A DNA stretch of 49,048 bases from Alphaproteobacteria bacterium (GTDB taxonomy: Bacteria; Pseudomonadota; Alphaproteobacteria; Acetobacterales; Acetobacteraceae). Below the pieces are notes generated by a model. The model had not been told where the DNA came from. It saw nothing but the letters and a program-made list of their open reading frames with translations, and did not search any database. Made by a program: the position numbers and the translations under genes. Shown here in pieces: positions 1-49,048 of the stretch. Each line of letters opens with the position of its first letter. Positions within the stretch are counted from its first letter, which is position 1. Where the stretch lies: NCBI GenBank assembly GCA_026400815.1, contig JAPLOI010000038.1, positions 1 to 49,048 of the forward strand. Direction: 5' to 3'.

Positions 1-56
1 GGGTAGCGCAGCCCACGCCGATCCGCCGCGCGTCGATGTTCCGCTGTCCATGCCAT
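1..56 (-). CDS. IS5-family transposase, N-terminal fragment (runs off window)
   Basis: This is the first 18-19 codons of a transposase, starting with ATG at 56-54 and truncated by the window edge. The residues MAWTAEHRRAADRRGLRYP resemble the N-terminus of the OrfA/transposase of IS5-family elements common in Acetobacteraceae. A purine-rich GTGAGGG lies just upstream and could serve as ribosome binding site. The catalytic DDE domain is not in view, so intactness cannot be judged. Confidence 0.65.
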   Translation of the reverse strand, partial: MAWTAEHRRAADRRGLRY

Positions 57-135
57 CCCTCACCCCCACGAATCGTCCCAACGGGCAGGGAATCACATCC
101 GATTCAGGCGATTCAACTTCTTTCCGGATGGGCTC
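1..135 (-). mobile_element. IS5-family (IS1031-like) insertion sequence, left part only
   Basis: The window opens inside an insertion sequence. On the minus strand a reading frame starts at 56 and leaves the window; its first residues MAWTAEHRRAADRRGLRYP match the usual start of IS5-family transposases. The element end is set at 135, where the minus strand reads GAGCCCATCCGGAAAG, a typical IS5/IS1031-group terminal repeat. The adjoining host bases on the minus strand are TTA, which fits the TNA target duplication known for the IS1031 subgroup. The other end lies outside the window, so the duplication cannot be confirmed. Confidence 0.75.
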
Positions 136-1025
136 TAAGGCCAGGCCACTGCCGGCGGCAGGCTCATCAGGATGGCTTCCACGTTGCCGCCGGTCTTCAG
201 CCCGAACAGGGTGCCGCGGTCGTGGATCAGGTTGAATTCCACGTAGCGGCCGCGGCGGACCAGTTGGTGCTGGCGTTCCTCCGCCGTCCAGGGCTCGGCG
301 ATGCGGCGGCGGATGATGGCGGGGTAGGCATCCAGGAAGGCCAAGCCCACGTCCTTCGTGAAGGCGAGGTCGGCCTGCACATCGCCGGTGAAGAGCTGGT
401 CGTAGAAGATGCCGCCGGCGCCGCGGGGTTCGTCGCGGTGCGGCAGGAAGAAGTAGCGGTCGCACCATTCCTTGTATTTCGGGTAGTACGCGGGGTCGTG
501 GCGGTCGCAGGCGGCCTTGAAGGCGGCGTGGAAGCTCTCGGCGTCGTGCTCGGACTCGGGGCTGTCGAGGCGCATGGGGGTGAGGTCGCCACCGCCGCCG
601 AACCAGCCCTTGGTGGTGACGATCATGCGGGTGTTGAAGTGCGCGGCCGGCACGCGCGGGCTGGCCATGTGGGCAACGAGGCTGACGCCGCTGGCCCAGA
701 AGCGGGGGTCTTCGGCCGCGCCGGGGATCTGGGCGCGGAAATCCGGGCTGAACTCCCCCATCACGGTGGAGACGTTCACGCCCACTTTTTCGAATACGCG
801 GCCGCGCATCAGGCTCATCACGCCGCCGCCGCCCTCGGCGCCTTCCGTGGGGCGGGTCCAGGCCTTGCGTTCGAAGCGGCCGGGGGTGCCGGGGCCGTAC
901 TGGGCCAGGCCCGCGGCTTCGTCCTCGATCGCCTCGAAGGCGGCGCAGAGCCGGTCGCGCAGCGCCTCGAACCAGGCACGGGCATCGGGCTTGAGGGCAG
1001 CATGGGGGGGCGGGGTGTCGGTCAT
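135..1025 (-). CDS. hemF: Oxygen-dependent coproporphyrinogen III oxidase
   Basis: HemF performs the O2-dependent oxidative decarboxylation of coproporphyrinogen III to protoporphyrinogen IX in heme synthesis, in the cytosol. The 296-residue product carries the family signatures HFNTRM (129-134) and [10 protein letters not shown] (141-150) and the C-terminal block [17 protein letters not shown] followed by ILMSLPP. The start at 1025 (MTDTPP) is chosen because upstream in-frame residues are arginine-rich and unlike the family. The last base of the TAG stop belongs to the adjoining insertion sequence; the ending WP fits alphaproteobacterial HemF, so the protein is probably complete. It is divergent from the bc1 operon, whose c1 and b subunits use its product. 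Confidence 0.95.
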
Positions 1026-1126
1026 GGGTGGCAGAATAGACACAGGGCGAGCGAGTTGCGGAGGGCGTACCCGAGGCCTAAGGTGGGGTTGGGCACGATT
1101 TGTCCTCTGTGTGCGCCCGCGAGGCC

Positions 1127-1155
1127 TTGCCCGCACGCGCATGTGGGATTAATCG
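1127..1155 (+). promoter_or_regulatory. Candidate sigma-70 promoter for petABC
   Basis: TTGCCC at 1127-1132 and TAATCG at 1150-1155 are separated by 17 bp, a reasonable -35/-10 pair on the plus strand upstream of petA. The match is moderate and the assignment rests on spacing and position only. Confidence 0.3.
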
Positions 1156-1178
1156 GCTAGCACCGCCCCGTTGCAACG

Positions 1179-1210
1179 GGTTCAGGCGCCAAGGCTTGGC
1201 GCCGGGAACC
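1179..1210. repeat. 19-bp perfect palindrome with flanking arms in the hemF-petA intergenic region
   Basis: GGCGCCAAG-G-CTTGGCGCC at 1185-1203 is a perfect inverted repeat of 9 bp arms around one base. It is extended by GGTTC (1179-1183) and GAACC (1206-1210) with a 1/2-base bulge. It lies downstream of the candidate petA promoter, within the probable petABC leader, and may be an operator or an mRNA hairpin. Confidence 0.6.
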
Positions 1211-1321
1211 GAGGCAGGCCGGGGGGATGGCTGACGACGATCCGCGCCGGGCGACGGCCAGCCGCCCATCGCGGGTCAGGGACAAGAACGCCCCTCGCGG
1301 GGCAGGCAACCGAGGTCACGT

Positions 1322-1891
1322 ATGGCTGATAGCGCCGCCGCCCCCCAAGCAGCCCCGCACGCGGGCGGGGCCGAGGTCACGAAGCGCGACTTCCTCAAAC
1401 TGGTGACCGCCGCCGGTGCCGCCGTTGGGGTGGGCGCCATTGTGTGGCCGCTTGTGGACAGCATGAACCCGTCGGCCGATGTGCTGGCGCTGTCCTCCAC
1501 CACGGTGGATCTTGCCCCGGTGACCGCCGGGCAGGCGATCACCGTGATGTGGCGGGGCAAACCGGTGTTCGTGCGCCACCGCACGCCCGAGGAGATCGCC
1601 AAGGCAAAGGCCGACGACAAGGGCCGCCTGCCGGACCCGGCGCTCGATGCGGCCCGCGTGAAGCCCGGCAAGGAGCAGTGGCTGATCGTGGTCGGCATCT
1701 GCACCCATCTGGGCTGCGTGCCGCTGGGCAACCGCAGCACCGAGGTGCGCGGCGAATACGGCGGCTGGTTCTGCCCCTGCCACGGCAGCCACTACGACAC
1801 CTCCGGCCGCATCCGCCAGGGACCCGCCCCGGCAAATCTCGCCGTACCCCCTTACGCCTTCGAGGGCGACACCAAGATCAAGATCGGCTGA
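1322..1891 (+). CDS. petA: Ubiquinol-cytochrome c reductase iron-sulfur (Rieske) subunit
   Basis: This is the Rieske protein of the cytochrome bc1 complex; it accepts electrons from ubiquinol and passes them to cytochrome c1. The 189-residue product has an N-terminal twin-arginine-like segment TKRDFLK (20-26) followed by a hydrophobic anchor (about 27-46). The two cluster-binding boxes are CTHLGC (127-132) and CPCHGS (151-156), with the Cys and His ligands of the 2Fe-2S cluster and the disulfide cysteines all present. It is the first gene of petABC, 34-40 bp before petB. Length and motifs are normal for the family. Confidence 0.97.
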
Positions 1892-1931
1892 TCGCACCCA
1901 CACGCGATCGCAGCCTTCGGAGCACATGCCC

Positions 1932-3203
1932 ATGGCCGGCCTGCACAAGAGCGAGTTCGAGAACCCGGTGATCCGCTGGGTTGACTCGCGCCTTCCCATC
2001 TTCACGATGCTCCAGAAGGAGTACGGGGTGTTTCCCACCCCGCGCAACTTCAACTACTTCTGGAACTTCGGCGCCCTGGCGATGATCAACCTTGTGATCA
2101 TGATCGCCACCGGCATCTTCCTGGCGATGAACTACACCGCGCACAAGGACATGGCGTTCGACTCGGTCGAGCGCATCATGCGCGACGTGAACTGGGGCTG
2201 GCTGCTGCGCTACGTGCACGCCAACGGCGCCTCCATGTTCTTCATCGTGGTCTATATCCATATGTTCCGGGGCCTCTACTACGGCTCCTACAAGACCCCG
2301 CGCGAGCTGCTGTGGATCCTGGGCGTGATCATCATGCTGCTGATGATGGCGACCGCGTTCATGGGCTACGTGCTGCCCTGGGGCCAGATGTCGTACTGGG
2401 GTGCGACCGTCATCACCAACCTGTTCTCGGCCTTCCCATTGGTGGGCGAGCACATCGTGACCTGGCTGTGGGGCGGCTTCTCGGTGGACAACCCCACGCT
2501 GAACCGCTTTTTCAGCCTGCACTTCCTGCTGCCCTTCGTGCTGGTGGGCGTGGTGTTCCTGCACATCGCCGCCCTGCACATCACCGGTTCCAACAACCCG
2601 CTGGGCATCGACGTGAAGGGCCCGCAGGACACGCTGCCGTTCCACCCGTACTACACGATCAAGGACAGCGTTGGCATCTGCGTCTACTTCATCGTGTTCG
2701 CGCTGTTCGTGTTCTTTGCGCCGAACTACCTGGGCCATGCCGACAACTACATCCCGGCCAACCCGCTGGTGACGCCGGCGCATATCGTGCCGGAATGGTA
2801 CTTCCTGCCGTTCTACGCCATCCTGCGCTCGGTGCCGGACAAGCTGGGCGGCGTGCTGCTGATGTTCGCCTCCATCGGCGTGCTGGCGGTGCTGCCGTGG
2901 CTCGATACCTCCCCTGTGCGCAGCGCCCGCTTCCGCCCGGTGTACCGCATCCTGATCTGGGTGCTGGTGCTGTGCTGCGTGGTGCTGGGCGTGTGCGGTG
3001 GCAAGCCGGCCGAGGGCATCTGGGTGGTGCTGTCGCGCATCGCCACGGCCTACTACTTCCTGCACTTCCTGGTGATCCTGCCGGTCCTGGGCAAGTTCGA
3101 GCGGACGCTGCCGCTGCCCGAGAGCATCAGCCGCGCCGTGTTGCCGACAGGTGGCGGGCCCCTGCCCGGTGGGGCCGCCGCGAAGCCGATGGAGAAGGCG
3201 TGA
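1932..3203 (+). CDS. petB: Ubiquinol-cytochrome c reductase cytochrome b subunit
   Basis: Cytochrome b is the membrane core of the bc1 complex and carries hemes bL and bH and the quinol and quinone sites. Counting from this start, the four heme-ligand histidines are H96, H110, H197 and H211, each pair 14 apart as in the family, and the Qo-site motif PEWY is at 287-290. Eight membrane spans are expected and hydrophobic stretches agree. Two ATG codons compete: 1926 lies 3 nt after GGAG (1919-1922) and 1932 lies 9 nt after it, so 1932 is preferred. Its TGA overlaps the petC ATG by one base. Length (423 aa) is normal. Confidence 0.96.
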
Positions 3204-3964
3204 TGAAACTCCTGCGCAACATCGCCGCCGCCGCGCTGCTGGCGCTCGGCACGCCGGCGGCTGCCCTGGCCGCTGGCGAGGAGATCAAGTTCCCGCCGCA
3301 GATCTGGAGCTTCAGCGGGCCCTTCGGCACGTTCGACCGGGCTTCCGCCCAGCGTGGCTTCCAGGTCTATTCGGAAGTCTGCTCGGCCTGCCATGCGGTG
3401 AAGCAGGCGTATTACCGCGACCTGAAGGGCATCGGCCTGTCCGAGAAGGAAGTTGAGGCCATTGCCGCCGCGGTGATGGTGCCGGCGATCGGCGACGACG
3501 GCGCGGCGACCGAGCGCAAGGGTATGCCCTCGGATCGCTTCCGCTCCCCGTATGCGAACGAGAAGGCGGCCCGCGCGGCGTTCAATGGTGCCTATCCGCC
3601 CGATCTTTCGGTGATGATCAAGGCGCGGTCCGGTGGGGCAGACCAGCTCTATTCGCTGCTGATCGGCTACTCCGACCCGCCGGCGGGCGTGACCGTGGGC
3701 GACGGAATGTACTACAACAAGTACTACGCCGGGCATCAGATCGCCATGGCCCCGCCGTTGGCCGACGGGCGCGTGACCTATGCCGATGGCACCCGCGCCT
3801 CTGTCGAGCAGATGTCCCGCGACGTGACCACGTTCCTGGCCTACATCGCCGAGCCGGAGATGGAGACGCGCAAGCGCCTGGGCGTGAAGGTGGTGCTGTT
3901 CCTGCTGTTCCTCACCGGCCTGACCTATGCCACCAAGCGCAAGGTTTGGGCTGACGTGCACTGA
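3203..3964 (+). CDS. petC: Cytochrome c1 of the bc1 complex
   Basis: Cytochrome c1 receives electrons from the Rieske protein and hands them to soluble cytochrome c in the periplasm. The 253-residue product starts with a Sec-type signal peptide (about 1-24, ending ALAA), has the heme c site CSACH (60-64), the axial methionine M182 in AMAPPL, and a C-terminal membrane anchor (about 229-243). The start ATG overlaps the petB stop (TGATG) and is preceded by GGAGAAGG, so the two are translationally coupled. It is the last gene of petABC and is followed by a strong terminator. Confidence 0.96.
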   Translation: MKLLRNIAAAALLALGTPAAALAAGEEIKFPPQIWSFSGPFGTFDRASAQRGFQVYSEVCSACHAVKQAYYRDLKGIGLSEKEVEAIAAAVMVPAIGDDGAATERKGMPSDRFRSPYANEKAARAAFNGAYPPDLSVMIKARSGGADQLYSLLIGYSDPPAGVTVGDGMYYNKYYAGHQIAMAPPLADGRVTYADGTRASVEQMSRDVTTFLAYIAEPEMETRKRLGVKVVLFLLFLTGLTYATKRKVWADVH

Positions 3965-3992
3965 GACCCGGCCGCTTCGGCCGAGATGAACG

Positions 3993-4025
3993 CCGCCGCG
4001 CCCCCGGGCGCGGCGGTTTTCTTTT
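3993..4025 (+). terminator. Rho-independent terminator after petABC
   Basis: CCGCCGCGCCC (3993-4003) pairs perfectly with GGGCGCGGCGG (4006-4016) and is followed by TTTTCTTTT (4017-4025). It directly follows petC and ends the bc1 operon. A second small hairpin with CGGCCG arms lies at about 3969-3983. Confidence 0.9.
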
Positions 4026-4054
4026 GAGAGAGACCCACATACCGGAGGCGCGGC

Positions 4055-4933
4055 ATGAGCAGCATCCAACCCGTGATCGGCATCATCGGCGGCTCCGGCC
4101 TGTACGACATCGATGGGCTGGAGCGCACGCGCTGGCACAAGGTCTCCACCCCCTGGGGCGACCCTTCCGATGAGCTGCTGGAAGGCTGGCTGGGCGATGT
4201 GCGCTGCGTGTTCCTGCCGCGCCACGGCCGCGGCCATCCGCTTTCGCCCACCGACCTCAACTACCGCGCCAACATCGACGCGCTGAAGCGCATGGGCTGC
4301 ACCGATGTGCTCTCCCTCTCCGCTGTGGGCAGCCTGAAGGCGGAGCTGCCGCCGGGGCATTTCGTGATCGTGGACCAGTTCATCGACCGCAGCTTCGCGC
4401 GCGAGAAGAGCTTCTTCGGGGCCGGCTGCGTGGCGCATGTGTCGGTCGCCCACCCCGTCTGCCCCCGGCTGGGCGATGCGGCCGAAGCTGCGGCGCGCCA
4501 GATCGGGTTGCCGGTGACGCGCGGCGGCACCTACCTGGTGATGGAAGGGCCGCAATTCTCGACCAAGGCGGAGAGCGAGCTGTATCGCAGCTGGGGCTGC
4601 TCGGTGATCGGCATGACCAACATGCCGGAGGCCAAGCTCGCCCGGGAGGCGGAGCTTTGCTACGCGACGATCGCCATGGTGACCGACTACGATTGCTGGC
4701 ACCCGGACCATGACCACGTGACGGTGGACGCGGTGGTGAAGGTGCTGCTGGGCAATGCCGAGAAGGCGCGCGACCTGGTGCGGGCCGTGGTGCCCGCGAT
4801 CGGCGCGGCGCGTGGCCCCTGCCCCGCCGGGTGCGACCGGGCGCTGGACCATGCGCTGATCACGGCGCCGGGGAAGCGGGATCCGGGGGTGCTGGCGAAG
4901 CTGGATGCGGTGGCGGGGCGGGTGCTGGGGTAA
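4055..4933 (+). CDS. mtnP: S-methyl-5'-thioadenosine phosphorylase
   Basis: MtnP cleaves methylthioadenosine with phosphate to adenine and methylthioribose-1-phosphate in methionine salvage and polyamine by-product recycling. The 292-residue protein shows the phosphate and nucleoside site GGSGLYD (12-18), FLPRHGRGH (about 53-61), YLVMEGPQFSTKAES and GMTNMPEAKLAREAE, all typical of the MTAP branch of the purine phosphorylase family. GGAGG precedes the ATG at good distance. In alphaproteobacteria mtnP is often found near petABC, as here. The TAA stop abuts a REPIN-like element. Confidence 0.95.
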   Translation: MSSIQPVIGIIGGSGLYDIDGLERTRWHKVSTPWGDPSDELLEGWLGDVRCVFLPRHGRGHPLSPTDLNYRANIDALKRMGCTDVLSLSAVGSLKAELPPGHFVIVDQFIDRSFAREKSFFGAGCVAHVSVAHPVCPRLGDAAEAAARQIGLPVTRGGTYLVMEGPQFSTKAESELYRSWGCSVIGMTNMPEAKLAREAELCYATIAMVTDYDCWHPDHDHVTVDAVVKVLLGNAEKARDLVRAVVPAIGAARGPCPAGCDRALDHALITAPGKRDPGVLAKLDAVAGRVLG

Positions 4934-5063
4934 GGAAGCGGTTCTTTTTTGAAAAAAGAACCAAAAAACTTTTGTGAGCTCGCACGCGTTTTTCCAGGGA
5001 AAGACGCGTGCCAGGAAATAAAGTCTTTTTGCTTCTTTTTCTTCAGAAAAAGAAGACTCTTGC
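4934..5063. repeat. REPIN-like AT-rich double-palindrome element, copy A
   Basis: Hairpin 1, GGTTCTTTTTT/GAAAAAAGAACC, is at 4940-4962 and is followed by AAAAAACTTTTG (4963-4974). The right arm is AAAGTCTTTTTG then hairpin 2, CTTCTTTTTCTT/CAGAAAAAGAAG, at 5032-5055. The reverse complement of the right arm is nearly the left arm, so the element is an imperfect inverted repeat about 38 bp per arm around a variable core. The core has its own hairpin GCACGCGT/ACGCGTGC. It lies between the convergent mtnP and eipB genes, whose TAA stops form both edges. Likely works as a bidirectional terminator. Confidence 0.85.
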
Positions 5064-5873
5064 TTAGCAGCCCGGCTTGGGAACACTCAACTCCGTCAGT
5101 TTCCCGGCCAGCACGTAGTCGCCGAAATCCATGCTGAGTTGGTCGGCGATGCCGTTTTCCCAGTAGCGCATGCCGACTTCGTATTCCGGCTGCTGGTTGC
5201 CGCCGCTGCGTTCGAAGAAGGCGATGCGCACGCGCACGCTGGAAACCGGGCTGAGCGCGGGCCAACGGGTTTCCGCTGGGGCGGCGAGGCCGGCGATGGC
5301 GGTGGTGCTGTCTTGCGCGCCGTCGGCGCTGGTGCCGTCGAACAGCGGGATGGCGACGAAGCGCTTGCCTGCCTTAGCGGCGGCCAGGATCGCTTCGGTA
5401 TGCGCCGTTGGGAACATGGTGCCGGCGGGCAGGTCGCGGACGGTTTCGGGCGGCTGGGTGTAGGTGGCACGGCCGGTGCCGCCGACGCGGTCCAGCGTGG
5501 CGGCGCCGGCGAGGTCGTTCACCACCGCGTCTTCCGTGGTTTGGCGCAGGCGGAAGCGCATGCGCAGGCCGTCCTTGCTTTCCCAGGTGGTGTAATCGGA
5601 GGTGAGGTCGATATCGGTGCCGTCGCGGCTGGTGACGGTGATGGCCAGGCGCTGGCGGACGGCCCAGGCGTCACAGGCGTCGATCACTTCGAAACCCATG
5701 GTGCCGCTGGCGCCGATGATGTCGCCGCGGGCAGATTCGAGCGTGAGGGTATAGAGCGCGCGGTGGCCGGTGATTTCGACGGCGGCAGCGGCCAGCGGCG
5801 CGAGCAGGGCGGCGGCGCAGAGGGCTGCGACTGTCCGCGGCAGGGCGGGCCGGAGGAAGGCGGGCAGGCGCAT
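5064..5873 (-). CDS. eipB: EipB-family (DUF1849) cell-envelope integrity protein
   Basis: EipB is a periplasmic beta-spiral protein needed for envelope integrity in Brucella and conserved across alphaproteobacteria. The 269-residue product has a Sec signal peptide (about 1-31) and family blocks SARGDIIGASGTMGFE, TWESKDGLRMRFRLRQT, LPAGTMFPTAHTEAI and EYEVGMRYWENGIAD. Two cysteines, C67 and the terminal C269, sit where Brucella EipB forms its single disulfide. The start at 5873 is preceded by GGAG at 8 nt; an earlier in-frame ATG (5939) lies within an inverted repeat and is less likely. The TAA stop is the right edge of repeat copy A. Confidence 0.85.
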   Translation of the reverse strand: MRLPAFLRPALPRTVAALCAAALLAPLAAAAVEITGHRALYTLTLESARGDIIGASGTMGFEVIDACDAWAVRQRLAITVTSRDGTDIDLTSDYTTWESKDGLRMRFRLRQTTEDAVVNDLAGAATLDRVGGTGRATYTQPPETVRDLPAGTMFPTAHTEAILAAAKAGKRFVAIPLFDGTSADGAQDSTTAIAGLAAPAETRWPALSPVSSVRVRIAFFERSGGNQQPEYEVGMRYWENGIADQLSMDFGDYVLAGKLTELSVPKPGC

Positions 5874-5935
5874 GCGGGCAACTCCGGAAACGTGCCCACA
5901 CAATAGGTAGCAGAGCGCCACCGCGCCAGCGCGTG

Positions 5936-5994
5936 TCATGCCGACCCACCAAGATGTTGACCCATGAAGGATGGGTCAACGCGGGCCGGCATGA
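5936..5994. repeat. Nested inverted repeat (cruciform-like) upstream of eipB
   Basis: The outer arms TCATGCCGACCC (5936-5947) and GGGCCGGCATGA (5983-5994) pair with one mismatch. Inside, GTTGACCCAT (5956-5965) and ATGGGTCAAC (5971-5980) form a perfect 10-bp stem with a 5-nt loop. It lies 63 bp upstream of the eipB start and may be an operator or part of a small mobile repeat. Confidence 0.7.
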
Positions 5995-6034
5995 GTCTTT
6001 GCTTGGCGCGCGGCCGCCGGCCAGCCCCGCGCGC

Positions 6035-6087
6035 GACACCGGCTTGTGCCATGGCCGGAAGAGTCGGCCATGGCACAAGCCGGTGTC
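6035..6087. repeat. 23-bp perfect hairpin at the 3' end of the VOC gene
   Basis: The 23-bp arms 6035-6057 (begins GACACCGGCTTG) and 6065-6087 are exact inverted repeats around a 7-nt loop. Two bases of the VOC stop codon (TGA, 6088-6086) fall inside the right arm. There is no T-run on either side, so it is not a canonical intrinsic terminator; it may stabilise the long efflux-operon mRNA at its 3' end. Confidence 0.85.
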
Positions 6088-6907
6088 AGGCCAGAAAACG
6101 CACGATCACGCCACTTGCGCTTGCTGTGAGCACCGCTTGAGCATCCTGACCGAGCAGCGCGGCGATGGCGGCGTTGCCGTCCGCGGTGCGGACGGCGATG
6201 CCGAGGATGGCGGGGAGGGCGGGAAGGGTGGCGCCGGGCAGGAGGTGGCGCGCGGCGTCGGGCGGCAGCACGCGGACGGTGCCGTGCGGCAGGCGCAGGG
6301 CGACGCCGCCCATGGGGTCTGGCGCCACTGGGCGGCCGGCGGCGCGGGAGAGGCGGGCGGCGAAGGCGGCGGGGGGGTCGGCGGCCACGATCACCTCCTG
6401 CAGGGCGATGGCCTGGTTGGGGTGGGCGAGGAAGGGCGCCTGCCAGACGAGGTCGGGCGTGAGGTGGCGCAGGAGTTGGAGGCGGGGGTCGGCCTCGGCC
6501 AGTGGGATGCGGGCGAAGGCGGCTTCGCCCTCGGCCGGGGGGGCGGGGCGGCTGGAGCGGGAGATGGTGGCGGCAAACCCGGCGTGGTGAAGGCGGGCCT
6601 GGGCGGCGTTCTCGTCGTCGGTAGCCAGGGTGAGGACGTGGATGCCGGTGTGGTGGGCGAGGAAGCGGGTGATGGTGCCGCTGGGCTTGGCGGGGTCGAT
6701 GGTGGCGAGGAGTTCGATATAGCCCTCGCGCAGCATGATGTTGCGGTTGCCGGTTCCCGTGGGAGTGCCGCAGGACATGTGCGGCAGCAGGGGCTGGACG
6801 GAAAAGCCGAGCGCTTCCCATTCGGCGGCCGCCGCGCCGAGCTCCGGCACGGCGACGCCGACATGGTCGAGGCCGGTGGCCAGCCCAGCGGTCACGGGGC
6901 CGATCAT
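6086..6907 (-). CDS. VOC-family (glyoxalase-like) protein
   Basis: The 273-residue product belongs to the vicinal-oxygen-chelate superfamily, glyoxalase-like branch (Glyoxalase_3 type). The N-terminus GLDHVGVAVPEL and NRNIMLREGYIELLATID are the first VOC half, and a weaker second half follows. Members bind metal and act on or sequester small electrophiles, but the substrate here is unknown. The ATG at 6907 overlaps the GST stop by 4 bp (ATGA), so it is the last gene of the marR-efflux operon. The stop lies in a long hairpin. Confidence 0.7.
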   Translation of the reverse strand: MIGPVTAGLATGLDHVGVAVPELGAAAAEWEALGFSVQPLLPHMSCGTPTGTGNRNIMLREGYIELLATIDPAKPSGTITRFLAHHTGIHVLTLATDDENAAQARLHHAGFAATISRSSRPAPPAEGEAAFARIPLAEADPRLQLLRHLTPDLVWQAPFLAHPNQAIALQEVIVAADPPAAFAARLSRAAGRPVAPDPMGGVALRLPHGTVRVLPPDAARHLLPGATLPALPAILGIAVRTADGNAAIAALLGQDAQAVLTASASGVIVRFLA

Positions 6908-7566
6908 GGTGCGGCTTCGTATTTCTCCAGGTGCCTTTCGGCCGGCTCCCGCGCGGCTTCGGCGTACCATTGCTCCATCAGCGGATGGGCGCGCACGGCG
7001 GCGCAGTATTCCTGCGCGGCGGCCGGGAGGGGCGGCTGGTAGGTGAGCAGGCGGCAGACCACCGGGGCGTACATCACGTCGGCATTGGTGAAGGCGGCGC
7101 CGAACAGGTAGGGGCCACCGGCGCCGAAGCGGGCGCGCGTGTCGGCCCAGAGGGCGGCGATGCGGGCGATGTCGGCTGCCGCACCTTCCGTCAGGCATTT
7201 GCCGGCCGCACCCGGGCGGAACAGGGTCATCGGCATGGCCATGCGCAACTCGCGGAAGCCGGCGTGCATCTCGCTGGCGATGGCGCGGGCATGGGCGCGG
7301 GCGATGCGGTCGGCGGGCCAGAGGGTGGGGGCGAACTCGGCGCAGTATTCGGCGATCGCCAGGCTCTCCCAGAGCTTGGCGCCCTGGTGTTCCAGATAGG
7401 GCACGGTCCCGCCCGGGGACACGGCCCGCACGCCCGGGGTGACGCCGCCTGCCAGCGGGATGACCACCTCGGCGACATCGAGCCCGGCCAGCTTCACCGG
7501 CAGCCAGCCGCGCAGCGACCAGGAGGAGTAGCGCTTGGTGCCGATATAGAGCATGCCGTCGGTCAC
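6904..7566 (-). CDS. Glutathione S-transferase family protein
   Basis: The 220-residue protein has an N-terminal thioredoxin-like GST domain with YSSWSLRGWL near the active site and the cis-Pro region GGTVPYLEHQGAKLWESLAIAEY, then an all-helical C-terminal domain. Such proteins conjugate or transfer glutathione in detoxification. The likely start is GTG at 7566, which overlaps the dehydrogenase stop (GTGA); an ATG at 7554 (MLYIGTKRY) is an alternative. Its position between a dehydrogenase and a VOC protein in an efflux operon suggests electrophile handling, which is inference. Confidence 0.85.
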   Translation of the reverse strand: MTDGMLYIGTKRYSSWSLRGWLPVKLAGLDVAEVVIPLAGGVTPGVRAVSPGGTVPYLEHQGAKLWESLAIAEYCAEFAPTLWPADRIARAHARAIASEMHAGFRELRMAMPMTLFRPGAAGKCLTEGAAADIARIAALWADTRARFGAGGPYLFGAAFTNADVMYAPVVCRLLTYQPPLPAAAQEYCAAVRAHPLMEQWYAEAAREPAERHLEKYEAAP

Positions 7567-8540
7567 TGCAGGACGTCCTTGTTGACCACGTTCTCGGCTT
7601 CCGGCTTGCCGTCGATGGCGGACAGGATGTTGCGGACGCAGGCCACCGCCATGCGGTCCAGCGCTTCCTGCGTCACGCCCGCCATGTGGGGGGCGAGGAT
7701 GACGTTCGGCAGGTCGAAGAGTGGGTTTTTCGGGGCGGGTTCGGTTTCGAACACGTCCAGCCCGGCACCGGCCAGCTTGCCGGTGGTCAGCGCCGCGTGG
7801 AGGGCCGGCTCGTCGATGATGCCGCCGCGGGCGGTGTTCACCAGGAAGGCGCCGGGCTTCATCTTCGCCAGGCGGGCGGCGTTGAACAGGCCGATCGTGT
7901 CCGGCTTCTTGGGGCAGTGGATGGAGACGAAATCGGCCTTCGCCAGGACGGCATCGAGATCCGGCGCCTGGGTGCAGAAGCGGGCGCGGATCATGTCTTC
8001 AGCCACGAAGGGGTCGTGGACGTGGACATCCATCTCCAGCGCGCGGCAGCGGGCGGCCAGGCGCGTGCCGATGCGGCCGAAGCCGACGATCACCAGGGTT
8101 TTGCCGTAGAGGTCGAACAGCTTGTGGGCGTATTTGCCGGCCCAGTTGCCCTCGCGGACGACGCGGTCCTGCGCGGTGCCGTTGCGGGCCAGGTGGAACA
8201 TGAAGAACAGCGCCTGTTCCGCCACGCTGACGGAATTGGCGGTACCGGCGATGAAGAGCGGGATGCCGCGGGCCGACAGGGCCGGGACGTCCACCGCGTC
8301 GTAGCCCACGCCGATGCGGCTGACGACTTCGAGGTGGGGTGCTGCGGCGACGGAGGCGGCGGGGAAGGGGCGGCCCCAGAGGGCGACGCCGGCGGCGGTG
8401 GCCAGCATCTCGTGGAAGGTTTCGGTGGAGAGTTCGGGGCCGAAGGGCACCGGCTCCAGGTCCTCGCGCCCATCGAGCACGGCCCAGCCGGCGCGCGCCA
8501 TTTCGGTGGGCAGCAGGATCTTCTTGCGGTTCACGGCCAT
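7563..8540 (-). CDS. NAD-dependent D-2-hydroxyacid dehydrogenase
   Basis: A 325-residue member of the D-isomer-specific 2-hydroxyacid dehydrogenase family (3-phosphoglycerate dehydrogenase-like). The NAD-binding motif GFGRIG is at 153-158; the catalytic Arg is R238 in NTARGG, the Glu lies in DVFETEP (about 265-267) and the His is H285 in APHMAG. The true substrate cannot be told; length without an ACT domain argues against SerA. The ATG at 8540 follows GGGAGGAAG and overlaps the DUF2256 stop by 4 bp. It is in the middle of the efflux operon. Confidence 0.88.
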   Translation of the reverse strand: MAVNRKKILLPTEMARAGWAVLDGREDLEPVPFGPELSTETFHEMLATAAGVALWGRPFPAASVAAAPHLEVVSRIGVGYDAVDVPALSARGIPLFIAGTANSVSVAEQALFFMFHLARNGTAQDRVVREGNWAGKYAHKLFDLYGKTLVIVGFGRIGTRLAARCRALEMDVHVHDPFVAEDMIRARFCTQAPDLDAVLAKADFVSIHCPKKPDTIGLFNAARLAKMKPGAFLVNTARGGIIDEPALHAALTTGKLAGAGLDVFETEPAPKNPLFDLPNVILAPHMAGVTQEALDRMAVACVRNILSAIDGKPEAENVVNKDVLQ

Positions 8541-8746
8541 CAGTTCTTCCTCCCGGCGTCTTTGGCGGAAAGTGCGGCCGTTCCGCCTCCTCGTGCAAGC
8601 CCGGGGGCCTTGAGATTTCGGCAGGCGTCGGAACAGAATTTCACCGCGTCCCAGTCCTTCGCCCATTTCTTACGCCAGGCGAAGGGGCGGTGGCAGGCGG
8701 CACAGGGCTTGGTGGGCAGGTCCGCCTTGCGGCGCATGCGGGGCAT
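8540..8746 (-). CDS. DUF2256 small zinc-ribbon-like protein
   Basis: A 68-residue protein with the DUF2256 block: C15-x2-C18 and C38-x3-C42, separated by the aromatic and basic stretch FAWRKKWAKDWDAVKFC. The four cysteines suggest a bound zinc. Function is unknown. It starts with ATG overlapping the stop of the preceding MFS gene by 3 bp and its stop overlaps the next start, so it is translationally coupled in the operon. An internal ATG (residue 4) could also be the start. Confidence 0.8.
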   Translation of the reverse strand: MPRMRRKADLPTKPCAACHRPFAWRKKWAKDWDAVKFCSDACRNLKAPGLARGGGTAALSAKDAGRKN

Positions 8747-10308
8747 CAGCGGGCCAGCATGGCGGGGGCGGCGGGGGGCGCCGGGGGGGTGGCGCGGCGG
8801 ATCAGCAGCAGCATGGCCAGCGAGGGGATGGTGAGGTAGCTCAGCAGGCGGAAATCGTTGCTATAGGCGATGATCGCCGCCTCCCGGCTGACCATGGCGT
8901 TCAGCCGCGCCACGCCGTGCTGCGTGTTGGGGTCGTAGAGCTCCGCAGTGCGCGGGGAGACGTGCATGGGCCGGCCATAGGGCGTGACGGTGGCCGACAG
9001 CCCGGCCTGGGAGACCTGCATGCCGCTGACCAGCATGAAGGAGGTGACCGAGATGCCGGCCGCACCGCCGATGTTGCGGGCGAGCGCCTGCAGGGCCGCC
9101 GCATCGCCGCGGAACTGGGCCGGCAGGGTGGTGAAGGCCAGCACCGTCAGCGGGTTGAAGATGCACCCCATGCAGAAGCCCTGGATCGCCATGCCGGCGA
9201 CCAGCGTCGGGATCGGCACCTCCGGTGTCCAGGTGCTCATGTCGCGCAGGGCCCAGCCGAGCAGCAGCAGGCCGAAGCCGACCATGTAGCGCTGGTCCAC
9301 GCGCGTGCCGAGCTTGCCCGCGATCAGCATGGCGCACACCGTGCCCATGCCGCGCGGTGCCAGCAGCAGCCCGGTATCGGCCACGGGATAGCCGGACAGG
9401 CGCTGCAGGTACGGCGCCAGCAGGGCGGAGCTGGAGAGCAGGATCGCCATGGTGAACAGCATCATCACCAGCCCGCCGGTGAAGTTGCGGTCCCTGAACA
9501 TCGCCGGCGGGATGAACGGCTTCTGCGCGGTGAACATGTGCACCAGGAACAGGTAGAAGCCGAGCCCGGCCAGCACCGCCTTGGCGATGATCTCGCTGGA
9601 ATCGAACCAGTCCTCCGACTGGCCGCGATCCAGCATCAGCTGTAGCATGCCGATGGCAAGTGCGAGGGCGGCGAAGCCGGTCCAGTCGAAGCGCAGGTCG
9701 GGCTTGGTGGGGGTTTTCGGCATGAACAGGGCGAGGCCGGTGACCGCGATGATGCCGAAGGGCAGGTTGACGTAGAACACGAAGCGCCAGGACAGCGTGT
9801 CGGTGAGCAGGCCGCCCAGGGTGGGGCCCATGATCGGGCCGACCATCACGCCGATGCCGAAGATCGACATGGCCTTGGCGCGCTGCTCGAAGGGGAAGAT
9901 GTCGAGCATGGTGGCCTGGGAGAGCGGGACCAGGGCGGCGCCGGTCATGCCCTGGAGCACGCGGAACAGCACCATCTGTTCCAGGGATTGCGCCGCCCCG
10001 CTCAGCATCGAGAAGGCGGTGAAGCCGGTGATGCAGACGATGAACAGGTTCTTGCGCCCGTAGCGCTGGGCGAGCCAGCCGGCAGGTGCCGTCATGATGG
10101 CGGAGGCGATGATGTAGCTGGTGAGTACCCAGGTGGTCTGGTCCAGCGTGGTGTTCAGGCTGCCCTGCATGTAGGGCAGCGCCACGATGGAGATGGTGGA
10201 ATCCAGCACCGTCATCATCGTGGCCATCATGGCGCAGCCGGCGATCAGGGCGCGGTGGCGAACGACCGGGGCGGCGGGCACGGCAACGGTGGGGGCGGCG
10301 CCGCTCAT
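8746..10308 (-). CDS. DHA2-family MFS efflux permease (third of three tandem copies)
   Basis: A 520-residue EmrB/QacA-type (DHA2) multidrug exporter, expected to have 14 membrane spans. Visible are TM1 with LDSTISIVALPYMQGSL, motif A GWLAQRYGRKNLF and motif C-like VMVGPIMGPTLGG. It is the last of three tandem homologues and is closely similar to the next two upstream genes. The start at 10308 (MSGAAP) is 7 nt after the stop of the previous pump; no clear ribosome binding site is seen, consistent with coupling. It would pair with the EmrA-like fusion protein of the same operon. Confidence 0.93.
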   Translation of the reverse strand: MSGAAPTVAVPAAPVVRHRALIAGCAMMATMMTVLDSTISIVALPYMQGSLNTTLDQTTWVLTSYIIASAIMTAPAGWLAQRYGRKNLFIVCITGFTAFSMLSGAAQSLEQMVLFRVLQGMTGAALVPLSQATMLDIFPFEQRAKAMSIFGIGVMVGPIMGPTLGGLLTDTLSWRFVFYVNLPFGIIAVTGLALFMPKTPTKPDLRFDWTGFAALALAIGMLQLMLDRGQSEDWFDSSEIIAKAVLAGLGFYLFLVHMFTAQKPFIPPAMFRDRNFTGGLVMMLFTMAILLSSSALLAPYLQRLSGYPVADTGLLLAPRGMGTVCAMLIAGKLGTRVDQRYMVGFGLLLLGWALRDMSTWTPEVPIPTLVAGMAIQGFCMGCIFNPLTVLAFTTLPAQFRGDAAALQALARNIGGAAGISVTSFMLVSGMQVSQAGLSATVTPYGRPMHVSPRTAELYDPNTQHGVARLNAMVSREAAIIAYSNDFRLLSYLTIPSLAMLLLIRRATPPAPPAAPAMLAR

Positions 10309-10315
10309 GGGCGGT

Positions 10316-11935
10316 TCAGCGCGAGGGCGCGGCGGCGGCGCGCGAAGGCCGCTCCGCACCACCCACGGCCGACACCTCGGCGGGGACCGCGGAGCGCCCC
10401 TGCGGCGGCGGCTGCGGCGCGCGCGGGGCGGCGGGCGGGCCGGGGGCGGTAACCTTCTTCATCATCAGCACCAGCGCCATGCAGGGGATAGCGACCAGGC
10501 TCATCATCAGGAAATCGTTACTGTAGGCGATGATCATCGCCTCGCGGTTGATCATCTTGTCCAGCATGACGGCGCCGTGGCGGGTGGTGGCATCGAGGAA
10601 GTGCCGCGCGCCCTCCTCGCCGGGGATGGCGCGGGTGAAGGGGGTGATGCTGGCGGCGAGGCCCGCGTGGCTCGCCTGGATCCAGTGCGAGAGGGAGAAG
10701 GTGGTGATGGAAATGCCGACCGCCGCCCCGATGTTGCGGCCCAGGCTCTGCACCGCCGCCGCATCGCCGCGCAGCTGGGCGCCGAGGGTGGAGAAGGACA
10801 CGACGGTGAGCGGGTTCCAGATCAGCCCCATCGCCACGCCCTGCACCAGCATCATCGCCACCAGCCAGCGCTGGCTGACATCGGGGGTCCAGGTGCTCAT
10901 GTCGTAGAGGGTGAGGCTGAGCAGGCTGAGGCCGATGGCGATCAGCTTGCGCTGGTCGGTGAAGGTGCCGAGGCGGGAGCAGATCAGCATCGCGGCCATG
11001 GTGCCGAAGCCGCGCGGGGCCAGCAGCATGCCGGCATCGGCCACCGGGTAGCCGGACATTTTCTGCAGATAGGGCGCCAGCAGGGTGGAGGAGGACATCA
11101 TCACGGTGTTGCTGGCGAACATCACCAGCATGGCGGTGGTGAAGTTGCGGTCCCTGAACAGCTCGCGCGGGATGAACGGCTTTTCCGCCGTGAGCATGTG
11201 GACCACGAACAGGTAGATGCCGAGCCCGCCCAGCACGGCGGCGATGATGATCTCGCTGGAGGTGAACCAGTCCTTCAGCGAGCCGCGATCGAGCATGATC
11301 TGCATGGAGCCGACGCCGAGGGCCAGCACCGCGAAGCCGGTCCAGTCGAAGCGGAGCGCCCGCTGGGGCATGCTGGCGGGCATCAGCAGCGCCAGCCCCG
11401 CGGTGGCGGCGATGCCCAGCGGCACGTTGACGTAGAACACCCAGCGCCAGTGGAACCATTCCGTGAGGTAGCCGCCCAGGGTGGGGCCCATGATCGGGCC
11501 GATCATCACCCCCATGCCGAAATAGGCCATGGCGCGGGCGCGCTGCTCGGCCGGGAAGATGTCCAGCATGGTGGCCTGGGAGAGCGGCACGAGGGCGGCG
11601 CCGAAGGTGCCCTGCAGGATGCGGCAGGCGATCATCTGCTCCAGGCTCTGCGCGGCGCCGGCCAGGATGGTGGTGCAGGTGAAGCCGACGATGCAGGTGA
11701 GGTACAGGTTCTTGCGGCCGAACCGGTTGGCGAGCCAGCCCACCGGGGCCGTCATGATGGCGGAGACGATGATGTAGGAGGAGATCACCCAGGTGATCTG
11801 GTCCATCGTGGCCGAGAGCGAGCCCTGCATGTAGGGCAGCGCCACGATGGAGATGGTGCTGTCCAGCACCACCATCAGCACGCCCATCATGCAGAACATG
11901 CTGATCAGGCCGCGATGACGCACGGCATCGCTCAT
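10316..11935 (-). CDS. DHA2-family MFS efflux permease (second of three tandem copies)
   Basis: A 539-residue DHA2 exporter with TM1 containing VLDSTISIVALPYMQGSL, motif A GWLANRFGRKNLY and VMIGPIMGPTLGGYLTE. The C-terminal tail after the last span is rich in Pro and Ala (about 510-539). ATG at 11935 comes one base after the TGA of the previous pump. It shares long identical runs with its two neighbours, so the array arose by tandem duplication. Substrate unknown; the MarR-EmrA context points to lipophilic toxicants. Confidence 0.93.
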   Translation of the reverse strand: MSDAVRHRGLISMFCMMGVLMVVLDSTISIVALPYMQGSLSATMDQITWVISSYIIVSAIMTAPVGWLANRFGRKNLYLTCIVGFTCTTILAGAAQSLEQMIACRILQGTFGAALVPLSQATMLDIFPAEQRARAMAYFGMGVMIGPIMGPTLGGYLTEWFHWRWVFYVNVPLGIAATAGLALLMPASMPQRALRFDWTGFAVLALGVGSMQIMLDRGSLKDWFTSSEIIIAAVLGGLGIYLFVVHMLTAEKPFIPRELFRDRNFTTAMLVMFASNTVMMSSSTLLAPYLQKMSGYPVADAGMLLAPRGFGTMAAMLICSRLGTFTDQRKLIAIGLSLLSLTLYDMSTWTPDVSQRWLVAMMLVQGVAMGLIWNPLTVVSFSTLGAQLRGDAAAVQSLGRNIGAAVGISITTFSLSHWIQASHAGLAASITPFTRAIPGEEGARHFLDATTRHGAVMLDKMINREAMIIAYSNDFLMMSLVAIPCMALVLMMKKVTAPGPPAAPRAPQPPPQGRSAVPAEVSAVGGAERPSRAAAAPSR

Positions 11936-11936
11936 G

Positions 11937-13577
11937 TCACTCGGCCGCGCTGACGGCCCGGCCGGGGGCAGCGGCCGGGGTGGCTGCGGGCGTGGGTGCG
12001 GGTGAAGTGGCGGGTGCGGCCGGCTTGGCGGCCATGGCCGGCGCCACGCGCGGTGGGCGGCGCATGAGGAACAGCAGCAGCAGCGGCGGGATCACCATGA
12101 AGCTGAGCATCTGGTAGTCGTTGGCGAAGGCCACAATCGTCGCCTCGCGCGTGATGATCGAATCCAGCAGCCCCGCCCCCTTGGTGGTGGCCGGGTCCAG
12201 CAGCCGGTGCGCCGCCTCGCTGCCGATGGTGAAGCGCGGGAAGGGCGTGATGTTCGCAGCCAGGTCGGCATGCGCCGTCTGCGTGTTGCGGGCCAGCATG
12301 AAGCTTGTCACCGCGATGCCGATCGCCGCCCCGGTGTTGCGCGAGAGGTTCTGCAGCGCGGCCGCGTCGGCCCGGAACTGCGGCGGCAGGGTGGCGAAGG
12401 CCACCACCGTCATCGGGTTGAAGATGAACCCCATGCAGAAGCCCTGGATCACCAGCGTGGTGGTGATGAGGGAGGAGGGCATGTCCGGTGTCCATGTCGT
12501 CATGCTGTGCAGGGTCAGGCCGAGGCCGAGCAGCCCGAAGGCCATCAGCTTGCGCTGGTCCACGTAGCGCCCGCCCAGGCGCGAGGCGATCACCATCGCC
12601 ACCATCGTGCCCGCGCCGCGCGGCGCCAGCATCATGCCCGCCTCCGACGGCGGATAGCCGGACAGCTTCTGCAGGAACGGCGCCAGCAGGGCGGAGCTCG
12701 CCATCAGGATGCAGCCGGTGCAGAACATCATCGCCATGGAGGCGACGTAGTTGCGGTCCTTGAACACCCCGCGCGGGATCAGCGGGCGTTCGGCGGTGAA
12801 CATGTGCACCATGAACAGGTAGAAGCCGAGCCCGGCCAGTACTGCGCAGGCGATGATCTCGCCCGAGGTGAACCAATCCTCGCCCTGGCCGCGGTCCAGC
12901 ATCAGCTGGAAGCTGCCGATCGCCAGCGCCAGCACGCCGAAGCCCACGAAATCGAACTTCATCTCCGGCCGCGCTGCCGCACTCGGCATGAAGAAGATCA
13001 GCCCGAAGGTGGCCAGGATGCCGAAGGGCACGTTGACGTAGAACACCCAGCGCCAGTGGAACCAGTCGGTCAGGTAACCGCCCAGCGTGGGGCCCATGAT
13101 CGGGCCGACCATGATGCCCAGGCCGAAGATCGCCATGGCCTGGGCGCGCTGCTCGAACGGGTAGATGTCCAGCATCGTCGCCTGGGCCAGCGGCGCAAGT
13201 GCTGCTCCAAACGTGCCCTGCAGGATGCGGAAGGCCACCATCTGCTCCAGCGTCTGCGCCATGCCGCACAGCACCGAGGTCGCGGTGAAGCCGATCATCG
13301 AATAGATGAACAGGTTCTTCCGTCCGAAGCGGTTGGCGAGCCAGCCCACCGGCGCCGTCATGATGGCGGAGACGATGATGTAGCTGCTCAGCACCCAGGT
13401 GATCTGGTCCATCGTGGCCGAGAGCGAGCCCTGCATGTAGGGCAGCGCGGTGATGGAGATCGTGGAATCCAGGATCTGCATCAGCACCGCGGTCATCGCG
13501 CAGCCGGTCAGCAGGCGCCGCTGCGCCAGGCCCAGCGGAACCGTGGCCGTACTGACAGGGGCAGCCGCGCCGGACAT
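11937..13577 (-). CDS. DHA2-family MFS efflux permease (first of three tandem copies)
   Basis: A 546-residue EmrB-like exporter, the pump nearest the EmrA gene. TM1 carries LDSTISITALPYMQGSL, motif A is GWLANRFGRKNLF and motif C-like IMVGPIMGPTLGG. A Pro/Ala-rich cytoplasmic tail ends the protein. It begins 145 bp after the EmrA stop, the widest gap in the operon, and that gap holds a GC-rich direct repeat (13614-13647). It likely forms the inner-membrane part of a tripartite pump. Confidence 0.93.
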   Translation of the reverse strand: MSGAAAPVSTATVPLGLAQRRLLTGCAMTAVLMQILDSTISITALPYMQGSLSATMDQITWVLSSYIIVSAIMTAPVGWLANRFGRKNLFIYSMIGFTATSVLCGMAQTLEQMVAFRILQGTFGAALAPLAQATMLDIYPFEQRAQAMAIFGLGIMVGPIMGPTLGGYLTDWFHWRWVFYVNVPFGILATFGLIFFMPSAAARPEMKFDFVGFGVLALAIGSFQLMLDRGQGEDWFTSGEIIACAVLAGLGFYLFMVHMFTAERPLIPRGVFKDRNYVASMAMMFCTGCILMASSALLAPFLQKLSGYPPSEAGMMLAPRGAGTMVAMVIASRLGGRYVDQRKLMAFGLLGLGLTLHSMTTWTPDMPSSLITTTLVIQGFCMGFIFNPMTVVAFATLPPQFRADAAALQNLSRNTGAAIGIAVTSFMLARNTQTAHADLAANITPFPRFTIGSEAAHRLLDPATTKGAGLLDSIITREATIVAFANDYQMLSFMVIPPLLLLFLMRRPPRVAPAMAAKPAAPATSPAPTPAATPAAAPGRAVSAAE

Positions 13578-13613
13578 CAGCCTAGCGTCCTGCCCGCGCA
13601 GGTCGCCCGGCTT

Positions 13614-13647
13614 CGGACGACCGGGGCGGACGACCGGAGCGGACGGG
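13614..13647 (+). repeat. Short GC-rich direct repeat between emrA and the first pump
   Basis: CGGACGACCGG is present twice, followed by a partial third copy (CGGACGGG), with 14-bp periodicity. It occupies the 145-bp gap between the fusion protein and first pump genes. No promoter was recognised in this gap. Confidence 0.4.
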
Positions 13648-13722
13648 CAGGCCGCTCAAACAACAGAGCTGGTGTCCCGCGCACGGATGATGTGGCCTTC
13701 CTCGGGTCTCAAAGGCGGGACA

Positions 13723-14835
13723 TCAGCGCGGCAACAGGTCCGAGACGTGGCGCACGTGGCCGGTGTCGATCGTCACCACCACGCTCATGCCCGCGCGCAG
13801 CTCGGGGTCGCTGGCCGCGCGTTCCACCTTCACCCGCAGCGGGATGCGCTGCACCACCTTCACCCAGTTGCCGGAGGCGTTCTGCGCCGGCAACACGGAG
13901 AATTCGGCGCCGGTGGCCGGCGAGATGCTCTCCACGATGCCGCGCCAGACGCGGCCGGGATAGGTGTCCACCGTCACGGTCACGGGGTCGCCGATCTTCA
14001 CGAAGGTGAGGTCGGTTTCCTTCGGGCTCGCCTCCACCCACACCCTGTCATGCGACACGAGGCCGAACGCGGCCATGCCGGCGGTGAGGTACATGCCGGG
14101 CTGCAGGCTTTCAACCTGGGTGGCGATGCCGTCGAACGGGGCGGTGAAGATGGATTTGTTGAGCTGGCGCGCCGCCTCGTCCACCGCCGACTTGGCCAGC
14201 AGGTATTGCGGCATCGTGGTCACGTCCACATCCGGGTCGCCGCCGAGGCGGGCGAGCTGGACCTGGGCGTGTTCCTTCAGGCTGGCCAGCATCGCGGTGT
14301 TGGCCGCAAGACGGAAGCGCGAGTCGTCGAAATCGGCCCGGGTGACGCCACCGCCGCGCACCAGGTTGGCGAAGCGCTCCATGGAGGCCTGGTCGGACTG
14401 CACCTTGGCCTGCTGCGCGTCGATGTCGCGCAGCATGCGCTGGTAATCCACCTTCATGGCGCGCAGCGAAAGCTCCACCTGCGCCAGGTTCGCCTTTGCG
14501 CCATCGAGCGCGATCTGGAACTTGTAGGCGTTGAGGCGGAACAGCACGTCGCCGGCCTTCACGCGCTGGCCCTCGCGCACGTTCACCTCGGTGACGGTGC
14601 CCGACACGTCCGTGCTCGCCGCCACCTTGGCCGCGCGCACATAGGCGTTGTCGATGGAAACGTAGCGCCCGCCATTCAGCCAGTAGAAGAAGGAGCCCAC
14701 CGCAACCACCGCGATGCCGCCCAGCATCAGCAGCGGCCGCAGGATGCGGGAGCGCTGCCTGGCGCGCACGGGCGTTTCCTCCGGGGCGACAAGCCTCGGG
14801 GCAGCACCAGATTGAGACATGGCCGATTGGGACAT
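13723..14835 (-). CDS. EmrA/HlyD-family periplasmic membrane fusion protein
   Basis: A 370-residue adaptor of a tripartite efflux pump. After a cytoplasmic N-terminus there is one membrane span (about 33-52: RPLLMLGGIAVVAVGSFFYW), the barrel-sandwich start YVSIDNAYVRAAKVAASTDV with VREGQRVKAGDVLFRL, a coiled-coil hairpin (about 110-215), and the second lipoyl half IFTAPFDGIATQVESLQPGMYL. It links the MFS pumps to an outer-membrane channel, not encoded in the window. ATG at 14835 lies 2 nt after the marR stop; a second ATG five codons in is possible. Confidence 0.92.
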   Translation of the reverse strand: MSQSAMSQSGAAPRLVAPEETPVRARQRSRILRPLLMLGGIAVVAVGSFFYWLNGGRYVSIDNAYVRAAKVAASTDVSGTVTEVNVREGQRVKAGDVLFRLNAYKFQIALDGAKANLAQVELSLRAMKVDYQRMLRDIDAQQAKVQSDQASMERFANLVRGGGVTRADFDDSRFRLAANTAMLASLKEHAQVQLARLGGDPDVDVTTMPQYLLAKSAVDEAARQLNKSIFTAPFDGIATQVESLQPGMYLTAGMAAFGLVSHDRVWVEASPKETDLTFVKIGDPVTVTVDTYPGRVWRGIVESISPATGAEFSVLPAQNASGNWVKVVQRIPLRVKVERAASDPELRAGMSVVVTIDTGHVRHVSDLLPR

Positions 14836-14837
14836 GA

Positions 14838-15449
14838 TCAGACGCGGTCCTGATGGAGAATGGAAAGAGCCTCGGCGGTGGCCGCGCGGCGGCGGGGCGA
14901 GGGGCGGGAAGCAGGTGGGCGTGGCGCGGCGGAGGCGTCGGCCGGCGAGGCCGCGGCAGAGGGGTCGGCCGGCGAGGCCGCGGCAGAGGGGTCAGCCGGC
15001 GCGGCCTCCACGGGGCGGCTGCGCAGGTCGCCCAGCACATTGGCCTTCATGGCGATCAGGCTGTGGCGCACCGTTTCCAGCGCACCGGCTTCGAGGCCGG
15101 CGGTGAGCAGGCGGGATACATCGTCGCGCTCGCCACGCATCTCATCCAGCACGGGAATGGCCGGCGGCAGCAGATGCAGGCGCCAGATGCGCCGGTCATC
15201 GGGATCGTCGCGCCGTTCCACCATGCCGCGGGCGGCCAGCCGGTCCACAAGGCGGGCGACCGTGATCGGCTCCACCTCCATGATCTCCGCCAGTTCCTTC
15301 TGGGAGAGGCCGGGCTGCTGCTGCACGCGCCACAGGATCACCCATTGCGCACGGGTCATGCCGTGGGCGCGGGCGCGACGATCGCCGGCCACGCGCAGCA
15401 GGCGGGCGATGTCGTGCAGGAGGAAGAGGAGATCTGGCTGATCGGGCAC
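14838..15449 (-). CDS. MarR-family transcriptional regulator
   Basis: A 203-residue winged-helix regulator. The helix-turn-helix is LSQKELAEIMEVEPITVARL and the wing contains RRDDPDDRRIWRLHL, both classic MarR. The start is GTG at 15449, just after a palindrome that may be its operator; no Shine-Dalgarno is seen, so translation may be leaderless or the start may differ. The C-terminal tail (about 145-203) is low-complexity Pro/Ala/Ser with a 9-residue tandem repeat. It heads the efflux operon, presumably as a ligand-released autorepressor, which is the rule for this family. Confidence 0.88.
   Translation of the reverse strand: MPDQPDLLFLLHDIARLLRVAGDRRARAHGMTRAQWVILWRVQQQPGLSQKELAEIMEVEPITVARLVDRLAARGMVERRDDPDDRRIWRLHLLPPAIPVLDEMRGERDDVSRLLTAGLEAGALETVRHSLIAMKANVLGDLRSRPVEAAPADPSAAASPADPSAAASPADASAAPRPPASRPSPRRRAATAEALSILHQDRV
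14940..14993 (-). repeat. 27-bp tandem duplication in the marR 3' end
   Basis: A 27-bp unit (GGCCGGCGAGGCCGCGGCAG plus 7 bases) is repeated exactly twice, encoding the nine residues SAAASPADP twice in the tail of the MarR protein. It is in frame and may vary in copy number between strains. Confidence 0.8.
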
Positions 15450-15458
15450 GGGGGGGAT

Positions 15459-15474
15459 GATAAGCAGCGTTATC
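15459..15474. promoter_or_regulatory. Candidate MarR operator
   Basis: GATAAGCAGCGTTATC has 5-bp perfect arms GATAA/TTATC and near-symmetry over 16 bp. It lies 10 bp upstream of the marR GTG and 6 bp downstream of a candidate -10 box, a placement that would block transcription start. Confidence 0.5.
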
Positions 15475-15480
15475 TTCCCG

Positions 15481-15508
15481 ATGCTACGTTTCCTTGCATG
15501 CGCGCCAA
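15481..15508 (-). promoter_or_regulatory. Candidate sigma-70 promoter of the marR-efflux operon
   Basis: On the minus strand TTGGCG (15508-15503) and TAGCAT (15486-15481) are 16 bp apart. This is the only space between marR and the upstream gene, and the proposed MarR operator follows at once. Confidence 0.45.
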
Positions 15509-15540
15509 ACAAGGCTGGCCAGCGCGCCGGCGGCGGGAGC

Positions 15541-17889
15541 CTATCCCGCCTGCTCCGCGCACCAGGCGCGCCAGGTGTGGCGCAGCGCCGTGCCCAGGTT
15601 GCGGCCGAAGCGCGGCGCATCGCAGAGCGGGCTGGTGCGCACCTGCTCGCGCAGCCCGGCCCGCAGCGTGGCCAGCCCAGGCAGATCCGAGGCCGCGGCC
15701 ACCGCGCGGGCCACGTAGGCATCCAGGTCCGCCACCACCCAATCCTGCAGCCCGGCATTGGACATGTGGCTGGCGGAGTGGCGGGAGGCAAAGGTCTCGC
15801 CGGGTACCGACACGGTCGGCACGCCCATCCACAGCGCCTCGCAGGTGGTCAGCCCGCCGCTATAGGGGAACGGGTCCAGCACCATGTCGATCTCGTTGTA
15901 CTGGGACAGCAGCTGGCGGTGCGGGGAGCCGGCGCGCAGTTCGACCCGCCCGGGCGCGATGCCCTGGGCGGCGAAGGCGGAATGGAAGCGGGCGCAGGTG
16001 GCCGCCTCGCCGAACTGGTGCGCCTTCAGCACCAGGCGGGAGCCGGGAACGGCCTGCAGCACGCGCGCCCAGGTGGCGATGACCACCGGGGTGATCTTGG
16101 CGGTGTTGTTGAAGCAGCCGAAAGTCACCTGCCCGCGCGACAGGGCGGGCAGCGTGACCACATCCGGCGCATAGGGCGGCGGCGAGTAGCACACATAGCC
16201 ATCCGGCATCCGCAGCAGCTTCTCCTGATAGAAGCGCTCGAACCCCTCGGGCGTTTCCCACCGGTCGGTGATCATCCAGTCCATCTCGGCGAGGCCGGTG
16301 GAGTGGTTCTGCATGCCGACCCACTTCACCTGGACCGGCGCCGGACGGTGCGCGCAGGCGGCGATCAGCCCGCGGTCGCCGAAGCCGGACAGTTCCACCA
16401 GGATGTCGATGCCCAGCTCACGGATGCGCGTGGCCAGGGCCTCCGGCGCATCGGTGTCCACCACGTGCCAGGCGCTGGCCAGGGCGCGGAAGCGGCGCTC
16501 GATCGGGTCGTTGGCCTCGGGCTGGCCCAGGCAGACGATCTCGAACGCGTCGGGGTCCAGCGTTTCGAAGCCGGCGATGGTCAGCCAGCCGACGGGGTGG
16601 GTCTTGAGCGTGGGGGAGAGCAGGCCCAGCCGCAGGCGGCGCTCCGGGTCCGGCGTGTTGGCGAAAGGTTGGGGCCCAGGGGGCGATGGGGCGCGCGGCA
16701 GGGTGCGGCCGACGCCGCGATAGGCCTCCAGCAGGGTCTCGCCGGTGACGGCGGGGTGATAGGCCATGGCATTGCCGAGCGAGCGCCAGGCGAGATGGGC
16801 CTGCGGCGCGAAGCGGACGGCTTCCTGCGCGCGGGCCACACCTTCCTGCTGCAGGCCCATGGAGACCAGGGCGTTGGTGAGGTTGCACAGCACGTTCAGC
16901 TGCGGGCCCTGCTCGGCCAGCAGGCCCTCCAGGATCTCCTGCGCCTCGCCGTAGCGATACACCCGCACCAGCGTGGCGGCGTAGTTGTTGCGCAGGTTGG
17001 AATCGCGCGGCGCGAGTTCCACGGCGCGCTTCAGCACCTCGGCCGCCTGCTTGGCGCGGCTGGTGACCGTCAGCGCATTGGCCAACGCGACGGTGGGCAC
17101 CATCTCCTCCGGCGCCAGGGCGACGGCGGCCTCCAGCACCTCCACCGCCTCGTCGCGGCGGCCCAGCTTGCCCAGCAGCAGGCCGCGGGCGCTCAGCAGG
17201 GCCACGTTGGCGGGGTCTTCCGCGCTGGCCACTTCCAGCCGCGCCAGTTCCTCCGCCGCGGCGCCGGCCATGGCGGCGGCTTCGGCGCGGCGCACCGCGA
17301 TGTCGATATGCTGCGGCGCCAGGCGCTGCGCCTCGGCGAAGGCGGATTCCGCGGCCGGCACATCGCCGGTCATCATCAGGGACAGGCCCAGCGCATCCCA
17401 GGCATCGGGCCGGTCTGGCGCGCGGGAGCAGCAGCGCAGCAACAGCATCTGGGCGCGCGCGGCCTCTTGGCGCAGCATCAGCAGTGCCGCCAGGCTCAGC
17501 AGCGCTTCCGGCCGCTGCGGGTTACGTTCCAGGGCGCGTTCGTATTCCGCCTCGGCGTCCGCAAGGCGCCCGGTGCGGCGCAGGCTCTCGCCCAGGCGCA
17601 GCGGCGGCTCGTCCCAGCCCGGCATCGCCACGGCCAATTCACGCAGCATGGTGTGGGCGCGCGCGGCATCACCGGCCATGTCTTCGGCCAGGGCGAGGTT
17701 CAGCAGCGTGCCCGGACGGCGGTCGCCGAAAGCCACGGCGCCGCGCAGGGAGACGAGCGCTTCGGCGGGATGGCCGCCGCGCAGCAGGGCCAGGCCCAGC
17801 GTGGCATGGCCCTCGGCTTCCTGCGCCGCGATCGCCGAGGCGGCTTCCGCCCCGGGATGCACGGCGCCGCCGGTGGCGTCACCCGTCAT
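15541..17889 (-). CDS. TPR-GT41 protein O-glycosyltransferase, FlmG/OGT-like
   Basis: A 782-residue protein with about ten tetratricopeptide repeats (residues 20-390) followed by a GT41 (SPY/OGT) catalytic domain. The GT signatures are seen: KTHPVGWL, ACAHRPAPVQVKWVGMQ, FGCFNNTAKITPVVIATW, VPGSRLVLK and DPFPYSGGLTTCEALWMGVP. OGT-type enzymes move a sugar to Ser/Thr of proteins; Caulobacter FlmG has this layout and glycosylates flagellin. Its place downstream of flagellin, flbT and flaF suggests flagellin as substrate, an inference. ATG at 17889 overlaps the methyltransferase stop by 11 bp. No nonulosonic-acid synthesis genes are in the window. Confidence 0.88.
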   Translation of the reverse strand: MTGDATGGAVHPGAEAASAIAAQEAEGHATLGLALLRGGHPAEALVSLRGAVAFGDRRPGTLLNLALAEDMAGDAARAHTMLRELAVAMPGWDEPPLRLGESLRRTGRLADAEAEYERALERNPQRPEALLSLAALLMLRQEAARAQMLLLRCCSRAPDRPDAWDALGLSLMMTGDVPAAESAFAEAQRLAPQHIDIAVRRAEAAAMAGAAAEELARLEVASAEDPANVALLSARGLLLGKLGRRDEAVEVLEAAVALAPEEMVPTVALANALTVTSRAKQAAEVLKRAVELAPRDSNLRNNYAATLVRVYRYGEAQEILEGLLAEQGPQLNVLCNLTNALVSMGLQQEGVARAQEAVRFAPQAHLAWRSLGNAMAYHPAVTGETLLEAYRGVGRTLPRAPSPPGPQPFANTPDPERRLRLGLLSPTLKTHPVGWLTIAGFETLDPDAFEIVCLGQPEANDPIERRFRALASAWHVVDTDAPEALATRIRELGIDILVELSGFGDRGLIAACAHRPAPVQVKWVGMQNHSTGLAEMDWMITDRWETPEGFERFYQEKLLRMPDGYVCYSPPPYAPDVVTLPALSRGQVTFGCFNNTAKITPVVIATWARVLQAVPGSRLVLKAHQFGEAATCARFHSAFAAQGIAPGRVELRAGSPHRQLLSQYNEIDMVLDPFPYSGGLTTCEALWMGVPTVSVPGETFASRHSASHMSNAGLQDWVVADLDAYVARAVAAASDLPGLATLRAGLREQVRTSPLCDAPRFGRNLGTALRHTWRAWCAEQAG

Positions 17890-19345
17890 GCCGCACCCGT
17901 TCCAGTGCCACGACCATGCCGGCCACGTCGGCGCCGGCTTCGGTGCGCAGGCCCTCGCGGCGCATCACCCGCAGCGCGAAGCCGGCTTCCGCCGCCACGC
18001 GCAGGATGTAGTCGGCATGGTGGGAGAAGCGGCCCTGCCGGCCCAGGCGCCAGCCCTTGGCCACATCCTCTTCGCTCGGCTGCGGCATCTCTTCCACGGT
18101 GAACAGCAGCAGCCCGCCCGGCGCCAGCCGCGCGTGGCACAGCTTCATCACCTCATCCAGCACGCCGAAATAACAGAACACGTCGGCGGCCAGGATCACC
18201 GGCCAATCGGTACGGTCATTCGCCAGGAAGGTTTCCAGCTCGCCATGCACCAGGTCGCCGTAGATCTCCTTCTGCGCCGCCTCGCGCAGCATGCCGTCGG
18301 AGACATCGATGCCGGTGATGGGCCCCAGCTTGAGGTCGGAGAGCACCACGCCCATCAGCCCGGTGCCGCAGCCCAGATCCAGCACCGGCCCCAGCGCCGC
18401 GCCGTCGCCCACATCCGGGCGCAGCTCCAGCAGCGCCGCGCGCAGCAGGCCGGGCACGCGATAATGCAGGCCGATCAGGTGGGATTCGAAGCGCTGCGCA
18501 TAGCCATCGAACACGGTTTCCAGATAGGGCGCCGGCGCGCGCGTGCTTTGCGGGCGCAGCCCAGCGGCGGCCACGAGGTGGCGCACATAGGGATCCTCCG
18601 GCGCCAGCTTCAGCGCCTCGGCATAGGCGGCGGTGGCTTCGCCATGGCGGCCGAGGCTGGACAGCGCATGGCCCTTCAGCCCGAACACCTGGGCATCGGC
18701 CACGCCATCGCGCCGCGCCGCCTCGGCAATGTCGGCCGCGCCGGCGAAATCGCGCGCGCGCATCGCCACCATGATCGCCGCGGTACGCAGCGTGGGGTCG
18801 CCGGGGATGGCGCGGATGCCGTCGGCCAGCACCTGTGCCGCCGCATCATGCTCGCCGCAGCGCTCCAGCGCGGTGGCGTAGGCGCGCACGCAGGGGGCGT
18901 GGCGCGGCTCCGCGGCCACCGCCTCGCGCAGGCACGGCACCGCATCTTCCGGCCGGTTCATCTCCAGCAGCACCACGCCCAGCACCGCCTTGGCGCGCGG
19001 ATGGCGCGGCGCCAGGATCACGGCATCGGACGCATCGGCCGCCGCACCCAGCACATCCTGCGCCTGCATGCGCGCATCGGCGCGACTGATCAGCAATTCC
19101 ACCGCGCCGCCATCCATCGCCAGCCCGGCATCCAGCTCGGCCAGCGCTTCCGGAATGCGGCCCTCGCGCAGCAGCAGCCGGGCTTCCATGTCGTGCAGTT
19201 CGGGCGACGGCGGCGCCAGGCGGCGCAGGGCTGCCATCAGCGGCCGGGCGGCATGCACGCGGCCGGCGGCGATCATGTCCTGCACCCGGCGCGTCAGCTG
19301 CGCGGGGTCGGGGCCAACAGGAAGAGATGTGGGGGCGAGTTGCAT
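17879..19345 (-). CDS. TPR-repeat class I SAM-dependent methyltransferase
   Basis: A 488-residue protein with tetratricopeptide-like repeats over about residues 20-260 and a Rossmann methyltransferase domain with the SAM motif VLDLGCGTGLMG. Later blocks are ITGIDVSDGMLREA and the acidic/aromatic AADVFCYFGVLDEV. Substrate is unknown; a TPR domain usually docks a protein or another enzyme. Start at 19345 follows AAGGAG at 7 nt. The overlap with the glycosyltransferase gene and the flagellar neighbours suggest joint action on flagellin or its glycan. Not related to FliB by any motif I see. Confidence 0.82.
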   Translation of the reverse strand: MQLAPTSLPVGPDPAQLTRRVQDMIAAGRVHAARPLMAALRRLAPPSPELHDMEARLLLREGRIPEALAELDAGLAMDGGAVELLISRADARMQAQDVLGAAADASDAVILAPRHPRAKAVLGVVLLEMNRPEDAVPCLREAVAAEPRHAPCVRAYATALERCGEHDAAAQVLADGIRAIPGDPTLRTAAIMVAMRARDFAGAADIAEAARRDGVADAQVFGLKGHALSSLGRHGEATAAYAEALKLAPEDPYVRHLVAAAGLRPQSTRAPAPYLETVFDGYAQRFESHLIGLHYRVPGLLRAALLELRPDVGDGAALGPVLDLGCGTGLMGVVLSDLKLGPITGIDVSDGMLREAAQKEIYGDLVHGELETFLANDRTDWPVILAADVFCYFGVLDEVMKLCHARLAPGGLLLFTVEEMPQPSEEDVAKGWRLGRQGRFSHHADYILRVAAEAGFALRVMRREGLRTEAGADVAGMVVALERVRHDG

Positions 19346-19382
19346 CGGCGGCTCCTTTTGAGCGTCGGATGGTCGGCGGAAT

Positions 19383-20213
19383 TCAGGCAATGATGCCGCG
19401 CAATTGCAGGGACAGCGCGCTGAGATCGGGGGCGGGGGCCGGGGCTTCCTTCTGTTTCTCCAGCAGGTAGCGTTGGCTCAGGCCATCCACGAATTTCGGG
19501 TCTTGCAGGCGGGATATATCCAGCCGGTTGGTGATGGCCTTTTCCTGCGCACCGAGCTCCTGGAAGGCGATCTGCTTCGGGATGCCCAGCGCGGTGGTGA
19601 CCACGCGCCGCATCACAGGGTCGCCCAGGATGTCGATCGCGTTCTTGAACTTGCTGGCCCGCTCGCGGAAATCCAGCGCATCGGAAAGCCCTGGCGTGGC
19701 CTTTTCCAGCCCCTTGCGCCACGCCACTTCCACGTAGCCATCGGCCAGCCGCGTCTGCAACGCCGGGTCCTTCAGCGCGTCGATCCCGGCCTTGGCGAAG
19801 TCGAACGCCTTCACCACCGACTTCCAGCGCGCGCTGCCCATCCGGTTCACCAGCGCATTGGGGTCGTTGGGGTCGGAGAGCAGCACCTTCTTGGCCAGGC
19901 CCGCATAGGGAACCTGATCTGCCAGACCGTTGGCGGTCAGCAGCACCTTCATCACCGCCGGGTTGTCCAGCGCCTCGCCAATGGTCTTGGCCTTGGCGAT
20001 CACGCGCTTGAACACCGCGATGTCGCGCTGCGTCTCCGGCTGCTTGGCGGTGTTCGCCACCTCGCGGTCGCGGTTCTTCTGCGCCATCTTCAGCGCCACC
20101 AGCGGGCTTCCGCCAGGCGTGCCGCCGCCGCCATACAGCGTCGTCAGCAGGTTGGAAGACGCGTTGGTGCCGCCGAAAAGCGTCGTCAATCCTGTTCCGG
20201 AGACGAGCGCCAC
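19383..20213 (-). CDS. DUF1217 flagellar-locus protein
   Basis: A 276-residue DUF1217 protein, a family found almost only in alphaproteobacterial flagellar clusters and of unknown role. Blocks recognised are LVALKMAQKNRDREVA, DIAVFKRVIAKAKTIGEAL and LVNRMGSARWKSVVKAF. It uses a GTG start at 20213, preceded by GAGGAG about 10 nt upstream. It is 14 bp downstream of flaF and likely cotranscribed with flagellin, flbT and flaF. Confidence 0.8.
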   Translation of the reverse strand: MALVSGTGLTTLFGGTNASSNLLTTLYGGGGTPGGSPLVALKMAQKNRDREVANTAKQPETQRDIAVFKRVIAKAKTIGEALDNPAVMKVLLTANGLADQVPYAGLAKKVLLSDPNDPNALVNRMGSARWKSVVKAFDFAKAGIDALKDPALQTRLADGYVEVAWRKGLEKATPGLSDALDFRERASKFKNAIDILGDPVMRRVVTTALGIPKQIAFQELGAQEKAITNRLDISRLQDPKFVDGLSQRYLLEKQKEAPAPAPDLSALSLQLRGIIA

Positions 20214-20227
20214 GGCGCGGGCGCTCC

Positions 20228-20578
20228 TCAGCCCTGGCCGGAAAGCCCGGCCGCGATATCCTCGTTCACGCCGATGAGGAAATCGAAGTCGGGCGCATCG
20301 CGCTGCATCTCGCGCTGCACGGCCATGCCCACCGAGACGATGGAGGCGCGCAGCGGTTCCGGCAGCCCGTTCTCGGGATCGCGCATCAGGTCGATCACCG
20401 TGGTCCAGAGGCGGGAATTATCGGCCAGCGCGCGCACCTGCACCACAGGATTGCCGCTGCGGCTGTTGCGCAGCGCCACGACCGCACGGCGGAACACTTC
20501 CGCCTCCTGCTCGCGCGGGCTGCGATGCGCGGAAGACTTCGCGTAGGCCCTCATGGCCTGTTCCATGCCGTTTTGCAT
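20228..20578 (-). CDS. flaF: Flagellar biosynthesis regulator FlaF
   Basis: FlaF is needed for flagellin translation or secretion and works against FlbT in alphaproteobacteria. The 116-residue product has the family start MEQAMRAYAKSSAHRSPREQ and the block ALADNSRLWTTVIDLMRDP. ATG at 20578 follows AAGGA at a good distance; a start four codons later (MEQAM) is possible. It lies 34 bp after flbT on the same strand, the usual order. Confidence 0.92.
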   Translation of the reverse strand: MQNGMEQAMRAYAKSSAHRSPREQEAEVFRRAVVALRNSRSGNPVVQVRALADNSRLWTTVIDLMRDPENGLPEPLRASIVSVGMAVQREMQRDAPDFDFLIGVNEDIAAGLSGQG

Positions 20579-20612
20579 GAGGAGCAATCCTTTCGTTGCG
20601 ATATCACTTCGG

Positions 20613-21068
20613 TCAGGCAGTGCCTGCCGTCGCCAGCGCCGAGGAGTCGGTTTGCGAAAGCGTGGGCTGGTCGGGCCCGCGGCCGAGCACCGCATCCTCG
20701 TGGCGGATGATTCGCCGGGCGAGCTTGAGGGCCTGGTAGCAATCGTCGGATTCCGCGCTGGCCAGGGCGCGGTCGAGAATTTCGCAGGCCAGGGCGGATG
20801 TGGTGGCGGATTTGAACGCCGCGATCAGGCCGCGCGCCGCCTCCAGCCCATGGATACGCTCGTCGTCGGTGCCGATATAGGCCGACTGCAGCGCGAAGTA
20901 GATGCGCCGCGCCGGGCTGTCGGCCTGGTCTGGCGCCATGATCTGCTTGCCGAACAGGAAGCGGGTACGGGCAGTGAGCTCGATGCGTGACTTGGTGCGA
21001 AACCGGATCGGCGCCCCATTCACGATCATCATCTCGCCCTGCCGAAGCTCCAGCACGAGAGTGGACAT
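20613..21068 (-). CDS. flbT: Flagellin mRNA repressor FlbT
   Basis: FlbT binds the 5' leader of flagellin mRNA in Caulobacter and promotes its decay until the hook is complete. The 151-residue product has ELRQGEMMIVNGAPIRF at its N-terminus, TRFLFGKQIMAPDQA and ARRIYFALQSAYIG, as in the family. ATG at 21068 is preceded by TAAGGAG. It is directly downstream of flagellin and upstream of flaF. Confidence 0.93.
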   Translation of the reverse strand: MSTLVLELRQGEMMIVNGAPIRFRTKSRIELTARTRFLFGKQIMAPDQADSPARRIYFALQSAYIGTDDERIHGLEAARGLIAAFKSATTSALACEILDRALASAESDDCYQALKLARRIIRHEDAVLGRGPDQPTLSQTDSSALATAGTA

Positions 21069-21124
21069 GCAATCTCCTTAAAGAGCCCACGCCCCGGACG
21101 CGTCCTGCGCCGGGCGGGCCAGAA

Positions 21125-21145
21125 GAGAGGCACCGCGCCCCTCTC
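21125..21145 (-). other. Small hairpin between flagellin and flbT
   Basis: GAGAGG (21125-21130) and CCTCTC (21140-21145) form a 6-bp stem. On the minus strand it is followed only by TTCT, so it could attenuate read-through from the abundant flagellin mRNA but is weak as a terminator. Confidence 0.3.
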
Positions 21146-21167
21146 CCGTACCCGGGGCCGTGCTGGG

Positions 21168-22019
21168 TTACTTGAACAGGCTGAGCAGGCTCTGCGGCGC
21201 CTGATTGGCGATCGACAGCGCCTGGGTGCCCAGCTGCTGGCGGATCTGCAGCGCCTGCAGCTTGGCGGACTCCTTGGCCAGATCGGCATCGATCAACGAC
21301 CCGAGGCCGCCGTTGAGGCTGTCCATCTTGTCGTTGTTGTAGCTGATCTGGTTGTCGACGTAGTTCGAAGCGGCACCGTAGGTGTTCAGCTGCGTGCCCA
21401 GGGTGGACAGGGCATTCAGGAACGTGCCGGAGGAGGTGATCAGCGCCACCACGCTGTCTGCCGCGTTCAGCTGCGTGGAGGTGAAGTTCACCGACGCGAA
21501 GAAGGCCGAACCGCCGAAGGTGGCGATGCCGTAGGTCGCGCCCACCTCGTTGCGGATCACCGCCACCGAGCCGAACGTGCCGTTGCTGCCGGTGATGTCA
21601 CCGACCAGCGACTTGTTGTTGTAGCCGGCGTCCTGCAGGAACGTCTTCACGTTCGCGATCAGCGACTGGTACTGCGCCGCGTACTGGGTGCGCTGGTCGC
21701 CCAGCGTGTTGCTGTCGGCCAGCTTCACCAGAACCTCGCGCGCCGTATTCAGTGTCTTGGACACCGAGGTCAGGCCCGTGACGGTGGTGGAAATCAGGCC
21801 CTTCACATTGCCCAGCTGCTGGTTGGCGCTGGTCAGCGCGCCGACATCGGACCGCACCCGCTGCGCCACGGCAAAGGCCGCGCCGTCATCGGTCGCATCC
21901 GCCACGCGGAAGCCGGTGGAGATCGTTTTCTGCGTGGTCGCCAGCTGCGACGCCGTCATGTTCAGGGACTGCAACGCGATCTGTGCGTTGATGTTGGTAT
22001 TAACGGAATTGAGGGACAT
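21168..22019 (-). CDS. fliC: Flagellin
   Basis: The filament subunit, exported by the flagellar type III system. The 283-residue protein has the conserved N-terminal coiled coil (SLNSVNTNINAQIALQSLN, TISTGFRVADATDDGAAFAV) and the C-terminal one ending ALSIANQAPQSLLSLF. The middle (about 130-200) is short and rich in Ser, Thr, Asn and Gly, with little outer domain, as in other alphaproteobacterial flagellins; it offers possible O-glycosylation sites. Start ATG at 22019 follows AGGAAAA. It has its own 212-bp upstream region. Confidence 0.95.
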   Translation of the reverse strand: MSLNSVNTNINAQIALQSLNMTASQLATTQKTISTGFRVADATDDGAAFAVAQRVRSDVGALTSANQQLGNVKGLISTTVTGLTSVSKTLNTAREVLVKLADSNTLGDQRTQYAAQYQSLIANVKTFLQDAGYNNKSLVGDITGSNGTFGSVAVIRNEVGATYGIATFGGSAFFASVNFTSTQLNAADSVVALITSSGTFLNALSTLGTQLNTYGAASNYVDNQISYNNDKMDSLNGGLGSLIDADLAKESAKLQALQIRQQLGTQALSIANQAPQSLLSLFK

Positions 22020-22055
22020 GGTGAGTTTTCCTACTTGCCCAGATGTTACGCATGC

Positions 22056-22089
22056 CCCGAAATTTTTCGGGCGAGCCCCATTGTGGGGC
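22056..22089 (-). promoter_or_regulatory. Two hairpins in the flagellin mRNA leader
   Basis: CCCGAAATTTTTCGGG (22056-22071) has 7-bp perfect arms and GCCCCATTGTGGGGC (22075-22089) has 6-bp arms with a 3-nt loop. They are 36 to 70 nt upstream of the flagellin ATG, inside the probable 5' leader. FlbT acts on the flagellin leader in Caulobacter, so these are the natural candidates for its site. Confidence 0.55.
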
Positions 22090-22231
22090 CGTGAGTGTTA
22101 ATGCGCGGTGAAGCCCACCGGATGTTTTCCGGCCCTTAGTCCGGGTGTCGCGCATGGTCTCAGGCCCGCGCACCGCGGCTCCCTTGGGGAACCGGCCGGC
22201 GCGCGACAGTCGGCGGGGGTGCGGCATTGCC

Positions 22232-23338
22232 TCAACCCGCCGGAAGAAACTTCGTCAGGCTCAGGCTCTGCAGCCCGGCCAGCAGCTGGTAGGAGGCTTG
22301 CAGCTGCGTCTGCGTCAGCGACAGGCGCGAGAGCGTCTCGGCCATGTCCACGTCCTCCACGTTCGAGACCTGGCCGCGCAGCGCGGTGGCCGCCTGCTCC
22401 AGCCGGGACTTGTCCTCGCGGATCGTCGCCTGCCGGTCGCCCAGCACGCCCGCATCCACGCCCAGCGCGGTTTCCGCGCCGGTCAGGCTCTCGCGCACAT
22501 CGGCCACCAGCGCGGCAAAGCCCGGCTCGTTCATCTGGCTGCTCGAAAGCGAGCCCAGCGTCGCCAGGCCGCGCATGATGTCGCGCATGTAGGATCCGGT
22601 GGTGCTGGTGCCGCCCGAAACCGCATCGGAATTGGCACTGGCCAGGATGCCCACCTGCACCTGCCGCCCCTCGCCCACCGGCACCCGGTCCTTCAGCCCG
22701 TCCAGCACCGCCACCGGCTGCGACAGCGTGGTGGTGAAGGGGGAGGTGCCGACGGCGTTAGAGGAGGCGGTGGCCAGCGTCGCCGCCGCCGTCGCCGCCG
22801 CGCCATTGACGCCAAGCGTGCCCACCGCGGTGGAGATGTCGGTGAAGAAGCCGGAGGAGAGGATGGCATCGGCATTCGGCACCGGCGCCGTGGCGCTGTC
22901 CTGCCCGCCGAACACATAGGTGTCGCCGTGCTTCTCGTTCAGCGCCGTGGCAACGCTGCGCAGCGCATCGCGCGCCGCGGCCGCCACGCTGTCCACCATC
23001 GCGGCGCTGAGGCCGTTGAGGTCGGCGGTGCGCGCCCGGAAGGCGCTGGCGATGCTGGCGATCTGGTCCAGGCCGGCGCGCGCCACATCCATGCGGCCCT
23101 GCACCGCGTCGATATTGGCCTGGAAGGATTCCAGCTTGGTGATCGCCGGGCGCAGCGACAGGCTTGCCGCCCCCTGGGCGCCGAGCCCGCCCAGCGTATC
23201 CGCCACGCGCCCGCTGGCGGCCTGGCGCGTCAGCATGTCCAGCCGGTCGCGCACCTGCGCGGCACTGGCCAGCACGGAACCGCGCGCGCCCTGGCCGGCG
23301 CTGGCGGGAAGACTGAAACCGGAGGCGATCTGTGTCAT
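22232..23338 (-). CDS. flgL: Flagellar hook-associated protein 3 (FlgL)
   Basis: FlgL joins hook-cap protein FlgK to the filament. The 368-residue protein has flagellin-like ends: N-terminal block SAAQVRDRLDMLTRQAASGR and GDTYVFGGQDS, and the C-terminal helix VSNVEDVDMAETLSRLSLTQ with QLQASYQLLAGLQSLSL. The central part (about 170-210) is an Ala-rich insert. ATG at 23338 follows GAGGGAGG and lies inside the last codons of flgK, so the two overlap by 11 bp... the flgK stop is at 23350, leaving 11 bp between them. Last gene of flgE-flgK-flgL. Confidence 0.93.
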   Translation of the reverse strand: MTQIASGFSLPASAGQGARGSVLASAAQVRDRLDMLTRQAASGRVADTLGGLGAQGAASLSLRPAITKLESFQANIDAVQGRMDVARAGLDQIASIASAFRARTADLNGLSAAMVDSVAAAARDALRSVATALNEKHGDTYVFGGQDSATAPVPNADAILSSGFFTDISTAVGTLGVNGAAATAAATLATASSNAVGTSPFTTTLSQPVAVLDGLKDRVPVGEGRQVQVGILASANSDAVSGGTSTTGSYMRDIMRGLATLGSLSSSQMNEPGFAALVADVRESLTGAETALGVDAGVLGDRQATIREDKSRLEQAATALRGQVSNVEDVDMAETLSRLSLTQTQLQASYQLLAGLQSLSLTKFLPAG

Positions 23339-23349
23339 GCCACCCTCCC

Positions 23350-24876
23350 TCAGCGCAGCATCTGCAGGGTCTGGTCGAGCATCGCCTGCACCGCGGAAAT
23401 CACGCGGGCATTGGCGGCGTAGGCGCTCTGCAGCTGCAGCATCACGGTCATTTCCTGGTCCACGCTCACCGCCGTGCCGGCGGCCAGCTTGTCGTCCAGG
23501 GCCGTTTGCAAGCTCTGTGCCGAGCTGTACTGGGCATCGGCTTCCGCCCGCGCCGTGGTCTGCGAACCCACCAGCGCGGTGGCCAGCGACGCCAGCCGCA
23601 CCGGCGGGGCATAGGGCGCGGTCAGCGTGCCGGTGGGGCCGAGCCCCGACTGCGCCGCGGGTGCATGCGCCACGCCGGGCCGCACTTCGGCGCCCAGCAC
23701 GTGGTCCAGCACCCGCTGCACCATGGTGGCGAAGCCCGCCGGCCCGCCGGGCGGATTGGGCGAGAAGCCGGAGGCACCGGCCGGATCATCCGCCACGGCA
23801 TGCGTGCCGTCGCGCACCAGGCGGGAGTCGGCGGCCACGGCGGGGTTCACGCCGATCACGCCGGCATAGCCGATATAGCCATCCTGCGGCGGCACACCGG
23901 TGCCGGTCGGCACGGTGCCGGAAGGGTCGGTGAACAGCGAAAGCCCCTGCGCATCGAACCGGCGCGAGAGCGTGATGGCGAATTCGTCCAGCTCCGCCTG
24001 GAAGGTCGGCAGCGTGGTGTCGCGCAGCGCGATGTTGGCGCCGATGCGCCCCTCGCGCAGCCGCGTCGTCACATCGGTGCCGCCGATCAGGATGGAGGGC
24101 ACGCCGCCGCCGGGATGGAAGCTGGTGGCATCCAGCGTCGCCACATCCAGCGTGAAGGGCGGTGCCAGGAAGCGCGTGGGCAGCGAAATGCCGCTCGGCG
24201 TCGCCAGCAGCAGGTCCCCGCTCGGCGTTTCCACCGCGCGCACGTCGATCAGCTTGGCGAGGTCCGCCCGCGACGCATCGCGCTGGTTCTCAAGATCGGC
24301 GCTGGACTGGCCCAGCGCCCGCAGCTGCACGATGCGCCCCGACAGATCGCCGATGCGGCCCAGCGTGCCGTTCAGCACCCCGACATCGGCCATCAGCGCA
24401 TCCTGCGCCGATTGCCGCGCATTGCCGTAGGCGGCCGACAGGGCATTCACCTGCCGCGCCACCGCCTGGCCGGCGCTCACCGCCGCGGTCTGGTTCGGCT
24501 GGCTGGAAGGATCCGCCGCCAGCGCCGTGAAGCTGTCGGAAAGCCGGCCCAGCACGCTGGCCAGGTCGTCCCCGGTGCCCACCGCGCCGTGCACCGCGTC
24601 GATCGAGGCCAGCGCCTTGCCCTGCGTCTCCAGCCCCGCCACCGTGCTGGCCTGGCGCAGGGAGGAAAGCTGCAGGTGCAGGTCGATCTGCCGCTGCGCT
24701 ACGCCCACGCGCACGCCCATCCCCTGGCCGTCCGCCGCCATGCTGCTCTGTGGCAGCACCTGGCGCGCGTAGCCCGGCGTGCCGACATTGGCGACGTTCT
24801 GCGACACGACCGCCAGATGGCGGCTGATGCCGGCAAGGCCGCTGGCGGCTGAAGAGAGGCTGGCTTCGAGGCTCAT
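23350..24876 (-). CDS. flgK: Flagellar hook-associated protein 1 (FlgK)
   Basis: FlgK is the first hook-filament junction protein. The 508-residue product has the rod/hook N-terminal signature SAASGLAGISRHLAVVSQNV followed by ANVGTPGYARQVL, and the C-terminal helix SVDQEMTVMLQLQSAYAANA with VISAVQAMLDQTLQML. The middle holds the variable domain. The start is 29 bp downstream of the flgE stop, so it shares the flgE promoter. Confidence 0.95.
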   Translation of the reverse strand: MSLEASLSSAASGLAGISRHLAVVSQNVANVGTPGYARQVLPQSSMAADGQGMGVRVGVAQRQIDLHLQLSSLRQASTVAGLETQGKALASIDAVHGAVGTGDDLASVLGRLSDSFTALAADPSSQPNQTAAVSAGQAVARQVNALSAAYGNARQSAQDALMADVGVLNGTLGRIGDLSGRIVQLRALGQSSADLENQRDASRADLAKLIDVRAVETPSGDLLLATPSGISLPTRFLAPPFTLDVATLDATSFHPGGGVPSILIGGTDVTTRLREGRIGANIALRDTTLPTFQAELDEFAITLSRRFDAQGLSLFTDPSGTVPTGTGVPPQDGYIGYAGVIGVNPAVAADSRLVRDGTHAVADDPAGASGFSPNPPGGPAGFATMVQRVLDHVLGAEVRPGVAHAPAAQSGLGPTGTLTAPYAPPVRLASLATALVGSQTTARAEADAQYSSAQSLQTALDDKLAAGTAVSVDQEMTVMLQLQSAYAANARVISAVQAMLDQTLQMLR

Positions 24877-24905
24877 GGCTCAGGTCCTGATGGTTCCCGG
24901 CTGGC

Positions 24906-26216
24906 TCAGCGCTTCATGTCGAGCGTTTGCTGCAGCAGCTCGTCGGCCGTGGTCACCATCTTGGTGTTCGCCGAGTAGGCCCGCTGCGTGACGATGAGGC
25001 GGGTGAACTCGTTGGCGATGTCCACGTTGGAATTCTCCACCGAGTTCACCACGATGCCGCCCGCGCCGTTGGTCTTCGCATCCTGGATCAGCGGGTCGCC
25101 CGACTGCAGCGTGCTGGTGAAGGCCTGGCCATCCTGGCGCTGCAGCGAGTTCGGGTCGTTGAACGTGACCACCGGGGCGCGCGCGATCGTGCGGCTCTGG
25201 CCGTTGTCGTAGGTCACTTGGATATCGCCGGCCCCGGTGGTGGAAACGCCGGCGAAGCTGCCGGGCGGCACACCGTTCTGGTTGATGCCGCGCAGGGTGA
25301 AAGCGGTGCCGGAATACTGCGTGACGCCGCCGGACTGGCCGTAGGTGCCCAGGTTCAGCGAGATGGTCTGCACGCCGCTGCCGAAGTTCACGTCGAAAGA
25401 CAGGGTGGCCGGATCGTCGGCGGTGTAGGCGCCGGCGGTCACGCTGCCGGTCGGGTTGCCGATCGAGCCCACCGTGCCCTGCGGCACCGGGTTGCCGGAG
25501 ACAGTCGGCCCGAAGGCGATGCGCGCCGTGCCGCGGTTGGCGGAGGCGATGTCGTCCGGCACGTTCACCGCCACCGTCCAGTCATTGGCCGCGGTGCGGG
25601 TCCAGTTCAGCGTCACCACGTGGTCGTTGCCCAGCGCGTCGTACACGTTGATCTGCGCCGAGATGGGGTCGGTGCTGGCGGGGGTGGAGGGCAGGTTGGC
25701 CGACAGCGTCACCTCGCTGGTGGGCTGCGGGTCGTACACCGTCTGGGTCACCCGGATCGGGTTCACCGCGGCGCGGTCCACCGCACCGGTGGAGGGGTCC
25801 ACCGACCAGCCGTTCAGGTAGTCGCCGGCGCTGTTCACCAGGAAGCCGTTGCGGTCCATCTGAAAGTCGCCGGCGCGGGAATAGAAGCGCTGCGGCGCGA
25901 AGGTCACGTCGTTCGCGCCCACCGTCTCCGCCCGGCTCACGGTGAAGAAGCCCTGGCCGACGATGCCCATCGCCAGCGGGTTTTCCGACTGCGTGATCGT
26001 GCCCTGCACCGTGTTGCGATAATCCGGCCGCGCCTGCATCGAGCCCGGGCTGTTGCTCATCGCCGAGCTGCTGGTCAGGAAGTTGATGAACGACGTGTCG
26101 ATGCGCTTGAAGCCGACGGTCTGGCTGTTGGCGACGTTGTCGCTGATATTGCCGAACGCGACCGACTGGGCATTGAGCCCGCTGATCGCCGTGTTCAGGG
26201 CACCAAAGAGAGACAC
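24906..26216 (-). CDS. flgE: Flagellar hook protein FlgE
   Basis: FlgE polymerises into the hook, a flexible joint outside the outer membrane. The 436-residue protein starts SLFGALNTAISGLNAQSVAF with NISDNVANSQTVGFKRIDT, has the D1/D2 regions with MGIVGQGFFTV and YSRAGDFQMDRNGFLVN, and ends VDIANEFTRLIVTQRAYSAN with TADELLQQTLDMKR. GTG at 26216 is the start, with AGGAGG 9 nt upstream. A sigma-54 promoter candidate lies about 60 bp upstream. It heads flgE-flgK-flgL. Confidence 0.95.
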   Translation of the reverse strand: MSLFGALNTAISGLNAQSVAFGNISDNVANSQTVGFKRIDTSFINFLTSSSAMSNSPGSMQARPDYRNTVQGTITQSENPLAMGIVGQGFFTVSRAETVGANDVTFAPQRFYSRAGDFQMDRNGFLVNSAGDYLNGWSVDPSTGAVDRAAVNPIRVTQTVYDPQPTSEVTLSANLPSTPASTDPISAQINVYDALGNDHVVTLNWTRTAANDWTVAVNVPDDIASANRGTARIAFGPTVSGNPVPQGTVGSIGNPTGSVTAGAYTADDPATLSFDVNFGSGVQTISLNLGTYGQSGGVTQYSGTAFTLRGINQNGVPPGSFAGVSTTGAGDIQVTYDNGQSRTIARAPVVTFNDPNSLQRQDGQAFTSTLQSGDPLIQDAKTNGAGGIVVNSVENSNVDIANEFTRLIVTQRAYSANTKMVTTADELLQQTLDMKR

Positions 26217-26274
26217 GGGGGGAAACCTCCTGCTGGCAGCGGCCCGATCGGCCACCTTCGATGCACCCCCCGTC

Positions 26275-26289
26275 GCACGATCCGTGCCA
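26275..26289 (-). promoter_or_regulatory. Sigma-54 promoter candidate for flgEKL
   Basis: On the minus strand TGGCACG-GATC-GTGC has GG at -24 and GC at -12 with exactly 10 bases between them and a full TGGCACG upstream box. The predicted start near 26263 gives a leader of about 47 nt with AGGAGG before flgE. Confidence 0.7.
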
Positions 26290-26304
26290 ACGCCGATCAG
26301 GCCG

Positions 26305-26426
26305 GAATCAGCCTTGCCGGCGCCGAATCCGGCCGGAATCGCCGGGCGTGGCAGGACCGCAGGTGCCGTGCGGCACGAATCGCCCGGCAGAACCTGCCGA
26401 CCCGCAGCACCCTCCAGGCACGAATC
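26305..26426. promoter_or_regulatory. Five GAATC-containing repeats between divergent flagellar promoters
   Basis: GAATC occurs at 26305, 26325, 26336, 26377 and 26422, all on the plus strand and mostly within GGCNNGAATCGCC. Neighbour spacings are 20, 11, 41 and 45 bp. They may be binding sites of an NtrC-type activator (FlbD-like) and are also GANTC, the CcrM methylation site. Confidence 0.5.
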
Positions 26427-26472
26427 GCCCTGCCACCCCCGCTGAAGGTGGTACGAGGCCCTGGCGCGGCTC

Positions 26473-26488
26473 TGGCCCGGCTTTTGCT
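26473..26488 (+). promoter_or_regulatory. Sigma-54 promoter candidate for fliK-flgD
   Basis: TGGCCCG-GCTT-TTGCT fits the sigma-54 consensus with one mismatch in the -24 box and a perfect -12 TTGC; GG to GC spacing is 10. The start near 26499 would give a leader of about 70 nt to the fliK GTG at 26570. Confidence 0.7.
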
Positions 26489-26569
26489 GAGGACCTCCGG
26501 CGCCCCAAGCGGGTGCCACCGCCTGCGCACCCTGGGCGCCGGGCGGGACGAGACAGCAAGGATTGCCGC

Positions 26570-28474
26570 GTGAACGTTGCCCCCGCCTCTTCCCCGCTCA
26601 TCGCGCCACCCGCAGGCACCCCTGCCTTGGGCGGTGGGCCCGCTGCGCTGCCCGGCTTCGCCAACCTGCTCGCCGCCCTCTCCATGGAGGATGCGCCCGC
26701 GCCAGGCATGATGATGGCCACGCTTCCGCCCGACACCGCCGCGGAGCCGGCGCCCGCCCCTGGCCTTCCAGTTTCCTCATGGCTCACCATTCCCGCTGTC
26801 GCGCCGGGCATGGGCCTCCCCCAGGCGCTGCCGGCCGGCGCCGCCGTTCCGGCCCCGCACGCGACCGCTCCGCAGGCAACCGCCACCCCGGATCCCGCGC
26901 AGCCCGCCGTGCCCGACATCCCCCTGCCGGTTGCGGCCGAGGCGGCGGCACTGGCAGCCTCCGAGGCCCCGGCACCACGCAGCCCCGCCAGGCCGCAGCC
27001 AGCCGCCGCCCGCAGCACCCCTGATGCCGGCGACTCCGAGGCTGCGTCTGGCACCGAGACCATTCCGGCGCCCGGTCTTGCCCAGGCGGTCCCGCTCACG
27101 GCGCCGATCGTACCGAGCCTCCTGCCGCCTGGCCCGCCTCCGCCTGCGGGTGAAACCCAGACCGGGGCAACCCGCACCGCACCACCCGCATCCGGCGTGC
27201 CGGCCCCCACGGGGCCCAACGGCCCCATCGCTGGGAGTGCCCTCGAAACCCCGCTGCCGGAGGACGCCGCCCCGACCACGGCTGCCCCCCCTGCCGCGGC
27301 CGCTGCGCTGACACGCCAGCCCGCCGCCCCGCTGCAGGCCACACCGACGCAGCCCAGCCCGCTGCCGCAGGCCGCTGCCAAAACCACGACACCGCCGCCG
27401 CCCGCCACCCCGGACCGTACGGCAACGCCGGCCCAGCCGACCGCCATGCCCATCCCCACGGGCCAGCCGCAGCCGCCCACCGAGGCCGACACCGAAGCCG
27501 ACCCGGCGTCGCCCACCCTCGCCACCCCGGCCGCCCCCATGCGCGCTGCTCCCGCGGAAGCGCCCCTCGCCACGCCCCCCCCGGCCCCGCTGCCAGACCA
27601 GCACGCCCGCCCACGCACCGCTGCGCCCCCCCACGCGACCGCAGACACCCTCACCCCGGCACCCGACCGGCCCGACGCGACGCCGCCCGCCACCGCCGCA
27701 GCGCCCCATGCCGCGCCGCGCAGCACCCCCATGGCCGAGGCACACGCCGCGGCCGAGGAGCCGCGCACCGAAGCCGACCCCAGCGCCGCCGCGGCCCCCG
27801 CTGCGCCCAACACCCCCGCCCATCCGACCCACGCGCACGCCGCCACCACCGCGCCTGTGCCGGTCGCCCCACCCCCCGTCGCTGCCACCGCGACACCCCC
27901 GGCCGAACCCACCCGCGCCGACGCCGCACCGCCCCCGCGCGCCGAACCGCCCGCACAGATCGCCGGTGCCGTCACCGTGCTGGCCCGCCATGGCGAGGGC
28001 CAGCACCACCTCACCCTGCGCCTCGACCCCGGCGAGCTCGGCCGCATCGAGGTCGCGATCGACCGCCGCAAGGGCGGCCCGGCCGAGATCACCCTTACCG
28101 TCGAGCGCCCGGAAACCCTGCTGCGCCTGATGCGCGACCAGGACCAGCTGGCCCGCGCGCTGGATCAGGGCGGCCTGCCCGCCGAGCAGCGCACCATCCA
28201 GTTCCGCCTCGCCGAACCCCCGGCCGCCGCGCACCAGGGCGGCCAGGGCCAGCCGCAACAGCAAGACACGCCGCGCCCGCAATCCCAGGGCCAGCCCGGC
28301 TTCGACACCTCGGGCTCCGCCATGTCCCAGCGCCAGGATGGCCAGGGCGGCTCCCGCCAGGGCCCCCGCCGCCCACCTGGCACCCCCGACTCGTTCGGCC
28401 TTGAGGCCGACAGCTTCTCCGCCCCCGCCGCCGCGCGCCTGATGCGCCTGCGCGGCATCGACATCACCGCCTGA
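26570..28474 (+). CDS. fliK: Flagellar hook-length control protein FliK
   Basis: FliK measures hook length and switches the export gate to filament substrates. The 634-residue protein is mostly a very Pro/Ala/Thr-rich, probably unfolded region (about 20-460), which serves as the ruler. It is followed by the conserved FliK C-terminal domain: LTLRLDPGELGRIEVAID, ITLTVERPETLLRLMRDQ and DQLARALDQGGL. A Gln/Gly-rich tail ends the protein. The start is GTG at 26570 with AAGGA 8 nt upstream. It is 14 bp before flgD and faces away from flgE. Confidence 0.9.
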   Translation: MNVAPASSPLIAPPAGTPALGGGPAALPGFANLLAALSMEDAPAPGMMMATLPPDTAAEPAPAPGLPVSSWLTIPAVAPGMGLPQALPAGAAVPAPHATAPQATATPDPAQPAVPDIPLPVAAEAAALAASEAPAPRSPARPQPAAARSTPDAGDSEAASGTETIPAPGLAQAVPLTAPIVPSLLPPGPPPPAGETQTGATRTAPPASGVPAPTGPNGPIAGSALETPLPEDAAPTTAAPPAAAAALTRQPAAPLQATPTQPSPLPQAAAKTTTPPPPATPDRTATPAQPTAMPIPTGQPQPPTEADTEADPASPTLATPAAPMRAAPAEAPLATPPPAPLPDQHARPRTAAPPHATADTLTPAPDRPDATPPATAAAPHAAPRSTPMAEAHAAAEEPRTEADPSAAAAPAAPNTPAHPTHAHAATTAPVPVAPPPVAATATPPAEPTRADAAPPPRAEPPAQIAGAVTVLARHGEGQHHLTLRLDPGELGRIEVAIDRRKGGPAEITLTVERPETLLRLMRDQDQLARALDQGGLPAEQRTIQFRLAEPPAAAHQGGQGQPQQQDTPRPQSQGQPGFDTSGSAMSQRQDGQGGSRQGPRRPPGTPDSFGLEADSFSAPAAARLMRLRGIDITA

Positions 28475-28488
28475 CGGAGCGAACCCCC

Positions 28489-29181
28489 ATGGCCCTCGCC
28501 ACCAACGCCGCCCTGCCTGCCTCCACCGCGGTGACCGCCAGTGCCAGCGCCAGCGGCTCCAACGCCCTTGGCTCGCTGGCGAACAACTTCCAGAACTTCC
28601 TCACGCTGCTGATGACGCAGCTGAAGAACCAGGACCCCACCAGCCCGCTGGACACCAACCAGTTCACCAGCCAGCTCGTGCAGTTCACCAGCGTGGAACA
28701 GCAGATCAACACCAACCGCAGCCTGGGCCAGCTCATCAACCTCACCCAGAGCGGCCAGATGATCCAGTCCTCCTCCATGGTCGGCCGCCGCGTGGAAGTC
28801 GCCTCCGACTCGCTCTCGCTGCAGAACGGCAACGCCACGGTGAAGTTCGCCTCGCCCGTCGACGGCCCCGTCAACGTCGCCATCTTCGCCGCCAACGGCT
28901 CCAAGGTGGCCGATGGCCTGGTGCAGGCCCGCACCGGCAGCAACGAATGGAGCTGGAACGGCCGCAACGGCAACGGCGCCCTGCTGCGCGACGGCGCCTA
29001 CCGCGTGGCCATCACCGGCAACAACGCCGACGGCACCACCCGCGCCCTGCCCTTCACCGTGATGGGCACCGCCACCGGCGTCTCGCAGCAGGACAACAGC
29101 GTGAAGCTCCAGCTCGGCGGCGTCACGGTGGATTTCTCCGCCGTGAAGTCCATTGCCCCCGCCGCGGCGCCGGCGCAGTAG
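28489..29181 (+). CDS. flgD: Flagellar hook capping protein FlgD
   Basis: FlgD forms the cap that guides hook assembly. The 230-residue product has the N-terminal signature FQNFLTLLMTQLKNQDPTSP and LDTNQFTSQLVQFTSVEQQ, then the FlgD Ig-like domain (ANGSKVADGLVQARTGSNE, WSWNGRNGNGALLRDGAYRV). ATG at 28489 follows GGAG closely. Second gene after fliK on the divergent sigma-54 transcript. Confidence 0.95.
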   Translation: MALATNAALPASTAVTASASASGSNALGSLANNFQNFLTLLMTQLKNQDPTSPLDTNQFTSQLVQFTSVEQQINTNRSLGQLINLTQSGQMIQSSSMVGRRVEVASDSLSLQNGNATVKFASPVDGPVNVAIFAANGSKVADGLVQARTGSNEWSWNGRNGNGALLRDGAYRVAITGNNADGTTRALPFTVMGTATGVSQQDNSVKLQLGGVTVDFSAVKSIAPAAAPAQ

Positions 29182-29249
29182 GCAACATTGCCCTTCCGAT
29201 CCGGCCCACCGGGGCGCTAGGCTGCCGGCTTCCGCACCAGGAGGCCGGC

Positions 29250-29330
29250 GTGCCCCGCATCGCGCTCACCCTGCTCGCCTGCACCGCCGCCCCTGTTGTC
29301 TGGGAGCGGTGTGAGCCGTCCACCAGCTAA
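29250..29330 (+). CDS. Putative 26-residue lipopeptide-like small protein
   Basis: A GTG at 29250 follows a perfect AGGAGG (29239-29244) by 5 nt and opens a 26-codon frame: an N-terminal MPRIALTLLACTAAP that resembles a lipoprotein signal with lipobox LLAC, then VVWERCEPSTS. The TAA stop abuts REPIN copy B. It may be a real small protein, or the start of a lipoprotein gene cut short by the repeat element. No homology is claimed. Confidence 0.35.
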   Translation: MPRIALTLLACTAAPVVWERCEPSTS

Positions 29331-29456
29331 GCAAGCGGTTCTTTTTTGAAAAAAAGAACCAAAAAACTTTCATTCATTTGAGGCGGGAAAATCCGCCCCT
29401 TCCACCTCGAACATACAAAAGTCTTTTTGCTTCTTTTTCTTCAGAAAAAGAAGATT
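29331..29456. repeat. REPIN-like AT-rich double-palindrome element, copy B
   Basis: Hairpin 1 (GGTTCTTTTTTG with AAAAAAAGAACC) is at 29337-29360, followed by AAAAAACTTTC. The right arm is CAAAAGTCTTTTTG then hairpin 2 at 29430-29453. The core contains GGCGG/CCGCC. The left edge is the TAA of the small ORF (29328-29330), and the right edge is the TAG of the serine hydrolase (29457-29459). Confidence 0.85.
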
Positions 29457-30962
29457 CTATATCTTACTGAACCGCAACACCCGCGACCGGTTCACGATCA
29501 GCCGCACCCCTTCCTGCGTGAAATGCAGCAGGGCCCGCTGCTTCCACGGCCCATCCTGCCGCTCCATCAGCGCCATGTCGCTGGCGATCGGCAGCAGATC
29601 GAGGCTGCGCCGCATCGGCCCGGCGCCGCTGGTCAGCACCGCCCGGCTGCCGTCGCACGTGATGGTGAACCGCCCGCCCTGCGCCGGGCACACCCATTCG
29701 CCCGCCCATTCCGGCCGCACCCCGGCGCCGGTCGCCGGCCGGAAGCGCCGCGCCGCGTGGCCGATCTGGCCCACGATCGCGCCGCCTTCGGCCCGGAGCC
29801 GCACCGGCATCTCCACCGCACGGCTCACCGCCCAGTCACCGTCGCGGAACAACGTGCCCTGCGCATCCAGGTAGGAGATCACGCCGGCCTTGTGCTCGAT
29901 CCAGATCGGCGCGTCCTCGGCGATGAAGCGGCCTTCCGGCAGCAGGTCCGGCGCCGGCGCCGGCTCCGCCACGCCGGTGAGGGCGGAGAGCACCGTGAGG
30001 CACGGCGCCATCGGGTCCACCTCTTCCCGGTTCGCCAGCAGCACCACCCCGATGCCCAGCTTCGGCGCCACCAGGAAGTGGTTCTTGTAGCCGGGCAGCG
30101 AGCCGCCATGCCCCACCAGCTCGATATCCCCCAACGGCGCCCGCGCCAGGCCAAGCCCGTAGCCGGTGACGGTGCCGTCCACCAACGCCCGCGGCGCGGA
30201 AAGCGTGCGCAACAACCCCGCCGCCGGCCCGCGCCCGGTCAGCAGCGCCTGCGCCCAGGTGGCGAGATCGCGCGCCGTGCCGGTGATCCCGCCAGAGGCC
30301 GAGTAGTGCAGCCCGTAGCGCCCGCGCCGCCAGCCTTGCGGGCCCTTCCAGTAGCCTGGGGCCAGCCCCGGCACCGGCTCGGTCTCGTCTTCCGGCAGGT
30401 GCATGGTCAGCCCCAGCGGGCGGAAAAACGTCTCGCGAAGCGCGGCGGCATAGTCCACGCCCTTCGCCTCCAGCGCCGCCTGCACCATGCGGTAGCCGCT
30501 ATTGGTGTAGGACACCTCGGTGCCCGGCGCGTAGTTCAGCGCGTCCATGCTGGTGACGAACCGCAGCAGCGCGTGCCGGTCCATCGCGGTGCTGGAGGAA
30601 TTGCCCAGCAGCCATTGCGTCGGCGCCGCGTCGGCAATGCCGCTGGTCATGTCCAACGCCCGGCCGATGGTCACCGCGCCCTGCGCCGCGCCGGCCTCGA
30701 TATGCTGCCCCAGCGTATCCCCGAAGCCGATCCGCCCATCGATCGCCAGCATCCCGCACAGGAAATGCTTGCTGATGGAGGCGTAGCGCAGCGTCGTATC
30801 CGGCGTGAACCGCAGCCCATGCTCGATGCTGGCATACCCGCCGCAGGCCGCCCCGCGCAGCCCGCCGGTATCGAACAGCAGGATGGCGCCGCCCGGCCCG
30901 CCCTCCGCGTTCCACGCTCCCGCAATCCGCTCCGCCGCCGCGATCCCCGCCTTCCAGTCCAT
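29457..30962 (-). CDS. Serine hydrolase, D-aminopeptidase (S12)-like
   Basis: A 501-residue penicillin-recognising-type hydrolase. From the start at 30962 the active site S62-I-S-K65, the second motif Y152-T-N154 and the third motif HGG (in LVGHGGSLPGY) fit the S12 D-aminopeptidase (DAP) of Ochrobactrum in position, and the length is close to its 520 residues with C-terminal beta-barrel domains. Such enzymes release N-terminal D-residues from peptides. The ATG at 30962 has GGAGGG 7 nt upstream; an earlier ATG (31031) lacks one but would add MSRRDFARLPFAG, a twin-arginine-like stretch without a hydrophobic core. Divergent from the MOSC gene. Confidence 0.8.
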   Translation of the reverse strand: MDWKAGIAAAERIAGAWNAEGGPGGAILLFDTGGLRGAACGGYASIEHGLRFTPDTTLRYASISKHFLCGMLAIDGRIGFGDTLGQHIEAGAAQGAVTIGRALDMTSGIADAAPTQWLLGNSSSTAMDRHALLRFVTSMDALNYAPGTEVSYTNSGYRMVQAALEAKGVDYAAALRETFFRPLGLTMHLPEDETEPVPGLAPGYWKGPQGWRRGRYGLHYSASGGITGTARDLATWAQALLTGRGPAAGLLRTLSAPRALVDGTVTGYGLGLARAPLGDIELVGHGGSLPGYKNHFLVAPKLGIGVVLLANREEVDPMAPCLTVLSALTGVAEPAPAPDLLPEGRFIAEDAPIWIEHKAGVISYLDAQGTLFRDGDWAVSRAVEMPVRLRAEGGAIVGQIGHAARRFRPATGAGVRPEWAGEWVCPAQGGRFTITCDGSRAVLTSGAGPMRRSLDLLPIASDMALMERQDGPWKQRALLHFTQEGVRLIVNRSRVLRFSKI

Positions 30963-31080
30963 GCCCCGTCCCTCCAGATCCGCGCCGATCATGCCGGCGA
31001 ACGGCAGCCGCGCAAAATCCCGTCTGGACATCGCGCCTGCCCCGCCGCCTCATCGCGGCTTCCAACCCGGAGCGCACGGC

Positions 31081-31620
31081 ATGGCCACGGTCCTGGCAGT
31101 GGCACGCAGCCCGCGCCACCGCTTCAGCAAGCAGACGGAACCCGCCATCACCCTGGTGGAAGGCCTGGGCGTGGAAGGCGACTCCCATGCCGGCGTGACG
31201 GTCCGCCACCGCTCCCGCGTCGCCCGCAACCCGGCCCAGCCGAACCTGCGCCAAGTGCACCTGATGCACAGCGAGCTCTTCGCCGAACTCGCCGCCAAGG
31301 GCTTCACGCTCACCCCCGGCGCCATGGGCGAGAACATCACCACCCAGGGCATCGACCTGCTGGCCCTGCCCGTCGGCACCATCCTGCGCCTGGGCGAGGC
31401 GGCCGAGATTGCCATCACCGGCCTGCGCAACCCATGCCTGCAGCTGGACCGCTTCGCCCCGGGCCTGATGGCCGCCACGCTCGACCGCACCCAAGACGGC
31501 ACGCTCATCCGCAAGGCCGGCATCATGTCCACCGTCCGCCGCGGCGGCATCGTGCACCCAGGCGACCCGATCGAAATCGTGCTGCCGCCCCTGCCACACC
31601 GGTACCTGGCCCCCGTTTGA
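31081..31620 (+). CDS. MOSC domain-containing protein
   Basis: A 179-residue MOSC protein, related to the C-terminal domain of molybdenum cofactor sulfurase and to YiiM-type enzymes that handle Mo-cofactor or N-hydroxylated substrates. Motifs: GLGVEGDSHAG, GAMGENITTQGIDLL and the conserved cysteine in GLRNPCLQLDRF. GGAG lies 9 nt before the ATG. The stop overlaps the start of the EamA gene (TGATG), so the two form an operon. Confidence 0.88.
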   Translation: MATVLAVARSPRHRFSKQTEPAITLVEGLGVEGDSHAGVTVRHRSRVARNPAQPNLRQVHLMHSELFAELAAKGFTLTPGAMGENITTQGIDLLALPVGTILRLGEAAEIAITGLRNPCLQLDRFAPGLMAATLDRTQDGTLIRKAGIMSTVRRGGIVHPGDPIEIVLPPLPHRYLAPV

Positions 31621-32537
31621 TGACCCCGCCGACGGCCGCGCCGGCCGAGCCCACCCGCCTGCTCTTCGGCATCGGCGTGACGATGCTCGGCGTCTTCGTC
31701 TTCGCCTGCAGCAATGCGTTGGCGAAATGGCTTACCGGCGGCTACCCGGTGGGCGAGATCCTGTTCTTCCGCAGCTTCGTCGTGCTGGCGATCCTCGCCT
31801 TCCTCGTCACCCGCGCGGACATCCAGGCCATGCGCGAAGACGGACGGCCCTGGCTGCACGTCTTCCGCGCCCTGCTCTCGGCGGTGGAGGTGGTGTGCTT
31901 CTACTGGGCCATCGTGGAACTGCCGCTGGCCGGCGGCACCACCATCTACCTGGCCGGCCCAATCTACGTCACCGCGATGTCAGCCCTGTTCCTGCGCGAG
32001 GACGTGGGCTGGCGCCGCTGGCTCGCCGTGCTCGCCGGCTTCGGCGGCGTGGTGGTGGCCCTCCAACCCTCCGGCCTGTCCTTCACCATCTACACCGCCG
32101 TCTCCGTGGCCGGCAGCGTGATGTACGCCATCTCCCTGGTCATCACCCGCCGCCTGCGCGGCACGCCCACCACGCTGCTGGTCGGCGTGCAAGTGGTGCC
32201 ATTGCTGCTGATCACCGCCCTCTCCGCCTGGCCGCTGCAACACCCCACCAGCCTCATCGGCGGCTGGATCATGCCAACCCCAACCGACGCCGCGATCCTC
32301 GCCCTGGTCGGCGTGCTCTCCCTCACCGGCTACTGGTGCATCAACCGCGGGCTGCAACTGGCCCCGGCCTCCGTCATCACCCCATTCAACTACGCCAGCA
32401 TCGTCTGGGCCACTGCGCTGGGATACCTCGTCTTCCACGAAATCCCCACGCCCGCCATGCTCACCGGCGCCGCCATCATCGTCGCCGCCGGCCTCTACAT
32501 CGTGCTGCGCGAACACGTGCGGGTCGTGGGGCGGTAG
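31620..32537 (+). CDS. EamA/DMT-family transporter
   Basis: A 305-residue drug/metabolite transporter with two EamA halves and ten expected membrane spans. The first half includes VFVFACSNALAKWLTGGYPV and FYWAIVELPLAGGTTIYLAG; the second ends with NYASIVWATALGYLVFHEIP. Substrate unknown; many are exporters of amino acids or metabolites. ATG overlaps the MOSC stop by one base. The TAG stop is the left edge of a large palindromic cluster. Confidence 0.88.
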   Translation: MTPPTAAPAEPTRLLFGIGVTMLGVFVFACSNALAKWLTGGYPVGEILFFRSFVVLAILAFLVTRADIQAMREDGRPWLHVFRALLSAVEVVCFYWAIVELPLAGGTTIYLAGPIYVTAMSALFLREDVGWRRWLAVLAGFGGVVVALQPSGLSFTIYTAVSVAGSVMYAISLVITRRLRGTPTTLLVGVQVVPLLLITALSAWPLQHPTSLIGGWIMPTPTDAAILALVGVLSLTGYWCINRGLQLAPASVITPFNYASIVWATALGYLVFHEIPTPAMLTGAAIIVAAGLYIVLREHVRVVGR

Positions 32538-32784
32538 CAAGGCCGGGGGTTCACCCCGGACCCCGACCAGGGCTCTGCCCTGGACCCGCCAGGGACCTGA
32601 GGTCCCTGGACCCGCGTGACCTTCCGCCTTCGGCGGGGAGGGGCTGTCGAGGCGGTGGAGAGACCCAGTCGGCCCCTCCCCGCCGAAGGCGGACAAGTAA
32701 GGGGGTCTGGGGCCTAAGGCCCCAGTGGGGTGCAGGGGCAACGCCCCTGCTCAGGGGTCCGGGGGCGGAAGCCCCCGGCCTTGC
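32537..32784. repeat. 248-bp GC-rich cluster of palindromes with 13-bp terminal inverted repeats
   Basis: The ends GCAAGGCCGGGGG (32537-32549) and CCCCCGGCCTTGC (32772-32784) are exact inverted repeats. Inside are perfect hairpins at 32567-32583, 32589-32609 (21-bp palindrome), a 21-bp stem at 32624-32644/32672-32692, 32707-32725, 32732-32750 and 32759-32778. It fills the space between the convergent eamA and amidohydrolase genes. It may be a MITE-like element and should end transcription from both sides. Confidence 0.85.
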
Positions 32785-32785
32785 C

Positions 32786-34501
32786 TTACTGCTGCGCCCC
32801 GCGCACCAGCGTGCCCGGCAGTGCGCCGGTGGCTTGGCCGCCGCGGTAGGTCACCTGGCCGGACTTGATCGTGGCGGTATAGCCGGTGGCCTGCTGCAGC
32901 AGCCGGCGCCCGCCGGCCGGCAGGTCGAACTTCATCTCCGGCCGCTGCAGCGCCAGCTTGGTGAAATCGATCACGTTCAGGTCGGCCTTCTTGCCAGGCG
33001 CGATCACGCCGCGGTCCATGAGGCCGACCGCGTGCGCGGTGTCGGAGGTCTGCTTGCGCACCAGCTCCTCCAGCGGGAAGCGCCCGGTCGCGCGGTCGCG
33101 GCCCCAATGCTGCAGCAGGTAGGTGGGGAAGCTGCCGTCGGAGATGAAGCCCACATGGGCCCCGCCGTCGGAGAGGCCGGTCAGCACGTTGGGGTCTTCC
33201 AGCGCCTCGCGGCACGGGTCGAGGTTGTAGCCGGCGTAATTGGTCAGCGGCGTGAACAGGAAGTTCCGCCCGCCACCGCTCACCAGCATGTCGTAGGCCA
33301 CGTCCTCGGCCGTCCGGCCTTCACGCGCGGCGATCGATTCCAGCGACTGGGACTGCGGCGGCTCGTAGTCCGGCGGATCGCCGAACGGGAACATGCGCGC
33401 GAACGAAAGGCGATTGATCAGCGGGAAGTTGCTGCCGGCGAACCGGTCTTCCGAGAGGATGCGCGCCTTCACGCTGGGGTCGCGCATCGCCGCCACGCGG
33501 TCCTCGAAGGAGAGCGGCAGCAGGCTCTTGAAGGTCGGCGTGCCGCTGAACGGGTTCTGGCTGCCCAGCAGCCCGAACAGGATGCCGATCGGCCGCGGCG
33601 GGAACACCGGGCGGATGCAGATGCCATCCGCCTGCGCCTCGCGCGAAAGCCGCATCAGCACCTTGTAGCTGTCAGGCGTGGAATGGTTCTGCGAGAGCGA
33701 GAACACCATCGGCCGGCCGGAGGCCTGCACCATGCGACGGAACATGGCGAACTCGTTCTCCACGCCCAGGGAGAAATCACTCACCATCTCCAGCTGCCCG
33801 GCCCCGGCCCGCTTCATGCCCAGCGCGATGCCGACCAGCTCCGCCTCCTGCGCGCGTAGGGTGGGCGTAGGGTCACCGGCCAGCGTCTTGTGGCTGATGG
33901 TGCGGGAGGTGGAAAAGCCGATCGCCCCGGCCCGCATCGCCTCCTCGGCGAGGTCGGCCATCTGGCGGATTTCGTCTTCCGTCGCGTGTTCCAGGTGCGA
34001 GGCCCGGTCGCCCATCACGAACACCCGCAGCGCCGCGTGCGGCAGCTGGGCGCAGATATCGATGTCGCGCTTCTTGCTCTCCAGCGCATCCAGGTACTGC
34101 GGGAAGCTCTCCCACGCCCATTTCAGCCCTTCATGCAGGGCGGGGCCGGGAATGTCCTCCACCCCCTCCATCAGCTCGATCAGCCGGTCCCGGTCACCCG
34201 GCTTCACCGGCGCGAACCCCACCCCGCAATTGCCCATCACCGCCGTGGTCACGCCGTGCCAGGCGGAGGGCTGCATGTGGCTGTCCCACACCGCCTGCCC
34301 ATCGTAATGCGTGTGGATATCCACGAACCCCGGCGTGACGATCTGGCCCCGGGCGTCGATCTCCTCCGCGCCGCGGGCCTCCACCTTGCCCACCGCCACG
34401 ATCCGGTCGCCCGCGATCGCCACATCCCCCTCGAAACCGGGCTTGCCGGTGCCGTCGATCACGGTGCCGTTGCGGATAACAATGTCGGGCGTGGCGGACA
34501 T
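32786..34501 (-). CDS. N-acyl-D-amino-acid deacylase-like amidohydrolase
   Basis: A 571-residue amidohydrolase-superfamily protein similar to D-aminoacylase. It has DIHTHYDGQ with metal ligands H63 and H65, the GNCG motif at 90-93 holding the metal-bridging Cys typical of D-aminoacylases (C92), and LSDGGAHVGFISDGS with the late catalytic Asp. The C-terminal part carries the small beta domain with DRGVIAPGKKADLNVID. Such enzymes release D-amino acids from N-acyl forms; exact substrate not clear. ATG at 34501. Its TAA (32786-32788) is next to the palindromic cluster. Confidence 0.85.
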   Translation of the reverse strand: MSATPDIVIRNGTVIDGTGKPGFEGDVAIAGDRIVAVGKVEARGAEEIDARGQIVTPGFVDIHTHYDGQAVWDSHMQPSAWHGVTTAVMGNCGVGFAPVKPGDRDRLIELMEGVEDIPGPALHEGLKWAWESFPQYLDALESKKRDIDICAQLPHAALRVFVMGDRASHLEHATEDEIRQMADLAEEAMRAGAIGFSTSRTISHKTLAGDPTPTLRAQEAELVGIALGMKRAGAGQLEMVSDFSLGVENEFAMFRRMVQASGRPMVFSLSQNHSTPDSYKVLMRLSREAQADGICIRPVFPPRPIGILFGLLGSQNPFSGTPTFKSLLPLSFEDRVAAMRDPSVKARILSEDRFAGSNFPLINRLSFARMFPFGDPPDYEPPQSQSLESIAAREGRTAEDVAYDMLVSGGGRNFLFTPLTNYAGYNLDPCREALEDPNVLTGLSDGGAHVGFISDGSFPTYLLQHWGRDRATGRFPLEELVRKQTSDTAHAVGLMDRGVIAPGKKADLNVIDFTKLALQRPEMKFDLPAGGRRLLQQATGYTATIKSGQVTYRGGQATGALPGTLVRGAQQ

Positions 34502-34570
34502 GGCTTGGACCCCTCATTCTCGTTGCCGGCCACGCTAGCAATGTCGCGGCGAAAGACGAAGCCCTCCGTC

Positions 34571-34861
34571 TCAGGGCCTCACGCCGTGGGCATCCGCCAA
34601 GGCTTCCAGCCGTGGCAGAAGCGGGCCGATATCCCGTTCGATCGTCGTGAAAAGGATCGTATCGTCGATCCCGAAATAGCCATGCACGATCCGGTTGCGC
34701 ACCGCATCACCCAGGATCTCGAACCCCCGCATCACGGCGTAGCGCGTCTTCTCGTCGGCCAGATAGGCCTCAAGGGACATGCCGTCCACGAAGCGCATCA
34801 TCGATCGGCAGGCCAGCACCATGTCCCGCAGGAAATCGCGGAAATCGCGCGGCGCCGTCAC
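34571..34861 (-). CDS. HepT-family toxin (DUF86), internally shortened
   Basis: HepT is the toxin of MntA/HepT systems, an RNase whose tyrosine is AMPylated by MntA. This 96-residue copy has the expected N-terminus (FLRDMVLACRSMMRFVDGMS, DEKTRYAVMRGFEILGDAV) and the motif R55-NRIV-H60-G-Y62 (RX4HXY). Between GDAV and RNRIVH the usual stretch of about 25 residues (normally ending in a PxIPWxxIxGMR-like block) is missing, in frame. The start is GTG at 34861, overlapping the MntA stop (GTGA). It may be inactive or a compact variant. Confidence 0.82.
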   Translation of the reverse strand: MTAPRDFRDFLRDMVLACRSMMRFVDGMSLEAYLADEKTRYAVMRGFEILGDAVRNRIVHGYFGIDDTILFTTIERDIGPLLPRLEALADAHGVRP

Positions 34862-35151
34862 AAGGCGATGGCCTCGGCCCTGATCCGCTCACCCATCAGC
34901 GGCTTCAGGGAGGCCGCACTCACAAGGTCCACCGGCACCCCCGCCACCACGGCGATGTGCTGCTCCAGCGCCAGGAAGGCCGAAAGCGGCACCGGTTCGG
35001 CGAACTCCACCAGCACGTCCAGGTCACTGTCCGCCCGTGCATCCGCCCGGCTGCGGGAGCCGAACACAGCCAGCGACCGGATCGGCCACGCCTGGCGCAA
35101 CGCCGGCAAGGCCGCTCGCAACCGGGCGACGGGATCGTCTGTCTCGGACAT
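34858..35151 (-). CDS. MntA-family nucleotidyltransferase antitoxin
   Basis: MntA antitoxins AMPylate HepT to silence it. The 97-residue protein is a minimal nucleotidyltransferase with the catalytic GSX10DXD motif: G31-S32 and D43-L-D45, within FGSRSRADARADSDLDVLVE, and a later VDLVS block. The start ATG at 35151 is chosen by family length; no clear ribosome binding site is seen. It is the first gene of the pair and overlaps HepT by 4 bp. The operon faces away from the DUF6134 gene. Confidence 0.87.
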   Translation of the reverse strand: MSETDDPVARLRAALPALRQAWPIRSLAVFGSRSRADARADSDLDVLVEFAEPVPLSAFLALEQHIAVVAGVPVDLVSAASLKPLMGERIRAEAIAL

Positions 35152-35233
35152 GCGATCAAGATAGCGCCAAGGCGGGCCAACGCCGAGAAAAATGCCGTTC
35201 ACCCCATCGCGACGACTCTTTCGCGGAATCCCC

Positions 35234-35263
35234 TTGGATATGTCCCACTCGCATACCTATATT
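35234..35263 (+). promoter_or_regulatory. Sigma-70 promoter candidate for the DUF6134 gene
   Basis: TTGGAT (35234-35239) and TATATT (35258-35263) are 18 bp apart, the clearest sigma-70-like pair in the window. The expected start near 35270 is just upstream of the ATG codons at 35278 and 35296. Confidence 0.55.
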
Positions 35264-35295
35264 GCGTGGAACGACCAATGCGGGAGCGGCTGCGA

Positions 35296-35994
35296 ATGGG
35301 TGAGGGCCTCATGTCCATCTCGCCACGCTGGGCCATCGGCCGGCGTGGCATGGTATCCGGCTTGGCCGCGGGGGCCGCGCTGGCGCCCGCGTCACTGTTG
35401 CCCAAACCGGCCTGGGCCGGCATCCCCGGCAACCGCAAGCTCGCCTTCGAAGTGTTCCGCAACGGCAAGCCGATCGGCAGCCACGTCCTCACCTTCGAAC
35501 AGGCGGGCGATGCCCTCACCGTCCGGGTGGCAGTTGATCTTGCCGTGCGCATGCTCGGCCTTGTCGTGTATCGCTACCAGACCCGCGGCACGGAAACCTG
35601 GCGCGGCAATGTCCTGATGGCCGCCCAGGCCGAAACCAACGACGATTACGGCCGCTACGCCATGTCCGCCCAGCGCCAGAACAACCGCATGGTCGTGGAA
35701 GGCACCGGCGGCCCCACCTACACCGCGCCCGCCAACGCGCTGGTCTCCAGCCACTGGAACCCCACCCAGCTGCAGGGCCCGATGATCTCCCTGCAGGATG
35801 GCAAGCTGCTGGAATTCGCCATCGCCCCCAAGGGCCGCAGCACCATCGCTGCCCGCGGCACCCAGCTGGAGGCGGAGCACTTCGCCCTTTCCGGCCCGCA
35901 TTCGCTGGAGCTTTGGTACGACCGCAACCGCGTCTGGTCCAAGCTGAAGGCACTCAGCTGGGAAGGCTCGGAGATCGAATACCGTCAGGTCTGA
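35296..35994 (+). CDS. DUF6134 family exported protein
   Basis: A 232-residue protein of unknown function with a twin-arginine-like signal: GRRGMVSGLAAGAALAPASL and a likely cleavage after PAWA. The mature part is beta-rich, with RKLAFEVFRNGKPIGSHVL, YRYQTRGTETWRGN and QTPL-like repeats absent; it resembles DUF6134 proteins. Starts at 35296 (GGAG 9 nt upstream) or 35311 are both plausible. It stands alone with its own promoter and diverges from the toxin-antitoxin pair. Confidence 0.72.
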   Translation: MGEGLMSISPRWAIGRRGMVSGLAAGAALAPASLLPKPAWAGIPGNRKLAFEVFRNGKPIGSHVLTFEQAGDALTVRVAVDLAVRMLGLVVYRYQTRGTETWRGNVLMAAQAETNDDYGRYAMSAQRQNNRMVVEGTGGPTYTAPANALVSSHWNPTQLQGPMISLQDGKLLEFAIAPKGRSTIAARGTQLEAEHFALSGPHSLELWYDRNRVWSKLKALSWEGSEIEYRQV

Positions 35995-36037
35995 CAGCCT
36001 TCGCCCCGCGTTAACCCGCCTGGCGCAGAATACGGCC

Positions 36038-36373
36038 ATGCTGCGCGCCCCCCTTTTCCTGCTCGCCCTTCTCCTGCCCGCCACCGCCGGCGCGCAATCG
36101 CGCGGCTGCATCGAACGCCCCGTGGGCCCATCGATGGACGTCACCGTGGTGGTCCCGCTCCCTCAGGGGCAGCAGGGCCAGCCTACGCCCCGCGCCGCCG
36201 TCACCCTGCCCAACCAGCCGATGTACGGCACCGAATGCATCGCCGTGTCGCCACCCCCGCGCGACATCCTGCGCGGCGACCCGCCCCCCGCCGGCGGCCT
36301 GCTCCGCGGCGATGACGGCCGGTCCGACCTGCTGCGCGACCCCACGCCGGCACGGGCCCCGGCCTGGCGCTGA
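36038..36373 (+). CDS. Small secreted Pro-rich protein of unknown function
   Basis: A 111-residue protein with a clear Sec signal peptide (MLRAPLFLLALLLPATAGAQ) and a mature part rich in Pro, Gly and Arg. Two cysteines, C24 and C67, may pair. No family is recognised. The stop is 4 bp from the convergent hpnK stop; 43 bp separate it from the DUF6134 gene. Confidence 0.55.
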   Translation: MLRAPLFLLALLLPATAGAQSRGCIERPVGPSMDVTVVVPLPQGQQGQPTPRAAVTLPNQPMYGTECIAVSPPPRDILRGDPPPAGGLLRGDDGRSDLLRDPTPARAPAWR

Positions 36374-36377
36374 GCTT

Positions 36378-37181
36378 CTACCGCATCGCCTGAAGCAGCG
36401 CCTTCACCCCGGGGTCCAGCAGCGCCGCCAGTTCCCCCTCGTGGTCGTAGCCCGGCATCAGCCGGTCCAGCAGCGCATCGCGCCGCGAAGCGGGATGGAA
36501 ATAGATCTCCACATCCCCCTCCGGCAGCACACCCAGCAGCCGCGACACGCGATCCGCCGTCATTCCCCCGCTCCAGCCCAGCCCGAACACCGCATCCGGC
36601 GCCGCCATTCCCGCATGCCGCACCTGCCGGCGCAGCAGGCGGGACCAGCGATACAGCGCCGCGCCGCCCGGCACCCCCAGCCGCGCCATCACGTCAGGCG
36701 GCTCCGCCGGCACCCGCACCCGCCGCAGGCCGAAATCCCGGCCGGTTTCCACCAGCAGCCGCCCCACCGTCGGGTGCAGGTGCATGTGCTTGTGGGCATC
36801 GGCATGGGCGAGCGGCAGCCCCGTCGCCGCGAAGGCCTCGAACTGCGCCCGGATCTCCCGCGCCAACTGCCGCCGCACCCAGGGCAGGAAGAAGAACCGC
36901 ACCCCGAGCGTCCCCTGATCCGATGGGAACCACCCATCCGCCCCCACCAGCGCCGGAATCTCCGCTTGCGGCAGCACCGCCGGCCCCTCCACCGCCACCA
37001 GGTGCAGCCCCACCCGCAGCCCCGGCATCCGCTTCGCCCGCGCCACCGCATCCGCCGCCGCTGGCGCGCCGACCATCAGGCTTGCCGCGTCCAGCACGCC
37101 CTCGCGATGCGCCTGCTCCACCCCTTCGTTCACCGCCTCCGACAGGCCGAAATCATCCGCAGTGAAGGTGATCCGCCTCAT
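36378..37181 (-). CDS. hpnK: Hopanoid glucosamine N-deacetylase HpnK
   Basis: HpnK is a ChbG/YdjC-fold deacetylase that removes acetyl from N-acetylglucosaminyl bacteriohopanetetrol. The 267-residue protein has the metal-site motif TADDFGLS (7-14), VGLHLVAVEG and ADAHKHMHLHP, the latter holding metal-binding histidines. ATG at 37181 overlaps the hpnI stop by 4 bp (ATGA), so both are coupled. It is the last gene of the xseB-ispA-hpn run. Confidence 0.9.
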   Translation of the reverse strand: MRRITFTADDFGLSEAVNEGVEQAHREGVLDAASLMVGAPAAADAVARAKRMPGLRVGLHLVAVEGPAVLPQAEIPALVGADGWFPSDQGTLGVRFFFLPWVRRQLAREIRAQFEAFAATGLPLAHADAHKHMHLHPTVGRLLVETGRDFGLRRVRVPAEPPDVMARLGVPGGAALYRWSRLLRRQVRHAGMAAPDAVFGLGWSGGMTADRVSRLLGVLPEGDVEIYFHPASRRDALLDRLMPGYDHEGELAALLDPGVKALLQAMR

Positions 37182-38275
37182 GCCCGCATCACCTGGCCGC
37201 GCCACTCCACCCGCCGCCCCAGGAACGCCGCGGCCACCACCGCCACCGACATCACGTCGCGCAGCGGCAGCAACGCCACCGCCACCTTCGTACCGGCATG
37301 CCCCAGCGCCTGGTCGATCCCTCGTGCCGCCAACGCCCGCACCGCCCAGGCCAGCATCACCGCCCACACCGCCCACTCCGCCCCGCCCGAGGCCGCGAAC
37401 GCCGCCAACGCCCAGAACACGGGATACTGGATCACGGAGGCCGCAAACGCCCCCGGCACCAGCGCCCGGATCGTCCGCCCCCAGCGCAGCTCATGCCGCC
37501 ACAACGCACCTAGCTCCGCTTCCGCCACCGTCGTCGCCGGCACGCTGCCTGCCAGCGCCACCGCCAATCCGCGGGCCCGCACCAGCCGGCCGAGCTCGTT
37601 GTCATCCGCCAGATGCGAAGACAGCGCCGCCAGCCCGCCGATTTCCGCCAATGTCCCAGTCCGCAGCGCCATCGTCGCGCCCAGGCAATCCTGCCGCCCC
37701 ATCCCCCGCGCCAGCAGCGCCCCGGGCAGGAAGGTATGCGTGATCCAGGAACAACCGAGCCGCTCCACCCAGCCGCCCCGCGCCGCCAGCCCCACATACA
37801 GCGTCGTCGCCAGCCCCACGCCGGGCATGGCCAGCGCCGCCACCACCTGCCGCAGCCAATAGGGCGCGGCATGGATGTCACTGTCCGACACCACCACCAC
37901 CTCGTCCGCCTCCGGGGCCGTCACCGCGGTCATCATGTTGATCAGGTTGGCCACCTTGCGGTTCGCCCCGTGCGGCGTGGCATCCACCACCAGATGCAGA
38001 TCCACCGCAGGAAACCGCACCCGCAGCCGCTCCACCACCGCGATCGCCGGATCATCCGCGCGCTGCACCCCGCAGACGATCCGCAGGCGCGGATACTCCT
38101 GCGCGCACATCGAGGCCAAGGCCGCCTCCAGCAGCGGCTCATCCCCATGCAGCGGCTTCAGCAACAGCACCGCAGGCCACACCGCCGGCGCCGGCGCCAC
38201 GCCCGAGAACCGCCGCACCGCGTGCCACCCGGCCAGGCACTGCCCCATCCCGGCCACGGCCAGCCCGGCCAGCAC
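37178..38275 (-). CDS. hpnI: Hopanoid glycosyltransferase HpnI
   Basis: HpnI adds N-acetylglucosamine to bacteriohopanetetrol; it belongs to the ceramide glucosyltransferase-like GT21 family. The 365-residue protein shows an N-terminal membrane segment, LKPLHGDEPLLEAALASM, the DXD-like VVVVSDSDIHAAPYWL, and LADDNELGRLV, with further membrane segments near the C-terminus (about 275-350). The start used is GTG at 38275, 11 nt after the hpnM stop; other starts are not seen. Acts before HpnK. Confidence 0.9.
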   Translation of the reverse strand: MLAGLAVAGMGQCLAGWHAVRRFSGVAPAPAVWPAVLLLKPLHGDEPLLEAALASMCAQEYPRLRIVCGVQRADDPAIAVVERLRVRFPAVDLHLVVDATPHGANRKVANLINMMTAVTAPEADEVVVVSDSDIHAAPYWLRQVVAALAMPGVGLATTLYVGLAARGGWVERLGCSWITHTFLPGALLARGMGRQDCLGATMALRTGTLAEIGGLAALSSHLADDNELGRLVRARGLAVALAGSVPATTVAEAELGALWRHELRWGRTIRALVPGAFAASVIQYPVFWALAAFAASGGAEWAVWAVMLAWAVRALAARGIDQALGHAGTKVAVALLPLRDVMSVAVVAAAFLGRRVEWRGQVMRA

Positions 38276-38286
38276 GCCCGCCAGGA

Positions 38287-38889
38287 TCAGGATTTCGCTC
38301 CCGCCGCCAGGCTCGCCGCCCGGCTTCGCAGGCTCGCCAGCAACGGCGCCGGATCGCCGCCAGCCACCAGCGCGCGGAAATCGCTGCGTTGCACCGCCAC
38401 CCGGCTGATCGTGCCGTTCAGCAGGATATCCACGGCCTTCCAGCCGCCGGGCCCCTGCCGCATCACGAAATCCAGCCGGGTGGTGTCGCCAGAGGTCGGC
38501 ACGATCCGCGACGTCACCACCTGGTCCTGCCCCAGCGCCCGCGTCTCCGCCCCCAGCTCGAACCGCTCCCCGGCATCGGCATCGAAATTCGCCACCCAGG
38601 TCACCACGGTGAACACCGTGAACGCCTCCTGCAGCTCCGCCTTCGCCGCCTCGGCAAACCCCGCGAAGCGCGGCCCAACGGACGCGGCCAGGATCCCCGG
38701 CAAATCGAAGGCCCGCTCCACCGCCGGCCGCAGCATCGCCGCCCGCGCCGCGAAGGAAGTGGCCTGACCGGCCTTCATCCCCCGTTGCAACGCCGCGTTG
38801 AACGCCGCAATCGGCGCCGCAGGCCCCTCCTGCGCCATCACGGCCGAGGGGGCCATCAATCCCAACAACAATGCCCGCCGCGCCAGCAT
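38287..38889 (-). CDS. hpnM: MlaC-like periplasmic hopanoid-locus protein HpnM
   Basis: HpnM belongs to the MlaC/Ttg2D family of periplasmic lipid-binding proteins and is thought to help carry hopanoids to the outer membrane. The 200-residue product has a signal peptide (ARRALLLGLMAPSAVMA) and family blocks FDLPGILAASVGPRF, VFTVVTWVANFDADAGERF and DFVMRQGPGGWKAVDIL. The start at 38889 has GGAGG 8 nt upstream; ATG codons at 38895 and 38910 are alternatives. Lies 29 bp after ispA on the same strand. Confidence 0.88.
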   Translation of the reverse strand: MLARRALLLGLMAPSAVMAQEGPAAPIAAFNAALQRGMKAGQATSFAARAAMLRPAVERAFDLPGILAASVGPRFAGFAEAAKAELQEAFTVFTVVTWVANFDADAGERFELGAETRALGQDQVVTSRIVPTSGDTTRLDFVMRQGPGGWKAVDILLNGTISRVAVQRSDFRALVAGGDPAPLLASLRSRAASLAAGAKS

Positions 38890-38918
38890 CGCCATGCCCT
38901 CCGAGCCCATCCGGGGTT

Positions 38919-39803
38919 TCAGCTTTTGCGGCTCACCACGAAGGCCGCCAGCTCGCGCAGCAGCCGGGCATCCTCGCCGAAGCCCTCCACATGCCCCGCC
39001 GCCTGCGCCGCCAGCAGCTCCGCCTGCGCCCGCGCCCGCTCCACGCCCCAGGCCGCCACCAGCGTCGCCTTGCCCTGCGCGATATCCTTGCCGGCGGTCT
39101 TGCCGATCTCCTCGGCCGTGCCGGTCACATCCAGCACGTCATCCGCGATCTGGAACGCCGCCCCCACGTCGCGCCCATAGGCGGCCAGCAGATGCCGCTG
39201 GTGCAACGGCGCCCGGCCCATGATCGCGCCCGCCTCGGCGCTGAACTGGATCAACCGCCCGGTCTTCAGCGCCTGCATCCGCGCGATCGCCTCGGCGCTC
39301 CACGCCTGGTTGTTCCCCAGCATGTCGATCATCTGTCCGCCGCACATGCCGCGCGCGCCCACCGCATGCGACAGCGCCAGCACCAGCTCCACCCGCGCTT
39401 CCGCATTGGAATGCGTGTCCGGCTCGGCCAGCACCTCGAAGGCGCGGGCCTGCAGCGCGTCGCCTGCCAGGATCGCCGTCGCCTCGTCGAACGCCTTGTG
39501 GCAGCTCGGCTTGCCGCGCCGGAAATCGTCATCGTCCATCGCCGGCAGATCGTCGTGGATCAGCGAATAGGCGTGCAGCATCTCCACCGCCGCCCCGGCC
39601 CGCGCCGCGCTGCGCCGGTCCACCCGGAACAGCCGCGCCGTCTCCATCACCAAAAAGGCCCGCATCCGCTTGCCGCCGCCCAGCGTGGAATAGCGCATCG
39701 CCTCCAGCAGCCGTGCCTCGGAGCCCTCCGGCACCGGCAGCAGATCCTCGATCGCCGCCTCCACCTCCGCCGCGGCGGCCTTCAGCGCCTCATTGAGCCC
39801 CAT
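38919..39803 (-). CDS. ispA: Farnesyl diphosphate synthase
   Basis: IspA makes farnesyl diphosphate from IPP and DMAPP/GPP, the precursor of squalene, hopanoids and quinone side chains. The 294-residue protein has the first Asp-rich motif DDLPAMD (84-90, DDx4D as in bacterial FPPS), GGGKRMR (42-48) and the second motif DDVLDV. Start ATG at 39803 lies 5 nt after the xseB stop. In many alphaproteobacteria dxs follows; here hopanoid genes follow instead. Confidence 0.94.
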   Translation of the reverse strand: MGLNEALKAAAAEVEAAIEDLLPVPEGSEARLLEAMRYSTLGGGKRMRAFLVMETARLFRVDRRSAARAGAAVEMLHAYSLIHDDLPAMDDDDFRRGKPSCHKAFDEATAILAGDALQARAFEVLAEPDTHSNAEARVELVLALSHAVGARGMCGGQMIDMLGNNQAWSAEAIARMQALKTGRLIQFSAEAGAIMGRAPLHQRHLLAAYGRDVGAAFQIADDVLDVTGTAEEIGKTAGKDIAQGKATLVAAWGVERARAQAELLAAQAAGHVEGFGEDARLLRELAAFVVSRKS

Positions 39804-39808
39804 CGCAC

Positions 39809-40045
39809 TCACTCCGGCTTGCCCAGCGAAAGCGACCCATCGACCGCCACCACGATCGCCTGCACCCGCGCTTCCGCCTCCGCCAGCTTCTTCTCGCAAT
39901 GCTGGCGCAGCAGCGCACCCCGCTCATAGGCGCCGATCGCGTCCTCCAGCTTCTGCTGGCCGCCCTCCAACCCCTTCACGATCCGCTCCAGCTCCGCCAA
40001 GGCATCCTCGAAACTCAGCGCAGCGATCTCAGGCGGAAGGCTCAT
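39809..40045 (-). CDS. xseB: Exodeoxyribonuclease VII small subunit
   Basis: XseB is the small subunit of the XseAB nuclease that degrades single-stranded DNA. The 78-residue protein has the family core FEDALAELERIVKGLEGGQQ and LEDAIGAYERGALLRQHCE. ATG at 40045 is preceded by GAGGAG. It is coupled with ispA (5-nt gap). REPIN copy C lies 17 bp upstream of its start. Confidence 0.94.
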   Translation of the reverse strand: MSLPPEIAALSFEDALAELERIVKGLEGGQQKLEDAIGAYERGALLRQHCEKKLAEAEARVQAIVVAVDGSLSLGKPE

Positions 40046-40061
40046 CGTCGACTCTCCTCAA

Positions 40062-40176
40062 ACAAGCATGTTCTTTTTTGAAAAAAAGAACCAAAAAACT
40101 TTTGATCATTAGGCCCGGGCACAAGAAAATGAATTCTTTTTGCTTCTTTTTCTTCAGAAAAAGAAGGCCTTGCTTC
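40062..40176. repeat. REPIN-like AT-rich double-palindrome element, copy C
   Basis: Hairpin 1 (GTTCTTTTTTG with AAAAAAAGAAC) is at about 40070-40092, then AAAAAACTTTTG; the right arm has TTCTTTTTG and hairpin 2 (40143-40166). The outer ends AACAAGCA and CTTGCTT (40169-40175) are roughly inverted. The core contains GCCCGGGC. Its right edge is the TAG of the HDAC-like gene (40177-40179); the left side faces the xseB start. Confidence 0.85.
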
Positions 40177-41106
40177 CTACCCATCCATCAACGCCCGAAC
40201 ATGCACCGCCGCCGACTCCGCCAGCGCATCGAGGTCATAGCCGCCCTCCAGCAGCGAGACCACCCGCCCCTGGCATTGCGCCCGCGCCAGGCGCATCAGC
40301 TCCCCGGTCAGCCAGCCGAAATCCGCCGCCTCCAGCCGCAGCTGCGCCAGCGGATCGGCCTTGTGCGCATCGAACCCCGCCGAGATGATGAGCAGCTCCG
40401 GCTGGAACGCCTCCAGCGCCGGCAGGATCAGCACCTCCCATGCCTCGCGGAACGCCGGCCCGCCGGAGCCCGGCGGCAGCGGCGCGTTCACGATGTTCCC
40501 CACCCCGCGCTCCTCCGCGCTCCCGGTGCCGGGGTAGCACGGGTACTGGTGGGAGGAGGCGTAGAACAACGTCGGATCGGCCTGGAAGATGTCCTGCGTG
40601 CCGTTGCCGTGGTGCACGTCGAAATCCACCACCGCTACGCGTGAGAGTCCCCAGCGCGCCTGGGCATGCCGCGCCGCGATCGCCGCATTGGCGAACAGGC
40701 AGAACCCCATCGGCCGGTCGCGCTCGGCATGGTGCCCCGGCGGCCGTGCGGCCACGAACACCTGCTTCGCCCAGCCCTCCATCACCGCATCCACCGCCAT
40801 CACCGCCCCGCCGGCCGCACGCAACGCCGCCTCCCGGCTGCCGGTGCTCATGATCGTGTCGGCATCCAGCGCCACGCGCTGCCCCGGCTCCGGCGAGACC
40901 GACAGGATGCCCTGCACATATTCCGGCGGATGCACCCGCAGCAGTTGCTCCTCCGTGGCCAGCGGTGCGAGATCCCGCAGCAGGGTGGAGAAATGCGGAT
41001 GCTCCAGCGCCTGCAGCACGCGGCGCAGCCGGTCCGGCCGCTCCGGGTGCCACGGGCCCGTGTCGTGCTCCAGGCAGGCCGGATGCGTGATCAGCGCAAC
41101 AGTCAT
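40177..41106 (-). CDS. Histone deacetylase family protein (acetylpolyamine amidohydrolase-like)
   Basis: A 309-residue zinc deacetylase of the arginase/HDAC fold. It has ARPPGHHAE with H125 and H126, the metal site DFDVHHGNGTQ (D161, D163, H165), ISAGFDAHKADPL and LEGGYDLDAL. Bacterial members act on acetylpolyamines, acetoin or other acyl compounds; the substrate is not known. ATG at 41106 overlaps the tusA stop by 4 bp. This gene next to xseB-ispA is a recurrent alphaproteobacterial neighbourhood. Confidence 0.9.
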   Translation of the reverse strand: MTVALITHPACLEHDTGPWHPERPDRLRRVLQALEHPHFSTLLRDLAPLATEEQLLRVHPPEYVQGILSVSPEPGQRVALDADTIMSTGSREAALRAAGGAVMAVDAVMEGWAKQVFVAARPPGHHAERDRPMGFCLFANAAIAARHAQARWGLSRVAVVDFDVHHGNGTQDIFQADPTLFYASSHQYPCYPGTGSAEERGVGNIVNAPLPPGSGGPAFREAWEVLILPALEAFQPELLIISAGFDAHKADPLAQLRLEAADFGWLTGELMRLARAQCQGRVVSLLEGGYDLDALAESAAVHVRALMDG

Positions 41107-41342
41107 TCGGGCTTCTCTTCCCGCTTGCGGATCACGAAGCTCAACACCCCGCCATCCTCGCTCCACGCCACCAGCGCATGGCCCGTCTCCCGGCAGAAGG
41201 CCTGGAAATCAGAAACCGCCGCCCGGTCCGTCGCCAATACCCGCAGCCGCTCCCCCGCCGCCATGCCGCGCAACACCTTGTTGGCGCGCAGCACGGGCAA
41301 CGGGCAGTTCAGCCCCTTCACATCCAGCAAGGTCTCGCTCAT
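41103..41342 (-). CDS. tusA: TusA-family sulfur carrier protein
   Basis: A 79-residue TusA-like protein with the active CPxP motif (C13-P-L-P16 in LNCPLPVLRANK). TusA carries persulfide sulfur for tRNA thiolation and cofactor synthesis. Start at 41342 is chosen by the family length and an AGGA 8 nt upstream. It is first in the minus-strand run leading to xseB, ispA and the hpn genes, and overlaps the HDAC-like gene. Paralogue choice (TusA versus SirA/YeeD) cannot be settled. Confidence 0.85.
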   Translation of the reverse strand: MSETLLDVKGLNCPLPVLRANKVLRGMAAGERLRVLATDRAAVSDFQAFCRETGHALVAWSEDGGVLSFVIRKREEKPE

Positions 41343-41512
41343 GCCCCGCATCCTGCACCGGCGCGGGCCGAAGCGGAAGGGAAGCAGGGCTGGCACGCCC
41401 CTTGCTACTTTTGCTCACAAAAGCCGAGCCGACCCGTCTCACCCCCCCAAAACGACCCTGCCCGCGGATGATTGCGTTGCATTCTGCAACGCCAACCCGC
41501 CGAAAGAGACCG

Positions 41513-42199
41513 ATGCCCCGCCTGTTGCATGCCCTCCCGGCCCTGTTCGCCCTGGCGCTGCTCGCCCTGGCCCCGCTGCGCCCTGCGGCCGCCGCATCCC
41601 TGGCCATCACTGGCGACCTGATCTCCGTCATGCACAGCATCGGCCTCTCGCTGCAGGACAGCAGCGCCACCACGATCAGCCTGCCCCCCACCGACGAAAA
41701 GCCCGCCGACCCCAAGGACGCCCCCACGGACTTCCCCAAGCTGTCCTTCACCCTCACCCGCAGCGGCGACACGCTGGTGTTCGAGCTGGGCGACTACGTC
41801 GGCAAGCTCTCCGACAAGGCCTTCCTGGACATTGCCGCGATCATCTTCGCCACCGACGCGAAGGCGGAATTCGCGCCGGGGACCGTGCTGCTGGAATCGC
41901 TGATGCTCGACGGCAAGCCCGTCGCCGACATGCTGAAGCCGCTGGACAGCAAGCAGCCCTCCTCCACCCTCGCCGAGCTGCCCGAAAGCTTCACCATCTC
42001 CGGCATCGCCCGCCAGGCCCTGTCTGGCGACACCAACGCCGAAGCCCCGGTCGCCCCCGCCCCGCCGGCAGAGGCACCCGCGCCGGCCCCCTCCCCGGCA
42101 CCGACTCTCGCCGTAGTCGCGGTGCCAGAGCCTGCCTCCCTGGCGCTGTTCGCCGCCGGCCTCGCCGGCCTCGCTTTGGCGCGCCGCCGCCGGGCCTGA
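41513..42199 (+). CDS. PEP-CTERM sorting domain protein
   Basis: A 228-residue exported protein with an N-terminal signal peptide (LHALPALFALALLALAPL, ending about AAA) and a C-terminal PEP-CTERM sorting tag: VPEPASL (204-210), a hydrophobic span and RRRRA. Such tags are recognised by exosortase in the inner membrane. The middle contains a Pro/Ala linker (about 180-200) and no recognised domain. ATG at 41513. No exosortase or exopolysaccharide genes are in the window. Convergent with the SDR gene. Confidence 0.8.
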   Translation: MPRLLHALPALFALALLALAPLRPAAAASLAITGDLISVMHSIGLSLQDSSATTISLPPTDEKPADPKDAPTDFPKLSFTLTRSGDTLVFELGDYVGKLSDKAFLDIAAIIFATDAKAEFAPGTVLLESLMLDGKPVADMLKPLDSKQPSSTLAELPESFTISGIARQALSGDTNAEAPVAPAPPAEAPAPAPSPAPTLAVVAVPEPASLALFAAGLAGLALARRRRA

Positions 42200-42203
42200 G
42201 CCG

Positions 42204-43010
42204 CTACCGCCCCAGCGGCGAAACGCTCTCCGCCGATCCGGCCAGCGTGCCGCCATCCACCGGCAGCACCACCCCGGTTACCCAGCGCGCCATGGCGCTG
42301 GCCAGGAACACCACCGCCTGGCCCACATCCCAGCCGGTGCCTTCCATCCCGAGCAGGTTCCCCGCCTGCCGCGCCTGGCGCAGCCCCGGGTCCATCCCGC
42401 CCACCGAGACCATCGGCGTGAACACGTAGCCAGGGGCCACGCAGTTCACCCGGATCCCCTCCGGCCCGTGCTGGGCCGCCATCGCCCGCGTCAGCGCCAC
42501 CACCGCGCCCTTCGATGTCGCATACAGCAGGTTGCGGTTGCCGCCGCGAATGCCGTCGACGGAGGACAGGTTCACCACCGCCCCGCCGCCAGCCTTGCGC
42601 ATCTCCGGAATGCACGCCTTGGCCATCAGCATCATGGAGGCGACGTTGATCCGCATCGCGGAATCCCACGCCGCCGGGTCCACCTCCACCGCGCTGCCGC
42701 TCGGCCCCGCGATGCCCACGTTGTTCACCAGCACATCCACCCGGCCCCAGCGCGCCACCGCCGCTGCCACCGCCGCGGCGCTGGAGGCTTCGTCGGCCAC
42801 ATCGGCCGAGACCACCATCGCGCTGCCGCCCTCGGCCGCGATCATCGCCCGCGTCACCTCCGCCCAGTCCGGCATCGCATCCAGCAGCGCCACATGCGCA
42901 CCCTCGCGCGCCAGCAGGATCGCCGCCGCCCGCCCGTTGCCGATCCCTTCCCCGCGCGAGCCCGCGCCGGTCACCACCGCGACCTTTCCGGCCAACCCCA
43001 TCTCGGCCAT
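42204..43010 (-). CDS. Short-chain dehydrogenase/reductase (canonical)
   Basis: A 268-residue SDR with a Rossmann start VAVVTGAGSRGEGIGNG, NNVG (96-99) and an intact catalytic triad S150, Y163 and K167 (LLYATSKGAV). The glycine-rich loop is longer than usual, with two extra residues. Substrate unknown. ATG at 43010 lies 2 nt after the stop of the alpha/beta hydrolase gene, so the two make an operon. Confidence 0.9.
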   Translation of the reverse strand: MAEMGLAGKVAVVTGAGSRGEGIGNGRAAAILLAREGAHVALLDAMPDWAEVTRAMIAAEGGSAMVVSADVADEASSAAAVAAAVARWGRVDVLVNNVGIAGPSGSAVEVDPAAWDSAMRINVASMMLMAKACIPEMRKAGGGAVVNLSSVDGIRGGNRNLLYATSKGAVVALTRAMAAQHGPEGIRVNCVAPGYVFTPMVSVGGMDPGLRQARQAGNLLGMEGTGWDVGQAVVFLASAMARWVTGVVLPVDGGTLAGSAESVSPLGR

Positions 43011-43012
43011 GG

Positions 43013-43903
43013 CTATGCGCCCTCCTTCATGCCGGTGATGCTGCCCGTCATCGCCCGCGGGTCACGCATCGGCCAGCGCCCGGAATCCACCTGCGCCAGG
43101 AAGTCGCCCACGATCCGGTTGAACCCGTCGGGGTCCTCCAGGTTGATCCCGTGGCCGCAATTCGGCATCACCGACAGCGCCGCGCCGGGAATGTGGTGCT
43201 TCATCAGCACGCCCGGCAGCAGGCACGGCCAGTCCTCGTCTCCGGTCAGGATCAGCGTCGGCGCCCGCACCGCCTTCATCTCCTCCACGAGGTCCCACAG
43301 CGAGGGCCGCTCCCGCTGCACGCCCAGCTGCGTCAGCGCCGCCCCCACCGCATCATGCTCGGCCAACTGCGAAAGGAACTCCGCGAACCCGCGCGGGTCC
43401 TTGTTCTGGAACTGCACCCGCGTCGGCCCGAAGGCGTAGCGCTCGGCGAATTTCGCCATCCCGTGCTCGCGGATGAACGCCACCGTCGCCGCCCCTTCCT
43501 CGCGGAACTTGTCCCGCTCCGCCGGCTCCGCCCCATATCCGCAGCCGCAGATCGCCAGCGACCGGCCACGCCCCGGGTGCCGCAGCCCGAAATGCAGCGT
43601 CGCGAACCCGCCCATGGAAAGCCCGACGATATGCGCCTGGCTCAGGTTCAGCTCGTCCAGCACCGCCGCGATATCGTCCGCCGCCCGCGCCTGCGAATAC
43701 CGGCCGGGATCATCCGGCACCTCCGACGGCGGATAGCCGCGCGCATTGAACGCGATCGCCCGGTAGCGCTGCCCGAAATGCCGCAGCTGCGGCTCCCAGC
43801 TGCGCCAGTCGCCTGCGAATTCGTGCACGAACACCACGGGAAAGCCGCGCCCGGTTTCCTCGTAGTACAGCTTCACCCCATCGTCGGCCGTGATGTGCGG
43901 CAT
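43013..43903 (-). CDS. Alpha/beta-fold hydrolase
   Basis: A 296-residue hydrolase with HEFAGDWRSWEPQL as oxyanion region, nucleophile elbow GLSMGG (S96), an acid in LILTGDEDWP and the histidine in MPNCGHGINLEDP. It resembles 3-oxoadipate enol-lactonase-like or general esterase members; substrate cannot be deduced. First gene of a two-gene operon with the SDR. A G-run (GGGGGGGAC) precedes the ATG. Confidence 0.9.
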   Translation of the reverse strand: MPHITADDGVKLYYEETGRGFPVVFVHEFAGDWRSWEPQLRHFGQRYRAIAFNARGYPPSEVPDDPGRYSQARAADDIAAVLDELNLSQAHIVGLSMGGFATLHFGLRHPGRGRSLAICGCGYGAEPAERDKFREEGAATVAFIREHGMAKFAERYAFGPTRVQFQNKDPRGFAEFLSQLAEHDAVGAALTQLGVQRERPSLWDLVEEMKAVRAPTLILTGDEDWPCLLPGVLMKHHIPGAALSVMPNCGHGINLEDPDGFNRIVGDFLAQVDSGRWPMRDPRAMTGSITGMKEGA

Positions 43904-43966
43904 CAGTGCGTCCCCCCCAGAGCATGATCGTCGAAGGCGGAACCGCCGGAGACGTGAATCATGCGA

Positions 43967-45199
43967 TCAAGCAAAGCTCGGTCGATGCAGCATGGCCCGC
44001 GGCGCGGAGAACGTCATCCTCCCCGCCTTCATCCCCCACAGCGGCCGCGCGATCTCCGCCACCGCCCCCTCCGGCGTCTCGGCGTCGAACAGCACGAGAT
44101 CGGCAGGGTTGCCCACCGCCACGCCATAATCCGAAAGCCGCATCAGCCGCGCCGCATCCCCGGTCACCATGCCCAGGCACGCGGCGAGATCACCGGGCCG
44201 GCCGACATGCGCCACGTTGGCGTAGAGATTGGCCATCCGCACCAGCGACCCATCGCCATACGGCGTGAACGGGTTCAGCACGTTGTTCGTCGCCACCGAA
44301 CAGCACACGCCCAGCGCCCGCACCGGCTCCGCCACCACCACCCCACGCGGCACCGCATGCGTCGCGTTGCGCCCCATCAGATAGAGATCCGTCGAAGGCA
44401 GGATCGTCACCGCCACCCCTGCCCCGGCCAGCTTCCGCCCCACCTCCGCCAGCCGCCCCGGCGCCAGCATGGAAAGCTGCGTCGCATGCCCGATCGCCAC
44501 CCGCCCCTGCCAGCCGAACCGCTCCGCCACCGCGCACACATATTCGGCCTGCATCTGCGAAGGGTCGTCCCCGAGATCCAGGTGCATGTCGATATCCACG
44601 TCGAACGCGCGCGCGATCGCGAAAATCCGGTCGATCTGCCCGCGCGGATCGCTGTCGGTATAGGGCGCCGCCCCCAGCACTTTGGCACCCCGCTTCAGCC
44701 CCTCCAGCAACAACTCTTCGGTCCCTGGATTGTTCAGCAACCCCTCCTGCGGGAACACGCAGATCTCCATCTCCACCGCCCAGGCGTAATCCCGCGCCAG
44801 TGCCTCCACCCCCTCGAACCCGCGCATCCCGATCACCGGGTCCAACTCCACCTGGGTGCGCACCCGAATCGTGCCGCCGCAGATGCATTTCTCCAGCGTG
44901 CGCCGGCCGCGCGCATACACATCCTCCGGCGTGAACCCGCGCTTGGCCCCGGCCGTCTCCCGCACCGCCTCCGCCACGGAGCCCTCCGCCGCCCGGCAGC
45001 GATCCAGGATGCAGGTCTTGTCCAGGTGCAGATGCGTCTCCACCAAGCCGCCGGTCAGCAGCAGCCCGCCCGCCTCCACCGCAGGCGCATCGCACACCAG
45101 CCCGCGCCCCACCGCCGCGATCCGCCCGCCGCGCACGCCGACATCCACCGCCTCCGCACTGTCTTGCAGGCGGGCATTTCGGATCACGAGGTCCAGCAT
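43967..45199 (-). CDS. Cytosine deaminase-like amidohydrolase with Asn at the usual Asp
   Basis: A 410-residue metal-dependent hydrolase of the CodA/AtzC group. Metal-site HLHLDK (H56, H58), H206 (DIDMHLDLGDD) and H238 (GHATQ) are present. At the strand-8 position, where most have TDN or SDN, this protein has TNNVLNPF (N305), so the catalytic Asp appears replaced. Substrate unknown. ATG at 45199 follows AAGGA. It diverges from a second amidohydrolase only 45 bp away. Confidence 0.82.
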   Translation of the reverse strand: MLDLVIRNARLQDSAEAVDVGVRGGRIAAVGRGLVCDAPAVEAGGLLLTGGLVETHLHLDKTCILDRCRAAEGSVAEAVRETAGAKRGFTPEDVYARGRRTLEKCICGGTIRVRTQVELDPVIGMRGFEGVEALARDYAWAVEMEICVFPQEGLLNNPGTEELLLEGLKRGAKVLGAAPYTDSDPRGQIDRIFAIARAFDVDIDMHLDLGDDPSQMQAEYVCAVAERFGWQGRVAIGHATQLSMLAPGRLAEVGRKLAGAGVAVTILPSTDLYLMGRNATHAVPRGVVVAEPVRALGVCCSVATNNVLNPFTPYGDGSLVRMANLYANVAHVGRPGDLAACLGMVTGDAARLMRLSDYGVAVGNPADLVLFDAETPEGAVAEIARPLWGMKAGRMTFSAPRAMLHRPSFA

Positions 45200-45221
45200 C
45201 GGAACGTCCTTGGCGCAGATC

Positions 45222-45233
45222 GGCGGAACCGCC
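45222..45233. promoter_or_regulatory. Small palindrome between divergent amidohydrolase genes
   Basis: GGCGG-AA-CCGCC lies in the 45-bp gap between the two start codons and could be a shared operator. The gap is too short for two separate standard promoters, so one may start inside the other's coding region. Confidence 0.35.
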
Positions 45234-45244
45234 ACACTGCCACG

Positions 45245-46408
45245 ATGCTGCTCGCCAACGCACGCCTCCCGCACTGCCCCACCCCGGTCGATGTCGCCAT
45301 CGAACACGGCCGCATCGCCGCGATCACGCCCGCCGCCGGCAGGCCGGGCCTGGACCTCGGCGGCGCCCTCCTGCTGCCATCCTTCGTGGACGGCCACGTC
45401 CATCTCGACAAAACCCTTTGGGGCCTGCCCTGGCGCCCCAACAGCGGCGCCCCCACCGTGCGCGAACGCATCGAGTTCGAGCGCACCCATCGCCGCACCC
45501 TGCCCCCGGTCAGCGAACGCGGCGCCAACCTGCTGCGCCAAATGATCGCCTGCGGCACCACCGCGCTGCGCACCCACACCGATATCGACGACACCTACGG
45601 CCTAGACAATTTCCACGCCACCATGGAACTCAAGCAGCGATTCGCCGCCCAGGCGGACATCCAGGTCGTCGCCTTTCCCCAATCCGGCATCCTCACCCGC
45701 CCGGGCGTTGCCGACCTGCTCGCCGAATCCCTCCGCCAGGGTGCGGATTTCGTCGGCGGCCTCGACCCCGCCAGCATCGACGGCGACGCGAAAGGCCACC
45801 TGGACATCGTCTTCAACCTCGCCCAGCGCTTCGGCCGCGGCATCGACATCCACCTCCACGACCGTGACGCGGCCGGCAACGCCCAGCTGCGCGACATCGC
45901 CGCCCGCACCATCGCCATCGGGATGCAGCACCGCGTCACCGTCAGCCACGCCTTCAGCCTCGGCACCCCCGATGAATCCGATTTCGCCCACACCGCCGAC
46001 GCGTTGGCGGCAGCCGGCGTCCATATCCTCACCTCCTCGCCCGCCGCCGGCATCGTCCCGCCCGTCCTTGCGCTCCGCGCCCGCGGCGTGGTGATCCACG
46101 CCGGCAGCGATAACATCCGCGACCTCTGGAACGCGCTCGGCACCGGCGACATGCTGGAACGCGCCCTGATCATCGCCCTCAAGCAAAGCTTCCGCAGCGA
46201 CCCCGATATCGAAACCGCGCTCTCCCTCTGCACCGACGCCGAAGCCCTCGGCCTGCCCGCCCACCGCCTCGTCGTCGGCGCCCAAGCCGACCTCGTCGCC
46301 CTCGATGCCGAAACCCCCGGCGAAGCAGTGGCGCTTCGCCCGGTGCGCAAGCTGGTCATGAAGAGCGGGGTTATCCTGGCGCGGGAGGGGCGCTACATCG
46401 CAAGCTAA
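45245..46408 (+). CDS. Cytosine deaminase-like amidohydrolase
   Basis: A 387-residue CodA-type metal-dependent hydrolase. It has HVHLDK (H51, H53), DIHLHDRD (H203), SHAFSLG (H235) and the strand-8 Asp in GSDNIRDLW (D289), so the active site appears complete. Members deaminate or hydrolyse cyclic amidines, pyrimidines or triazines; the substrate is unknown. ATG at 45245. The TAA (46406-46408) abuts REPIN copy D. Confidence 0.85.
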   Translation: MLLANARLPHCPTPVDVAIEHGRIAAITPAAGRPGLDLGGALLLPSFVDGHVHLDKTLWGLPWRPNSGAPTVRERIEFERTHRRTLPPVSERGANLLRQMIACGTTALRTHTDIDDTYGLDNFHATMELKQRFAAQADIQVVAFPQSGILTRPGVADLLAESLRQGADFVGGLDPASIDGDAKGHLDIVFNLAQRFGRGIDIHLHDRDAAGNAQLRDIAARTIAIGMQHRVTVSHAFSLGTPDESDFAHTADALAAAGVHILTSSPAAGIVPPVLALRARGVVIHAGSDNIRDLWNALGTGDMLERALIIALKQSFRSDPDIETALSLCTDAEALGLPAHRLVVGAQADLVALDAETPGEAVALRPVRKLVMKSGVILAREGRYIAS

Positions 46409-46533
46409 GAAAGACTCTTCTTTTTCTGAAGAAAAAGAAGCAAAAAGACTTTTGTCACCTGCGCCCGTGCCAGAGCGAGCGGCAAAGTAATAAAAGTTTT
46501 TTGGTTCTTTTTTTCAAAAAAGAACAATGCTTA
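46409..46533. repeat. REPIN-like AT-rich double-palindrome element, copy D (inverted)
   Basis: This copy is in the opposite orientation. Hairpin CTTCTTTTTCTG/AAGAAAAAGAAG is at 46417-46440, then CAAAAAGACTTTTG; the other arm is AAAAGTTTTTT with hairpin GGTTCTTTTTTTC/AAAAAAGAAC at 46503-46525. It lies between the amidohydrolase TAA and the SDR start, 20 bp upstream of the latter. Confidence 0.85.
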
Positions 46534-46553
46534 CTTGAAGGAGGAAACACCCA

Positions 46554-47348
46554 ATGCACGTCTCCCTGACCGGCCGCACCGCCGTCATCACCGGCGGCTC
46601 CAAGGGCCTAGGCCTTGCCATGGCCGAACGCTTCCTGAAATCCGGCGCCGCCGGCGTGGCCATTCTCGCCCGCAGCCAGGGCCCGCTCGATGAAGCCAAG
46701 GCCCAGCTCGATGCCCTCGGCCTCGGCAAGGTGGCCGCCATCGCCTGCGACATCGCCACGATGGAGGGCGTGCAGAAGGGCTATGACGGCGCCATGGCCG
46801 CGCTCGGCCGCATCGACATTGTGGTTAACAATGCCGGCCAGTCCCGCACCGGCCCGTTCGAGAGCATCACCGACGAGATCTGGCAGGACGACCTGGACCT
46901 CAAGCTCTTCGCCGCCGTGCGCCTGGCCCGCCTGGCCTGGCCGCAGATGAAGGAGCGCAAGTGGGGCCGCGTGATCAACGTGCTCAACACCGGCGCCAAG
47001 GCCCCCAAGGCCAACGGCGCCCCCACCCATGTTACCCGCGCCGCCGGCATGGCGCTCACCAAGGTGCTGGCCGGCGAAGGCGCGCCGCACGGCATCCTGG
47101 TCAACGCGCTGCTGGTGGGCCTGATCGTGACCGACCAGATCGCCCGCGGCCACGCGGCCCTGGTGGCCAAGGGCCAGAACATCACGCTGGAAGAACACAT
47201 CGCCCGCACCGGCGCGCCGATCCCGATCGGCCGCATGGGCCGCGCGGAGGAATTCGCCAACATCGCCTGCTTCCTGGCCAGCGATGAAGGCGGCTACATC
47301 ACGGGCACCGCCACCAACGTGGATGGCGGCGCCTCGCCGGTCGTCTGA
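46554..47348 (+). CDS. SDR-fold protein lacking the catalytic triad
   Basis: A 264-residue SDR-fold protein with a normal nucleotide-binding site TGGSKGLG (13-20) and NNAG (92-95). At the catalytic positions, Ser, Tyr and Lys are replaced by N145, T158 and R162 (in HVTRAAGMALTK). The C-terminal end EGGYITGTATNVDGGASPVV is typical SDR. It may bind NAD(P) without reducing the usual substrates, or use other residues. ATG at 46554 has AAGGAGG upstream. Convergent with the next pump gene. Confidence 0.85.
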   Translation: MHVSLTGRTAVITGGSKGLGLAMAERFLKSGAAGVAILARSQGPLDEAKAQLDALGLGKVAAIACDIATMEGVQKGYDGAMAALGRIDIVVNNAGQSRTGPFESITDEIWQDDLDLKLFAAVRLARLAWPQMKERKWGRVINVLNTGAKAPKANGAPTHVTRAAGMALTKVLAGEGAPHGILVNALLVGLIVTDQIARGHAALVAKGQNITLEEHIARTGAPIPIGRMGRAEEFANIACFLASDEGGYITGTATNVDGGASPVV

Positions 47349-47411
47349 CGCAGTAGGCGGGGGCGGTGGAGGCATTCATCGCCCCCGCGATGGGCTGGAT
47401 GACGGATGCGC

Positions 47412-48932
47412 CTAGGCGCGCTCCGCCACGGGCGCCGTAGGTGCTGCGGGGGCGGGGCGGAGGTGGGGGCGCATGAGGAGCAGGAGGAAGAGCGGCGGGA
47501 TCACAACGAGGGAGAGCAGGCGGTAATCGTTGTTGAAGGCGATGATCTGGGCTTCGCGCGTGACCAGGCGGTTGAGCAGTTCCGCGCCGTGGAGGGTGGC
47601 GGGATCGAGCATCGACGGGAGCGGGGTGAAGCGGGTGATGTGGCTCGCCAAGCCCTCATGCGAGATCTGGGTGCTGCGGACGAACATGAACGAGGTGACG
47701 GAGACGCCGAGCGCCTGGCCCAGGCTGCGGCAGAGGGATTGGAGCGAGGTGGAGTAGGGGCGCAGATGGGCGGGCAGCGTGGTGAAAGCGACCACTGTCA
47801 TCGGGTTGAAGACGAAGCCGATGGCGGTGCCCTGGGCGAAGAGGGTTGCCATCATCTGTGGCTGGCCCACGTCCGGCGTCCAGCCCGCCATGGTGTAGAG
47901 CGAGGCGCCGAGGCTGAGGAGGCCGACGGCCATCAGCTTGCGGTGGTCGACGTGGGCGGCAAGGCGGCTGGCGAGCTGCATGCCCAGCATGGTGCCGATG
48001 CCGCGGGCGGCCAGGGTCTTGCCGGCTTCCTCCACCGGGTAGCCGGCGAGGGTCTGCAAATAGGGGGCCATCAGCGAGGATGAGGCGAGCATCACCGTGG
48101 CGGTGCAGAACACCATGGTGACACCGCAGACAAAGTTGCGGTCGCGGAAGAGGCCCGGTGGCAGGAACGGGTCTTTCGCCGTGAGCATGTGGACGACGAA
48201 GAGGTAGAGGCCGAGGGCGGCGACCACGGCTTCGGCGATGATTTCGGGGGAGTGGAACCAATCCTCCCCTTGGCCGCGATCGAGCATGAGCTGGAAGCTG
48301 CCGACGGCGGTGGCGAGGACCGCGAAGCCGATCCAATCGAAGCGGAGTTCGGCGCGGGGGGGTGCCTTGGGGAGGAAGGCGAGGAGGCCGGCGATGGCGA
48401 GGAGGCCGAAGGGGAGATTGACGTAGAAGACGGCGCGCCAGGAGAAGGCCTCTGTCAGGAATCCGCCGATGGTGGGGCCGGTGATGGGGCCGACCATGAC
48501 GCCCATGCCGAAGATGGCCATGACCTGGGGGCGTTTTTCGAACGGGTAGATGTCCAGCATCGTGGCCTGGGAGAGCGGGATGAGGGCGGCGCCGAACATG
48601 CCTTGCAGGAAGCGGAAGGCGACGATCTGTTCCAGGGATTCGGCGGCGCCGCAGAGCATGGAGGCGATGGTGAAGCCTGCCATGCAGGTGACGTGGAGGT
48701 TCCGGCGGCCGAAGCGCTGGGCCATCCAGCCCACCGGGGCTGTCATGATCGCGGCGGCGATGACGTAGCTGGTGAGGACCCAGGTGATCTCGTCTGACGT
48801 GGAGGCGAGGGCGCCCTGCATGTGGGGGAGGGAGACGTTGGCGATGGAGGAATCCAGCGCCTGCATGAGGTTGCCCATCATGACACTGACGGTGATGAGC
48901 GTGCGGTTGGGGACGGGCTGCGTTCCGGACAT
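47412..48932 (-). CDS. DHA2-family MFS efflux permease (fourth, unlinked copy)
   Basis: A 506-residue EmrB/QacA-type exporter with TM1 containing LDSSIANVSLPHMQGAL, motif A GWMAQRFGRRNLH and VMVGPITGPTIGGFLTE. It belongs to the same family as the three pumps at 8746-13577 but is more divergent. It is on the minus strand with no fusion protein in view; a partner may lie beyond the window. ATG at 48932. Ends with a short Pro/Ala tail. Confidence 0.92.
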   Translation of the reverse strand: MSGTQPVPNRTLITVSVMMGNLMQALDSSIANVSLPHMQGALASTSDEITWVLTSYVIAAAIMTAPVGWMAQRFGRRNLHVTCMAGFTIASMLCGAAESLEQIVAFRFLQGMFGAALIPLSQATMLDIYPFEKRPQVMAIFGMGVMVGPITGPTIGGFLTEAFSWRAVFYVNLPFGLLAIAGLLAFLPKAPPRAELRFDWIGFAVLATAVGSFQLMLDRGQGEDWFHSPEIIAEAVVAALGLYLFVVHMLTAKDPFLPPGLFRDRNFVCGVTMVFCTATVMLASSSLMAPYLQTLAGYPVEEAGKTLAARGIGTMLGMQLASRLAAHVDHRKLMAVGLLSLGASLYTMAGWTPDVGQPQMMATLFAQGTAIGFVFNPMTVVAFTTLPAHLRPYSTSLQSLCRSLGQALGVSVTSFMFVRSTQISHEGLASHITRFTPLPSMLDPATLHGAELLNRLVTREAQIIAFNNDYRLLSLVVIPPLFLLLLMRPHLRPAPAAPTAPVAERA

Positions 48933-49048
48933 GGGGCCGGGGCCTTCGTGACGGTTCTGTGAGGTGATGGTGGGCCCTGGGCGGGGGTTGCGCCATTGCG
49001 GGGGGCGCAGGGCTGGGGTGATACGGTGTTGTTTTGTTAGTGGAATGA
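48933..49048 (-). other. Upstream region of the fourth pump; no gene seen
   Basis: The last 116 bp hold no convincing coding frame. On the minus strand TATCAC (near 49018-49023) could be a -10 box, with a weak -35; this is a guess. No operator palindrome is visible. Confidence 0.25.

Follow-up and report, generated by a model that had tools for sequence, protein, structure and literature searches.

Bacterial MITEs such as Correia/NEMIS and RUP are small, have inverted ends and are patchy and polymorphic in their distribution, while ordinary bidirectional intrinsic terminators consist of a gene-end hairpin with a variable stem, accompanied by A and T tracts. REP, BIME and REPIN repeats, together with RAYT, were reportedly treated by Bertels and Rainey in 2011. 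In REPs the palindrome foot bears a tag, GTAG or CGTC, and Acetobacteraceae are without CGTC repeats (PMC3733652), terminators undergo compensatory evolution in Bacillus cereus (PMC5381666), and paired DNA uptake sequences at gene ends form terminator hairpins in Neisseria and Pasteurellaceae (PMC1852404).

Here we describe a high-copy repeat family of Acetobacteraceae that unites the turnover of a mobile element with the in-place conservation of a functional signal, two features that are normally kept apart. Searches of the open-access literature on Acetobacteraceae repeats and terminators, at the level of listings and opening lines of abstracts, yielded no description of this family: the arm letters searched as text returned 0 papers, PMC12306157 mentions neither acetobacter, gluconacetobacter, roseomonas nor rhodospirillales, and PMC5217627 mentions neither acetobacter, gluconobacter nor acidiphilium. 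We propose, with a probability of roughly 0.7, that the element is a dispersed, bidirectional terminator module of the Rho-independent type located at gene 3' ends, termination itself being predicted from the letters of the DNA.

Anatomy, copy number and spread of the element

The window, by which we mean the whole stretch of 49,048 nt that was analysed, is contig 11 of a genome of 5.11 Mb in 89 contigs (hereafter the own genome). Four AT-rich elements listed in a preliminary description of this DNA are all present where it had placed them. They are members of an asymmetric family of about 125 bp, in which two palindromic arms frame a variable core: the left end consists of the palindrome GGTTCTTTTTTGAAAAAAAGAACC followed by an A/T tract, the middle is a variable, G+C-rich hairpin core, and the right end is a T tract followed by the palindrome CTTCTTTTTCTTCAGAAAAAGAAG. 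The consensus anatomy was derived from 39 unique two-arm copies of the own genome, retrieved with a regular expression demanding both arms. On the left side it runs from a purine-rich, TAAGGAAGCAAGCG-like foot through the left palindrome GTTCTTTTTTGAAAAAAAGAAC and the tract CAAAAAACTTTT to the variable core, and on the right side from the tract AAAAGTCTTTTTG through the right palindrome CTTCTTTTTCTTCAGAAAAAGAAG to a pyrimidine-rich foot; the right arm has a second length form, in which T6/A6 replaces T5/A5. Both orientations of the element occur.

The first copy in the window (w1, 4934-5063, plus strand, left to right) takes up all the space between two stops that converge, TAA at 4931-4933 and a minus-strand TAA at 5064-5066. 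Its left, GTTC-type palindrome (4940-4962) and its right, CTTC-type palindrome (5032-5055) are both given on the plus strand; between them lie a G+C-rich hairpin core at 4982-5011, to which no strand is assigned, and a T-rich tract at 5020-5031, ahead of the right palindrome. The second copy (w2, 29331-29456, plus strand, left to right) has its left palindrome at 29337-29360 and its right at 29430-29453, and is flanked by TAA 29328-29330, which ends a short frame behind flgD, and by a minus-strand TAG at 29457-29459; it is the full gap between convergent stops only if that small frame, for which the codon-model gene caller made no call, is a gene. The same frame (window about 29250-29330) is some 230-280 bp shorter in the own genome and in the congener G244 than in G297, G171 and G212, and was apparently shortened via an internal deletion. 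Each of the other two copies adjoins a stop at one end, and its opposite end faces the beginning of a tandem gene. The third (w3, 40062-40176, plus strand, left to right; left palindrome 40070-40092, right palindrome 40143-40166) lies behind a minus-strand gene of the histone-deacetylase family (stop 40177-40179) and precedes the gene for the exonuclease VII small subunit. The fourth (w4, 46409-46533, minus strand) is reversed relative to w1-w3, reading right to left on the plus strand (right palindrome 46417-46440, left palindrome 46503-46525); it abuts TAA 46406-46408 of an amidohydrolase gene, and a short-chain dehydrogenase gene (46554) comes next.

The two arms had been described as near-inverted copies of one another. 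They are indeed opposed, but in the own genome they are not two versions of a single palindrome: a GTTC-type arm faces a CTTC-type arm in all 27 two-arm elements of a 449-kb sample, in which a single arm was recognisable in ten more elements. Certain other genera have two arms of the same type (loci L059, L082, L117 and L130). The sample comprises 449,048 bp, namely the window plus 400 kb, and covers under a tenth of the own genome; a profile search of it found 64 arms, which yield the 27 two-arm and 10 one-arm elements. A density of 37 per 449 kb, window included, agrees with the first estimate of about one copy per 12 kb.

Within the window the arm pattern gave 4 matches, compared with 0 in 100 dinucleotide shuffles, and the right-arm palindrome gave 8 (4 sites, both strands), again with 0 in shuffles. 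Genome-wide, the exact 21-mer of the right arm is present in 65 + 76 copies (0 + 0 for the reversed control), and a looser arm pattern yields 258 + 262 = 520 matches (0 + 0 for the reversed pattern). The REPIN- or MITE-like layout and the high copy number are thereby borne out. At least one arm match was found in 120 of 397 Acetobacteraceae genomes and in 36 of 102 genera, with a very uneven distribution: all nine genomes of the own genus carry 470 to 850 arms, and inside other genera the copy number jumps from 0 to 617 (g17) or from 14 to 1140 (g49, three genomes). Among the matches listed, two-arm elements are present in Gluconacetobacter liquefaciens, G. tumulicola, G. aggeris, Rhodovarius crocodyli and Acidiphilium rubrum; in A. 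rubrum both arms are of the CTTC type. Among the matches listed, the titled contigs nearest to the own genome come from MAGs, carry the labels Rhodospirillales and Asaia and resemble it at 93 and 91%, which makes an uncultured bacterium of the family the probable host. A phage search returned one record and a plasmid search three, of which the true members are two Pseudoroseomonas cervicalis plasmids; matches in Parabacteroides and Microviridae were taken as chance, as they cover only 24% of the query. Rfam gave 0 matches at gathering score in the window, and below gathering score it gave matches for w1 and w4, the two elements searched.

The most alike pair among 38 own cores reaches 85%, so no very recent amplification is apparent in the sampled part of the own genome. 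In G332, AGTTTGGCGTCCCGCC is common to several of the stretches shown, and a similar core is present in Pseudoroseomonas; such shared, genus-typical cores suggest separate amplifications in different genera. The genome G332 is very probably that of Roseomonas sp. GC11, given that its contig-2 arm matches coincide in coordinates with those in NZ_JANFNY010000101.1. In G178, which has the most arms among the sampled genomes, there are also pairs of back-to-back arms separated by about 14 bp (L282, L296 and L304), as if two elements had met.

In its minimum-energy form the element either makes three hairpins, two from the single arms and one from the core, or folds into one long hairpin through pairing of arm with arm. 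On both strands w1, w2 and w4 fold clearly better than dinucleotide shuffles (z -3.5 to -5.9, with -4.6 and -5.9 for w1 as a whole), whereas w3, the fold of which is less regular, does so weakly (z -1.9 and -2.2). Core hairpins of the 39 copies have a mean z of -3.6 and fall below -2 in 26 of 39 and above 0 in 2 of 39. A hairpin followed by a T-rich tract is present on both strands, weakly in w3 and with 13 of 39 cores above the z cut-off of -2. A generic terminator scan picks up three of the window's four right palindromes and shows no excess in two 20-kb stretches (9 vs 7.7 expected and 5 vs 8.5 expected). Covariation was set aside as proof of RNA structure: in a first count 12 of 15 double changes were paired, but slid controls match it, and among orthologues 8 of 13 double changes in the core are paired, with slid controls ranging from 2/14 to 6/6.

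Position at gene 3' ends and stop codons

Gene neighbourhoods in the sample, taken from codon-model gene calls, show that 36 of the 37 elements follow the 3' end of a gene. For 30 of the 37 a stop codon is no more than 8 nt away, and the arms are confined to intergenic gaps or gap edges. The gaps that hold an element are tandem in 21 cases, convergent in 15 and divergent in 1, compared with 73, 23 and 44, respectively, among all gaps of at least 100 bp; of these, 14 of 23 convergent gaps are occupied and 1 of 44 divergent gaps (p = 1.1e-7, Fisher). For 7 of the 15 convergent elements both stops are at most 8 nt away, such that the element is practically the entire gap. The 21 tandem elements are evenly oriented relative to transcription (10 vs 11), as expected of a two-way device.

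Stop codons that lie within 12 nt of an element are TAA in 25 cases, TAG in 9 and TGA in 4, as compared to TGA 229, TAG 92 and TAA 41 for other genes (p = 1.9e-10). Contigs with titles from across the family, the own genus included, contain 18 convergent, 13 tandem and 0 divergent elements, plus 3 unplaced at locus edges; all 31 placed elements, which were picked by exact arm matches and are hence intact copies, have the gene-end position. Stops adjacent to these elements (-5 to 22 nt) are TAA 21, TGA 12 and TAG 5, against a background of TGA 114, TAG 39 and TAA 8. The outer 18-mer of the element contains TAA on 20 of 33 stop sides and on 3 of the 21 sides without a stop. That TAA belongs invariably to the element is made less likely by this low number on non-stop sides, most of which also have a visible purine foot; on the simplest reading, a T ahead of the AAG of the foot would yield TAA.

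Other repeats were seen in similar places. A second, G+C-rich repeat with nested inverted repeats (window 32538-32785) fills a gap between convergent stops, and its part at 32567-32749 has dozens more matches in the genus at about 80-97% identity. A third, small family of convergent gaps, with the words CCGACCTGATAGRCGGTC ... AGCTCTTTGTTT ... GCGAGCAAC and some variation, was found in three gaps (C31:95853, at 15.8 kb of L043, C31:125715 and C18:77775). Words like GAGTCRTCGCCGCG together with GCGACGGATT characterize a fourth repeat, which occupies two convergent gaps and also lies next to an element (C18:5027, C18:30907 and C31 at about 118.9 kb).

Turnover and conservation at orthologous sites

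Thirteen elements of the own genome were compared with eight congeners, yielding 60 scored sites. Of the 15 elements set up, w1 (no fetched orthologous locus) and b4 (one arm) were dropped, as was b3 in G274 (strand mismatch), and stretches of at least 450 nt, including 80 nt of padding, were left unscored together with sites whose flanks are on different contigs; the long stretches include w2 in G171, G212, G297 and G274, a3 in G212 and G297, b3 in G033 and G318, and b5 in G274. The element has the same orientation at 40 sites (counting G244 at a4, where only a fused remnant of two arms remains), the opposite orientation at 7 (counting G033 at w3, where two CTTC-type arms deprive 'opposite' of meaning), and no arm is present at 13. 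Comparing filled with empty sites between species thus confirms site polymorphism (13/60 without arm, 7/60 opposite). The preliminary description had held that restriction to operon ends, with neither site polymorphism nor a related mobile gene, would favour a plain terminator family; the gene-end location is that of a terminator family, but the polymorphism is that of a mobile one. All seven opposite sites belong to the more distant congeners G119, G274, G033 and G318, while the nearest congeners, G244, G297 and G171, have 29 sites in the same orientation and 2 without an arm.

Among same-orientation orthologues, differences were counted at 21 of 1193 positions in the left arm, 76 of 1411 in the right arm and 268 of 1395 in the core (about 2%, about 5% and 19%), gapped columns (50, 75 and 140, respectively) being outside these rates. 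The rates come from alignment; an earlier regex-based comparison favoured intact arms, and its fourfold rates alone were kept. At shared sites the left arm thus has about 11 times and the right arm about 3.6 times fewer differences than the core. At fourfold sites of the same five genomes 11.6-31.7% differ, and genome by genome the left arm changes 6 to 19 times more slowly than this and the right arm 1.7 to 7 times more slowly, while the core changes at 0.8 to 1.6 times the fourfold rate; the right arm in G171 is not much slower than fourfold sites (8.5% vs 14.8%). It follows that selection or, less probably given how short they are, conversion between copies keeps the arms constant, whereas the core drifts more or less neutrally and yet remains a hairpin in most copies.

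At the w3 site of G244 and G297 (L197 and L194), the core is an unrelated hairpin, TCCTGAGCGAAGCGAAGGATCC, inside nearly unchanged arms; we take this to be a hairpin word of other proteobacteria. The b4 gap in G119, G212 and G274 holds a different, G+C-rich sequence. At the a3 site (L179 and L183), extra DNA lies beside the element, about 1.1-1.3 kb in G297 and 2 kb in G212.

Site a1 (contig 40, 3868-4010) contains the element in the own genome, G244, G297, G171 and G212 and is empty in G119, G033 and G274, such that the element is, by parsimony, a gain. Where it is missing, the two genes overlap by one base (G119 and G274) or are two bases apart (G033); where it is present, they are further separated by a few bases that probably include a ribosome-binding site. 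The upstream protein has the same end codon, followed by TGA (G119 and G274) or TAA (G033) without the element and by TAA or TAG with it. No target duplication was recognised in alignments of a1, a5, b2, b5 and w4, the flanks of which are much diverged, and neither an autonomous copy with the same ends nor a transposase between arms was recognised in the 449-kb sample. Far-apart arms at C31:118791-119660 enclose no frame recognised by inspection as a transposase.

Proposed mechanism, alternatives and related systems

The directly observed features, namely the anatomy, the gene-end location, the abutment on stops and the TAA bias, support the terminator reading, as do the self-complementarity of most cores and the in-place conservation of the arms; the weak fold of w3, the generic scan without excess, the one-armed state of 10 of 37 elements, core covariation that does not exceed slid controls and the right arm of G171, little slower than fourfold sites, speak against it. 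A polymerase coming from either side would meet a purine-rich foot, often holding the stop codon (TAAGGAAGCAAGCG-like), and next an arm palindrome with an A tract, the G+C-rich hairpin and a T-rich tract (CTTTTTGCTTCTTTTTC in one direction and TTTTTTGGTTCTTTTTTTC in the opposite one). The entry-side A tract could pair with the exit-side T tract, and the arms could fold on themselves, giving three hairpins, or on each other, giving one long hairpin. The polymerase would stop at the element, and the element would spread as a unit, in the manner of a MITE. The terminal palindromes exceed the needs of a plain terminator and are the least explained part of the terminator reading; they may be recognised in transfer, or they may allow the transcript to switch between the three-hairpin and the one-hairpin form.

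More tentatively, the family may be a self-spreading 'full stop', a mobile unit of two-way terminator, inverted arms and a purine foot that supplies a TAA stop, which would settle exactly behind stop codons, cut operons and insulate genes. We consider this because of site a1, where genes that overlap or lie two bases apart without the element are separated by it elsewhere. If it is true, the spread across the family would mean that one element is rewriting the borders of transcription units.

Much of the turnover could also come from a selfish MITE of no use to the host, with arms that are transposase ends, cores that are passengers and gene ends as the only places where inserting does no harm. 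This would fit the patchy distribution (120/397 genomes, 0 to 617 arms in g17), the filled, empty and oppositely oriented orthologous sites and genus-typical cores such as AGTTTGGCGTCCCGCC in G332, but we find it unlikely: arm differences about 11-fold (left) and 3.6-fold (right) below those of the core are unexpected of dead insertions, the best pair among the 38 own cores is 85% alike, and the 449-kb sample yielded no recognisable target duplication or between-arm transposase. Nor does the 3'-end location, even with strong folding, make it likely that the element serves as a stabiliser of mRNA 3' ends or an RNase III substrate, in a REP/BIME-like role, and not as a terminator, since a pure stabiliser has no need of T-rich tracts on both exit sides within conserved arms, or of abutting both convergent stops. 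It is improbable as well that the element acts as a site in DNA, either a cruciform or a site for a nucleoid-associated protein, that separates transcription units at gene ends; its palindromes are common to several genera, as a protein site would be, but the hairpin core and the order of the A and T tracts would be left unexplained.

Membership in the REPINs, suggested in the preliminary description, led to the search for a RAYT-type gene. Pfam Y1_Tnp gives one weak match in the own genome, a RAYT-type gene (G000:C53:15927-16460; L218 2880-3530) bordered on both sides by GTAG-tagged palindromic repeats of the GTAGCCCGCATCTTGATGCGGGC type. The AT arm has no match in the 6.5-kb locus of this gene, and the 449-kb sample contains no repeats like the GTAG palindromes. 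A protein search with the own RAYT-type protein matched in five of nine genomes of the genus and gave none in G033 (97% complete, 850 arms), G119 (96% complete, 683 arms), G171 (98% complete, 480 arms) and G318 (68% complete, 554 arms). Across the family, a strong Y1 match occurs in 13 genomes, of which 1 has arms; arms are present in 21 of the 31 genomes with a weak match, compared with 98 of the 353 that have no match (p = 1.8e-5, uncorrected for kinship). The Pfam Y1 search misses some RAYT-type genes, and a number of the weak matches fall within long frames of unrelated appearance. The start of a RAYT-type frame is preceded by an arm at 120 nt in G019 (L228) and at 903 nt in G096 (L221), and inspection of the element copies revealed no constant GTAG or CGTC tag at the arm foot. 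The weak Y1 association and the arm in G019 speak for some link to a RAYT-type gene. A REPIN-like element moved by a RAYT-type Y1 transposase is nonetheless very improbable, though it may hold in some lineages, and the REPIN reading is not supported, for all that the element has two opposed palindromes, the own genome one RAYT-type gene, arms are commoner with weak Y1 matches (21/31 vs 98/353) and one precedes the gene in G019 by 120 nt: the own gene is flanked by GTAG-type repeats and not by arms, four of the nine genomes in the genus, rich in elements, are without a match to it, the arm feet have no constant GTAG or CGTC, and arms are absent in 12 of 13 strong-Y1 genomes.

Carriers of the family include the named cultured genera Gluconacetobacter, Roseomonas, Rhodovarius and Acidiphilium, and it can therefore be tested directly whether the element spread through its usefulness as a terminator and whether its gain splits operons. 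A possible use lies in compact two-way terminators for high-G+C hosts.

In comparison with known systems, the family resembles REP, BIME and REPIN repeats in its opposed palindromes, its hundreds of copies, its 3'-end location and the turnover of its sites. Unlike REPINs, it has A+T-rich arms, no constant GTAG or CGTC tag and a variable core in a fixed frame, and the RAYT gene present has different repeats beside it. Like the bacterial MITEs Correia/NEMIS and RUP, it is small, has inverted ends and is patchy and polymorphic; unlike them, it shows arms conserved in place. No target duplication was recognised at the aligned sites, and no parent transposase in the 449-kb sample. Because paired uptake sequences act as terminators, an uptake-sequence reading was also considered, though not adopted: both systems consist of short, highly repeated, nearly invariant words in inverted pairs at gene ends, but there the repeated word is the stem, whereas here A/T-rich arms surround a free stem (PMC1852404). 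With ordinary bidirectional terminators the element shares A and T tracts and a hairpin with a variable stem at gene ends, and it differs from them in being one dispersed family, with arms common to several genera, additional palindromes at its ends and a purine-rich foot from which TAA often results.
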